NCBI RefSeq assembly: GCF_014697375.1
Contig: NZ_JACJRS010000026.1
Location: forward strand, 1 to 62,703
Direction: 5' to 3'
From: Phormidium sp. FACHB-1136
Lineage (GTDB): Bacteria > Cyanobacteriota > Cyanobacteriia > Phormidesmidales > Phormidesmidaceae
DNA: 62,703 nucleotides
Shown here piece after piece: positions 1 to 62,703 of this stretch. The notes beneath the pieces were generated by a model, which saw only the letters and a program-made list of their open reading frames with translations, ran no database searches and had not been told where the DNA came from. Position numbers and translations under genes: made by a program. Position 1 is the stretch's first letter, and every line of letters begins with the position of its first letter.

Positions 1-213
1 CAGCTTCACACTCAATTGGGGCAAGATTAAAAACCACTGCAAGTTTCGTTTGCGACTCGAATACTGAATCGGTTGGGGAAAGACACTGGCCAACACCGAC
101 AGCTTTACCTGGCGATGGACTTGTAACAAACATAACAACAGTTGCAGCGTCAAATACTGCTGGGTATTGAGATGAGCTTGGAGGGTCGTTTGGTAGAATG
201 TAGGTAATATCAT
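1..213 (-). CDS. IS4-family transposase, N-terminal 71 residues (partial)
   Basis: Read on the minus strand from ATG at 211-213, this frame is open to the window edge and gives 71 residues starting MILPTFYQTT. That start, the leucine-rich helix that follows and the later segment FPQPIQYSSRKRNLQWFL are characteristic of cyanobacterial IS4-family transposases. The catalytic DDE region would lie outside the window, so intactness cannot be judged. A shorter, broken copy of the same start lies at 11420-11536. The family is recognised from memory of its N-terminal pattern; the IS subgroup is not assigned. Confidence 0.75.
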   Translation of the reverse strand, partial: MILPTFYQTTLQAHLNTQQYLTLQLLLCLLQVHRQVKLSVLASVFPQPIQYSSRKRNLQWFLILPQLSVKL

Positions 214-313
214 TTGCTTAGGGGGGCTGCCAAAGCCCCCTATTTTTTCGTCCCTGACATTCTCTCAAAGCCTTGTCCAGATTGACATTGAACTCCCTTG
301 TCACCCGCTAAGG
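1..313 (-). mobile_element. IS4-like element, 5' end (runs off the window)
   Basis: The stretch holds the terminal region and the first part of an IS4-like element whose transposase reads leftward out of the window. The same terminal sequence recurs in opposite orientation at 11322-11536. The two copies align from the shared tip (reading CCTTAGCGGGTGAC on the minus strand) through the untranslated leader into the transposase. On the plus strand, 221-246 forms a G/C-rich hairpin followed by a T run, as in terminators that insulate an IS end. The tip at 313 abuts a headless IS256-type transposase, so this element probably inserted into that older one. No target duplication can be judged because the far end is outside. 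Confidence 0.8.
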
Positions 314-1355
314 AGTCGTTCAGAGCTTAGCCCTCTGTCCAGTTTGAGGGATCCACTTCAGTTGTACCTCAAAGGGGTGTCCAGTGGGGACTTTAGTGAG
401 GCGCTGTCATCGCTGTTGGGCGAAGCACCGAAAGGACTCTCTCCGGCCACCATCGGTCGGTTGAAAGCAAAATGGAGTGAGGAACATCGGTCATGGCAGC
501 AGCGGTCATTACAGCAACAGCGCTATGTCCATATTTGGGCCGACGGCATCTACTTCACCACCCGGGCCGATGAACGGCAGTGCCTGTTGGTCATCCTGGG
601 GATGACAGACAAGGGCCATAAGGAACTGCTGGGCCTGGAGATGGGGTATCGAGAATCGGAGTTGAGTTGGAAAGCCTTACTGCTGCGGCTCAAAGACCAG
701 GGGCTCGACCAGGCTCCCCGCCTCGCCATTGGCGATGGGGCGTTGGGCTTCTGGAAGGCCCTGCCCCAGGTGTTTCCCACCACGAAGGCACAGCGCTGCT
801 GGGTGCATAAGACCGCCAATGTGCTCAACAAACTCCCCAAACGGCAGCAACCGGAGGCGAAACAAGCCCTCTGGGAGATTTATCGAGCCGACAACAAGAC
901 CGAGGCCAATCAGGCGTTCCATCGGTTCATTCAGACCTACCAGGCCAAGTATCCGGAGGCCACCCAGGGTCTGGCCAAAGACCGGGATGTCTTGGTCACC
1001 TTCTCAGACCTACCAGGCCAAGTATCCGGAGGCCACCCAGGGTCTGGCCAAAGACCGGGATGTCTTGGTCACCTTCTTCGATTTCCCCGCTGAGCATTGG
1101 GCCCATCTTCGCACCACCCATCCCATTGAATTCACCTTTGCCACCGTCCGCCTCAGAACCGACCAAACCCGGGGCTGTGTCTCCAAGGACACCCTCCTGG
1201 CCCTGGTCTTCAATCTGGTGGAGAGGGCTCAGAAAAGCTGGCTCAGAATTCGAGGCTTCAAACACCTCGCGGACGTGATTGAAGGCATTCCGTTCAAGGA
1301 TGGATACCGGACTGATGACAACACCGATGTGACCCAGATGCAGGACGCCGCCTAG
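314..1355 (+). pseudogene. IS256-family (mutator type) transposase, truncated and frameshifted
   Basis: This is a DDE transposase of the IS256/mutator family. Motifs include LYLKGVSSGDFSEAL near the start, the first acidic site in WADGIYF, the second in LAIGDGALGFWKAL and the C-terminal TTHPIEFTFATVRLRT with the catalytic Glu. The N-terminal ~100 residues are missing, since the frame begins at the tip of the IS4-like element at 313. The reading frame is then broken by a perfect 73-bp tandem duplication (931-1003 and 1004-1076). 73 is not a multiple of three, so the C-terminal part from about 1077 is in another frame. Removing one copy restores the expected VTFFDFPAEHW continuity. It is therefore doubly inactivated, and the duplication looks recent because both copies are identical. 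Confidence 0.88.
931..1076. repeat. Perfect 73-bp tandem duplication inside the IS256-type transposase
   Basis: Positions 931-1003 and 1004-1076 are identical, head to tail. Each begins with TCAGACCTACCAGG and ends with GTCACCTTC. The period of 73 shifts the reading frame and inactivates the transposase. Confidence 0.97.
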
Positions 1356-1402
1356 ATCCTAGCCATACACCAGATTTGACAATATCTCTTGTTTGCCAGC
1401 CC

Positions 1403-1933
1403 CTAGGTTTCCTTCAAGCGCTCGATGAGCTCAAATTGCTCATTACGGTGCTCACTGCTTCCAGTGGCCAGGGTTTTCACCGCTTTACGTTTCCGAAAAT
1501 GATGCTTCTTCAATAACTGGTCTACCACCGTCACACTCACCCGGATGCCCTCCTCCGGAAGCAAGGCCGCAATCTCGTGGCGCTTGAGATTCGTCCACTT
1601 GAGCGTTTCATCCATCGGAGACCCCGCTGTGTGGCGCTCCAGCACCCGCAACAAGGCCTCGTCTAGACCTGCTAGGGTGGCCAATGCGGATTGTCGGCCC
1701 CCGCCCGGTTGGCGAATCCCCTCCTGCTCCAGGGCGGCGGTGTCGTTCAGTTCGGCTAAGCCCAGGGCCAAGGTGGCGTGATGACATCCCAACCGTCGTC
1801 GGATATAGGCTTGTCCGCCATACCCTAATTTCACCGCTTCGATGGCCGCATAACGCCGACGATCCTTCTCGAACAACGACTGGTAGTACCGCTGCATTTG
1901 AGCTTCAACGGAGGCAGGGTAGGGGGTGGTCAT
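1403..1933 (-). pseudogene. ISAzo13-like transposase, N-terminal fragment
   Basis: 176 residues resemble the N-terminal helix-turn-helix region of ISAzo13-family transposases. There is an FEKDRRRYAAIEAVKLGYGG start, a GGGRQSALATLAGLDEALL linker, and a later stretch with LKWTNLKRHEIAALLPEEG and VTVVDQLLKKHHFRKRKAVK. Family members are usually more than 400 residues and carry a DDE domain, which is absent here: the frame stops at 1403 just after EHRNEQFELIERLKET. It is probably a decayed or 3'-truncated element in the same IS cluster as the IS256-type pseudogene 50 bp away. No terminal inverted repeats were identified. Confidence 0.7.
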
Positions 1934-2008
1934 CTCTCGGTTCTTTTCGCTGCCTCTCTAGGATAGAAACTCAGCCCTCAGGATTGCATCTTATTCAATC
2001 CACGTTCC

Positions 2009-2884
2009 TTAGCGGTACTTTTGGAGCAGCAGGCTGAGCTTTTCGAGGGTGGCTGGGGGAGCTTTGTCCAGGGGGGTGATGATGGCGTACTTCAGGGCGG
2101 AGTGGGCCTCAGATTCGGGCGGGGCGGCGGCGATGCGATTCACCACCTCGCGGATCACCCGCTGGGCATTGGCGGCATTTTTTTGCAGATTGCCAATCAC
2201 CATCTCCACGGTGACGCTGTCGTGGTCTGGGTGCCAACAGTCGTAGTCGGTGACCAGGGCCAGGGTGGCGTAGGCGATTTCGGCTTCGCGGGCCAGTTTG
2301 GCTTCGGGCAGGTTGGTCATACCGATCACCGTCGCGCCCCAACTGCGGTACAGGTTCGATTCTGCCTTGGTGGAAAAGGCGGGGCCTTCCATGCAAACGT
2401 AGGTGCCGCCCCGGTGCAGGGTCACATCGGGTAACTCCAGGCTGTCCACGGCGTCGGTCACCAGCTTAGCCAGGTTGGGACAGACCGGATCGCCAAAGGC
2501 AATGTGGGCCACCAGTCCTTCGCCAAAAAAGGTGGAGATACGGTTGCGGGTACGGTCAATAAACTGATCGGGCACCACCATATCCAGGGGTTTGGCCGCT
2601 TCCTTGAGGGAACCCACCGCCGAGGCGGAGATCAGGTACTCTACCCCCAGGGATTTCATGGCGTAGATGTTGGCGCGGAAGGGCAGTTCCGAGGGCATCA
2701 GGGTGTGGCCGCGACCGTGGCGAGCCAAAAAGGCCACACGGGTACCGTCCAGGGTGCCAAGGATAATCGCATCGGAGGGATCCCCAAAGGGCGTTTCCAC
2801 CCGAACCTCTTCAATGTCCGTCAGCGCCTCCATTTGATAGAGACCGCTACCGCCGATAATGCCGATCTGCGCCTGTGCTGCCAT
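2009..2884 (-). CDS. mtnP: S-methyl-5'-thioadenosine phosphorylase
   Basis: It cleaves 5'-methylthioadenosine with phosphate to adenine and 5-methylthioribose-1-phosphate, feeding methionine salvage and recycling the by-product of polyamine synthesis. The 291-residue protein has the purine-phosphorylase family-2 fold signatures: GIIGGSGLY near residue 8, the phosphate-binding RHGRGH at 55-60, SAVGSL at 88-93, [12 protein letters not shown] at 161-172 and TDYDCWH near 212-218. The chosen start is ATG at 2882-2884, which puts the first beta-strand near residue 7 as in the family. A further upstream ATG (2920) would add 12 residues of no recognisable function. It lies 56 bp downstream of the Rre1-like regulator on the same strand and may be cotranscribed. 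Confidence 0.93.
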
Positions 2885-2952
2885 GTTCCCGCTGAGTCCT
2901 GCTGATACGCCGACCCCCATGATATAGCGGTAACCTAGGATATGGCGGTAAC

Positions 2953-3597
2953 CTAGGCTTTGTTGTTTTCAATCGCCCAGCGGGCCAGTTCGGTACGGTT
3001 GTGTAGCCCGGTTTTGCCCAGCATATTGCTGACGTGGCTTTCAATGGTGCGCTGGCTGACTTGCAGTTCTTCGGCAATTTCGCGGTTGGCCATGCCACGG
3101 GCCACAAACTGCACCACGCGCAGCTCGGTGGGGGTCAGTTCCACATCAAAGGGCACCTGAATGGCGGGGCCACCGCCTGCCTTAGCCTGTTGTTTGATCA
3201 GCCGGGATGCCTGCTTCAGGGAGGACTCCACCTGAGCCACCAGTTCCTCCGGCTCGAAGGGCTTGACCATGTAAACATCGGCCCCAGTATTGAGCCCCTT
3301 CACCCGATCCTGGCTTTGACCCTTGGCGGAAAGGAATAGGATTGGGATCCATTCGGTTTCCGGGTTCTCACGCACATGCTTCACGAAGGTGTGACCATCC
3401 ATTTCTGGCATCATCACATCGCAAATAATCATGTCCGGCAAACTTTCGTCGAGCAACTCCAACGCTTCACGACCGTTGCCAGCGGTTTTGACGTCGTAGC
3501 CACGAAACTCAAGGTAATCTTTGACGAGCAAAATGAGGTTGGGATCGTCGTCAATCAGCAACAGTTGCTTTTGGTCGCCTACGGTGGAATCCTTCAT
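2953..3597 (-). CDS. ycf29: NarL-type response regulator, Rre1/Ycf29 family
   Basis: A 214-residue two-domain response regulator. The receiver domain (about 10-125) has the acidic cluster DDD at 16-18, phosphoacceptor Asp60 in [11 protein letters not shown] and Lys112 in MVKPFEPEE. The LuxR/NarL helix-turn-helix (about 150-210) reads [25 protein letters not shown] then [31 protein letters not shown]. The strong match to the cyanobacterial/red-algal plastid Ycf29 pattern, including [31 protein letters not shown]-type wording, points to Rre1, which in model cyanobacteria works with Hik2/Hik34 in heat, salt and redox responses. That functional link is family knowledge; no partner kinase is adjacent. 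mtnP follows on the same strand. Confidence 0.8.
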
Positions 3598-3885
3598 GCT
3601 TGGAAAATGAATACGATATCTCTTAATTAATCATTCCCTATTGGCTTTGTTAGCTTACACCAAACGGTTACAAAGCTTTGAGGCCAACCGCGCCAACATA
3701 CCAAAATCGGCTACTTTAGCCGATACTGCTGATAATACTCTAAGTCACGGGGTTCGGCGTCATGCTGGGTTGAGGGATTCCTGGCCGGGACAGAGAAGTT
3801 TTAGATCTGTTTAATGTTTACCCAGAACCCCAAGGGGCTTCGCTAGGCTAAACATGACCTCTCCCCAAACCGGACAGTAGATATT

Positions 3886-4185
3886 GTGGCGCTCCCAGAG
3901 GATCTGTTTAGTCGAGCCAATGCCCGCTGCCACCACCGGGCCTACGAACAATGGCATCGGATACAAAGCAAGCAGCACATTCTGCGTTCTCAGGTGGGGT
4001 TCGCGACTTCCGTCCCCTCTCGCCCCGCCCCCTGCCGTCGCTGTGCCAACTACCATGGCATCGCCTACGGCACCGCCCGCGACCGTCGCCAAACCCTAGT
4101 TTGCGCCATCCACCCCTACGGCTGGGGGAATGATGGCCCCTGCCCCGACTGGCAGTCCGAACCCTCCACGCCCCCCACGTTCTAG
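3886..4185 (+). CDS. Small Cys-rich conserved hypothetical protein
   Basis: A 99-residue frame with a GTG start. Its C-terminal half carries an ordered cysteine pattern, CRRCANYHGIAYG at 50-62, LVCAIHPYGW at 71-80 and CPDW at 86-89 (Cys50, 53, 73 and 86), which suggests a small metal-binding fold. I recall similar short proteins in other cyanobacteria with the same C-x-x-C, HG-Y and C-A-x-x-P-Y-G pattern, but no function is known to me. It stands alone between the Rre1-like regulator and a repeat-rich spacer. The N-terminal 40 residues are poorly structured and the start is uncertain. A chance frame is possible, but the motif order argues against it. Confidence 0.58.
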   Translation: MALPEDLFSRANARCHHRAYEQWHRIQSKQHILRSQVGFATSVPSRPAPCRRCANYHGIAYGTARDRRQTLVCAIHPYGWGNDGPCPDWQSEPSTPPTF

Positions 4186-4703
4186 CCTCTAGCGTTTAGG
4201 CTGCCCTAGCCTCAGTGCCATGCATCCATTGCCTACTCAGCATGGATAATACTTGGCCAAGACATCCTACGTCTTTGATCAAGGATAAATAGTCTCTGAG
4301 AGGGCCATTTTCCAGGTTGGCTGCTCATTGGCTACACATCACCACGTCAGTCCTAGTTAGCCATCCAGGATCGTCACTACGGCTGAGCTTGGATCCCCCC
4401 TGGCCCCCCTTGGGAAGGGGGGTGTTTGGTCAAAATCCTCCCTTTGTAATACTAAATCCGGCTTACCTACCCACGGTATCAGCGGGCGAGGAGACCTCGC
4501 CCCTACGGTTTGTCGGCCTGGGAATCGGGGTCTTCTGGCTCAGATTTGGTATGAGAGGGTGTTTGGTCAAAGTCCCCCTTTGTAAGGGGGATTTAGGGGG
4601 ATCTCGCTAGAACTCTCCTACCGAGGTGAACCGTCGCTGATTCTGCAAACATTGCGGCCAGAATTTCGTCAGGAGAAAAGGTTAACCAAAGGCAACTTTT
4701 TGA
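4186..4703. repeat. Repeat-rich spacer: two dispersed repeat families
   Basis: This gene-free spacer holds three dispersed elements. At 4390-4430 and 4571-4607 lie G/C-run palindromes of the type GATCCCCCCTGG...AAGGGGGG and CCCCCTTTGTAAGGGGG, the same family as those at 15548, 29065, 41035 and 53948. Between them, 4445-4560 carries a roughly 110-bp unit beginning ATACTAAATCCGGCTTACC and containing GGCGAGGAGACCTCGCCCCT. That unit recurs at 42243-42356 and, inverted and shorter, at 27018-27078. I see no coding frame of recognisable origin. Confidence 0.75.
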
Positions 4704-5933
4704 CTAAACCTGGCGACGTAGGCTAAACCGGGACGCTGGAACACTAAACAAATCCCGGAAACGGGCCTGACGCTCTGCCGCAGGTTCCGGTGCGTCGTAC
4801 CAGAGACTTTCGTAGTAGAAAAAGGCGACCCCCAACCCCTGGGCCGTCGCCCGCAGCACCTTGGCTTGAATCATCGACATCGGCATGGGTCGATTGCGTA
4901 GCCCAGTCAGGATGCCAATACCCACCGGGATTTGAGTTTGGGCCATCTGAATTTCAGGCCGCAGAATGTGATCCGTAAAGCTGTTCATATCCCAGCGGTA
5001 GACCTGTACCAACAGTTCATCCACTAGACCACGGTTGATCCAGTCCACCCAATCCTGCAAAAACGAGTTATAGGCCGTGTCATAGGGATTCGGCGACACC
5101 GACACAATAGCGTTGGGGCGATACTGTTTCACCGTCTGGTTGAGATGGGCCACAAAGTCTGTAATCTTGTCGGCCCGCCAGCGCATCCAGGCGGGATCAC
5201 GAGGGTTACTGGGGACTGGCTGCTCGGTTTCCTGCTGGTAGAGCGCCATAGTGTAGGGGTCGTAGCCAAAGTCGCTGGGCAGGGCGGTGTGATCATCAAA
5301 CTGAATGCCGTCGATGTCGTAGCGGGAGGCAATTTCGGCAATTAGGCTGGCGATGAACTGCTGCACCTCCGGCTTAAATGGGTTGAGCCACACCACTTCC
5401 CCCGCCGCACTGCCGGAGGTCTGGCTACCGTCTTGGCGCTGGGTGAGCCAGTCTGGGTGAGCCATGGCCAACTCCGACGACGGTGGAGCCATAAAGCCAA
5501 ACTCAAACCAGGGAATAGCCAGCAACCCCTGACGGTGAGCTTGGTGAATCACATCCGCCAGAATGTCCTGCCCCGCCAAGCCTCGGTGAATGTAGGGAAT
5601 TCCGGCTCGCTGGGCAACCACGCTGGGGTAGAGGGCATAGCCCGAATTCCAGACCACGGGATAGACCGTATTAAAGTTGATCTGAGACAACTCGGCCATG
5701 GCGCTCTGCACCCGAGCGGAATCCCGCAGCATCGTCATATCGTTGGTGGTCAGCCACACCCCCCGGATTTTCTGGAAGCTCTGGGGCGTCGGGGCCGTTT
5801 CCCACGGATCCGCCCCCCAAGGCACTACAGGCGAAAAGGCGACCGCAGGCCCACCCAGCATCACCACGGCCAGCAGCGCGGCCCAAAACAGTAGAATCCG
5901 GCGTTTGAGTTTGTGTTTGAGTTGAGGTGTCAT
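4704..5933 (-). CDS. Glycoside hydrolase-like GHL10 family protein (YngK-like)
   Basis: A 409-residue exported protein. A basic N-terminus and hydrophobic segment (about 12-33) form a signal peptide or anchor. The rest is a TIM-barrel of the GHL10 (DUF187) family: IRGVWLTTND at 56-65, NTVYPVVWNSGYALYPS near 88-104, IPWFEFGFM near 140-148, and the presumed catalytic acidic cluster DGIQFDDH at 208-215, followed by IVSVSPNPYDTAYN. Such proteins are thought to act on cell-envelope or storage glycans, but the substrate is not established and nothing in the context identifies it. It is monocistronic on the minus strand, with repeats downstream. Confidence 0.85.
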   Translation of the reverse strand: MTPQLKHKLKRRILLFWAALLAVVMLGGPAVAFSPVVPWGADPWETAPTPQSFQKIRGVWLTTNDMTMLRDSARVQSAMAELSQINFNTVYPVVWNSGYALYPSVVAQRAGIPYIHRGLAGQDILADVIHQAHRQGLLAIPWFEFGFMAPPSSELAMAHPDWLTQRQDGSQTSGSAAGEVVWLNPFKPEVQQFIASLIAEIASRYDIDGIQFDDHTALPSDFGYDPYTMALYQQETEQPVPSNPRDPAWMRWRADKITDFVAHLNQTVKQYRPNAIVSVSPNPYDTAYNSFLQDWVDWINRGLVDELLVQVYRWDMNSFTDHILRPEIQMAQTQIPVGIGILTGLRNRPMPMSMIQAKVLRATAQGLGVAFFYYESLWYDAPEPAAERQARFRDLFSVPASRFSLRRQV

Positions 5934-6152
5934 AGGGGGAGAGCGAATCGCTGTTGGCTATTCTATACAATGAGCGCTGGCTGGCATTGAGAATGGTTAA
6001 CGGGCACCTCGATTCATACCAAAAAGCATTCTCTCTTCGCAGATTCAAATCTGAAGTGCAACACAGTGTTATGGAAGGGCTACTTCCGTCTCACTGTGTT
6101 ATTTTTTGAGACTGCAATTCCCTGGAGTCTCGATTGATCGAGGTGCCCAACT

Positions 6153-7016
6153 ATGTGGACTGCCATTGCTCAACACATTAGCGCCCAAACGGGGACGGCC
6201 TTTGTCATTACAGACCGCCGTTCGGTGGGCGGGGGCTGCATCAACCAGGCGTATCAAATTACCGATGGTCGCCAGCGTTTTTTTCTGAAGCTGAATCGTG
6301 CCGCCCAAGTGGCCATGTTTGAGGCGGAGGCGCTGGGCCTAACGGAGATGTACGAGAGTCAGACGATCCGCGTCCCGAAACCGATTTGCTGGGGCACCGC
6401 CGAGGCCTCGGCCTATGTGGTTCTGGAGTGGCTGGACTTGGGGCATTCTGGCGAAGGTTCTTGGCGGCGCATGGGGGAAACCCTAGCGGCGATGCATCGA
6501 GTTAGCCATGCGAAGGGGTTTGGCTGGCACCAGGGCAACACCATTGGGGCTACTCCGCAGCCGAATCCTTGGACGGCAAGTTGGCTGGACTTTTACCAAG
6601 AGCATCGTTTGGAGCACCAGTTTCGTCTGGCTCAGCGGCGGGGCGGGCGGTTTCCTCGACGGTTGGAACTCTTGCAAGCCTTACCCGATCTCTTGGCGGG
6701 GCATTCTCCCACCCCGGCCTTGGTGCATGGCGATCTGTGGTCGGGCAATGCAGCGGTGACAGCGGAGGGCGATCCGGTGATTTTCGACCCCGCCACCTAC
6801 TACGGGGATCGGGAGGTGGATCTGGCCATGACCGAACTGTTTGGCCGTTTCCCCACCGCTTTCTATGAGGGCTACCAAGCGGCCTATCCCCTAGAGGCGG
6901 GCTATGCCCAACGCAGAATTTTGTACAACCTGTACCACATCCTCAACCACTTCAATCTCTTTGGCGGCGGCTACGAAGCCCAGGCCAACCGCATGATTGA
7001 CCAACTGTTGGGATGA
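6153..7016 (+). CDS. Fructosamine-3-kinase-like protein
   Basis: A 287-residue small-molecule kinase of the fructosamine-kinase/aminoglycoside-phosphotransferase fold. Visible motifs are VGGGCINQAYQI (nucleotide-binding loop, 25-36), FFLKLN with Lys46, VVLEWLDL near 89-96, the catalytic loop VHGDLWSGN at 191-199, and the metal-binding FDPATYYGDREVDLAMTELFG from 211. Family members phosphorylate ketosamines or ribulosamines on glycated proteins or free amino sugars, promoting deglycation. The exact substrate is inferred. ATG at 6153 follows a short leader and gives the normal family length. The gene appears monocistronic. Confidence 0.9.
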   Translation: MWTAIAQHISAQTGTAFVITDRRSVGGGCINQAYQITDGRQRFFLKLNRAAQVAMFEAEALGLTEMYESQTIRVPKPICWGTAEASAYVVLEWLDLGHSGEGSWRRMGETLAAMHRVSHAKGFGWHQGNTIGATPQPNPWTASWLDFYQEHRLEHQFRLAQRRGGRFPRRLELLQALPDLLAGHSPTPALVHGDLWSGNAAVTAEGDPVIFDPATYYGDREVDLAMTELFGRFPTAFYEGYQAAYPLEAGYAQRRILYNLYHILNHFNLFGGGYEAQANRMIDQLLG

Positions 7017-7053
7017 GGTGTTGGGATGAGGGGGCTGTTCCCTCTAGACCCAC

Positions 7054-7170
7054 CTACAGCAGGTTTTGGCTATGGAGGAAAAAGTAGGCCAACCGGGCCA
7101 AACTCAGGCCAATAAAGGCTATCAAGATAATGGCGGTGGACACACTGACGATCTCACGTAGGGTCTTCAT
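7054..7170 (-). CDS. Small single-span membrane protein (38 aa)
   Basis: A short frame from ATG at 7168-7170 to TAG at 7054-7056. The product starts MKTLREIVSVS and has one hydrophobic helix (about residues 10-33) with a positively charged residue within it (SLARLAYFFL). It is convergent with the fructosamine-kinase gene and divergent from the lipoprotein at 7255. The size and single span resemble the many small subunits of cyanobacterial photosynthetic and NDH-1 complexes, but I could not match it to any known Psb, Psa, Pet or Ndh subunit. It is a candidate only. Confidence 0.45.
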   Translation of the reverse strand: MKTLREIVSVSTAIILIAFIGLSLARLAYFFLHSQNLL

Positions 7171-7254
7171 CAAACTTGGTCAAGGGCTAGGGTGAACTGC
7201 TATGGTCTGAGAGGATATTGTCTCGCCTTTTGGGCCGTTGCTGGCCCCTTGCCC

Positions 7255-8394
7255 ATGAATCGTCGCAATTTTTTAGCTACCACCCTGGGGCTTGCCCTTA
7301 CCAGTTTGACCACGGGCTGTCAGCGTCTATGGACGGGGGATGTGGGGCTGGCGATTTTGGCGGGATCGCTACCGGGACAGGTGGTGCAGTGGTTTCAACG
7401 ACAACCATCCCAGACGGGCCAAGTCTCTGTGGTGGCGAAGGACTCCCTCCTCGACCTCTATCACCTGTTGCAAAGCTGGCAGAGTGAGCATCAGGCAAAC
7501 GCCACGGCGGCGAACACGAGTGCTTCCCCCAGAACCGCCCAATGGGTGACCCAGGCGGATACCTGGCTGGCTCCCGCTATTCAGCAGGGGCTTATCCAGG
7601 CCATCCCTACCGAAACGCTAACGGGTTGGGTCGATCTGCCGGAACCTTGGCCTGCCCTGGTGCGGCGCAATGGACAGGGGATGTCCGACGAAGCGGGGGA
7701 TGTGTGGGGCATTCCCTACCGATGGACGCCCCTGGCCATCCTCTACGACCGTCGCACCCTGGGGGCCAAGGCCGATCCGGTGCGGGGCTGGGCCGATCTG
7801 CTGCACCCGGAATGGAACCAGCGGCTAATGCTGCCCGACGATGAGCGGTTGGTGATTGGTCTGGCGCTCAAGGCGCTCAACGCCTCTGCCAATGCCCCCG
7901 ACCTGAGCGCGATCCCTGAGTTGGACTCTTTTCTCGCCCAACTCCATCGCCAGGTGCGCTGGTATAGCTCCACCCACAGCCTCAAAGCGTTGATTGTGGG
8001 CGATGCTGCGGCTACCGTGGGTTGGCTAGATGCCCTGCGCCCCGTTGCCCTGCGCTATCGACACCTTGAACTGGTGATTCCGACGGAGGGCACCCTCGCC
8101 AGCGCCGATCTTTGGGTGCAGCCCAGGGTGGCCCCAACCCCCAACCCCATGGCGATGGACTGGCTCACCTTTTGCCTCAGCGAGACCTTCACCGAGCAAA
8201 TGGCCATCTACGGCCAAGGGCTAACCCCCCGGCACTGGGGCGCAGGACTAGCCAATCTCCCCCCCGCCTTCCAGTCGGAGGCCGGACTGGTGAGCGACAC
8301 CACCGGACTGGCTAATAGTGAATTTCTGTGGCCCCTGATCCCCACCGTGCAAGCCCAATACACCCAGCTTTGGCAACGGGTCAGAACGGGATAG
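7255..8394 (+). CDS. Extracellular solute-binding lipoprotein, PotD-like (Tat-type signal)
   Basis: A 379-residue periplasmic binding protein of the type used by iron, polyamine and similar ABC transporters. ATG at 7255 was preferred over 7192 because it starts directly at the signal sequence MNRRNFLATTLG, which has a twin-arginine motif. A lipobox LTTGC follows (Cys22), so the mature protein should be lipid-anchored. The body contains WGIPYRWTPLAILYDRR (about 150-166) and GWADLLHPEWNQRLMLPD, typical of PotD/spermidine-binding-like proteins. No permease or ATPase genes are next to it, so its transporter partner and ligand are unknown. Confidence 0.8.
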   Translation: MNRRNFLATTLGLALTSLTTGCQRLWTGDVGLAILAGSLPGQVVQWFQRQPSQTGQVSVVAKDSLLDLYHLLQSWQSEHQANATAANTSASPRTAQWVTQADTWLAPAIQQGLIQAIPTETLTGWVDLPEPWPALVRRNGQGMSDEAGDVWGIPYRWTPLAILYDRRTLGAKADPVRGWADLLHPEWNQRLMLPDDERLVIGLALKALNASANAPDLSAIPELDSFLAQLHRQVRWYSSTHSLKALIVGDAAATVGWLDALRPVALRYRHLELVIPTEGTLASADLWVQPRVAPTPNPMAMDWLTFCLSETFTEQMAIYGQGLTPRHWGAGLANLPPAFQSEAGLVSDTTGLANSEFLWPLIPTVQAQYTQLWQRVRTG

Positions 8395-8606
8395 GGACGG
8401 AGGGTTCACCATCCCTCAGGGCAGGGCGCTAGAGCCGGGTGCTGCAATTAAGTTTTCAATCCAAAGTTTTCCGCCAAAACAGGGGACAGGGGTTTATATT
8501 CGGGGAAAGCGAATTGAGGCGTTGTAGTAATTGAGGCGCAGTGGGTCGTCCTTGGCGACCCACTGCCCACCGCCTGATTCCGATCGTGACATCCCCTTTC
8601 CCCGCC

Positions 8607-10196
8607 ATGACAGACAGCTTCACCCACGTCACTTGCCCTAAATGCGGCTACGAGCAAAACCCCAGCACCGCCAAAAAGTGCGAAATCTGTGGCCAAGCCC
8701 TGAAGAAGGGCAATTCCCTCGCGCCGATTCTGCTGGGGGCGGGGGCGCTGGCATTTTTGGGCGGGCTGGCGGGCCTTGGGGTGATCGGCTACAACACGTT
8801 CTTCAAGCCCCAGGCTCCTACCACGCCGCCAGGGGGGACAGTGGTGGTTCCTCCCGGTGGCGGCACCTCACAAACGACACCGACTAACCCGCCGTCCACG
8901 GCACCCCCCACGACAGCTCCGACCTCGCCCAGCCCAGCCGGGGATGTGGCCAGCGCCCTCAGTTGGGGGGATCGGGTGCTGTTTGCCGACAACACCAATG
9001 CCGACCTCCAGGCCGGGGTGGCTGCCTTTGCCAGCGGGGATTTGGCCACGGCGGTGACGCGCTTCCAATCCGCCCGCCAAGCCCTGCGCAACGACCCAGA
9101 ACCCTTGATTTACCTAAATAATGCCAAACTAGGCAACACCCCCGCCCTAGGCATTGCCGCCGTGGTGCCCGCCAACGATACCCCGAACGCCGCCCGTGAA
9201 CTGTTACGTGGGGTAGCCCAGGCCCAGGATGAAGCCATCCAAGCGGGGGTGCCGATTAAGGTGATGATTGCCGACGACCGCAACGACCCCAACCAAGCCG
9301 CCGCCATCGCCAATGCCCTGGTGCAAAACCCTGATATCGTCGCGGTGGTAGGCCACGGCACTAGCACCGCTACCCTGGCCGCTGCGCCCATCTATCAGCA
9401 GGGCCAACTGCCGATGATTGCCCCCACCAGCACCACCACAGACCTCACGACCCTCACTCGCCAGGGCAGCAACATGATCTTCCGGGTCATCCCTAGCGAC
9501 CAATTTACGGGCACCACCCTGGCCCGCCATATGCTCTCCACGGGCAAGAGCCGCCCCATCGTGTTTTACAACTCCCAAAGTTCCTACAGCCAGTCTTTGC
9601 AGACGGCCTTTTCCACCACCCTCGGCCTAGAGGGGGGGCAGGTGGCCAGTCTGGTGGATCTGTCCCAGGGCAATCCCGCCGCGTCGCTCCAGGGCAGCGG
9701 GGCCGATGCGGTGGTGCTCATCCCCGATTCCGCCACCTTTGACGCCGCCATTGCCGTAGCCCAGGCCAACCAAGGCCAGATCCCCATCTTTGCCGGGGAC
9801 GCCTTCTACCGCATCGAAACCCTAGAAAAGGGCGGCAACAGCTTGAATGGGGCGATCCTCACCGTGCCCTGGCATCCCCTGCGATCCACGCCCCCCTTTG
9901 CCCAAACGGCCTCTAGCCTGTGGGGTGGCGATGTCAACTGGCGCACTGCCCTCAGTTACGACGCCTTCCAAGCCCTGAAGACGGCTCGCAGCGTGGGCAA
10001 CGTGGCACCGGGTAGCGGCACAACAGGGCGGACGGCCCTGGCATCGGCCCTGGGTGGTCAGGGCTTCTCGGCCATGGGGTCAACGGGCGCGGTAACCTTC
10101 CTGCCCTCTGGGGATCGCAATGCCACGGTGCTGCTGGTACAGGTACAACCGGGTAGTCGCTCCGGCACGGGGTTTGACTTTGTGCCCCTGCCCTAG
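8607..10196 (+). CDS. Zinc-ribbon/TM-anchored periplasmic binding protein, type I (Leu/Ile/Val-type)
   Basis: A 529-residue protein of unusual architecture. It begins with a zinc ribbon (CPKCGYEQN then CEICGQ; Cys10, 13, 25 and 28), then one transmembrane helix (about 38-60) and a Pro/Thr-rich linker (about 68-115). A short TPR-like helix pair follows (FASGDLATAVTRFQSAR), and then a type-I periplasmic-binding domain of the branched-chain amino-acid/receptor class (LGIAAVVPAN, VVGHGTSTATLAAAPIYQQ and similar). The ribbon should lie in the cytoplasm and the ligand domain outside. ATG 8607 is chosen because it sits immediately before the ribbon; an upstream GTG (8541) adds 22 residues of low-quality sequence. 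It reads more like a sensor or membrane-tethered receptor than a free transport protein, but that is inference. Confidence 0.8.
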   Translation: MTDSFTHVTCPKCGYEQNPSTAKKCEICGQALKKGNSLAPILLGAGALAFLGGLAGLGVIGYNTFFKPQAPTTPPGGTVVVPPGGGTSQTTPTNPPSTAPPTTAPTSPSPAGDVASALSWGDRVLFADNTNADLQAGVAAFASGDLATAVTRFQSARQALRNDPEPLIYLNNAKLGNTPALGIAAVVPANDTPNAARELLRGVAQAQDEAIQAGVPIKVMIADDRNDPNQAAAIANALVQNPDIVAVVGHGTSTATLAAAPIYQQGQLPMIAPTSTTTDLTTLTRQGSNMIFRVIPSDQFTGTTLARHMLSTGKSRPIVFYNSQSSYSQSLQTAFSTTLGLEGGQVASLVDLSQGNPAASLQGSGADAVVLIPDSATFDAAIAVAQANQGQIPIFAGDAFYRIETLEKGGNSLNGAILTVPWHPLRSTPPFAQTASSLWGGDVNWRTALSYDAFQALKTARSVGNVAPGSGTTGRTALASALGGQGFSAMGSTGAVTFLPSGDRNATVLLVQVQPGSRSGTGFDFVPLP

Positions 10197-10204
10197 CCCG
10201 AGCG

Positions 10205-11104
10205 TTACAACAGCCACTCTAGGGAAAGCCCCCAGCGGCTCTCTTGGCCAAAGCGGGAGTTCTGAAACTCCAAATCACTGCCTAGGCGTAGTTGATGGGT
10301 CACGGCATAGCCCAGATTAAAGCGCGTCACGCCCACTTCGCCATCGGTGCCGGGGGCTACCCAGTGCTGGCTAACCGAAAGATCCGCCGCCCCCCCACGG
10401 GAAGGAATCAGCATCAACCGCAGGCCCAGGTCAACGCCATCGGTGCTGTAGGCGGGGGCCGATACCGAGCGATAGCCGACGCTGGGGGCCACATTCACAT
10501 AGCCACCCAAGGGGAGCAGGTAGTAGCGGGCTTCGGCTCCGTAGGCTTCTCGTTGGCCGTTGCTGCTGCGGCTGTAGTCGGCGCTGGCGGTCAGCCCCGT
10601 TCCTGGCCACACAAACACATCGTCAACCCCCATCTGAAAGCCGCCGATTGCGCCGTTGGAGGGAAAGTTGGCATAGCCCACCCGTAGCCGGGTACGAAAG
10701 CTGGGGGTATGGCGAATTTCCTCGGCAAGGTCAGGCACCTCATTCAGCCACTGCCGCAGCACCGGGCTTTCTTCAATAATGCTGGGATCGAGTTCGAGGG
10801 GGGCCAGTTCGGCTTCCGTGAGCGACTCGGTGGAGTCAGGGGATGGATTAGGGGTCAAATGGGGAGGAGAGGTCTCCGAGGGTGGATCAGGAGTGGGGGA
10901 TAGCGCTGGGGTCTGGGCTAGCAGGGTGACGTCAGACGGACAGACCACTTTAAGGGACACTACGGCCACGGCATCCTCCGCGACACGGGGGGAACAGCCT
11001 GCAACGGGTTGTCCTGCGGCCATCGCCGCCCCGCCATTCCCCAGACTGCCGATGACGCCTAGGGCTAGGCCAAGCAATTTCCCATGGATTGAGGACTGGG
11101 CCAT
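10205..11104 (-). CDS. Outer-membrane beta-barrel-like protein, hypothetical
   Basis: A 299-residue exported protein. ATG at 11104 begins a signal peptide (MAQSSIHGKLLGLALGVIG, then AMAAG). A Pro/Ser/Thr-rich spacer follows (about 70-105). From about 150 the sequence alternates hydrophobic and polar residues in strand-sized blocks (TRLRVGYANF, GLTASADYSRSS, YGAEARYYLLPL, VNVAPSVGYRS, LRLGSDLEFQNSRF), ending in GLSLEWLL. This is the pattern of an 8- to 12-strand outer-membrane barrel. The terminal residue is Leu rather than the usual aromatic. It is convergent with the zinc-ribbon binding protein, 8 bp apart. Function unknown. Confidence 0.62.
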   Translation of the reverse strand: MAQSSIHGKLLGLALGVIGSLGNGGAAMAAGQPVAGCSPRVAEDAVAVVSLKVVCPSDVTLLAQTPALSPTPDPPSETSPPHLTPNPSPDSTESLTEAELAPLELDPSIIEESPVLRQWLNEVPDLAEEIRHTPSFRTRLRVGYANFPSNGAIGGFQMGVDDVFVWPGTGLTASADYSRSSNGQREAYGAEARYYLLPLGGYVNVAPSVGYRSVSAPAYSTDGVDLGLRLMLIPSRGGAADLSVSQHWVAPGTDGEVGVTRFNLGYAVTHQLRLGSDLEFQNSRFGQESRWGLSLEWLL

Positions 11105-11321
11105 CACCTCACATACTCCCAAATCATCGAACGGGGACATTAACCTGATCTAAGCCAATCAGCAAAGTCCTTGGTTGCGCTCGGCCCCACCACAACCTAT
11201 GAAAGACCGATGCTGCATAGGCTACGCTGCGCTAGTTCATCCTACCTTTACTTCCGGGAAAGGGCTAGGGTAGGGCTTTTGAGGATTAGCCTAGCAAGGT
11301 GATCAAGTTTTGCCCGCCAAT

Positions 11322-11536
11322 CCTTAGCGGGTGACAAGGGAGTTCAATGTGAATCTGGACAAGGCTTTGAGAGAATGGCAGGGACAAAAAATAGGTAGCT
11401 TTGACAGCCCCCTAAGTAAATGATATTACCTACATTCTACCAAACTACCCTTCAGGCTCATCTCAAAACCCAGCAGTATTTGACGCTGCAACTGTTGTTA
11501 GGTTTGCTACAAGTTCATCGCCAGGTAAAACGGTAG
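11322..11536 (+). mobile_element. IS4-like 5' remnant, inverted copy of 1-313
   Basis: Reading rightward, this stretch begins with the same tip as the element at 1-313 (TCCTTAGCGGGTGAC), followed by the shared leader and a 38-codon frame from ATG 11420 (MILPTFYQTTLQAHLK...) that ends at TAG 11534-11536. The product matches the first ~37 residues of the left copy with few changes. Homology stops there and the tRNA-Ser gene begins 45 bp later, so all of the catalytic part is gone. Together with 1-313 it forms an inverted pair with both IS tips facing inward across 11 kb. Confidence 0.82.
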
Positions 11537-11580
11537 CTTGGCCTCGCCCTACCCAAGGGGCCAAAAGCCTTGAAACTCAA

Positions 11581-11667
11581 CGGAGAGGGAGGGATTCGAA
11601 CCCTCGTTAGGTTTGACCCTAAAACAGATTTCGAGTCTGCCGCATTCAACCACTCTGCCACCTCTCC
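11581..11667 (-). tRNA. tRNA-Ser (anticodon CGA)
   Basis: The 87-nt minus-strand sequence starts GGAGAGGTGGCAGAGTGG and ends CCTCTCC plus discriminator G. The acceptor arms GGAGAGG/CCTCTCC pair perfectly. The anticodon arm GCAGA-CTCGAAA-TCTGT gives anticodon CGA, a long variable arm typical of class II tRNAs follows, and the T-arm contains GGTTCGAATCC. CCA is not encoded. The gene sits between an IS4-like remnant and a ParM/ParR-like pair, a setting in which tRNA genes often serve as integration sites. Confidence 0.96.
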
Positions 11668-11687
11668 TGGTGGTGAGTGATATTTTA

Positions 11688-11742
11688 CCCTCTGATTAGG
11701 TCTTTCCGGCGGAAATTCTGTGGGGAAATTCCGATCAGAGGG
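11688..11742. other. Inverted repeat (9-bp stem, 37-nt spacer) upstream of tRNA-Ser
   Basis: CCCTCTGAT at 11688-11696 pairs with ATCAGAGGG at 11734-11742. The interior contains a second potential pairing (TTTCCGGCGGAAA). It lies between the tRNA-Ser gene and the end of the ParR-like gene, both transcribed leftward. It could act as a terminator-like or processing structure or be the trace of a mobile element. There is no clear T tract. Confidence 0.5.
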
Positions 11743-11797
11743 CGTTGTACTCCCTGGGCTTCTTGATTTTGGTGGCCTGAATTCTCTAGAACCAGCG

Positions 11798-12139
11798 CTA
11801 GAGAGCCAGCAGTTGGTCTAGGGCATCTAGAGCCTCGCAGGGGGGAGAGGAGGCCGAGGTGGTGGGCAGATCGCCGTAGGCGGGAACGGCTTGGCCGTAG
11901 TGGGTTTGGCCGTAGGTTGCGCCCCCCTCAGCTAGAGAGCGTGATGACCAGGGGGACGGGCTGGGACGGCCATGGAGGTAGTCGTCGCAGTATTTGCGAA
12001 AGACAGCTTCCACGGCGGCACGGGCATTTTTGAGACCCCATTCGGCGGCGATGCGTTCGGCTTTTTCCAGCACATCGGGGCTGAGTCGGACTTTGTTGTC
12101 TGCCCTGCTGGGGACGGTTTCACGGGTGACGTTGGCCAT
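11798..12139 (-). CDS. Putative ParR-like ribbon-helix-helix partner protein
   Basis: A 113-residue protein directly downstream of the ParM-like gene with a 2-bp gap, so almost certainly cotranscribed. Residues 15-52 (NKVRLSPDVLEKAERIAAEW, then KNARAAVEAVFRKY) have the strand plus two-helix pattern of ribbon-helix-helix DNA-binding proteins such as ParR. The remainder (about 58-113) is Ser/Pro/Gly-rich and ends in an acidic/hydrophobic patch, CEALDALDQLLAL, which could be the filament-binding tail. The assignment rests on domain pattern and position, since ParR proteins diverge strongly. A non-segregation role for the pair is possible. Confidence 0.6.
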   Translation of the reverse strand: MANVTRETVPSRADNKVRLSPDVLEKAERIAAEWGLKNARAAVEAVFRKYCDDYLHGRPSPSPWSSRSLAEGGATYGQTHYGQAVPAYGDLPTTSASSPPCEALDALDQLLAL

Positions 12140-12141
12140 GG

Positions 12142-13194
12142 CTAGACCTCCCCGGCGGTGAGTAACAGGCCGCGCACGTTGGCAAATTGGGGGTCGCCCA
12201 TAACGGCAAAGAGGGGGTGCCCCTGAAGCCGATCCGCGATCAGGTGGGAGCCGCCGCCCGTGACCAAAAAGCGAGTGACGCGGGGCATGTAGGGGGTGTA
12301 TTGGGCCTTCACGGTTTGGAAGATGCCCTTAAACCAGGGGTCGAGGTATTCGTCGAGCCAGTCGGCCCAGGAGAGGTCGGTGTCGGCGTAGGTGTGATCG
12401 ACCCGGAAGCCATCCATGACAATGCAGGGGTCGGCGCTGCTGCCCAGGGTATCGGTGAGGCGGCGATCAAAGCTGATGGCGACGGCCAGTTCGTAGGTGC
12501 CGCCCCGGTCTAGGATGTTTTCGTCGATGACCTCACTATCGGCATCCACCAAGCGGGTAAGCCAGGTGCCACCGCCAATGTCGATGACGATGGTATAGCC
12601 GTTGTCGGGAATGACGCCCTGGGCCTTGGCGTAGTAGTAGGCTCCCATGCCCTCGCGCTCTACGGTGACGCTTTCGACGATGACCCGGAAATCTAAGCCA
12701 TTGCGGGTAAATTCGTGCAACCCCAGGAGTTCGCCCTGGATGGCTTCTCCATTGCGCAGGGGGTCGGGGGTAGACACGATCAGATGGAGTCCGTACTCCG
12801 TGACGCCACCCGCCAGAGGCTCTAGGCAGGCATAGAGATGTAGGCGGGTGAGATCCACTTTGTTTTCAATCACCGTTTGCTGCTGGCGACGGTACTTATA
12901 GGACTGGGCACCAAAGTGGTAGCGGCGACCGTCGGGCAATTCAATCAACGGTGAGGCGTTGGAATAGCTGACGGCATCGCGCCCCTGGGGGAGCTGGTAG
13001 CGCACGGATCGAATGGCTTTGGGATGGCTGTGGCCATTGCAGAACTTGAGATCGTAGTTCCCGGCATCCAAGGCGAGGATGGGCGTGGTGGCCGAGGGCT
13101 GGACGGTGCGGGTTTTGGTCGCGGCCTTTTGGGCAGTGGTGGAGCGACCGTTGGTGGCGGCAGGGGCAAGGGTGGTCGAAACGGAGGTAGTCAT
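12142..13194 (-). CDS. ParM/StbA-like actin-fold ATPase
   Basis: A 350-residue actin-like protein. ATG 13194 is preferred to 13248 because the upstream 18 residues are low-complexity. Core motifs are phosphate-1 ILALDAGNYDLKFCNG (about 42-57), a central IVIDIGGGTWLTRLVD (about 224-239, phosphate-2) and the adenosine motif FLVTGGGSHLIADRL (about 313-327). ParM-type proteins polymerise with ATP and push DNA molecules apart when capped by ParR bound to a centromere. Here the RHH gene follows immediately. No clear centromere iterons are visible in the short upstream region 13195-13300. Chromosomal actin-like/RHH pairs in cyanobacteria are not well characterised, and a plasmid origin is possible. 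Confidence 0.78.
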   Translation of the reverse strand: MTTSVSTTLAPAATNGRSTTAQKAATKTRTVQPSATTPILALDAGNYDLKFCNGHSHPKAIRSVRYQLPQGRDAVSYSNASPLIELPDGRRYHFGAQSYKYRRQQQTVIENKVDLTRLHLYACLEPLAGGVTEYGLHLIVSTPDPLRNGEAIQGELLGLHEFTRNGLDFRVIVESVTVEREGMGAYYYAKAQGVIPDNGYTIVIDIGGGTWLTRLVDADSEVIDENILDRGGTYELAVAISFDRRLTDTLGSSADPCIVMDGFRVDHTYADTDLSWADWLDEYLDPWFKGIFQTVKAQYTPYMPRVTRFLVTGGGSHLIADRLQGHPLFAVMGDPQFANVRGLLLTAGEV

Positions 13195-13300
13195 AGGGCT
13201 TGGATAGTGGGACGACAGGGGAGGGGACGGCTGTCCCCACGAGTACACCTGAATTAATTTAGTTGATTTGTACTATTCTGGCAAGCCCCCAGACGACCAT

Positions 13301-15415
13301 CTAGGGAAAATTCATCACCATGATGTTGGTGTCCCAGTTGGCGCGGGTGATGGCCTCTGGTTCGCGACCGAGGGCGGGTTGTCCCACGTTGTAGGTGCTG
13401 GCGATGACCATCAGCAGGGTATTGGGCTGAAGGGCTTCGGAAATGCGCCGCACGGCATTGCCCTGGACGGGGTTGACGGTTACCGCTTGGGTTCGCAAAA
13501 ACTGGGTGAGGGCACGATCTCGGTTCGATCCAATGGTGAGTTGCAGTACCCGCAGGGGAGCCTTCAGTTCCTCGGCCATGGCCTGGGCCACCACTAGGGT
13601 GCTTTGGACTTGGGCCAGATCGGCCTGTTGCCCTGTGATGGCAAAGAGTATGGCTTCAGTGTTACCAATTGGCTGGGGAAAACGGCTAATCAGAACGGGG
13701 ATGGTGGCCGAACGCACGATATTATCGAGTACGCTGCCAAAGAAGTTTTCCCGATAGTTGGAATAGCCCTTCCAGCCGCAAATGAGTAGGTCGGCGTCGT
13801 GTTCTTGGCTGGTGCGCAAAATGCCCCAATCCACCGAATCATCGATGCGACCAATGGGCTGCACGGGAATGGCGGCGGCATGGGCAATTGTTTCAGCGGT
13901 TTCTAACAAACGTCGCTGATGATTTCTGGCCGTTTCCGCGATGGGTTGGTTGCGATCTGGCAGGACATGGAGCGGCAGCAAGGTTCCCCCTACGCGCTTA
14001 GTTAAAATAATCGCCAATTGCAGCAAATTGTCTTCAGTGCTGGGGTTCGCTACGGGCACTAAAATTCGTTTCCCCAGGATAGGATTCTCCTCCGTTGCTC
14101 CATCCTCCGAGGGTCTCGCCCTGGGTTGAGCAGAGAGCCTGGTGGTCTCCATAGGCATCTTTGACCCCCACTGAGTCACAACCCAGGGTGACAGCACACA
14201 ACTGACTAAAATCATCAAAACTATGGCATTGACTACCACCTCATCCACCAGGTTAATATTGAAGGCGATGGTAATAGCTGCTAGCGTAGAGGCGGCTTGG
14301 GCAATGGAGAGGCCAAACATCGTCATGGTACTGGGGAATTGCCAACCAAACCAGCGGGCTGATCCCCAAGCGGCCAGAAACTTACTCACCAATTCTGTGC
14401 CGATCAAAATTCCGGCAAACAGTAAGGCTTTGGGCTCCCGAATCAAGATCGATGGATCTACCAACATACCCACCGAAATCAGGAAGATAGGCACAAATAG
14501 AGTATTGCCAATGAACTGCACCCGGTTCATTAAGGGGCTGAGACGAGGAATAATTTGGGTGATCGCAACCCCAGCCAAAAAAGCTCCTACAATGGGCTCA
14601 ATCTCAATCAAACTTGCTAGGTAAGAAGCCACAAACAGAGCCGCTAAAACAAAGGTGAATTCTGCCCCTTCGTCGTGGCCAAATTTTTTGAAAAACCAGC
14701 GTCCTAGCTTCGGCACTCCCCACAGCACCGCCACGGTGTAAATCGTTAAGGCTGGAATGAGAAATAACCAAAACCCTAGGGTTAAGTCCCCCTGATCGGC
14801 TTTGATCACCACCGCCAATACTAGCAAGGCCAACACATTGGTAATTAGCGTTGCGCCTAGGGTAGCAATGGTGACTGGGTGGCGCATAATACCCAGCTTA
14901 TTCAACACAGGCAGGGCCACTAGAGTATGGGAGGCAAAACAAGACGCCACCAACACCGCAGCCCAAAAGCTATAGCCTAGGAGGAGGGTTACCCCAGTTC
15001 CCAACACCATCGGTACTAGAAACGTCGCCAAGCCAAAAATAATGGGCTTATCAGCATTGCTTTTTAGATCATCCAAGCTGGTTTCTAGGCCGCCTAGAAA
15101 CATCAAAAACAACAGACCCACCGTGCCCAGCAGAACAATCGTATCGTCCCGTTCTAAAATGCCAAGTCCGTAGGGGCCAATGACCACCCCGGCTACAATG
15201 AGGCCAATAATGCCGGGTAGTTTCAGGCGTTCTACCAACAGCGGCGCAATTAACATCACCGCCAAAATGGTCAGAAATATCGCTACCGGGTCGGTCAGCG
15301 GTTCCTCAAAAAAACGAGCGGCCAACAGCGGAGTGCCCACCCCTGGTTCCACTCCCAAACCGACCCCGATGGCGTTCCACCCGCTGATCACACCCATCAC
15401 CATCGCCCCCATCAC
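13301..15415 (-). CDS. CPA2-family cation/proton antiporter with universal-stress domains
   Basis: A 704-residue inner-membrane antiporter. Residues ~30-420 form about a dozen hydrophobic segments in the monovalent cation:proton antiporter-2 pattern (LKLPGIIGLIVAGVVIGPYG, FLMFLGGLETSLDDL, ASHTLVALPVLNKLGI, VGAFLAGVAI, LFVPIFLISVGMLVDP). From about 445 to the end are two soluble universal-stress-protein-like regions (KRILVPVANPSTEDNLLQLA, DLLICGWKGYSNYRENFFGS, VLDNIVRSATIPVLI). The combination is typical of cyanobacterial Na+/H+ or K+/H+ antiporters regulated by a nucleotide-binding tail. Ion specificity cannot be read. Several Met codons crowd the start, and the first (15415) is used. The gene is monocistronic. 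Confidence 0.9.
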   Translation of the reverse strand: MMGAMVMGVISGWNAIGVGLGVEPGVGTPLLAARFFEEPLTDPVAIFLTILAVMLIAPLLVERLKLPGIIGLIVAGVVIGPYGLGILERDDTIVLLGTVGLLFLMFLGGLETSLDDLKSNADKPIIFGLATFLVPMVLGTGVTLLLGYSFWAAVLVASCFASHTLVALPVLNKLGIMRHPVTIATLGATLITNVLALLVLAVVIKADQGDLTLGFWLFLIPALTIYTVAVLWGVPKLGRWFFKKFGHDEGAEFTFVLAALFVASYLASLIEIEPIVGAFLAGVAITQIIPRLSPLMNRVQFIGNTLFVPIFLISVGMLVDPSILIREPKALLFAGILIGTELVSKFLAAWGSARWFGWQFPSTMTMFGLSIAQAASTLAAITIAFNINLVDEVVVNAIVLMILVSCVLSPWVVTQWGSKMPMETTRLSAQPRARPSEDGATEENPILGKRILVPVANPSTEDNLLQLAIILTKRVGGTLLPLHVLPDRNQPIAETARNHQRRLLETAETIAHAAAIPVQPIGRIDDSVDWGILRTSQEHDADLLICGWKGYSNYRENFFGSVLDNIVRSATIPVLISRFPQPIGNTEAILFAITGQQADLAQVQSTLVVAQAMAEELKAPLRVLQLTIGSNRDRALTQFLRTQAVTVNPVQGNAVRRISEALQPNTLLMVIASTYNVGQPALGREPEAITRANWDTNIMVMNFP

Positions 15416-15463
15416 CCTAATTTACGCTCAGCATTCTCTGTAATTGACTTGGCCTATGCTCCT

Positions 15464-15612
15464 ATAGCGGTTCTCGCTTCAGTGAGGTACGAGCTTGTTT
15501 AGCTTCAGCTCCCCCAGTTTATCGCTGTAGAAGATTCACCTTTTATCCCCCTTAATAAGGGGGGCTAGGGGGATCTCAGCGGTGTACTTCATTCGGGTAA
15601 AACCCGCTATAA
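15464..15612. repeat. MITE-like element with inverted ends
   Basis: The left end, TATAGCGGTTCTCGCTTCAG, and the right end (reading inward on the minus strand TATAGCGGGTTTTACCCGAA) are imperfect inverted repeats of about 28 bp that continue to GTAC. In the middle is CCCCCTTAATAAGGGGGG, the palindromic core seen in other repeats here. A related right end occurs at 19600-19662. It has no coding capacity. The right tip contributes the stop codon of the 87-residue ORF at 15607-15870, so the element appears to have inserted at the end of that gene. Confidence 0.65.
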
Positions 15613-15870
15613 GTCGTCGGAATCCCACTTGAGGATGGCGGCATCAATGCCCTGTTCTCGCTTGCGTTTGGCGTCTTCCTCAAACCACTGAATGATATGG
15701 GTGGCGGAGAGGGAGGCTAGGGGAATCCCTAAATCGGCGGAGATGATGCCGAGCAGTTTGGCGGTGGAAATAGTGAGTCGGGCCAGGAATTTTTCCGGGG
15801 AGGACAGCAGGGCGGCATCAACCTTAGCGGATTCGGCCTCGGTCAGAAACTGAGTAGACTGATCAAGCAT
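15607..15870 (-). CDS. Conserved hypothetical protein, 87 aa
   Basis: A short acidic/amphipathic protein. It has no membrane segment. Helical stretches TEAESAKVDAALLSSPEKFL and LTISTAKLLGIISADLG are followed by a charged tail (DAKRKREQGIDAAILKWDSD). I do not recognise a named domain. It lies 24 bp downstream of rsmD on the same strand and is probably in the same transcript. Its stop codon (CTA on the plus strand at 15607-15609) lies inside the terminal inverted repeat of a MITE-like element, so the original C-terminus may have been slightly different. Confidence 0.7.
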   Translation of the reverse strand: MLDQSTQFLTEAESAKVDAALLSSPEKFLARLTISTAKLLGIISADLGIPLASLSATHIIQWFEEDAKRKREQGIDAAILKWDSDDL

Positions 15871-15893
15871 AGGTAAGGACGGGTAACGACAGA

Positions 15894-16454
15894 TTAAAGG
15901 GGGCGGGAATGAGGGGGGGCAGGGGCATAAAAGGCCAGATGGGTGGTGCCATAGTGCTTTTGCCGGACAAGGGTCAGCCCCGGAAGGTCGGTGGGTTGCC
16001 AGCCCTCTGCCCCGTGCTCCACGGCCATTTCTCCGGTGGGGGCCAGCAGCCCGTAGCGGACAATGCGTTCTAGGACAGGGCCATAGAGGTCGCTGGTGTA
16101 GGGGGGATCGAAGTAGATCAGGTCGAAGGGTTGGTGCTTCAGCCGCGAGAGTTGCTTCACCACATCTCCCTTGAACAGGCGAAACACCTGGTCGGGCTGG
16201 GCCACCCGCTGCCAGTTTTCCCGTGCCACCGCGTAGGCTTTGTCCGATTGTTCAATGCCAACCACTTCCGCCGCTCCCCGACAGAGGGCTTCGGCCCCCA
16301 TGGCCCCACTCCCGGCACAGAGATCGAGCCAACGACAGCCCCCAATACGCCCCTGCCAAATATTAAACAGGGCCTCGCGGACACGGGCGGCGGTGGGGCG
16401 AGTGGCGTCACCGGGGAGGGTTTTTAGGGCACGATTACCGTAGATTCGCAGCAT
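15894..16454 (-). CDS. rsmD: 16S rRNA (guanine-966-N2)-methyltransferase
   Basis: 186 residues, normal length for RsmD, which uses S-adenosylmethionine to methylate G966 of 16S rRNA in the 30S P-site region. Visible are the N-terminal TRPTAARVREALFNIWQG (19-36), the SAM motif WLDLCAGSGAMGAEALCRGA from about residue 42, and the base-binding catalytic FDPPYTSDLYGPVL (about 115-128). ATG at 16454 gives the standard MLRIYGNRALKTLPG start. The 87-residue ORF follows downstream on the same strand. Confidence 0.93.
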   Translation of the reverse strand: MLRIYGNRALKTLPGDATRPTAARVREALFNIWQGRIGGCRWLDLCAGSGAMGAEALCRGAAEVVGIEQSDKAYAVARENWQRVAQPDQVFRLFKGDVVKQLSRLKHQPFDLIYFDPPYTSDLYGPVLERIVRYGLLAPTGEMAVEHGAEGWQPTDLPGLTLVRQKHYGTTHLAFYAPAPPHSRPL

Positions 16455-16499
16455 AGGTCAATCCTAGCAGTCTGGTAGCAACAGGGGGCGGGGGCACAA

Positions 16500-17732
16500 C
16501 TATCGAGAAGCCAAGACCTGGCGGGGTAGGGTAACGACAAAGGTGGTCCCCTGAGCCACCTGGCTATCGACGGTGATGGTGCCACCCATGATGGTGATGA
16601 GGGACTGGACGATGGCCAGCCCTAGGCCCGTACCCGGTCGGCGGCGACGGAGGCTTTGGTCGCCCTGGCGAAAGGCTTCAAAGATGTGGGGGCGTTGGTT
16701 GGGGGCAATGCCAATGCCCGTATCGGCCACGGTGAGGAGGAAGGTATCGGGGTTGTCGGGGGCGGCGGCGGTGGACACTCGCACATAGCCCTGATCGCTG
16801 AATTTAATGGCATTGGACACCAGGTTGGTGAGGATTTGGCGCAGTCGCCGTTCGTCGTTGACCACCATGGGATCGGTGAGGGCTAGGTCGGTTTCCAGGG
16901 TGAGCGCCTTGCCCTGGGCGAGGGATTGCAAATCCGACAGCACCGCCTGGACAAGACCATGGAGATGGACGGGGGCAGGGTTTAGGGTCAGCCGTTGGGC
17001 CTCTAGCTTGGAGAGATCGAGGATGTCGTTGACCAGGTTGAGCAGGGTTTTGCCATTGGTGAGGATGCGTTTCACCATTTCGGCCTGGTGGGGGGTCAGC
17101 GGCCCCTTAGATTGGCTTTCCAGAATTTGGGAAAACCCCAGAATGGCGTTGAGGGGGGTGCGCAATTCGTGGCTCATGGTGGCCAAAAATTCCGACTTCA
17201 CCCGATAGGCTTCCAATAGCTTCAGGTTTTGGTCTTCGATGTAGTGGCGTTGGCGTTCGAGTTCTTCGTTTTGCTGGGTTAGCAGGCGGTTACTCTCCTG
17301 GAGTTTGGCCTGGGCTTCGGCCTCCCGTTGTTCGGCGGCATAGACCCGCAGGGCATTGCGCAACAGCAGGGCCAATCGGTCGGCAGACACCCTCGTTTTC
17401 ACCAGGTAATCGCTGGCTCCGGCCTTCATCAGGTCTACGGCAATTTGCTCGTCCCCTTGGCCCGTCAAAATAATCAGCGGAATACTGACGCCCTCCCGCC
17501 GCAGTTGTTGAATTAGCGTCAACCCATCGCGATCCGGCAATTGGTAATCCAAAAAAACGCAGTCGTAGGGATCCTGCCGCAGCCGATCTAGCGCCTGATC
17601 GGCATGGGTCACTTCCGTTACCGCCACCGCCAGGGCCGACCGCCGCAGGGCACGGCAGATCGCCATTCGATCCACCTCGTCATCGTCCACCAGCAGCAGC
17701 CTAAGTTGTTGGGTCACAGGAGGTTCGATCAT
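16500..17732 (-). CDS. Receiver-histidine kinase hybrid protein
   Basis: A 410-residue soluble kinase with an N-terminal receiver domain (5-125; DDD at 16-18, phosphoacceptor Asp62 in FLDYQLPDRDG, Lys112 in LVKTR). A coiled-coil follows (about 132-178), then HisKA with His188 in FLATMSHELRTPLN, and a HATPase domain (N box LTNLVSNAIKFS, G1 TVADTGIGIAP, F box HIFEAFRQ, G2 RRPGTGLGLAIVQSL). It has no membrane segment, so its input is probably phosphorylation of its own receiver or a partner. The TAG of the upstream response regulator and this ATG are directly adjacent (17733/17732), implying translational coupling. Receiver-first kinases of this layout are common in cyanobacterial phytochrome and phototaxis pathways, but the signal is not identifiable. 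Confidence 0.9.
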   Translation of the reverse strand: MIEPPVTQQLRLLLVDDDEVDRMAICRALRRSALAVAVTEVTHADQALDRLRQDPYDCVFLDYQLPDRDGLTLIQQLRREGVSIPLIILTGQGDEQIAVDLMKAGASDYLVKTRVSADRLALLLRNALRVYAAEQREAEAQAKLQESNRLLTQQNEELERQRHYIEDQNLKLLEAYRVKSEFLATMSHELRTPLNAILGFSQILESQSKGPLTPHQAEMVKRILTNGKTLLNLVNDILDLSKLEAQRLTLNPAPVHLHGLVQAVLSDLQSLAQGKALTLETDLALTDPMVVNDERRLRQILTNLVSNAIKFSDQGYVRVSTAAAPDNPDTFLLTVADTGIGIAPNQRPHIFEAFRQGDQSLRRRRPGTGLGLAIVQSLITIMGGTITVDSQVAQGTTFVVTLPRQVLASR

Positions 17733-18164
17733 CTAGGGAATCTCGCAGATCGCCCAATAGTGGTTGAGGGAGGCCATCACCTCCGCAAAGGTGGCAAAGG
17801 CAACGGGTTTGAGGATATACCCAGCCACGTTCAATCGATAGGCTTCCAGGCGATCCTGATCGGCATCGGAGGTGGTAAGGACAACCACGGGAGTTGAGCA
17901 AAGTGATTCATCCTGCCGTAGCTCGTGCAGAAATTCTAGGCCGTTCATTTTGGGCATGTTGATATCCAGCAACACCACCCGCCGATGTTTAGGGATAGCG
18001 GCCTCAGGGCTGGCCACACCGCGCAGCATGGCCAAAGCATCCAGGCCATTGTGGGCCACATACAGCGGATTACGGATCTGGTGGCGACGAAAGGCCCGCT
18101 GCACGTTCATCACATCGACCTCATCATCCTCCACAAGCAAAACATGGACGGTTCGTTCTGGCAT
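17733..18164 (-). CDS. Single-domain response regulator (CheY/RcpA type)
   Basis: A 143-residue stand-alone receiver. ATG 18164 is selected over 18296 because the receiver strand starts at once (VHVLLVEDDEVD). The acidic cluster is at 12-14, the phosphoacceptor is Asp67 in VLLDINMPKMNGLEFL, Thr/Ser are at VVVLTTSDADQD, and Lys is in YILKPV. The sequence class (long insert after the second strand, INMPKMNG) matches regulators that accept phosphate from cyanobacterial phytochrome kinases. It has no output domain, so it likely passes phosphate to, or acts on, the hybrid kinase encoded immediately downstream in the same operon. Confidence 0.87.
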   Translation of the reverse strand: MPERTVHVLLVEDDEVDVMNVQRAFRRHQIRNPLYVAHNGLDALAMLRGVASPEAAIPKHRRVVLLDINMPKMNGLEFLHELRQDESLCSTPVVVLTTSDADQDRLEAYRLNVAGYILKPVAFATFAEVMASLNHYWAICEIP

Positions 18165-18430
18165 GGTTTTGTGCTCCGATAACCAACAATCGAGGCGAGG
18201 GCGATGTTTTCCGGTTGGGCTTCCCGCCAACGAATCTTCTAACGAATCTTCTGTCGATGGCGCTTTTCCCGATTCACCAACGACGGATGGCCCCAATCAA
18301 ATGGCCCCAATTCCTAGCCCCGATGCTGTCGATTGCCTGTCAACAGACAACCGATTGACATCACGGTATGGCCCGTTTTGCCTCGTTCTGCTCGTATTGT
18401 AAAAAGCCGTGGGAACAACCTTAATCTGTC

Positions 18431-19561
18431 CTAGGGGAGAACCTCATCGGCCAATGGGGAGAGATGGGGAACCTGGGCGGTCAACGACTGGGGATGCACT
18501 CCGGCGCGATGGGCGGCGATGACCCCAACGGCTTCCAAATAGGAGGATACGTTGACGGGATGTCCCCCCAAAGCCGTTAGGGGCACATTGAGAGTCGTGG
18601 TATTGTCAGCCACGGCAATCACTAGGGTTTTGGTGCGGCTGAGACTCAGGACGGCACCGCCCCCGCAGGCACTCGCAGGGACGAGAATGGCGTCCACCTG
18701 GTCGGCCCAGATGTCCCCAGATTGGCCATAACTGGCGGGTAGATGGTCAGACAGCGCATTTCCCGGACGGGTGACAAACTGGGGCGCACGGCTCAGCCCC
18801 GCCAGCACACAGGGCAAAAAGGTATAGCCAATTTCCTCCGCCGCCGCCTTGGGCGACACTGCCGAATCGAGGGGCAAGGGACTGAGGGCCGGAGCATGGG
18901 CGCAGGGCACCCCAAAGGTGCGCACGACTAAATGGCTAATCACCGCTTCGGCCCCCGCCACTAGGTCAACCCCTTGACCGAGGCGATAGTTTTGCAGGGT
19001 TTCCAGATCGGCCTCATCCTCATCGTCCGGGAAGCGGGCCACCACGGCCATGGCTTCTGCCCCTGCGGCCATGGCCTTTTCCGCCGCCCGCAGCAAACTA
19101 TCGGGCTGTTCCAGCGTGCCCCAGGTGGCTCCAGAGTCTGCCTGCCGCAGGGTCACCCCTAGAGGCGCATCGGTAATCACATAGTCCAGCACATCCAGGC
19201 CCAGGGTGGCACGGGTGGCCTCGGCGGCTTGCAGGTGTCGTCCACGCAACTCTGTTTCAATGGCGGCATCCAGCACCAGCCCAACCCGATTCCGATGCAC
19301 CGGACGCAGCCCCCACCGTCCCGCCGCAAACTGATCCAGCCCAAACCCCTCCACATACAGGGCATTGGGCAAGGGCCAATACAACTGCGCCCCATTCATC
19401 ACATTGGGATGGGTAATCAGCCGATCCACCACCGAAGCCACCACCCGCGCCGCAGGCAGGGCATCCCCGGCATAGCCACCAATGGCCGCCCCCACCCCCG
19501 TCGGCACCACCATCACCGCCGTATAGGGTCGCAATGCCATCCCCTGAAACCCGCTAGCCAT
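18431..19561 (-). CDS. DUF3326 family protein
   Basis: A 376-residue protein of a family found mostly in cyanobacteria and plastid-bearing eukaryotes. Recognisable segments are VMVVPTGVGAAIGGYAGDA (about 16-34), SVVDRLITHPNVMNGA, ALYVEGFGLDQFAAG, and the C-terminal LVPASACGGGAVLSLSRTKT (about 290-309), with ALGGHPVNVSSYLEAVGV near 335-352. No enzymatic activity has been assigned as far as I know. The small-residue loops suggest a nucleotide- or metabolite-binding fold. A second ATG seven codons in (19540) is an equally good start. No operon partners. Confidence 0.82.
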   Translation of the reverse strand: MASGFQGMALRPYTAVMVVPTGVGAAIGGYAGDALPAARVVASVVDRLITHPNVMNGAQLYWPLPNALYVEGFGLDQFAAGRWGLRPVHRNRVGLVLDAAIETELRGRHLQAAEATRATLGLDVLDYVITDAPLGVTLRQADSGATWGTLEQPDSLLRAAEKAMAAGAEAMAVVARFPDDEDEADLETLQNYRLGQGVDLVAGAEAVISHLVVRTFGVPCAHAPALSPLPLDSAVSPKAAAEEIGYTFLPCVLAGLSRAPQFVTRPGNALSDHLPASYGQSGDIWADQVDAILVPASACGGGAVLSLSRTKTLVIAVADNTTTLNVPLTALGGHPVNVSSYLEAVGVIAAHRAGVHPQSLTAQVPHLSPLADEVLP

Positions 19562-19599
19562 GCGCTACCCCCTCGTCACGGAACCCACCTATGATCCCA

Positions 19600-19662
19600 T
19601 AGGGAGGGGGGCAGGGGGGATCCTCACGATGCACTTCAACCGAGTGAAATCCGCTATGGGCA
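19600..19662. repeat. Dispersed repeat half-element (related to 15464-15612)
   Basis: GGAGGGGGGCAGGGGGGATC is followed by a stretch ending GAGTGAAATCCGCTAT. This parallels the right half of the MITE-like element at 15548-15612 and supports a common origin. No left end is recognisable. Confidence 0.5.
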
Positions 19663-19705
19663 AGTCTAAAAAGTCAAGGTATTCTTGTACTAAACAGAAT
19701 TCGCC

Positions 19706-21433
19706 ATGATGACGCCCCATCCCCTCGGTTCGGTCATTCAGGGATCCCTTAGCCAAGGGCTAGACATTCGCCTCCATCCCGATATTTCGGTGGAAGATAT
19801 GCGGGTGGGCAAGTTTTTGGTGGTGCGGGGGCGACGATCTCAGTTTTTTTGCATGTTAACCGACGTGGCCCTGGGGACGGGGAGCCAGCGAATCTTGGCC
19901 CATCCTCCAGAACCCGAAAATCTATTTTTGCAGGAGGTTTTGGCGGGCACGGGCACCTACGGGACGTTGACGTTAATCCCCATGTTGATGTTTACGGAGA
20001 TGGCGGAAGAACAGGGAACAGGGAACAGGGGACGAAAAAACATCGCCAAAGATGATCCGGGAAAGTATACGGGATTGGTGGCGCAGAGTAATGCGGACGT
20101 GGAACTGCTTCCAGTGAAGACGATTCCCGCCCACTTTAGCCAGGTCTATGAAGCCAGCGAGCGGGATTTTCGGATTATTTTTGGTTGGGAGGACGACCCC
20201 CATCGGCGCAATTTTGCCATTGGTCAACCCATTGATATGGAGGTGCCTGTTTGTCTAGATCTAGACCGCTTTGTAGAGCGCAGTAATGGCATTTTTGGGA
20301 AGTCTGGCACCGGAAAATCCTTCTTAACTCGGCTGCTGCTAGCGGGCACCATTCAGCGAGGGGCAGCGGTCAATCTTATTTTTGATATGCACTCGGAATA
20401 TGGCTGGGAAGCGGTCAGTGAGGGCAAGGCATTTAGTACCGTAAAAGGGCTACGACAGCTTTTCCCTGGTCAGGTGCAGATGTTTACCCTAGATCCAGAA
20501 TCGACCAAACGACGGGGGGTGAACGATGCCCAGGAGCTCTTTATTGGTTTCGACCAAATTGATGTGGAAGATCTAGCGTTAGTGCGGGGGGAACTCAATC
20601 TTTCGGAGGCCAGTTTAGAAAATGCGATTATTCTGCGTAACGAATTTGGCAAATCCTGGATTAACCGCTTGCTGATCATGACGAATGAGGAAATTCAGGA
20701 GTTTTGCGAAACCAAAATGGGTAGCAAGTCCTCCATTATGGCTCTACAACGGAAGTTGACTCGGCTGGCCGATTTGAAATATCTACGCAACACCAGCACC
20801 ACAAATTATGTGGGAAAAATCCTTGCTGCACTGGATGAGGGACAGCATGTGGTGGTGGAATTTGGCTCCCAGTCCACCATGTTGGCCTATATGCTGGCGA
20901 CCAACGTGATCGCCCGCCGTATTCATGCCAATTATGTACAAAAGGCCGACCGTTTCTTGCAGACCAAAAATCCGGTGGATCGCCCCCGCCAACTGATGAT
21001 TACCATTGAAGAGGCCCACCGATTCCTCGACCCCGCCACCGCCAAACAGACCATTTTTGGCACCATTGCGCGGGAAATGCGGAAATACTTTGTCACCCTA
21101 CTGGTAGTGGATCAACGCCCCTCCGGCATTGACAACGAAGTGATGTCCCAAATTGGCACCCGCATCACTGCCCTGCTCAACGATGAAAAGGATATTGACG
21201 CCATTTTTACCGGGGTCTCTGGCGGGCAAAATCTGCGATCTGTCTTGGCCAAGCTGGACTCTAAACAGCAGGCCCTTATCCTGGGCCATGCCGTGCCCAT
21301 GCCCGTGGTGGTGCGCACCCGTCCCTACGACAGCACGTTTTATCGCCAAGTGGGCCAAACCGCCTGGGAAGACCTGCCCGACGACCTGGTTCTCCCCGCC
21401 GCCGCCCAGGCCAGAGCAGATTTGGGGCTGTAG
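19706..21433 (+). CDS. HerA-like ATPase (DUF87)
   Basis: A 575-residue protein. An N-terminal beta-barrel-like region of HAS-barrel type precedes a HerA/FtsK-class P-loop ATPase: Walker A IFGKSGTGKSFLTRLL (about 196-211), Walker B in LMITIEEAHRFLDP (about 431-444), and a late VVDQRPSGIDNEVMSQIGTR sensor/arginine-finger stretch. Family members are DNA-pumping or translocating ATPases that act with nucleases; no nuclease gene is adjacent. An in-frame run of three heptamers (GGGAACA type, about 20011-20031) adds EEQGTGNRGRKN around residue 105, apparently a low-complexity insertion in a loop. The gene is otherwise intact. Confidence 0.85.
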   Translation: MMTPHPLGSVIQGSLSQGLDIRLHPDISVEDMRVGKFLVVRGRRSQFFCMLTDVALGTGSQRILAHPPEPENLFLQEVLAGTGTYGTLTLIPMLMFTEMAEEQGTGNRGRKNIAKDDPGKYTGLVAQSNADVELLPVKTIPAHFSQVYEASERDFRIIFGWEDDPHRRNFAIGQPIDMEVPVCLDLDRFVERSNGIFGKSGTGKSFLTRLLLAGTIQRGAAVNLIFDMHSEYGWEAVSEGKAFSTVKGLRQLFPGQVQMFTLDPESTKRRGVNDAQELFIGFDQIDVEDLALVRGELNLSEASLENAIILRNEFGKSWINRLLIMTNEEIQEFCETKMGSKSSIMALQRKLTRLADLKYLRNTSTTNYVGKILAALDEGQHVVVEFGSQSTMLAYMLATNVIARRIHANYVQKADRFLQTKNPVDRPRQLMITIEEAHRFLDPATAKQTIFGTIAREMRKYFVTLLVVDQRPSGIDNEVMSQIGTRITALLNDEKDIDAIFTGVSGGQNLRSVLAKLDSKQQALILGHAVPMPVVVRTRPYDSTFYRQVGQTAWEDLPDDLVLPAAAQARADLGL

Positions 21434-21473
21434 TCCTGTCCTCTACCCTGCATCAGAACCCAGGGACGGAAGG

Positions 21474-21935
21474 CTAGGACACCGAGGGCTGGGCGGCCTG
21501 GTGGGCCAAGATATCGCCCAAGATATCGGCCAAACCGGGCACAGCGGCTTCTACATCCCCCTTTACAGACTGTCGTAGGCGCTGGTAAGTGGTTTTAATG
21601 AGACTGTTGCTGCTGTGGGCAATGCGGGTATCGGTCACGCTGAGCAGGCTATCGGCGGTGAGAGCGCGATGCTCCTTGAGGTAGGCGGCGGCATCTCCGG
21701 TGGCCGCTCCTTCGCTCCAGAGCGGGTCTAGGGCGGTCAGCATCTCCGGTAGCAACCGTTCTATCGCCCCTGGGATATAGCTTGCCCCTAGCCCCTTCAC
21801 CACGCCATAGGCCGTTTTGAGGGCCACGCCCCCTAAGCCTCCCTTGGCCGCGACTTGGGTGTCGATCAGGTCAACGCAGGCGTTAATGAGTTTGGCGCGG
21901 GTGGTGGCATCCTGTAGCAAGTCGGGCAAACCCAT
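21474..21935 (-). CDS. DUF6918-like conserved hypothetical protein
   Basis: 153 residues, mostly helical. ATG 21935 gives MGLPDLLQDATTRAKLINACVDLIDTQVA, then GLGGVALKTAYGVVKGLG, IERLLPEMLTALDPLW and VEAAVPGLADILGDIL. This matches my recollection of DUF6918, a family of unknown function in which the segment around LDTEVASKSGL-x-GMALK is conserved. An ATG seven codons upstream is possible. No membrane or catalytic motifs. Convergent with the HerA-like gene. Confidence 0.65.
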   Translation of the reverse strand: MGLPDLLQDATTRAKLINACVDLIDTQVAAKGGLGGVALKTAYGVVKGLGASYIPGAIERLLPEMLTALDPLWSEGAATGDAAAYLKEHRALTADSLLSVTDTRIAHSSNSLIKTTYQRLRQSVKGDVEAAVPGLADILGDILAHQAAQPSVS

Positions 21936-22033
21936 GGAGATCCTCCGTGATGGCAAAGGTATTGCCCCCTATTTTAGGCTGAGGACTATCCGCGTAGATT
22001 CCCGTAGGGACTGAAAAGTCCTTCATCAACGCT

Positions 22034-22657
22034 TTATCCCCTGTTGGGACAGGATGGCTCTGGTGGGGTAGTAGCAGAAGACTCCCGCAGGATGGTGATC
22101 CCACCCCACAGCACCAGGAGGGTAATCCCCAGGCCAATGATCAGATCGGGGAGGGGCGACCGCCACCAAACCACCAGCCCAGCCGCCAGTATCACCCCTA
22201 GGTTAGCAAGGACATCATTGCGGGAAAAAATCCAGCTCGCCCGCATGTGAATCCCCCCCTGACGGTGACGGGTGATTAACGCCAAGCAGATGACATTGGC
22301 CACGAGGGCTAAGGCTCCCATGATGACCATGAGGGTGGATTGGGGATCACTGCCCTGCCAGAAGCGACGGAGGACATCCGCCAACACCAGGGCCGCTAGG
22401 GAGATTTGGAAATAGCCGCTTAACCTGGCCGCCCGCCGTTGATGGCCTTGGCGGCGACCCACGGCATAGAGCGATACCCCGTAGACCGTGGCATCGGCCA
22501 GCATATCCAGGGCATCGGCGGTGAGAGCCGTGGATTGTGCCCACCAGCCCACCAGTCCCTCGGCCACAAACATGGCCGCGTTAATGGCCATTAGCCAAAC
22601 CAACACCCGCCGTTGAGCAACGGTTTGGGCCTCAACATGACATCCACAGTCACCCAT
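22034..22657 (-). CDS. Cation diffusion facilitator-type transporter
   Basis: A 207-residue membrane protein with about six hydrophobic helices. Helix 2 contains STALTADALDMLADATVYG, with the Asp pair used for Zn/Co/Cd binding in CDF proteins, and helix 5 contains IFSRNDVLANLGVILAAG with the second Asp/Asn-x-x-x-Asp set. It exports divalent metals in exchange for protons in related proteins. It lacks the usual cytoplasmic C-terminal domain (about 90 residues) and the N-terminus bears CGCHVE, a possible extra metal-binding site. Monocistronic or read with the S4 protein just upstream on the same strand. Confidence 0.82.
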   Translation of the reverse strand: MGDCGCHVEAQTVAQRRVLVWLMAINAAMFVAEGLVGWWAQSTALTADALDMLADATVYGVSLYAVGRRQGHQRRAARLSGYFQISLAALVLADVLRRFWQGSDPQSTLMVIMGALALVANVICLALITRHRQGGIHMRASWIFSRNDVLANLGVILAAGLVVWWRSPLPDLIIGLGITLLVLWGGITILRESSATTPPEPSCPNRG

Positions 22658-22686
22658 TATCCTTCGCCTCAGTACAGAAAAACCAC

Positions 22687-22896
22687 CTAGGACAAGGCCC
22701 GCAAATCTACAATGAAGGTCTGCCCCGCCACCACTACCCGATCTCCGTTAACCAGCTTGCGACCTCGGCGCAATTCGATGTCATCATTGACTTGCACCTC
22801 ACCACTTTGCACCATCACCTTGGCCTGTCCACCGCTGGCGGCTACCTGCATTTGTTTCAGGAACTGATCGAGCTTGATGTAGTCGAGGCTGGGCAT
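22687..22896 (-). CDS. S4-domain RNA-binding protein (YbcJ/RlbA-like)
   Basis: A 69-residue single S4 domain: KLDQFLKQMQVAASGGQAKVMV, then SGEVQVNDDIELRRGRKLVNGD, then VVVAGQTFIVD. This is the compact alpha-L fold that binds structured RNA, and the size matches YbcJ-type proteins, which are linked to ribosome assembly or quality control. The start ATG at 22896 is unambiguous. It is separated from the cation transporter by 29 bp. Confidence 0.88.
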   Translation of the reverse strand: MPSLDYIKLDQFLKQMQVAASGGQAKVMVQSGEVQVNDDIELRRGRKLVNGDRVVVAGQTFIVDLRALS

Positions 22897-23131
22897 GGTG
22901 AGCTAAATCGCAATGACGGCTAGGCTGAAGCGGTTGTGTATCCAACGGGCGGGTCAATATTGCGGGTCGATATTCCTAGAGTTCTCGGTAAAAGGCTGGC
23001 AGCGCAATCAGACTGGTGCAATTCTGACACAGGATCCTCCTTCAAGTCTTGCCATATCCCCGGTCCCTTAGCCATCCTTCCGTGGCCGTTCAGTGCCCAG
23101 GCATCATGAAATCCGTTAACGTTGTACGGCC

Positions 23132-24853
23132 TTGACTAGCACCCCCGATTTCAACCTTCTCTACGACCAACTGCATCGCCTCGATGGCCAGGGCTATGGA
23201 GCCTACAAGTCCCTCAAGGGTGCCTATCGATTTGAGGCATTCACGCTCCACATCGACCATGTGCAGGGGGATCCCTTTGCAGCCCCTAGTCGGGTGCGGG
23301 TGGTGATGCCCCAGGCGGTGGCGGGGTTTCCGGCGGAAGTGCGGCAGACCCCAGGGCGGGCAGTGGCGCTGGCGGATTTTTTGATTCGAGCGGCGTACCA
23401 GGCCACCCAGCAGCGAGAGCGACAGGCAGGGTCGGGCAAGCGTGGGCTGATTGGCGTGGTGCGGCCCAGTCAGGCGATTCTGCCTCGGAGTGCGGCTCAG
23501 GTGACAGCAGAAACGGTGGAACTGCGGCTGACGGTGGGGCTTCCGGCCTTTGGGCGGCGCATTGCCGGAAAACAGGCGGCAGACTTGCTCTGTCGGGCGC
23601 TGCCGGAGTTGGTTGATGACACCCTGCGCTATGCGGCCTTGGATGCGGCGGCGATTCAGCGTCATATCTACGGTGCCGAGGATGCCGATGCCCTGCGATC
23701 TCAGTTGGCGGATCGGGGGCTAGTGGCCTTTGTGGCGGATGGGGCGGTGTTGCCTCGGCGCAGTGGCGTGGATGAGCGGCCCTTGGCGGATGGGGCGGTG
23801 CCGTTTCAGTCGCCGGAATCGCTGCGGGTGACGTTGCCCTGTCCCCACGCCGGATCGGTGACGGGGCTGGGCATTCCCCAGGGCATTACCCTGATTGTGG
23901 GCGGTGGCTACCATGGAAAATCGACCCTGCTGCGGGCCATCGAGGCGGGCGTTTACAACCACATTCCCGACGATGGACGGCACCAGGTGGTTACCGATGG
24001 GGCGGCGGTAAAGATGCGGGCCGAGGATGGCCGAAGCATTGCCGGGGTGGATATCTCGCCCTTTATCAACCACCTGCCCCAGGGCCAATCGACCCGCCAG
24101 TTTTCCACCACGAACGCCAGCGGCAGTACTTCCCAAGCGGCGGCGATGATTGAAGCCGTGGAAGCCGGGGCCAGGGTACTGCTGGTGGATGAAGACACCT
24201 CCGCCACGAACTTCATGATTCGGGATCGGCGAATGCAGGCGCTGATCGCCAAAGACCGAGAGCCGATCACCCCCTTCATCGACAAGGTGCGCCAGCTTTA
24301 TACTGACTACGGCCTTTCCACGGTGTTGGTGATGGGGGGCAGCGGCGACTATTTTGACGTGGCCGATACGGTCATCGCTCTAGATGAATTCGTGCCCCAG
24401 GACGTAACTACTCAGGCCAAAGCCATTGCCGCCCAATACCAAACCGACCGCCACCGCGAGGGCGGCTCCCGCTTCGGCGACCTCACGCCCCGCATCGTGC
24501 AGCCCCACAGCATCGACCCCAGCAAAGGGCGGCGCAGCGTCAACCTCAAGGCTAGGGACACCGATCAGTTGCAGATCGGCACCGAAGCCATCGATCTCTC
24601 TGCCGTGGAGCAACTGGTGGAACCGGGCCAGGTACGGGCCATTGCCGAGGCCATCGTCTACGCCCAGCGCTACCACATGACCCCAGATCGTCCCCTTGCA
24701 CAGGTGATTAATGCCGTTATGGCCGATTTAGCCGATCATGGTCTGGATGCCCTCACCGACTGGCCCATGGGGGATCTGGTGATGTTTCGCGGGTTAGAAC
24801 TCGCTGCCGCCATCAACCGCCTCCGTAGTCTTCAGGTGCAGTCCGTTCGTTGA
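23132..24853 (+). CDS. Predicted ATPase of the ABC class
   Basis: A 573-residue protein of the 'ABC-class ATPase' family (bacterial and protist relatives; RNA-linked in trypanosomes). An N-terminal domain starts LLYDQLHRLDGQGYGAYKSL. A P-loop GGGYHGKSTLLRAIEAGVY lies at about 257-275, followed by a signature-like stretch (QGQSTRQFSTTNASGSTSQA) and Walker B LLVDEDTSATNFMIRD (about 349-364). TVLVMGGSGDYFDVADTVI comes later. The start used is TTG 23132, since family members begin only a few residues before LL-x-x-L-x-x-L-D-G-x-G-Y; no ATG is available nearby. Cellular role unknown. A GNAT gene follows 35 bp downstream. Confidence 0.86.
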   Translation: MTSTPDFNLLYDQLHRLDGQGYGAYKSLKGAYRFEAFTLHIDHVQGDPFAAPSRVRVVMPQAVAGFPAEVRQTPGRAVALADFLIRAAYQATQQRERQAGSGKRGLIGVVRPSQAILPRSAAQVTAETVELRLTVGLPAFGRRIAGKQAADLLCRALPELVDDTLRYAALDAAAIQRHIYGAEDADALRSQLADRGLVAFVADGAVLPRRSGVDERPLADGAVPFQSPESLRVTLPCPHAGSVTGLGIPQGITLIVGGGYHGKSTLLRAIEAGVYNHIPDDGRHQVVTDGAAVKMRAEDGRSIAGVDISPFINHLPQGQSTRQFSTTNASGSTSQAAAMIEAVEAGARVLLVDEDTSATNFMIRDRRMQALIAKDREPITPFIDKVRQLYTDYGLSTVLVMGGSGDYFDVADTVIALDEFVPQDVTTQAKAIAAQYQTDRHREGGSRFGDLTPRIVQPHSIDPSKGRRSVNLKARDTDQLQIGTEAIDLSAVEQLVEPGQVRAIAEAIVYAQRYHMTPDRPLAQVINAVMADLADHGLDALTDWPMGDLVMFRGLELAAAINRLRSLQVQSVR

Positions 24854-24888
24854 TGACTCTTGATGCGAACTCTTGATGCGATCCCTTA

Positions 24889-25365
24889 ATGTCCTCATTT
24901 TCCATTCCCGGCTATCATCTGCGCCTAGGATCACCCCTGGATCGGGCCACCCTGGTCAAATTTATGGAGCGCACTTACCAGGAATTAGGGGAGGCTTCCC
25001 CTCTTAAACACCTCGCGGCCACGGTGGATCGCTATCTTTCCTGCGATACGCCCCTGTGGATGGTAGAACGCCCCGGTAGCCGAGGATCTGCCATTGCCGT
25101 GGGCTGCATTTGGCTGGGCCAAGCCACCGACCAACGCAGCGGCCTACTCCATCCCTATGTGCTGCTGCTCTACGTTCATCCCGACCACCGCCGTAGGGGA
25201 TTGGCGACGGAACTGCTGCACACCGCTCACCAATGGGCCACCGCTGAAGGTCACCCCCAAATCAGTCTGCAAGTGTTTAGCGAAAACGCCCCGGCCCAGG
25301 CGCTTTACCAAAAATTGGGTTATCAACCAGAGGCCCTTTTGATGAAGCGTTCTCTCAAACCGTAG
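24889..25365 (+). CDS. GNAT-family N-acetyltransferase
   Basis: 158 residues with the GNAT acetyl-CoA motif A, VLLLYVHPDHRRRGLATELL (about 88-107), followed by motif B FSENAPAQALYQKLGYQPE (about 131-149). It transfers an acyl group from CoA to an amine; the acceptor cannot be told. It lies close behind the ABC-class ATPase gene and may share its transcript. Confidence 0.88.
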   Translation: MSSFSIPGYHLRLGSPLDRATLVKFMERTYQELGEASPLKHLAATVDRYLSCDTPLWMVERPGSRGSAIAVGCIWLGQATDQRSGLLHPYVLLLYVHPDHRRRGLATELLHTAHQWATAEGHPQISLQVFSENAPAQALYQKLGYQPEALLMKRSLKP

Positions 25366-25474
25366 GGCGTTCATCCATTCCAGATCGCCCCTGCATAGAT
25401 TGCACGGCGTGAACCGATCCTCCGAATATGGGATGCTCCAGAATAATGGAACCGGGATGAGCGAGGTATGACGG

Positions 25475-27016
25475 GTGGGCGGAATTGTGATTGCGGGGGA
25501 ACGCAGCGGCGTGGGCAAAACCACAGTCACGCTGGCGTTATTGGCGGCCTTGGCCCAGCGTTCCCAGCGGGTGCAGTCCTTTAAGGTGGGGCCAGACTAC
25601 ATCGACCCCATGTTCCATACTAGGGTGACGGGCCGTCCCTGCTACAACCTCGACCCAGTGCTGACCTCAGCCGTCTACGTGGGCCAATGCTTTGCGGAAC
25701 AGTGTCGGGATGCGGAGTTCGCCGTGGTGGAAGGGGTGATGGGCCTGTTTGATGGGGCCACGGGCACCGCCGAAACCGCCAGCACCGCCCACATCGCTAA
25801 GCTGTTGAACTTGCCCGTGCTGTTGGTGGTGGATTGCAGCCGACTCTCGCGGTCGGTGTTGGCCATTGTGCATGGCTACCGTTCTTTCGACCCGGCCCTG
25901 AACCTAGCAGGGGTGGTGCTGAACCGGGTGGGCAGTGATCGCCACCTGCAACTGTTGCAGGATGCCCTCGCCACCTTTGATCTGCCCATTTTGGGCATTC
26001 TACGTCGGCAGGCAGAGATTACCCTCCCCGACCGCCACCTGGGCCTGGTGCCCACCGCTGAATTGCCCCAGCTTCAGGAACGCCTAGATCGCCTTGCCCA
26101 CCTAGGACAAACCAGCTTCGATTGGCCCCAACTGCTGCCGCTGCTCAGGGTCTCGAAGGCCGTCTCCCCAGCATTACAAACGCTGGAAAGCCCGGTTTCT
26201 GAAGACAGTCCCCGATGCCACGATCCCCGATGCCACGATCCCCAAAGCCACGATCCCCAAAGCCACGATCCCCAAAGCCACGGTCTTCAAAGCCAAGAGG
26301 TACCTCAAAGCCGCTCCCAGCCCCACGAAACGGCAAATCTGGAGCTGATTCGCCGCACCAAACCCCGCCTTGCAATCGCCCAGGATGCCGCCTTCAGCTT
26401 CTACTATGCCGATGGCCTAACCTACCTAACCTACCTGGGGGCGGAACTGGTGCCCTGGAGTCCCCTGGTGGATGCGACCCTCCCAGAAGCGACGGATGGG
26501 CTGTACCTCGGTGGCGGATTTCCAGAAATGTTTGGGGCGGCACTAGCGGAAAATCGGCCCCTACGGCAACAATTGCGTCAGCGCATTCAGGCCGGATTGC
26601 CCACCTACGCCGAATGCGGCGGGTTGATGTATTTGGCGGAACATCTGGTGGATTTGCAGGGGCGAACTTGGCCCATGGTGGGGGTTTTGCCCACGACGGT
26701 CACCATGGAATCGCGGCTCACCCTAGGCTATCGACGGGCCACCGCCACCGCCACCAGTGTGGCTCTCCAGGCCCAACAACAGGTCTGGGGCCACGAATTT
26801 CACCATTCCCAGGTCACCAGGCCACCCAGTGCCCCCCTCTACCAATTGCAGCGGTTTGATGCCAAAAGCCCCCACACCACCGAGGGTTGGGGGGCTCGTC
26901 ATCTCCATGCGTCCTACCTGCATCTGCACTGGCAGGGCAGTCAGATCCAGGCGCAACAGTTCCTTGTCGCCTGTGCGACCTATCACCACGCCCAATCAGC
27001 CATCGTAGAACGGTAG
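25475..27016 (+). CDS. cbiA: Cobyrinate a,c-diamide synthase (CobB/CbiA)
   Basis: It uses ATP and glutamine to amidate the a and c side chains of cobyrinate in B12 synthesis. The N-terminal domain has the P-loop AGERSGVGKTTVTLALLAAL (7-26), KVGPDYIDPMFHTRVTGR and VVEGVMGLFDGATG. The C-terminal class-I glutaminase domain has the nucleophile in PTYAECGGLMYLAEHL (Cys near 381) and the late WGHEFHHSQV. The enzyme is 513 residues, about 40-50 longer than usual. The excess is the linker around residues 245-275, made of six 15-bp tandem repeats (CHDP/SHDPQ). The start is GTG. No other cobalamin genes are adjacent. Confidence 0.92.
   Translation: MGGIVIAGERSGVGKTTVTLALLAALAQRSQRVQSFKVGPDYIDPMFHTRVTGRPCYNLDPVLTSAVYVGQCFAEQCRDAEFAVVEGVMGLFDGATGTAETASTAHIAKLLNLPVLLVVDCSRLSRSVLAIVHGYRSFDPALNLAGVVLNRVGSDRHLQLLQDALATFDLPILGILRRQAEITLPDRHLGLVPTAELPQLQERLDRLAHLGQTSFDWPQLLPLLRVSKAVSPALQTLESPVSEDSPRCHDPRCHDPQSHDPQSHDPQSHGLQSQEVPQSRSQPHETANLELIRRTKPRLAIAQDAAFSFYYADGLTYLTYLGAELVPWSPLVDATLPEATDGLYLGGGFPEMFGAALAENRPLRQQLRQRIQAGLPTYAECGGLMYLAEHLVDLQGRTWPMVGVLPTTVTMESRLTLGYRRATATATSVALQAQQQVWGHEFHHSQVTRPPSAPLYQLQRFDAKSPHTTEGWGARHLHASYLHLHWQGSQIQAQQFLVACATYHHAQSAIVER
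26209..26298. repeat. In-frame 15-bp minisatellite in cbiA
   Basis: Six head-to-tail units of the type TCCCCAAAGCCACGA (first two TCCCCGATGCCACGA, last one degenerate) run from 26209 to 26298. They encode five-residue units D-P-Q-S-H or D-P-R-C-H between the ATPase and glutaminase domains. The period is a multiple of three, so copy-number change would not break the frame. Confidence 0.95.
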
Positions 27017-27017
27017 G

Positions 27018-27078
27018 GGCGCGGTCTCCTCGCTCTGCCCGCTGATACCGTGGGTAAGCAAGCCGGATTTAGTATCCG
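27018..27078. repeat. Dispersed repeat, inverted copy
   Basis: Read on the minus strand this begins ACTAAATCCGGCTTGCTTAC and includes CCACGGTATCAGCGGGC and GAGGAGACC. It is the same family as 4445-4560 and 42243-42356, here shorter and in opposite orientation between cbiA and a small ORF. Confidence 0.72.
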
Positions 27079-27252
27079 TTACAGGCCGGGATTGTAGCCA
27101 CGGCCTAGCGTTTTAGCCATGCGGACATAGTTTTTGGTCGTCCAGGTTTGGCCATCGGGGATATCACCTCCCAGGCCAGGGTCATATCCAACGCTCAGTA
27201 TGCGGCCAAATTGGGTCAGTTCTTTGCTGTTCCAGGATTGAGTCGTAGTCAT
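27079..27252 (-). CDS. Small hypothetical protein, 57 aa
   Basis: ATG at 27250-27252 to TAA at 27079-27081. The product starts MTTTQSWNSKELTQFGRI and contains two related motifs, VGYDPGLGGDIPDG and RGYNPGL, suggesting an internal repeat. It has no membrane segment or cysteines. The gene lies in the minus-strand gap between cbiA and the PucC-like gene, and the stop codon is at the edge of a dispersed repeat. It is not a match to any family I know. Internal repetition and good codon use support it as real. Confidence 0.5.
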   Translation of the reverse strand: MTTTQSWNSKELTQFGRILSVGYDPGLGGDIPDGQTWTTKNYVRMAKTLGRGYNPGL

Positions 27253-27523
27253 AACGTCTCCGGTTTGTTAACTCATTTTCTTGACCCTTAAATCCTAACG
27301 AACCGTAGCCTATGTTACCAAAACCTCCGTTTATGTCATTCATGAGCAGGTTGCATGGAAAGGCGCAAGGCCGTCCTCCTGGGGCGTTGGATCCTTGGGG
27401 TTGGGGCTTGGCAACTTGGGCTAGGAATTGCCGATAGGACAGCGCGATCTAGCCCAATGGCTTCCCGCCACCATGGCAAAATGGGGGAATCTGTTTTCTG
27501 CCGTTCATCCCTGGATTGTTGCA

Positions 27524-28987
27524 ATGTCTAGCCCCGACGTTTCCTTGCCCAGTCCTCCGCCCGCTCAGTCGGCCCGCCCCAATTTAAGCCTGCTGACCAT
27601 GCTGCGCCTGGGGGTGTTCAACATGGGATTGGGCATTATGTCTTTGCTCACCCTGGGCGTTCTCAACCGGGTGATGATTGAGGAACTGCGGGTTCCGGCC
27701 TTGATTGCGGCGGGCACCATTGCGGTGCATCAATTCATGGCTCCGGCGCGGGTGTGGTTTGGCCAAATGTCCGACGCTCGGCCCCTGCTGGGCTACCACC
27801 GTAGCGGCTATATCTGGTTAGGGATTGGCTCGGTGGCGGTGATTTCCTTTTTGGCCCTGCAAGTGGTGTGGCAAATTGGTAGTCGTACCCTAGAGAACGG
27901 GTGGGGGCCAGCGGTATACCCCTGGGTAGGGCTGCTGGGGGTACTGTTTGCGGCCTACGGTTTGGCCCTGAGTGCGACCTCAACCCCCTTCACCGCCCTG
28001 CTGGTGGATGTGTCTGACGAGGACAGCCGCTCCCGCCTGGTCAGCATCGGCTGGGCCATGCTGATGGTGGGCATTATTACCGGGGTGATTATCACCTCCA
28101 TCGTGCTCAAGCCCATCGAGCTAGATGCCCCCTTCGAGCAGGTGCGGAGTGCGGTGAATCGGCTGTTTATCATTGCCCCAGCGGTGGTTTGTGCCCTGGC
28201 TGTCTTCAGCACCTACGGCATCGAGCGCAAATATTCGCGCCTGCGGGAACGGTCGTCCCTCAAGGATCGCGAGGACAACCTCACCCTAGGTAAGGCGTTG
28301 CGGATTCTCACCGCCAGTCGTCAAACGGGGTTGTTTTTCAGTTTCTTGCTGGTGCTCAGCCTCAGCCTGTTTATGCAAGACGCCATCCTCGAACCCTACG
28401 GCGGCGAAGTCTTTGGCATGACCATCGCCGAAACCACCCAACTCAATGCCGCCTTTGGCATGGGCACACTATTGGGGATTATCTTCACGGGCTGGCTGGT
28501 GGTGCCCCGCATCGGCAAGCAGCGCACGGTGAAGCTGGGCTGTACCTGGGCGGCGCTTTGTCTAGTGGGTCTCATTTTGTCGGGACTGACGGCCTCGCCT
28601 CAAGTATTGCTGTCGGCGGTGTTCTTGTTTGGTACGGCTTCTGGGGTGCTCACCCTGGGGGCCATCGTGCTCATGCTGGATCTCACGGTGGCGGAAACGG
28701 CGGGTACTTTCATCGGCGCGTGGGGGTTGGCCCAGGCCATCGCCAGGGGCAGCGCCACGGTGCTAGGGGGTGGTTTGCTGGATCTGGGACGGGTGATCTT
28801 CGGCGGCGGACAGGGAACCGCAGCGGTGGGCGAACCCAATGCCCTGCTGGCCTACGGGCTGGTGTTTGGCCTCCAGGCGGTGGGCATGATGGTGGCCATT
28901 GGGCTGCTGAGCCGGGTGGATATTCACGAATTTCAATCCAATGCCAAGGCTGCCATCACCGCCGCCTTGGAAAGCGACATGGATTAG
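27524..28987 (+). CDS. PucC/BCD-family major facilitator transporter
   Basis: A 487-residue membrane protein with 12 hydrophobic segments, belonging to the bacteriochlorophyll-delivery (PucC/LhaA) branch of the MFS. Typical segments are MLRLGVFNMGLGIMSLLTLG, NRVMIEELRVPA, MAPARVWFGQMSDARPLLGYHR, DVSDEDSRSRLVSIGWAML and QDAILEPYGGEVFGM. In purple bacteria these proteins assist antenna-complex assembly. In cyanobacteria a role in chlorophyll or pigment handling is presumed, not shown. ATG 27524 (MSSPDVSLPS) gives the family N-terminus; upstream ATGs (27428, 27473) would add a tail of no recognisable content. Confidence 0.88.
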   Translation: MSSPDVSLPSPPPAQSARPNLSLLTMLRLGVFNMGLGIMSLLTLGVLNRVMIEELRVPALIAAGTIAVHQFMAPARVWFGQMSDARPLLGYHRSGYIWLGIGSVAVISFLALQVVWQIGSRTLENGWGPAVYPWVGLLGVLFAAYGLALSATSTPFTALLVDVSDEDSRSRLVSIGWAMLMVGIITGVIITSIVLKPIELDAPFEQVRSAVNRLFIIAPAVVCALAVFSTYGIERKYSRLRERSSLKDREDNLTLGKALRILTASRQTGLFFSFLLVLSLSLFMQDAILEPYGGEVFGMTIAETTQLNAAFGMGTLLGIIFTGWLVVPRIGKQRTVKLGCTWAALCLVGLILSGLTASPQVLLSAVFLFGTASGVLTLGAIVLMLDLTVAETAGTFIGAWGLAQAIARGSATVLGGGLLDLGRVIFGGGQGTAAVGEPNALLAYGLVFGLQAVGMMVAIGLLSRVDIHEFQSNAKAAITAALESDMD

Positions 28988-29223
28988 GTGGCCCTCACCC
29001 CCAGCCCCTCTCCTAGTAAGGATCTGCGGCTCATACACATTATGTTTTCATGCCGCAATTCCTTGGAGATCCCCCTAAATCCCCCTTGGAAAGGGGGACT
29101 TTGAATCCGGTTCCCCCCTTCATAAGGGGGGCTAGGGGGGATCAACCCTAGGAATCCAGCAGAATGGAGACTTGTGTATAAGCATGAGCCCCAAGGGAGA
29201 GGGATTTAGGGTGAGGGCGACCC
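28988..29223. repeat. MITE-like element with a nested palindrome
   Basis: The outer ends (left TGGCCCTCACCCCCAGCCCC, right, minus strand, GGTCGCCCTCACCCTAAATC) are inverted repeats of the widespread cyanobacterial CCCTCACCC-x-AACCCCTCTCC type. Inside, 29065-29143 is a second palindromic element, GATCCCCCTAAATCCCCC ... AAGGGGGGCTAGGGGGGATC, almost identical to 53948-54029, which is also nested in a similar outer pair. The spacer between the PucC-like gene and the phosphatase contains nothing else. Confidence 0.72.
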
Positions 29224-29300
29224 TAGGTTAGGCGGGATTGCGCTCCTAAAATCGCCTCTCAAAATCGCCCCTCAAAATCAACATTCTCAACAGGTTTTCC

Positions 29301-30116
29301 ATGGAATTGTTTTGGCAGACGGTGCTGGATTTTGCCCAAATCACCACCCAGCGCGTGGGGCAAAAATTACTGGAGGATTTTGGCCATGCCCAGGCCGATC
29401 TCAAGGCCGATGGCAGCTTGGTAACGGCCTCCGACCGTTGGGCCGATGAAGCCCTCCGCACCGCCATCCACGACACCTTCCCCGACCACGGTGTCCTCAG
29501 CGAAGAGGTGGAACATATTTTCCCTAACACCGACTGGTGCTGGATTATCGACCCCATCGATGGCACCACCAACTTTACGCGGGGCATTCCCGTCTGGGGC
29601 ATTTCCCTGGGGTTACTCTACCGAGGGGTGCCCGTGTTTGGCTATGTCGCCCTGCCGCCCCTGGGGCAGGCCTTCCATGGCTATTGGCCCGGTGATAGTG
29701 GGTTAACCATGTCCAGCGGTGCGTTTTTCAATGGTCGCCCCATGCAGCCCAGCCCAGCGGCACCTGGCCCCCAGGAATTTTTTAGCCTCTGTGCCCGCAG
29801 TACCTCAGTGATGGCCCAGCCCTTCCCCTGCAAAATTCGGATGCTGGGAGCCGCCACCTATAATCTGTTGCTGGTGGGGGCGGGTTGGGCGATTGGTGCG
29901 GTGGAAGCCACCCCCAAAATCTGGGATATTGCCGCCGTGTGGGCCATTGTGCAAGCCGCCGGAGCTACCTGGGTTGCCCTGGATGGGGGCAATCCCTTTC
30001 CCCTCACCGTGGGCCAAGACTATAGTCGTCAGCCCTACCCAACGCTGGTGACAGCTCAGGCAACTTGGGTAGATACCTTTTTGCCCCTAGTTGCCCAGGT
30101 AGGACAGCGGGGGTAA
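29301..30116 (+). CDS. Inositol monophosphatase-family phosphatase
   Basis: 271 residues. The metal-binding signature is complete: Glu68-Glu69 in GVLSEEVEHIF, DPIDGTTNFTRGIPVWG at 84-100, and the late WDIAAVWAIVQAAGA (about 209-223) carrying the third Asp. Mg-dependent removal of phosphate from inositol-1-phosphate, L-galactose-1-phosphate, histidinol-phosphate or 3'-phosphoadenosine-5'-phosphate are all known in this superfamily. The sequence alone does not choose between them. Standard length, intact, apparently monocistronic. Confidence 0.9.
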   Translation: MELFWQTVLDFAQITTQRVGQKLLEDFGHAQADLKADGSLVTASDRWADEALRTAIHDTFPDHGVLSEEVEHIFPNTDWCWIIDPIDGTTNFTRGIPVWGISLGLLYRGVPVFGYVALPPLGQAFHGYWPGDSGLTMSSGAFFNGRPMQPSPAAPGPQEFFSLCARSTSVMAQPFPCKIRMLGAATYNLLLVGAGWAIGAVEATPKIWDIAAVWAIVQAAGATWVALDGGNPFPLTVGQDYSRQPYPTLVTAQATWVDTFLPLVAQVGQRG

Positions 30117-30153
30117 GGAATTTACAGCATTACTGTCGCTAGGGTAATTCTGC

Positions 30154-30480
30154 CTACCAAACCACGGCTTCGCCCTGGCCCCAAAAGCCGTCGTATTTGG
30201 TGACTTTGACATCCCCTAGCACCTGGGTTTGGCAGGCGAGGCGAAGGTTACGGTCAGCTTTGTGGGGGGGCAGGGAACGGCGGGTTTTGTCCTTCCAGGT
30301 TGGCTCTGACACATCCCCTTCAGCCTGTACGGCACAGGTGCCGCAGGATCCGAGGCCACGGCAGTTAATCACCGTAGACTGGCCGTTGTAGAGATCTACC
30401 CCATTGGCCAGCAGCACCTTTCGCAGGTTGGCACCGCTTTCGCATTCAAAGGTTTTGCCCTGGGCAGATACCGTCGGCAT
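30154..30480 (-). CDS. Plant-type [2Fe-2S] ferredoxin
   Basis: A 108-residue ferredoxin with cluster cysteines Cys40, Cys46, Cys49 (CRGLGSCGTC) and Cys83 (LACQTQVLGD). The spacing C-x5-C-x2-C differs by one residue from photosynthetic PetF (C-x4-C-x2-C), and the N-terminal half is basic-poor. It is more likely one of the alternative ferredoxins than the main photosystem I acceptor. It carries electrons in the cytoplasm; its partner is unknown. The gene is followed on the same strand, upstream side, by the CCB2/CCB4-type gene 80 bp away. Confidence 0.9.
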   Translation of the reverse strand: MPTVSAQGKTFECESGANLRKVLLANGVDLYNGQSTVINCRGLGSCGTCAVQAEGDVSEPTWKDKTRRSLPPHKADRNLRLACQTQVLGDVKVTKYDGFWGQGEAVVW

Positions 30481-30559
30481 GGGTCGATTCCCCTGTGCAT
30501 AACATACCTAGTTTTATAACGCACGGATCGGGAATTGGGGGCTGGGATGTGAGTTGGGG

Positions 30560-31120
30560 TTAGACGGATAGCTCGGTGGCGGCGGTGGCGATTAGATCGC
30601 GCAGTTGGGTTTTCCAGGCTTGCTCTAGGGCAATGAGTTCGTCTCGGTGGGCGGTGACGATGACTCGGTTTTGGACAGTGGCGTCATCCTGGGGTTGGGC
30701 CTGCACGATCACCTGTTCCTCGCGACCCGACCGCCGCCAATAAAACCAGCCCGCCACAGGTGCTAGGAGGATCAGCCCGCCAAAGGCCATGCCCACCCCC
30801 GGAAAGAGGCTGGACAGCACGAGGGCAAAGCAGAGACAGCCCACCGCCGCCAAACTAGTGAGGAATCCGGCCAAAAAGACGCTGGGGCGCACCTGTCCCT
30901 TGAGGGTGAGGTGCTGGGTGGCCCTATCCATGGCCTCTACCTGGTAGGCCCGCTGCTCAAAGTAGGCCGTTAAGGCATCCATGGTGGTTGCTGCCGGGGC
31001 TGGGGGATCGAGGATGAGACGTTCGATCCGGTCTTTGGTGGAGGCCCGAATGAAAAAGAATAACCCCACCATCATCAGCAGGGTTAGGAACAGCGTGGAA
31101 TAAATGACGGTGTTGGTCAC
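30560..31120 (-). CDS. Cofactor assembly of complex C subunit B (CCB2/CCB4-type)
   Basis: A 186-residue membrane protein. An N-terminal hydrophobic helix (VIYSTLFLTLLMMVGLFFFI) is followed by RASTKDR. A two-helix hairpin lies in the middle (FLAGFLTSLAAVGCLCFALV and MAFGGLILLAPVAGWFYW, about 82-128) and there is a soluble C-terminal tail. The pattern corresponds to the cyanobacterial relatives of CCB2/CCB4, which in plastids help attach the atypical haem c(i)/c(n) to cytochrome b6. The function here is inferred from that family. Intact, and possibly cotranscribed with the ferredoxin gene. Confidence 0.7.
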   Translation of the reverse strand: MTNTVIYSTLFLTLLMMVGLFFFIRASTKDRIERLILDPPAPAATTMDALTAYFEQRAYQVEAMDRATQHLTLKGQVRPSVFLAGFLTSLAAVGCLCFALVLSSLFPGVGMAFGGLILLAPVAGWFYWRRSGREEQVIVQAQPQDDATVQNRVIVTAHRDELIALEQAWKTQLRDLIATAATELSV

Positions 31121-31229
31121 AGCAGCGCTCGGCAGTGAGGGTATTGTTCTACATTATTAAGCAATGTTGAGCCATTCAGCTAGCGCCCGGTTTTGGCCTA
31201 GCTATGGGGGAGGATCTGCCCAGGCCCAC

Positions 31230-31619
31230 CTAGAGCCGAGGCACCGATAGCACAGGGCTATCGGTATAGGCTGGCGTGATGGAGTTTCCCATGTAGGTTT
31301 TCCAAAATTCCGCCAGTTCCTCCGCCTGAAGTCGCCAATCGGGATTAAGCCGATACATGCGCCGAGGCCGCCCTCGCCCTTCCACCTTTTTCCAGTAGCC
31401 ATCAATGGCCTTTTCGTCTTCCAAAAACTTGAGCGCCCCGTAGAGTACGGTATCCGAAAGGCGGTAGTGGGTAAACTGATCTGAGAGGTGCTGAATGAGC
31501 TCTGTGCCGTAGGAATCTTGCTGCAACAATACGGCTAGCACGTAGCACACGGCCAATTCCTTATTGAGATAAATTGGCGGCGGATCCTCGAAAAACTGAT
31601 ATATATCTTCAAATTTCAT
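31230..31619 (-). CDS. PadR-family transcriptional regulator
   Basis: 129 residues. A winged-helix domain starts at about residue 16: NKELAVCYVLAVLLQQDSYG, TELIQHLSDQF, LSDTVLYGALKFLEDEKAIDG (recognition helix and wing), then GRGRPRRMYRL and DWRLQAEELAEFWKTYM. ATG 31619 begins MKFEDIYQFFEDPPPIYLN; 31706 would add 29 unsupported residues. PadR proteins repress genes for stress or secondary-metabolite responses and often their own gene. The target is unknown. A 15-bp perfect palindrome (31860-31874) about 240 bp upstream is a possible operator but is distant. Confidence 0.85.
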   Translation of the reverse strand: MKFEDIYQFFEDPPPIYLNKELAVCYVLAVLLQQDSYGTELIQHLSDQFTHYRLSDTVLYGALKFLEDEKAIDGYWKKVEGRGRPRRMYRLNPDWRLQAEELAEFWKTYMGNSITPAYTDSPVLSVPRL

Positions 31620-32003
31620 GGGATCTCTCCAAGAGATTAACGGGCCACTCACCCGGAAATGGTGGCGAACTAGGCTAGGCGACAGGCCGTCGCAAACCAA
31701 ATCCATTCACCACAAATCATGAGTTTCTAGGAACTCAGGCGCATATCCCGCAGGGCGCTACCGCCTCATCGAGCAACACCGCTTTAACGGGATGGGCTGC
31801 AACGGAATGGGTAGGTTAATTCTAAGCACAGGTGATCCCCGCCGTGACACAGAATGGCTAGATAGTAACTATCTGCAAATTTTTTTAGAGATTATTAAAT
31901 ATTCGCGACTAGAGAGAATTCGGGGTGGCAACCATGGCGATGCCCCATAGGGGCTTCCTAACCTAGGGATCGGGGGTGAATGGGGGGATCGGGGATCATT
32001 GCC
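31620..32003. promoter_or_regulatory. Spacer upstream of the PadR gene, with a 15-bp palindrome
   Basis: Gene-free, about 380 bp. The one notable element is AGATAGTAACTATCT at 31860-31874, symmetrical around the central base, followed by a T/A-rich stretch (AAATTTTTTTAGAGATTA). This resembles a dimeric regulator site. Whether it controls the PadR gene is unproven. Confidence 0.35.
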
Positions 32004-33416
32004 CTAGGGCATGGGAACGACGGTTGGGCGGGCAAAGTCGCGGGTGCTAAACAGGGTTCGACCGTTGCGGGTGGCGACCAAATCAACCTGAATGGGGCCA
32101 GCGGCATAGAGGTCGGTGAGGGTAACGGTTTGTAAATCGAGGGGCTGGGTTTCCTGCTGAACGGCGGATAGAAAGCGCAGTAGAGTTTCCGTTAGGTTAT
32201 CGGCGATGATCAGTTCGTCTTCGATGACGCCGTTTTGGGTGGCGATGAACTGGGTAGCGGCGAGGAGAACGTTCACCCGCTCCACCAGCTCTTGGTCGGC
32301 GCGGGTGGAGGTTTCTAGGGCAACGGTGGAGAGTAGGGTGCCTCGGGGATAGATCAGGGCGTTGGGGCCAGCGTCCACAAAGACGCGAATACAGGGGGTT
32401 TCGCCCATCACCACGCAGGGTTCGCCAATGACATAGTTCGCCGCCGAGAGCACTCGAATCACAAATTCCCCCCCTAGGGCCAAACGGTCAATCAGGCGAT
32501 CCACCTCCTGGGTGCCGAGGGCAATGACCTGCTGATCGAGCGAGGTGCCGGGGGCAATGGCCTGGATGGCGCGGCGGTTGGCCTCCGCTAAAATTTGGTT
32601 GACGACGGATTGGGCTTGGTTACGGTTTTCAATGGTGATCACCCCGGAGAGCAGTTCCTGGTTGCGGCCTAGCACAATACTGCCCTGAAACAGCCCTTGA
32701 AACTGACGTTCTAGGTCGCTCACCTGCCGGGAGAGCAGGTTTTGTCGGGTTTGCAGGTCGGCCAGCCGCTTTTCCCGTTCGGCGATGGCCTGATCGCGAT
32801 CCGCAATGGATTGATCGAGGGCGCGGATGGCTTGATCTCGCTCGGCAATGGCGGCATCCCGTTCGGCAATTTGGGCGCGGATGGTTTCCTGTTGCTGCAC
32901 CAGGCGATCCCGCTCGACCCGCAGGCTGTCGGTGGACTGCCGCAACGCTTCCGCCTGCTCCGACACCGCCACCAGTTGATCGCGGGTGCCTTGCAGTTGG
33001 GCCTGGGTTTGCGCCTGCTGCTCCACCGCCTGATCTAGGGATTGGTTAATTTCCCGCAGCCGAGCCAGGGCCCGTTGCCGTTCCGTGGAGGCCGCCTGTA
33101 GGTCCTCCCGCACGTTCTCCTGCTCAGCTAGGGATTGGGCCAGTTGATCTTCGGCATTGGTGAGGTCGGCCTGAATGCGCCCTAGCTCAAAGACCCCGGT
33201 GCGGAGCTGGCTGCTGATGCCAAACAAAATGGCCAGGGTGGAGGCCGAAATCACGCTACCGGTCGCAATACTGACCAGGGTTGCCGTCTGCCGAGGGCGC
33301 AGGTTAAACAGGCTGAGGCGGGCCTTCCCTACCTTCGTGCCGATGCGGTCGCCGACGGTGGCAATGATTCCCCCCAGCACCAGCATCGCCAGTATCAAAA
33401 CATATCCAGAAACCAT
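32004..33416 (-). CDS. DUF3084 protein with long coiled coil
   Basis: 470 residues. Two N-terminal hydrophobic segments (GYVLILAMLVLGGIIATVG; VSIATGSVISASTLAILFGI) sit either side of KARLSLFNLRPRQTATL. A coiled coil of about 130 residues follows (80-215) with near-heptad repeats such as RDAAIAERDQAIRALDQS. The C-terminal globular DUF3084 domain includes NRNQAQSVVNQILAEANRRA and IYPRGTLLSTVALE. DUF3084 is common in cyanobacteria and has no assigned function. The layout suggests a membrane-anchored envelope or division-related scaffold. Intact, monocistronic. Confidence 0.87.
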   Translation of the reverse strand: MVSGYVLILAMLVLGGIIATVGDRIGTKVGKARLSLFNLRPRQTATLVSIATGSVISASTLAILFGISSQLRTGVFELGRIQADLTNAEDQLAQSLAEQENVREDLQAASTERQRALARLREINQSLDQAVEQQAQTQAQLQGTRDQLVAVSEQAEALRQSTDSLRVERDRLVQQQETIRAQIAERDAAIAERDQAIRALDQSIADRDQAIAEREKRLADLQTRQNLLSRQVSDLERQFQGLFQGSIVLGRNQELLSGVITIENRNQAQSVVNQILAEANRRAIQAIAPGTSLDQQVIALGTQEVDRLIDRLALGGEFVIRVLSAANYVIGEPCVVMGETPCIRVFVDAGPNALIYPRGTLLSTVALETSTRADQELVERVNVLLAATQFIATQNGVIEDELIIADNLTETLLRFLSAVQQETQPLDLQTVTLTDLYAAGPIQVDLVATRNGRTLFSTRDFARPTVVPMP

Positions 33417-33537
33417 GCCCTGCGGTCAGACCCTTTCCATTCACTCCCAGCCCCACTCTACTGTAAGGATGTGAGCTTGGGAGCGGATATCCTAGCGGCC
33501 TCCCAGGGCTAGAGCAGGCTAGGGCTTCCCCCAAGCC

Positions 33538-34071
33538 CTAGCGCCCATAGTTGTAGCCCGTGGGCAGGATGGTGGTTGGGTCGCAGCGGGCTCCGGTGAG
33601 ATCGGCCCCGACGGCGCGGAAAAGGTTGCAACGCTTCAGGCTAGCGTCGTGGAGAATGGCCCCCTCCAGCCGAGCCCCCACCAGGGTGCAGCCCTCTAAA
33701 TTGGCCGCCGTCAGATCGGCCTGCCGCAGGTCGGCCCCACTGAGGTTAGCGCCCCGCAGATCGCAGCCCTGCAAGTTAGCGGTTTGGAGATCGGCGCGGC
33801 TAAAATCGGCCTGGGGGCAACGGGCCTCGGTTAAGTTCGCGCCATAGAAGTTGCTGGCCCCCAGTTGGGCCTCGGTAAAGTTGACGCCCGTGAGGTTGGC
33901 CAGGGTGAAGTTGCCGTAGGGTAAGTAAGCCTGGGCCAAGCAACTCCCCTGGAGATCGATTTCCCGTAGGCCCGCCTGAAACAGGTGAATTGCGGTCAGG
34001 TCTCGTCGGGGAAACTGCCGCTGACCCTCACGGTAGGCTTGTTGTAAAGCATCCCCAGTCAGTCGCTGCAT
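33538..34071 (-). CDS. Pentapeptide-repeat protein
   Basis: 177 residues. After an N-terminal helical segment (LTGDALQQAYREGQRQFPRR), the rest is pentapeptide repeats of the A(D/N)LXX type (LRGANLSGADLRQADLTAAN, LEGCTLVGARLEGAILHDAS), which fold into a right-handed quadrilateral beta-helix. There is no signal peptide, so it should be cytoplasmic. Functions of such proteins in cyanobacteria are mostly unknown. ATG 34071 is preferred because the helix starts there; 34095 adds eight residues. Confidence 0.87.
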   Translation of the reverse strand: MQRLTGDALQQAYREGQRQFPRRDLTAIHLFQAGLREIDLQGSCLAQAYLPYGNFTLANLTGVNFTEAQLGASNFYGANLTEARCPQADFSRADLQTANLQGCDLRGANLSGADLRQADLTAANLEGCTLVGARLEGAILHDASLKRCNLFRAVGADLTGARCDPTTILPTGYNYGR

Positions 34072-34347
34072 GGTCACCAACACTCGATTCGACAATCTTG
34101 GTTAAGCCGTGGCAGATGGGTATATGTGCTCAACCAAAACCCGCTCTTCAATGTAAAGGTTTACGTTTCGTCATAACTCACCGTTAAGCATCTCTTCAGG
34201 TTTAGGCGGGCCTTCCCCGCTTACCGAAACCTCACCCCATGGCCAAGCCAGCCCCTGATCGGAATTTTTCTGGCATTTTTTTCAAACTTGTCCGGAAGCT
34301 ATTCAGCCCCTCCGTATTAGAGAAGAGTAGATGCACCCTGATTGTTG

Positions 34348-34385
34348 AACCCTGGGATACCTGGAGGGATCCCAGGGTTTTTCTT
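34348..34385 (+). terminator. Strong rho-independent terminator without an assigned gene
   Basis: AACCCTGGGA and TCCCAGGGTT form a perfect 10-bp stem with a 13-nt loop, followed directly by a T run. It lies in the ~450-bp divergent spacer between the pentapeptide gene (minus) and the TPR gene (plus). No recognised plus-strand gene precedes it, which hints at an unannotated short transcript or an attenuated leader for the TPR gene. Confidence 0.72.
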
Positions 34386-34527
34386 TGCGACCCTACTGCA
34401 CAGGCGATGGGGTTGGCAGTGGACAGTGGCACAAGGTGGCGATCCGGGGCCGACGATTCCGCCTGGGATCGATTACCCTGATGGTTAGATTTGCCTTGTA
34501 CACTAAAACTGCCGCGTTAGAACTGCT

Positions 34528-35412
34528 GTGCTCAAACGGATTTCTCTGCTAGCTGCCCTGGCCCTGAGCGGTTTCCTGATCGCTCCCCAGCCTTCCAAGG
34601 CCCAGGCTCTCACCCCCTATGTGTTGCCCCTAGACTACGAGCTGATGACCGAGCAGGGGCGCTATCTGGCCAGCGAGGCTCAGCAATTAGCCGAATATCG
34701 GCAGTTTAACCAAGCCTTGACCCTGGCCCAACTGGCGGTTCAACTAGCCCCCAACGATGCCCAGGTGTTGGCTCTGCTGGGGGGGCTGTATCTCCAGTCT
34801 GGCGACACCGAACGCGCCCTTGCCCTGCTCACCCAGGCTAATACCATCTCCCCTGAAGAACCGCGCATCCTGTTTGCCTTGGGGTCGGCCCATATCCAAA
34901 AGAAAGACTACCTTCAGGCTAGCCGCTACCTAGAGCGGGGTTTGCGCCGCGAGCCCAACAACGCCAACGCCCTTTTTGATCTCGGCAATGCCTATCTCCT
35001 GCTGCAACAGTACGGCGAAGCCATTGCCCGCTATACCGCCTCGGTGCAGGCCCAGGACGACTTTTGGCCCTCGGTCAACAACATTGGCTTAGTGCTATAC
35101 GAGCAGGGGGACGCCACCGCCGCCGTGGCTAAGTGGGAAGAAGCGCTGGCCTTGGCCGGAGGGGAAGAGCCCGAACCCAAACTGGCGATTGCCGTGGTTC
35201 GCTATGCCGAGGGTAATTGTCGGGCGGTCGCCAATGCGGGCAGTAGCCAATGCCAGCAAGCATTAGCCATGGGCATGACCGCCCTAGAACAAGATAGCCG
35301 CTACGCTGACGAGGAGTTTCTCCGCCAAAACCTGTGGGGCAATCGGTTGATGGAAACGACCCAGCAGTTTTTTAATACCCCTGCGGTGCGCAGCTTAATT
35401 GCTGAACTTTAG
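34528..35412 (+). CDS. Exported TPR-repeat protein
   Basis: 294 residues. A signal peptide (LKRISLLAALALSGFLIA, cleavage near SKAQA) is followed by four to five tetratricopeptide repeats (RQFNQALTLAQLAVQLAPND; LYLQSGDTERALALLTQANT; AHIQKKDYLQASRYLERGLR; AYLLLQQYGEAIARYTASVQ). It is a probable periplasmic protein-interaction scaffold. The start is GTG at 34528. The nearby SPFH gene follows 90 bp downstream on the same strand. Confidence 0.85.
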   Translation: MLKRISLLAALALSGFLIAPQPSKAQALTPYVLPLDYELMTEQGRYLASEAQQLAEYRQFNQALTLAQLAVQLAPNDAQVLALLGGLYLQSGDTERALALLTQANTISPEEPRILFALGSAHIQKKDYLQASRYLERGLRREPNNANALFDLGNAYLLLQQYGEAIARYTASVQAQDDFWPSVNNIGLVLYEQGDATAAVAKWEEALALAGGEEPEPKLAIAVVRYAEGNCRAVANAGSSQCQQALAMGMTALEQDSRYADEEFLRQNLWGNRLMETTQQFFNTPAVRSLIAEL

Positions 35413-35502
35413 GCTGGGAATCGTGAGTCTTCCTAACGAATTTCTGCCAACCGAGGCAATCCTCGATACGGTAGAGGAGCAGCGTGATGTGGAGAGACGC
35501 CC

Positions 35503-36357
35503 TTGAAATCGGCTTCGGTAAACTGGCAACCTGTGATTCTGAGCTTTTTAGCCATTGTGGGCTTAGCCTTAGTCACCAGTAGCTTTGTGATTATTAACCC
35601 TGGTCAGGCGGGGGTGTTGAGCATTCTAGGCAAGGCCCAGGACGGGGCTTTGCTAGAGGGGTTGCACCTCAAGCCGCCCCTGGTGTCCACGGTGGATGTC
35701 TATGATGTGACGGTACAAAAGTTTGAGGTTCCGGCCCAGAGTTCCACGAAAGATCTTCAGGATTTGTCGGGCCGCTTTGCTATTAACTTTCGCCTTGACC
35801 CCACCGAGGTGGTCAATATTCGCCGCACCCAGGGCACCCTAGAAAACCTGGTGTCTAAAATTGTCGCGCCCCAAACCCAGGAATCCTTTAAGATTGCTGC
35901 GGCCCGCCGTACGGTCGAGGAAGCCATTACCCAGCGGTCAGAACTCAAGCAGGACTTTGACGATGCCCTCACCTCCCGGCTTGCCAAGTACGGCATCCTG
36001 GTATTGGATACCAGCGTGGTGGATCTCACCTTTTCCACCGAGTTTGCCAAGGCCGTAGAGGATAAGCAAATTGCCGAGCAACGCGCCCGCCGTGCCGTCT
36101 ACATTGCCCAGGAGGCCGAGCAGGAGGCCCAGGCCGAGGTGAACCGTGCCAAGGGTCGAGCCGAGGCCCAGCGCCTCATTGCCGAAACCCTAAAGGCCCA
36201 GGGTGGCCAACTGGTGCTGCAAAAGGAAGCCATTGAAGCCTGGAAGGCCGGAGGATCCCTCGTACCCCAGGTGCTCGTGATTGGCGACGGCCAGGGCAGC
36301 AGCGTCCCCTTTATCTACAACCTCAATGCTCCTGCGGCGGGTGCCAATCCAGGCTAG
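35503..36357 (+). CDS. Prohibitin/SPFH-domain membrane protein
   Basis: 284 residues. An N-terminal hydrophobic anchor (VILSFLAIVGLALVTSSFVI) precedes the SPFH domain beginning NPGQAGVLSILGKAQDG, with STKDLQDLSGRFAINFRLDP and LVSKIVAPQTQESFKIAAAR. A long C-terminal coiled-coil follows (QEAEQEAQAEVNRAKGRAEA). Prohibitin-type proteins form ring oligomers in the plasma or thylakoid membrane and modulate protease complexes such as FtsH; that role is inferred. The start is TTG 35503, preceded by a GGAGAG ribosome site at normal spacing. Confidence 0.9.
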   Translation: MKSASVNWQPVILSFLAIVGLALVTSSFVIINPGQAGVLSILGKAQDGALLEGLHLKPPLVSTVDVYDVTVQKFEVPAQSSTKDLQDLSGRFAINFRLDPTEVVNIRRTQGTLENLVSKIVAPQTQESFKIAAARRTVEEAITQRSELKQDFDDALTSRLAKYGILVLDTSVVDLTFSTEFAKAVEDKQIAEQRARRAVYIAQEAEQEAQAEVNRAKGRAEAQRLIAETLKAQGGQLVLQKEAIEAWKAGGSLVPQVLVIGDGQGSSVPFIYNLNAPAAGANPG

Positions 36358-36412
36358 GGACGGTTGTCATTCCATCAGGCCGTCAGATCAAGCCCTAATT
36401 TGTCCTGTCACC

Positions 36413-36438
36413 CAACAAGGGGCTTAAGCCCCTTGTTG
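36413..36438. repeat. Perfect 26-bp palindrome
   Basis: The sequence is fully self-complementary around CTTAAG (arms CAACAAGGGGCTT). It lies in the convergent gap between the SPFH gene and rodZ, with no T tract. A near-copy (GGCAAGGGGCTTAAGCCTCT...) occurs at 50159-50182, so it belongs to a dispersed palindrome family. Confidence 0.8.
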
Positions 36439-36487
36439 AGACAGCGAGGGTTACGACCACCTGCCAGGTCTATGCCGTGGACGCGCC

Positions 36488-37279
36488 CTAGGGGGCGAGG
36501 CTCAGAATATTGGCGGGGGAGTAGGTGACTTCCTTCACCGTGCCCGGTTGGCCCAGGGGTTCTGCCTGCTGGTTGTTGTAGCTGATGACGACGGCCCCTG
36601 CATTGCCTGCCCGAATCGTGAGCGCCTGATCCGCTGTCCACAGCCGACTGTCACCCGGTTGCAGGATCCCTTCAAAGGTCGTGCTGCCGTCGGTGGTCAC
36701 CCGCATCCAAGATTGGGCGGTGAGGGTTGTTTTAACTTCGATGGGGGCGCTGGGTTCGCTCACCTCCGGGACAACCTCAGGAGCAACGGGAGCCGTCGGA
36801 GTTGCCGGGGCATCTACGGAGTTCAGGGGATCCAGGGGCGGCAACGTGGTCGTTTCTGGGGTGGTTTGCCTGAGCAGGTGGGACAACCCACTGACCGCCG
36901 CCAACAGAACCACAAAGTAGGCCGCATAGAGATGGAGCGGGCGCAGTTGGGCCGCTGGAGAATCTTTCCAGGATCGAATTTTGACCTTGGGTGGGGCAAA
37001 AAACTGGCTGGCTAGGGTCTCCCCATCCAGACCGAGGGCATCACCGTAGCGTCGCAGCAATCCCCGAACATAGACAGGTTCGGGAAGGTCGTCTAGCTTC
37101 CCCTGCTCTATGGCCGCCAGCAAACTGGCCCGAATCAAAGTCTTACTGGCCATCACCTCTAGGGAATGGCCTTGATCCTGACGGGCAGTCTGTAACAATT
37201 TCCCCAATTCAATGAGTTGGGGCCGATACAGACCGTTAGAATCAACCAACTGTTTCGTCTTCATACAGGGAGCATTCAC
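36488..37279 (-). CDS. rodZ: RodZ-like helix-turn-helix membrane protein
   Basis: 263 residues. A cytoplasmic HTH (LGKLLQTARQDQGHSLEVMA, SKTLIRASLLAAIEQG, LPEPVYVRGLLRRYGDALGL) is followed by one membrane helix (LHLYAAYFVVLLAAVSGLSH, about 114-133), a Pro/Thr-rich linker and a periplasmic DUF4115 domain (LTAQSWMRVTTDGSTTFEGI...). This layout is RodZ, which links MreB filaments to wall synthesis for rod shape. The GTG start at 37279 overlaps the upstream stop codon by one base, consistent with translational coupling to the pseudouridine synthase. ATG 37264 is an alternative. Confidence 0.85.
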   Translation of the reverse strand: MNAPCMKTKQLVDSNGLYRPQLIELGKLLQTARQDQGHSLEVMASKTLIRASLLAAIEQGKLDDLPEPVYVRGLLRRYGDALGLDGETLASQFFAPPKVKIRSWKDSPAAQLRPLHLYAAYFVVLLAAVSGLSHLLRQTTPETTTLPPLDPLNSVDAPATPTAPVAPEVVPEVSEPSAPIEVKTTLTAQSWMRVTTDGSTTFEGILQPGDSRLWTADQALTIRAGNAGAVVISYNNQQAEPLGQPGTVKEVTYSPANILSLAP

Positions 37280-38067
37280 TAAAACGGCGACGTACCAACT
37301 AAAGACCGCAAGGATGGCCGTGGGACCGTCGGTTGAACCTCTGACTCAGCTAATAATGCCCTAATTTCGACCGATGATAAAGATCGGTAAGCCCCCCTTT
37401 TCAGTTTACCCAGCCGAACTGGCCCCACGGCTAGGCGATGGAGGTGTAGCACCCGGTGACCTAGGACTTCGGCCACACGGCGAATTTGGCGATTGCGACC
37501 CTCCCACAGGGTGATTTCTAACTCGGTGCTTTGGGCGGTGGGAGTACCCATCACCAAGACCCCTGCCGGACGGGTCATGCGGCCATCGAGTTCCAGACCC
37601 CGTCGCCAGGTTTCCAGGGTTGCGGACGACACCCGACCCTCCAACCGCACCCGATAGACCTTGGCAATGTCGTGTTTGGGATGGGTGAGGCGGTAGGTGA
37701 AGTCGCCGTCGTTGGTCAGAATCAAGGCTCCGGTGGAGTAGGTATCGAGCCGCCCCACGGGATGCAGCCCCAAGGTCTGAAGGTGAGATGGCAGGGCATC
37801 TAAGACCGTCGGGCGACCCTCTGGATCGGCACAGGTAGAAACCATACCCAGGGGCTTATTTAGCAACAGGTAGCAGGACTGGGGCCGTTGCTGAGGCTCT
37901 AGGGGGCGCTGATCCACCGCCACTTGGTCGTGGGCGAGGTCTACCTTTTGGCCTAGGTGGGCCGGAACACCGTTCACGGTTACACGCCCCGCCAAAATCC
38001 AGGCCTCAGCTTTTCGCCGCGAGGCCAGACCATGCTGGGCCAATAGCTTTTGAAGGCGTTCTGCCAT
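37279..38067 (-). CDS. RsuA/RluB-type rRNA pseudouridine synthase
   Basis: 262 residues. An N-terminal S4 domain (RLQKLLAQHGLASRRKAEAW, then AGRVTVNGVPAHLGQKV) precedes the catalytic domain with the conserved Asp in PVGRLDTYSTGALILTNDGD (about 123-142) and the later LWEGRNRQIRRVAEVLGHRV. It isomerises a uridine in 23S or 16S rRNA. Whether it is RluB-, RluE- or RsuA-like is not resolvable, with RluB the more likely by length and S4 domain. It is translationally coupled to rodZ downstream. Confidence 0.9.
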   Translation of the reverse strand: MAERLQKLLAQHGLASRRKAEAWILAGRVTVNGVPAHLGQKVDLAHDQVAVDQRPLEPQQRPQSCYLLLNKPLGMVSTCADPEGRPTVLDALPSHLQTLGLHPVGRLDTYSTGALILTNDGDFTYRLTHPKHDIAKVYRVRLEGRVSSATLETWRRGLELDGRMTRPAGVLVMGTPTAQSTELEITLWEGRNRQIRRVAEVLGHRVLHLHRLAVGPVRLGKLKRGAYRSLSSVEIRALLAESEVQPTVPRPSLRSLVGTSPF

Positions 38068-38212
38068 GGGGGTTAAACCGCAATTGCATGGGTCAGTTTA
38101 CTATTATAGCAATTGTTCTATAGGTATAAGTTCTTAGGTAACCCATCCAGCCAACTAGGGCTAGGCCCAGATGTACCCTGCAATGTTCTCCGGAGTCCGT
38201 TAGAGGATCCGC

Positions 38213-39559
38213 CTAGGGCAATAGGGGCGGTTGGGATTGGGGGAGGGTGAGGCGCAACCAGGCTCCACCGAGGTCGGGATGATTGGCGGCGGCGATGGTG
38301 CCACCGTGGGCTTCGACGATTTGGTGAACGATGGCCAACCCCAGACCCGTTCCCTGGCCCAGGTCGGAGGTGGCGGCATCGGTGGTGAGGGTGCTACGGC
38401 TACGGGAGGGGTCGGATCGGTAGAAGCGATCAAAGATGTGGGGCAAATCCTTGGCTAGAAATCCCGTGCCACTGTCGATGACATCCAAGTGGAAGGTTGG
38501 ATCGGCGTCAGGGTCAGATGCGGTGACGGACGGCGTTAGGCAGACCCAGATCGTGGCGGCGGCGGGGCTGTGTTTAATGGCATTGTCCATCAAGTTCAGC
38601 AGCACCCGATGGAAGAGGGTTTCGTCAAGGGTGACCAGACACTGGCTGGGGCCTTGGTAGTCTAGGCGGATTTGTTTGACCTGGGCCAGGGGTTCTAGGC
38701 TGTGCCATGCCGACTGAATCATCGGCGGCAGATCAACGGATTTGAGGGTTAGTCCTTGGAATGGACTGCCCTGCAATCGGCTGAGGTTGAGTAGATCCTC
38801 CACCAAGTTGCTCAGGCGAATGGTTTCGTTGATGAGGCGATCCAGCCAAATCTTGAGCGATGAATCCACCCTGGGCTGAAGGGTTTCGGCCACCAGGCGA
38901 ATGGAGGTGAGGGGGGTTTTGAGTTCGTGGGCCACATCGGAGGTCCAGCGATCCCGCTGCTGCACCAGCAGGGCCGCCTCCTGGCGATTCTCCAAAAAGA
39001 CCCCCACCTCGCGATCCCCCAAGGGCAGGGCATAGCCTCGCAGCGGGTAGGTGGGCTTTTCCTTGGGATGGAGGGGATCGGGGGAAATTTGGTACAGCAT
39101 CCATTCCCGCTGGCAGGGCTGTTGCTGATCGCGGGCCTCATCAATCAGGGCATCCAATTCGTAGGAACGGGCCACCTCCAAGAGCAACCGTCGCTGCTGC
39201 ATGGGCCTCGCCAAGGGCTGACTGATGTGTAACAGCCGGGTGGCCTCTTCGTTGCACCAAATGAGCTGATTTTCCTCATCCACCTGCAAATAGCCCACCG
39301 GAGCCACCTGGAGGATCCGTTCTAGGGTGTCGCGGCTGGTGCCCAACTGATCGATCTGCTCCTGCTGTTCGGGATGGGCGGCGATCAGTTGTTCAACGCG
39401 CCCTTGGGCCACGGCCCAGGATGACGTTCGCAGCAGAGCCAGAATGCGTCGCTGGCGACTCCGTTGCCGGAGACATGGCCACCCCAGCACCAGAACGCCC
39501 GTTAACAGGCCCATAAAATACCAAAAAACTGCCACAGACAAAGGGTTAATAAGGGCCAA
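38213..39559 (-). CDS. Membrane-anchored PAS sensor histidine kinase (SphS/PhoR-like)
   Basis: 448 residues. One N-terminal helix (LSVAVFWYFMGLLTGVLVLG) is followed by a basic loop, a short coiled segment and a PAS domain (ERILQVAPVGYLQVDEENQL..., about 80-190). HisKA follows with WTSDVAHELKTPLTSIRLVA (His near 213), then N box LLNLMDNAIKHS, G1 DVIDSGTGFLAKD, F box HIFDRFYR and G2 GQGTGLGLAIVHQIV. The single-helix, PAS, PhoR-class layout resembles cyanobacterial SphS, the phosphate-starvation sensor. There is no response-regulator gene next to it, so this identity is tentative. Confidence 0.8.
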   Translation of the reverse strand: MALINPLSVAVFWYFMGLLTGVLVLGWPCLRQRSRQRRILALLRTSSWAVAQGRVEQLIAAHPEQQEQIDQLGTSRDTLERILQVAPVGYLQVDEENQLIWCNEEATRLLHISQPLARPMQQRRLLLEVARSYELDALIDEARDQQQPCQREWMLYQISPDPLHPKEKPTYPLRGYALPLGDREVGVFLENRQEAALLVQQRDRWTSDVAHELKTPLTSIRLVAETLQPRVDSSLKIWLDRLINETIRLSNLVEDLLNLSRLQGSPFQGLTLKSVDLPPMIQSAWHSLEPLAQVKQIRLDYQGPSQCLVTLDETLFHRVLLNLMDNAIKHSPAAATIWVCLTPSVTASDPDADPTFHLDVIDSGTGFLAKDLPHIFDRFYRSDPSRSRSTLTTDAATSDLGQGTGLGLAIVHQIVEAHGGTIAAANHPDLGGAWLRLTLPQSQPPLLP

Positions 39560-39646
39560 GCCATCCCAAAGCAGCCTCGCACCGGAGACCCTGGGGTCTG
39601 CACCACCAAGTCATGCCGCCCAGGACGCCGCCTTCAAGCTTATCGC

Positions 39647-39671
39647 AAAAAAAAGCACCCCCCAGGGGTGC
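39647..39671 (-). terminator. Rho-independent terminator of the DUF4278 gene
   Basis: On the minus strand GCACCCC and GGGGTGC form a 7-bp stem with a 3-nt loop and are followed by eight T residues. It lies 87 bp downstream of the DUF4278 stop codon. Confidence 0.85.
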
Positions 39672-39757
39672 TCAAACGAGATGAGATGAGCAAAACTTCA
39701 ATCCAGTGACCTATATCAGGACTCCTAGGCTTCGATTAAAACTTTTCTGACTAGGGT

Positions 39758-39928
39758 CTAGCGTACCCATGCGCCACGATACTTCAGCCCCTGGGCATGG
39801 TCGGCCTTGGCATTCTTAGCCAGATGACGGGTGGCCACAGCACCGCGATAGCGACCAATCACTTCTTCAGACATTTCAACCGCTGCTTGGGTGGGGTTGT
39901 AGGTGATGCCACGATACATTAGGGACAT
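39758..39928 (-). CDS. DUF4278 small protein, 56 aa
   Basis: ATG 39926-39928 to TAG 39758-39760. The product starts MSLMYRGITYNPTQAAVEMS and ends LKYRGAWVR. The core Y-R-G-x-x-Y and late Y-R-G motifs define DUF4278, a family of short cyanobacterial proteins often linked to stress or high-light induced transcripts; no molecular function is known. A consensus AAGGAG-like site (GGAGAGGCGATT) precedes the start, and a clear terminator follows, so it is a well-formed monocistronic unit. Confidence 0.88.
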   Translation of the reverse strand: MSLMYRGITYNPTQAAVEMSEEVIGRYRGAVATRHLAKNAKADHAQGLKYRGAWVR

Positions 39929-40202
39929 AATCGCCTCTCCTTAGTGGAATATGAAGGGATAAACAGAGGCGCGTTCCTTCGAGCTAAGCTCTACTTCCGT
40001 CTCCAAAGGTCGATCACGATAGCGGCAACTAAATTTGGAGATGAACGTTATTTCTGTATGTATTGTTACCGTTTACGCTGGATTTGTCAAACTCAATGTC
40101 AGCAAACACTCACTAAGCCGATGCCCCACTCCCTCGACACCTGAAACCCTATCCGTTGGTAGCGTCTTGGGCTGTCTTGGGCTATCAACGGGCGCTTCAC
40201 CC

Positions 40203-41030
40203 ATGCAACATCTCGCCTTAGGTTTTGCCATGCACGGCCCCATTCCTCCCCACCGTTTTTTTCCCTACCTCACCTGGACTGAGATTGAAGCCATGCCCCA
40301 CCGGGATCAGGTGGTGATTGTGCAGCCCATGGGAGCCATTGAACAGCATGGCCCCCACCTGCCCCTGGTGGTGGATAGCGCCATTGCCACCACGGTGTTG
40401 GGCCATGCCCTGGCGCGGCTGGATGAGACGATTCCGGCCTACAGTTTGCCGCCCCTGTACTACGGCAAATCCAACGAGCACTGGCATTTTCCGGGTACCA
40501 TCACCCTGTCGGCGGAAACCCTGCTGCGGGTGATCACCGAGGTGGCCGAAAGCCTTTATCGGGCTGGGTTTCGCAAATTGGTGCTGCTGAATGCCCACGG
40601 TGGCCAGCCCCAGGTCTTGGAAATCGTCGCCCGCGATTTGCACTTGGCCTATCCTGACCTGATGGTGTTTCCGCTATTTGTGTGGGCGGTGCCCAATGCG
40701 GCGGTGGATCTGCTGCCCCCCCAGGAGCTAGAACTGGGCATCCATGCCGGGGATGCTGAAACCAGCCTGATGCTGTCGATCTTGCCCGACCAGGTACGGA
40801 TGGACAAGGCCCAGGCCGAATTTCCCCAGAATTTGCCCACCAACACCTGGCTCACCATGGAAGGGGCACTGCCCTTTGCCTGGGTGACGCAAGACCTCAG
40901 CCAAAGCGGCGTGCTGGGCGACCCCACCGTGGCCACCGCCGCCAAGGGGGATCAGTTGTTGGAGTCCCTGGTACAGGGTTGGGTGACGGTGCTGGGGGAT
41001 ATTCATCGGTTTCAGCAGCCCCACGCCTAA
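40203..41030 (+). CDS. Creatininase-family amidohydrolase
   Basis: 275 residues from ATG 40203 (an inner ATG at 40230 is also plausible). The family's metal-binding pattern is visible: QPMGAIEQHGPHLPLVVDSA (Glu and His ligands, about 48-67), NAHGGQPQVL (His, about 149-158) and GIHAGDAETSLMLSI (His-x2-Asp-x-Glu, about 197-211). Relatives hydrolyse cyclic amides such as creatinine or act in riboflavin and F420 synthesis (MftE-like formamidase); the substrate here is unknown. The upstream open frame to 40035 is not conserved-looking. Confidence 0.87.
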   Translation: MQHLALGFAMHGPIPPHRFFPYLTWTEIEAMPHRDQVVIVQPMGAIEQHGPHLPLVVDSAIATTVLGHALARLDETIPAYSLPPLYYGKSNEHWHFPGTITLSAETLLRVITEVAESLYRAGFRKLVLLNAHGGQPQVLEIVARDLHLAYPDLMVFPLFVWAVPNAAVDLLPPQELELGIHAGDAETSLMLSILPDQVRMDKAQAEFPQNLPTNTWLTMEGALPFAWVTQDLSQSGVLGDPTVATAAKGDQLLESLVQGWVTVLGDIHRFQQPHA

Positions 41031-41034
41031 CGAA

Positions 41035-41066
41035 TTCCCCCCTTTTTAAGGGGGGCTAGGGGGGAT
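41035..41066. repeat. Short dispersed palindrome
   Basis: CCCCCCTTTTTAAGGGGGGC is followed by TAGGGGGGATC. It is the core of the G/C-run palindrome family found at 4571, 15548, 29065 and 53948, here just downstream of the creatininase-like gene. Confidence 0.7.
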
Positions 41067-41146
41067 CGATTCCCTATTCCCGATATCGTCTACGTCAAAG
41101 ACTTATGTGTACACAGTAGCCGTCCTGAGGGGATGGGTGGGCGAAC

Positions 41147-42208
41147 CTAGCGCAGGCGAGCCCCTCGGTAGCGCATTTCCCGCTTGAGGACGTTTTGCTG
41201 CACGAAGCTGGGCATATCGCCCTGGTGACCCATCAAAATCACCGAATCCCCCTGGGCCAGGTAGGTGGTGCGGGGAGGATGGATGATCACCTCGCCATCG
41301 GCCCGCCGCAGGGCCACGGTGATGAAGGTGCCTTGGCCTTTGACTTCGATGTCGCCAATGGTGCCGCCGATTAGGGAAGAGTTCGCCTCGATGACAATTT
41401 CATTGAGCTGGATATCCAGTTCGGCCAAAAATTCGTTGAGCCCTTGGTGGCCGTTGGTTTGGGATAAAAAGTCTACAGCGGAGGGATGGGTGATCAGGTG
41501 GGCGAGGCGGAGGGCGCTAATGCTGGCGGGCAACACCACATGGTTGGCTCCGGCGAGGCGCAGCTTTTTTTCGGTGGAGGGCAGTTCGCCCCGGGCCAGG
41601 ATCATCAGGTTGGGGTTCATTTCGCGGGCGGTGAGGGTGATGAAGACGTTGGCGGCATCGTTGGGTAGCACCGTGGCCAGGGACTTGGCCCGATGGATGC
41701 CCACGGCCTCTAGCACCGCTTCGTCGGTGGCGTTGCCCTGGTACATCAGATAGCCTTGCTCCTGGGCCTGGGCGGATCGGGCGGGGTCGCTATCCACCAC
41801 AATGAAGGACTGATGATCGGCCTTGAGCTTGCGGGCCACCAGTTGGCCAATGCGGCCAAACCCGCAGATGATGACGTGCTGGTCGAGGTTTTCAATGTCC
41901 TTGGTCATACGTTTGAGGTTGAGGGCACGGTGAATTTCCCCTTCGGTAATCAGTTGCACGAAGCCGGAGACGGTGTAGGCCACCGATAGGGCTCCGGCTA
42001 CAATCACAAAAATAGTAAACAGCTTGAGGATGGGAGATGTCAGGGGTTTGACTTCCCCATAGCCCACCCCAAAGATGGTAATTACCACCATATACACGGC
42101 GTCGAGGAAGCCCCAGCCCGCCATCATGTAGCCCGACACCGCAAACAGGATCGTCAGCGAAAAGAAGACGATGCCAATCACAATGCGCTTAAAGGAGCTA
42201 GTCCGCAT
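41147..42208 (-). CDS. Potassium channel with RCK (TrkA-N/TrkA-C) domains
   Basis: 353 residues. Two membrane helices (IVIGIVFFSLTILFAVSGYM and LKLFTIFVIVAGALSVAYTV) flank a pore loop, VVITIFGVGYGEVKPL. A cytoplasmic TrkA-N domain follows with the nucleotide-binding HVIICGFGRIGQLVARKL (about 112-129), then TrkA-C. The selectivity filter reads G-V-G-Y-G-E instead of the usual T-V-G-Y-G-D, which may alter gating or selectivity but occurs in some cyanobacterial channels as I recall. Intact and monocistronic. Confidence 0.88.
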   Translation of the reverse strand: MRTSSFKRIVIGIVFFSLTILFAVSGYMMAGWGFLDAVYMVVITIFGVGYGEVKPLTSPILKLFTIFVIVAGALSVAYTVSGFVQLITEGEIHRALNLKRMTKDIENLDQHVIICGFGRIGQLVARKLKADHQSFIVVDSDPARSAQAQEQGYLMYQGNATDEAVLEAVGIHRAKSLATVLPNDAANVFITLTAREMNPNLMILARGELPSTEKKLRLAGANHVVLPASISALRLAHLITHPSAVDFLSQTNGHQGLNEFLAELDIQLNEIVIEANSSLIGGTIGDIEVKGQGTFITVALRRADGEVIIHPPRTTYLAQGDSVILMGHQGDMPSFVQQNVLKREMRYRGARLR

Positions 42209-42242
42209 TCCGACCTCAGGCGTTTAGGACGGATTGACTCAG

Positions 42243-42356
42243 TGATACTAAATCCGGCTCGTTTACCCCCGGCATTATCAGTGGGCGAGGAGACCTCGCC
42301 CCTACCGTTTTTGGGGCCGGGAATCAGGGTTTTTCAATTTGGATTTGGCATGACTC
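42243..42356. repeat. Dispersed repeat, second full copy
   Basis: ATACTAAATCCGGCTCGTTT, then GGCGAGGAGACCTCGCCCCT and GGGCCGGGAATCAGGGTTTT. It parallels 4445-4560 along its length with about 80 % agreement by eye and is related to the inverted short copy at 27018-27078. Confidence 0.78.
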
Positions 42357-42475
42357 ATCGATTCATCAACCTATGCGGCACCCACCTAATCGGCCTGATT
42401 ATAGGCGAATGCGGTCGTTGCGATGGTATCCCGGCTTGCATCCTTGGGAACGACCTGGCTTGAAGGGAAATGGCC

Positions 42476-43114
42476 CTAGCTTTGGGCCACCTCGGCGGCG
42501 AGAAGCTTGAGAATTTGCAGGGTTTGGGCCAACCCGTCATCTTGGTCAAGGATAAATTCCCGCGAGCGGGCAAAGCGGGGTACCCCTTGCCATTGGAGCT
42601 TGATAAAGATAAAGCTGCCGCCGTTGGTCACCAGGCCGTAAAGGGGCCGATGGGGATCGGGAACCGTCAACATGTAGCCCAACACCTGGGGAATGCCCAC
42701 CTTGAGGGAAAACTCCGCCCGCTTGGCTTCAATCACCAACACCCAGAGCTGTTCCAGCAGCACCAGCACATCCAGCCGCCCTCGCAGGATCACCTCCGCC
42801 TCTTGGGCGACAATTTCCACCGTTTTTTCTGTAGTGACATAGAACGGCGGCAAAAACAGCCCTGCCAAATCGAGCAGCGGGGCCACAATCGCCAGCTTGA
42901 CGGTGTTTTCCAGGAGGGATCGCCGCTCCAGGTTGGCATAGGCCGCTTTCACCCGATCCAGCCTAGCCCGTTCATCGCCGCTGAGGGCTGGCCATGGCCG
43001 CTGCCATTCCCCAAAAAAAGCGGCTTCCTGCACCTCTTCCAGGCCAAAGCGTTGCTCTAGATCAAGTTGCTCTAGATCAAATAGAGTGAGTTGCTCAATG
43101 GCGACCGTCTGCAT
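42476..43114 (-). CDS. PD-(D/E)xK-type nuclease-like protein
   Basis: 212 residues. The central motif LRGRLDVLVLLEQLWVLVIE followed by AKR (about 113-135) places Asp and E-x-K on adjacent strands, the arrangement of type-I restriction HsdR N-terminal and related PD-(D/E)xK nuclease folds. SLLENTVKLAIVAPLLDLAG precedes it. Many such stand-alone proteins are annotated as 'restriction endonuclease subunit R' in cyanobacteria without a methylase partner, and none is adjacent here. Nuclease activity is inferred, not shown. The gene is divergent from the HAS-barrel-like ORF. Confidence 0.75.
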   Translation of the reverse strand: MQTVAIEQLTLFDLEQLDLEQRFGLEEVQEAAFFGEWQRPWPALSGDERARLDRVKAAYANLERRSLLENTVKLAIVAPLLDLAGLFLPPFYVTTEKTVEIVAQEAEVILRGRLDVLVLLEQLWVLVIEAKRAEFSLKVGIPQVLGYMLTVPDPHRPLYGLVTNGGSFIFIKLQWQGVPRFARSREFILDQDDGLAQTLQILKLLAAEVAQS

Positions 43115-43291
43115 GGATTTCAGTCCCGCAATGCTGCCGTATTAGACTCAGTATACGTTTGCGATCAGGATAAGTCTGCGATCCGTTGGCGCTGGGTAGG
43201 GATTGGCCTCCGTCTCAGGCGATGGGTCTCAGGCCATCTAGTCTCAGGCGATAATGATCGGCAGCTCCGTTGCAATGGTTGGATTGGCCCT

Positions 43292-62410: not shown

Positions 62411-62604
62411 AGATCGTACAGAAACTCTGGTGCAAAGTCTGCCCCGTTGGGCCATTCAATCGTTTTGGTTTCAGGATTTAGAAAGACTTGCTTAAAGGAT
62501 TCAATATCCTTCAGGAGTTCAAAGATTTCGCCGTACAGTTCGTGGGCTAGATCCACATCTGTGACGGCCTGGTTGTTAAACGTTAGTCTAAGTCTACTGG
62601 ACAG
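62383..62604 (-). pseudogene. DUF2442-like protein, N-terminally truncated
   Basis: The minus-strand frame, closed upstream by TGA at 62605-62607, gives LRLTFNNQAVTDVDLAHELY, GEIFELLKDIESFKQVFLNP, ETKTIEWPNGADFAPEFLYD and LGQPIAPTA. I-E-W-P-N-G-A-D-F is the hallmark of DUF2442, small proteins often coupled to DUF4160 toxins. About 15-20 N-terminal residues are missing, so the gene is probably broken or starts at a non-ATG codon (CTG 62602-62604). It lies directly upstream of the ROCO-type leader, and its last codons are repeated at 59565-59592. Confidence 0.75.
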
Positions 62605-62703
62605 TCATAAGTTCTGGACAGGGGTACTAAGTTACTAAGCTTTGGGAGACCTGAGGGGGCAAGGGGTTAAGCTTAGCGGCGATGAATTTAGGCAAAAGTA
62701 GAG

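Follow-up and report, generated by a model that had tools for sequence, protein, structure and literature searches.

Does a gene pair resembling a type II plasmid segregation module, found beside a tRNA-Ser gene in Phormidium sp. FACHB-1136, mark a plasmid that became integrated, or does it belong to a chromosomal filament system serving another purpose? Both readings were left standing by the original prediction, which was made from the DNA alone. We followed them up in the window, by which we mean the whole analysed stretch of 62.7 kb from a genome of 5.98 Mb, and in related genomes.

An actin-like ATPase and its small partner

On the minus strand, the gene for an actin-like ATPase stands 2 bp ahead of a gene encoding 113 amino acids, beyond which comes tRNA-Ser(CGA). 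The coordinates of the open reading frames (Table 1) bear out the two genes 2 bp apart that had been described at the outset. The ATPase frame runs from an ATG at 13194 to a stop at 12142; an alternative GTG start at 13248 is open too, but lies within the operator. A single copy of the ATPase gene was found in the genome.

Table 1 Features of the locus in window coordinates (adaptor parts in residues).
Feature	Position	Strand	Remarks
ParM-like actin-type ATPase gene, 350 aa	12142..13194	-	Sequence, profile and fold matches; 53 relatives
ParR-like adaptor gene	11798..12139	-	Directly downstream of the ATPase gene in 53/53 loci
Adaptor, RHH-type domain	residues 14-55		Followed by a variable linker
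Adaptor, C-terminal helix	residues 101-113		C[ED]A[LI]..LD.LL
Putative promoter/operator	13223..13284	-	Upstream of the ATPase gene
TTGCCA	13284-13279	-	Putative promoter; 17 bp spacer to TAAATT
TAAATT	13261-13256	-	Putative promoter
GTAC boxes	13273-13270 and 13246-13243	-	
Dyad GGGGAC-N4-GTCCCC	13238-13223	-	
tRNA-Ser(CGA)	11581..11667	-	Intact
~210-bp repeat	11321..11529		IS-associated; the genome has three nearly complete copies

The ATPase matches phrog_691, annotated as a "partition protein", at 2e-19, and its sequence matches among solved structures are Ta0583 and pSK41 ParM; the Pfam ALP_N match is under the family cut-off. The predicted model (pLDDT 79) finds its best structural match in CorM (Z 27.4, rmsd 3.0, 290 residues), with further matches to Ta0583 (Z 26.7), Alp7A (26.0), Dh-cParM1 (25.2) and R1 ParM (22.7), and with the C. 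botulinum ParM also among the best. Residues D43, G45, D205, G207, T210, G313 and G314 are invariant across 15 diverse sequences, and we take them to be nucleotide-site motifs. The protein is a ParM-type actin ATPase with a fold assigned by prediction, the AlphaFold models having been built on alignments of few and similar sequences (45 and 38 rows).

The small partner had been read as a ribbon-helix-helix (RHH) protein, an assignment that is supported, but not proven. Pattern and conservation speak for it, and so do the predicted helices, two of which are positioned as in an RHH domain, with a further helix at the C-terminus, in a model of mean pLDDT 64. The fold matches are weak, all with Z < 5; they are headed by a plant TCP-domain factor (Z 4.6), and two RHH proteins follow closely, CopG with Z 3.9 (43 residues, rmsd 2.2) and NikR with Z 3.7. 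A Pfam search with the adaptor gave no convincing family match. Mean pairwise identity is 85% in the RHH-like domain and 76% in the C-terminal helix, with 18% in the linker (a figure resting on the 457 pairs of 990 that could be compared) and 79% in the ParM core for comparison. The putative DNA-contact strand, DNK[VI]RLS, reaches 92%, and a 43% relative terminates in MALDDVL. In R1 ParR, the front half is a DNA-binding domain and the C-terminal part binds the ParM filament. By analogy with that protein, we infer that the C-terminal helix of the window adaptor would be the ParM-binding part, and that its front half would read DNA.

Inheritance and chromosomal place

One scan of genome records yielded 53 loci, 63-81% identical, with both genes together in every one of them. 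Named carriers are mostly Leptolyngbya, Nodosilinea, Stenomitos, Myxacorys, Phormidesmis and similar genera, which are presumably filamentous in habit; several carriers are cyanobacterial metagenome-assembled genomes (MAGs) that have no genus assigned, and a single MAG bears the label Cyanothece. The ATPase is present in 21 of the 26 genomes of the window's genus and in 29 of the 63 genomes of an order-level set, where the adaptor occurs in the identical 29 (cut-offs of E < 1e-199 for the ATPase and E < 1e-30 for the adaptor). ATPase distances track those of LexA (Mantel r 0.948, p 0.0001; 17 of 18 genomes, one LexA not being parsed), and in two genomes the contigs that bear the pair measure 6.10 Mb and 5.53 Mb. 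Since the pair is co-conserved, diverges in step with LexA and sits on multi-megabase contigs, it is an old, vertically kept chromosomal unit, found away from the plasmid location that is usual for type II ParMRC. The pair is a chromosomal ParMR conserved within a lineage.

Two observations concern individual carriers. At loci L144 and L150 (genomes G418 and G417), a single in-frame TGA lies within the match to the window-type ATPase. Leptolyngbya sp. FACHB-36 encodes a second ParM (L032:2970-3980, minus strand), 26% identical and accompanied by a small partner of its own; it lies some 2 kb upstream of the conserved genes and in the opposite orientation.

The surroundings of the pair bear on whether it could be the relic of a plasmid or other element integrated at the tRNA-Ser gene, a reading that we consider very improbable. 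The adjoining tRNA-Ser(CGA) gene is indeed there and intact, and what had been called an IS remnant is partly recognizable as such: approximately 210 bp of the repeat recur at window positions 104-314 (93%), next to a broken transposase-like ORF, and another contig carries a third copy (92%). An IS-linked repeat thus lies beside the pair, and a tRNA gene lies within ~260 bp of it in 14 of the 53 loci, some of them with short flanks; the contexts number four (Ser, Thr, Val and Arg). This is a frequency that looks above chance, though judged without a computed null. The duplicated tRNA 3' end for which a search had been proposed was, however, not found in the genome: the last 26 bases of the tRNA, with up to three mismatches, gave three matches, all of them intact tRNA-Ser genes with no spare 3' end. 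In three of the four contexts (Ser, Thr and Val), the tRNA has its 5' end towards the pair, an arrangement that does not fit integration into a tRNA 3' end. The gene neighbourhood is weakly conserved, with neighbours changing between genera while the pair stays. A tblastn search of plasmids with the adaptor gave no match at E 0.01, and neither phages nor a viral scan gave an ATPase relative. Carriage by phages or viruses was rejected as well, since the phage search gave no relative of the ATPase and the 75 pattern matches of the viral scan, which used two short peptide patterns only, encode none.

Recent plasmid integration is therefore refuted, as the original prediction had anticipated for a pair conserved across the lineage: conservation and vertical inheritance contradict it, and no duplicated tRNA end accompanies the pair. 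A plasmid trace is right as deep ancestry only, because a plasmid carries the nearest ParM that we found outside the family. The alternative of a chromosomal filament system of other purpose holds as regards place, given the large contigs and the vertical inheritance; its support extends to place and stops short of purpose. The tRNA-Ser(CGA) gene is probably an incidental neighbour.

The broken transposase-like gene occupies window positions 344-1355, where two overlapping frames both hold QTYQAKYPEATQGLAKDRDVLVTF; this suggests a short tandem duplication shifting the frame. Its IS256 type was assigned by eye only.

Relation to CorMR/FcmBC and other ParMR systems

Chromosomal ParMs are a kind already known. 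The available text of PMC12645912 presents FcmBC of Nostoc punctiforme as a chromosomal, ParM-derived pair that shapes cells, and that of PMC12270681 places chromosome-encoded cParMs in Desulfitobacterium and Clostridium; these two papers were the only relevant matches of our literature search. The pair in the window is a further family. From the ubiquity and gene order of FcmB, as given in the available text of PMC12645912, we infer that it is the same protein as CorM. The comparison family (f7) contains Nostoc; an ALP_N protein above the cut-off was present in each of the 40 genomes of this family that were examined, and one such protein matches PDB 9rmi, the CorM of Anabaena 7120, at 1.5e-212.

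CorMR/FcmBC and the window pair have much in common, both being chromosomal, ParM-derived and cyanobacterial, with an actin gene followed by a small adaptor and a close fold. They differ in that CorM forms a separate clade, its partner is unlike in sequence, and the GTAC pair described below is absent upstream in 30 of 30 cases. CorMR/FcmBC is further characterised by membrane-bound filaments and a rod shape that is lost on deletion. Orthology of the window ATPase to FcmB/CorM was rejected on profile, tree and genome-distribution evidence. The window-family profile meets CorM at E 0.06, and profile-profile comparison with the CorM type gives 54.6% probability, E 1.2e-4 and 23% identity, which amounts to remote kinship. 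In the tree, 18 window-type rows form one group (94/98) that is sister to the ParM of plasmid pMIC7113.05 (96/91) and far from CorM (100/100), although long branches make the deep joins unsure. Across a phylum set of 386 genomes, the CorM type is strong in 61 and the window type in 6, with zero overlap; in the order set of 63, 8 genomes hold both types, 21 the window type only, 9 CorM only, and 25 neither at these strengths. Mutual exclusion of the two types was dropped, since the 8 genomes holding both stand against the zero overlap in the phylum set. No CorM-type gene was found in the window's genome. The adaptor is without the features of the CorM-type partner (MFQWSKK at the N-terminus, DP.I.RL...DDF at the C-terminus), and the CorM-type partner gave no match at a useful E-value when compared with solved CorR. 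Judged by these comparisons of sequence, the window pair is not the CorM/FcmB cell-shape system.

One genome, G436, holds a CorM-type gene as fragments only (C108:63447-64086) and keeps the window-type pair; it is counted among the 21.

A second recruitment into a cortical or cell-shape cytoskeleton like FcmBC/CorMR, with the RHH domain used only for autoregulation or for another ligand, would be a possible, if tentative, explanation. Although the ATPase is not orthologous to CorM and the adaptor has no MFQWSKK-type N-terminus, CorM is tied with Ta0583 as top fold match by Z, and the pair is chromosomal and vertically kept in genus-named carriers that are mostly Leptolyngbya-type. A full-length CorM match is missing from 21 of the 29 order carriers, including the window's genome and counting the fragments of G436. 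Against this explanation stand the 8 of 63 genomes in which both systems occur together and the near invariance of the adaptor's putative DNA-contact strand.

Nearest to the window family stands the system of plasmid pMIC7113.05 from Allocoleopsis franciscana PCC 7113, which has the same gene order and a sister ParM that is 50% identical. Its adaptor has the C-terminal motif in common with that of the window, ending in DDATNALDALLSA vs CEALDALDQLLAL; the front halves differ despite 50% identity between the two ParMs. The system is also plasmid-borne, and a different perfect 13-bp dyad lies upstream, with the GTAC pair absent. The cParMs of Desulfitobacterium and Clostridium share the chromosomal location of a ParMR and the fold of Dh-cParM1, but belong to another phylum and are remote in sequence (E 0.21). 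R1 ParMRC likewise shares the fold; R1-type plasmids have a centromere of many iterons, whereas the pair described here is chromosomal with a short upstream array. The pair represents a second chromosomal ParMR family of cyanobacteria, which its adaptor most likely autoregulates. If this is true, cyanobacteria would have domesticated plasmid ParMR on two or more occasions, one giving CorMR and another the present family, which retains a DNA-binding-type adaptor, and the label "ParM" in cyanobacterial genomes would cover at least two chromosomal families.

Upstream GTAC boxes and the possible role of the pair

The DNA upstream of the ATPase gene was compared in 50 loci, that is, the 53 minus four (two without an anchor and two short of upstream DNA) plus the window. 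AGTACA is present in 43 of them (shuffle maximum 26), TATAGTAC in 21 (maximum 8) and TGGGGACAA in 20 (maximum 5). GTAC paired with G[AT][AT]C at a spacing of exactly 8 bp occurs in 42 of 50 loci (Markov mean 1.25), compared with 3 of 227 regions preceding other long ORFs of the same loci, 0 of 30 CorM and 0 of 25 plasmid-type loci, the window-family regions ending at a conserved codon within the gene and the control regions at the start codon. With a 10-bp spacing, the pair is seen in 16 of 50 loci, and in 1/227, 0/30 and 1/25 of the respective controls. The 8-bp pair is also present in 25 of the 29 loci of the order set, which overlaps the first set. All of these counts come from related loci and are not independent, though the flanks differ between genera.

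Two operator layouts can be distinguished. The short layout overlaps a TATAGT-like -10 box; in the long layout, two GTACs are separated by 27-31 bp. The full long layout, from AGTAC-N4-GAAC to GTTC-N4-GTACT and then a third dyad, is found in a few loci (L019 and L029) and is partial in the rest. A promoter of the form TTG[CT]CA-17 bp-TANNNT surrounds the long layout in 18 of 50 loci and a TTGACA-type promoter is found at the short one in 6 of 50, both counted without a shuffled control. In the window the layout is the long one, but the 8-bp partners of its GTAC boxes are degenerate, and it is not one of the 42 loci; a genome-wide search for its exact operator pattern, the only form searched, gave a single site. 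One relative has, at its operator (L029:5813-5849), a perfect inverted repeat of 16 bp, AGTACACCCGAACTAT / ATAGTTCGGGTGTACT.

ParR proteins habitually bind their own upstream DNA. Given that habit and the position of the boxes, we favour the adaptor as their binder, while covariation does not prove it. In a 43% relative whose RHH domain is similar, the spacing between two GTACs is 6 bp, not 8, and a 34% relative has a single GTAC, which leaves a link between boxes and RHH domain weakly supported.

A competing explanation, less likely but live, would make the pair a LexA-controlled, stress-linked actin module, the GTAC palindrome being a LexA box. Cyanobacterial LexA boxes are given as RGTACNNNDGTWCB and AGTACWNWTGTACT in the available text of PMC3091678. 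The former is present on either strand upstream of the ATPase in 18 of 50 loci, many short-type operators fit it, and other long-layout loci carry GGTACAACCGTTC, which resembles the box of the lexA gene (GGTAC-N4-GTTC in 16 of 18 carriers). The long-layout pairs GTAC-N4-GAAC and GTTC-N4-GTAC, however, have their half-sites in the wrong orientation for LexA, and no LexA-like match was found upstream of the ATPase in the window. LexA control may operate in some lineages.

The explanation to which we give moderate credence is that Leptolyngbya-type cyanobacteria carry a ParMR module which was domesticated on the chromosome and is distinct from CorMR/FcmBC, and the adaptor of which would bind both its own promoter and the filament. 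This reading draws on the two-gene unit, its vertical inheritance and chromosomal place, the RHH-like domain, the C-terminal helix and the GTAC boxes, together with the predicted ParM fold. Weighing against it are the degenerate partners in the window's operator, the single genomic site of that operator's exact pattern where R1-type centromeres have many iterons, the fit of many short-type operators to the LexA box, the relatedness of the loci counted, and an RHH fold drawn from a model of mean pLDDT 64 and weak matches. The ATPase would polymerise, the C-terminal helix of the adaptor would dock on the filament, and the RHH domain would bind the GTAC boxes of its own promoter and repress the operon; the same binding would tie the filament to its chromosomal site. 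Such a module could work like ParMRC, with the chromosome copy that carries it as cargo, or DNA binding could serve for feedback only while the filament does something else. The cellular job may accordingly be chromosome positioning, shape or feedback only. A true chromosomal ParMRC, in which the GTAC array would act as the single centromere of each polyploid chromosome copy and ParM filaments would position or separate the copies, seems unlikely; it would imply actin-based DNA segregation beside, or in place of, CorM. If the domestication reading holds, the pair would allow one to test directly if chromosomes can be moved by an actin filament encoded on them, and would offer a natural comparison for how a DNA-segregation motor turns into something else.

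Elsewhere in the window, a glutamine riboswitch aptamer (39968-40049) and a match to the NsiR1 sRNA (34325-34385) were both detected above the Rfam gathering score.
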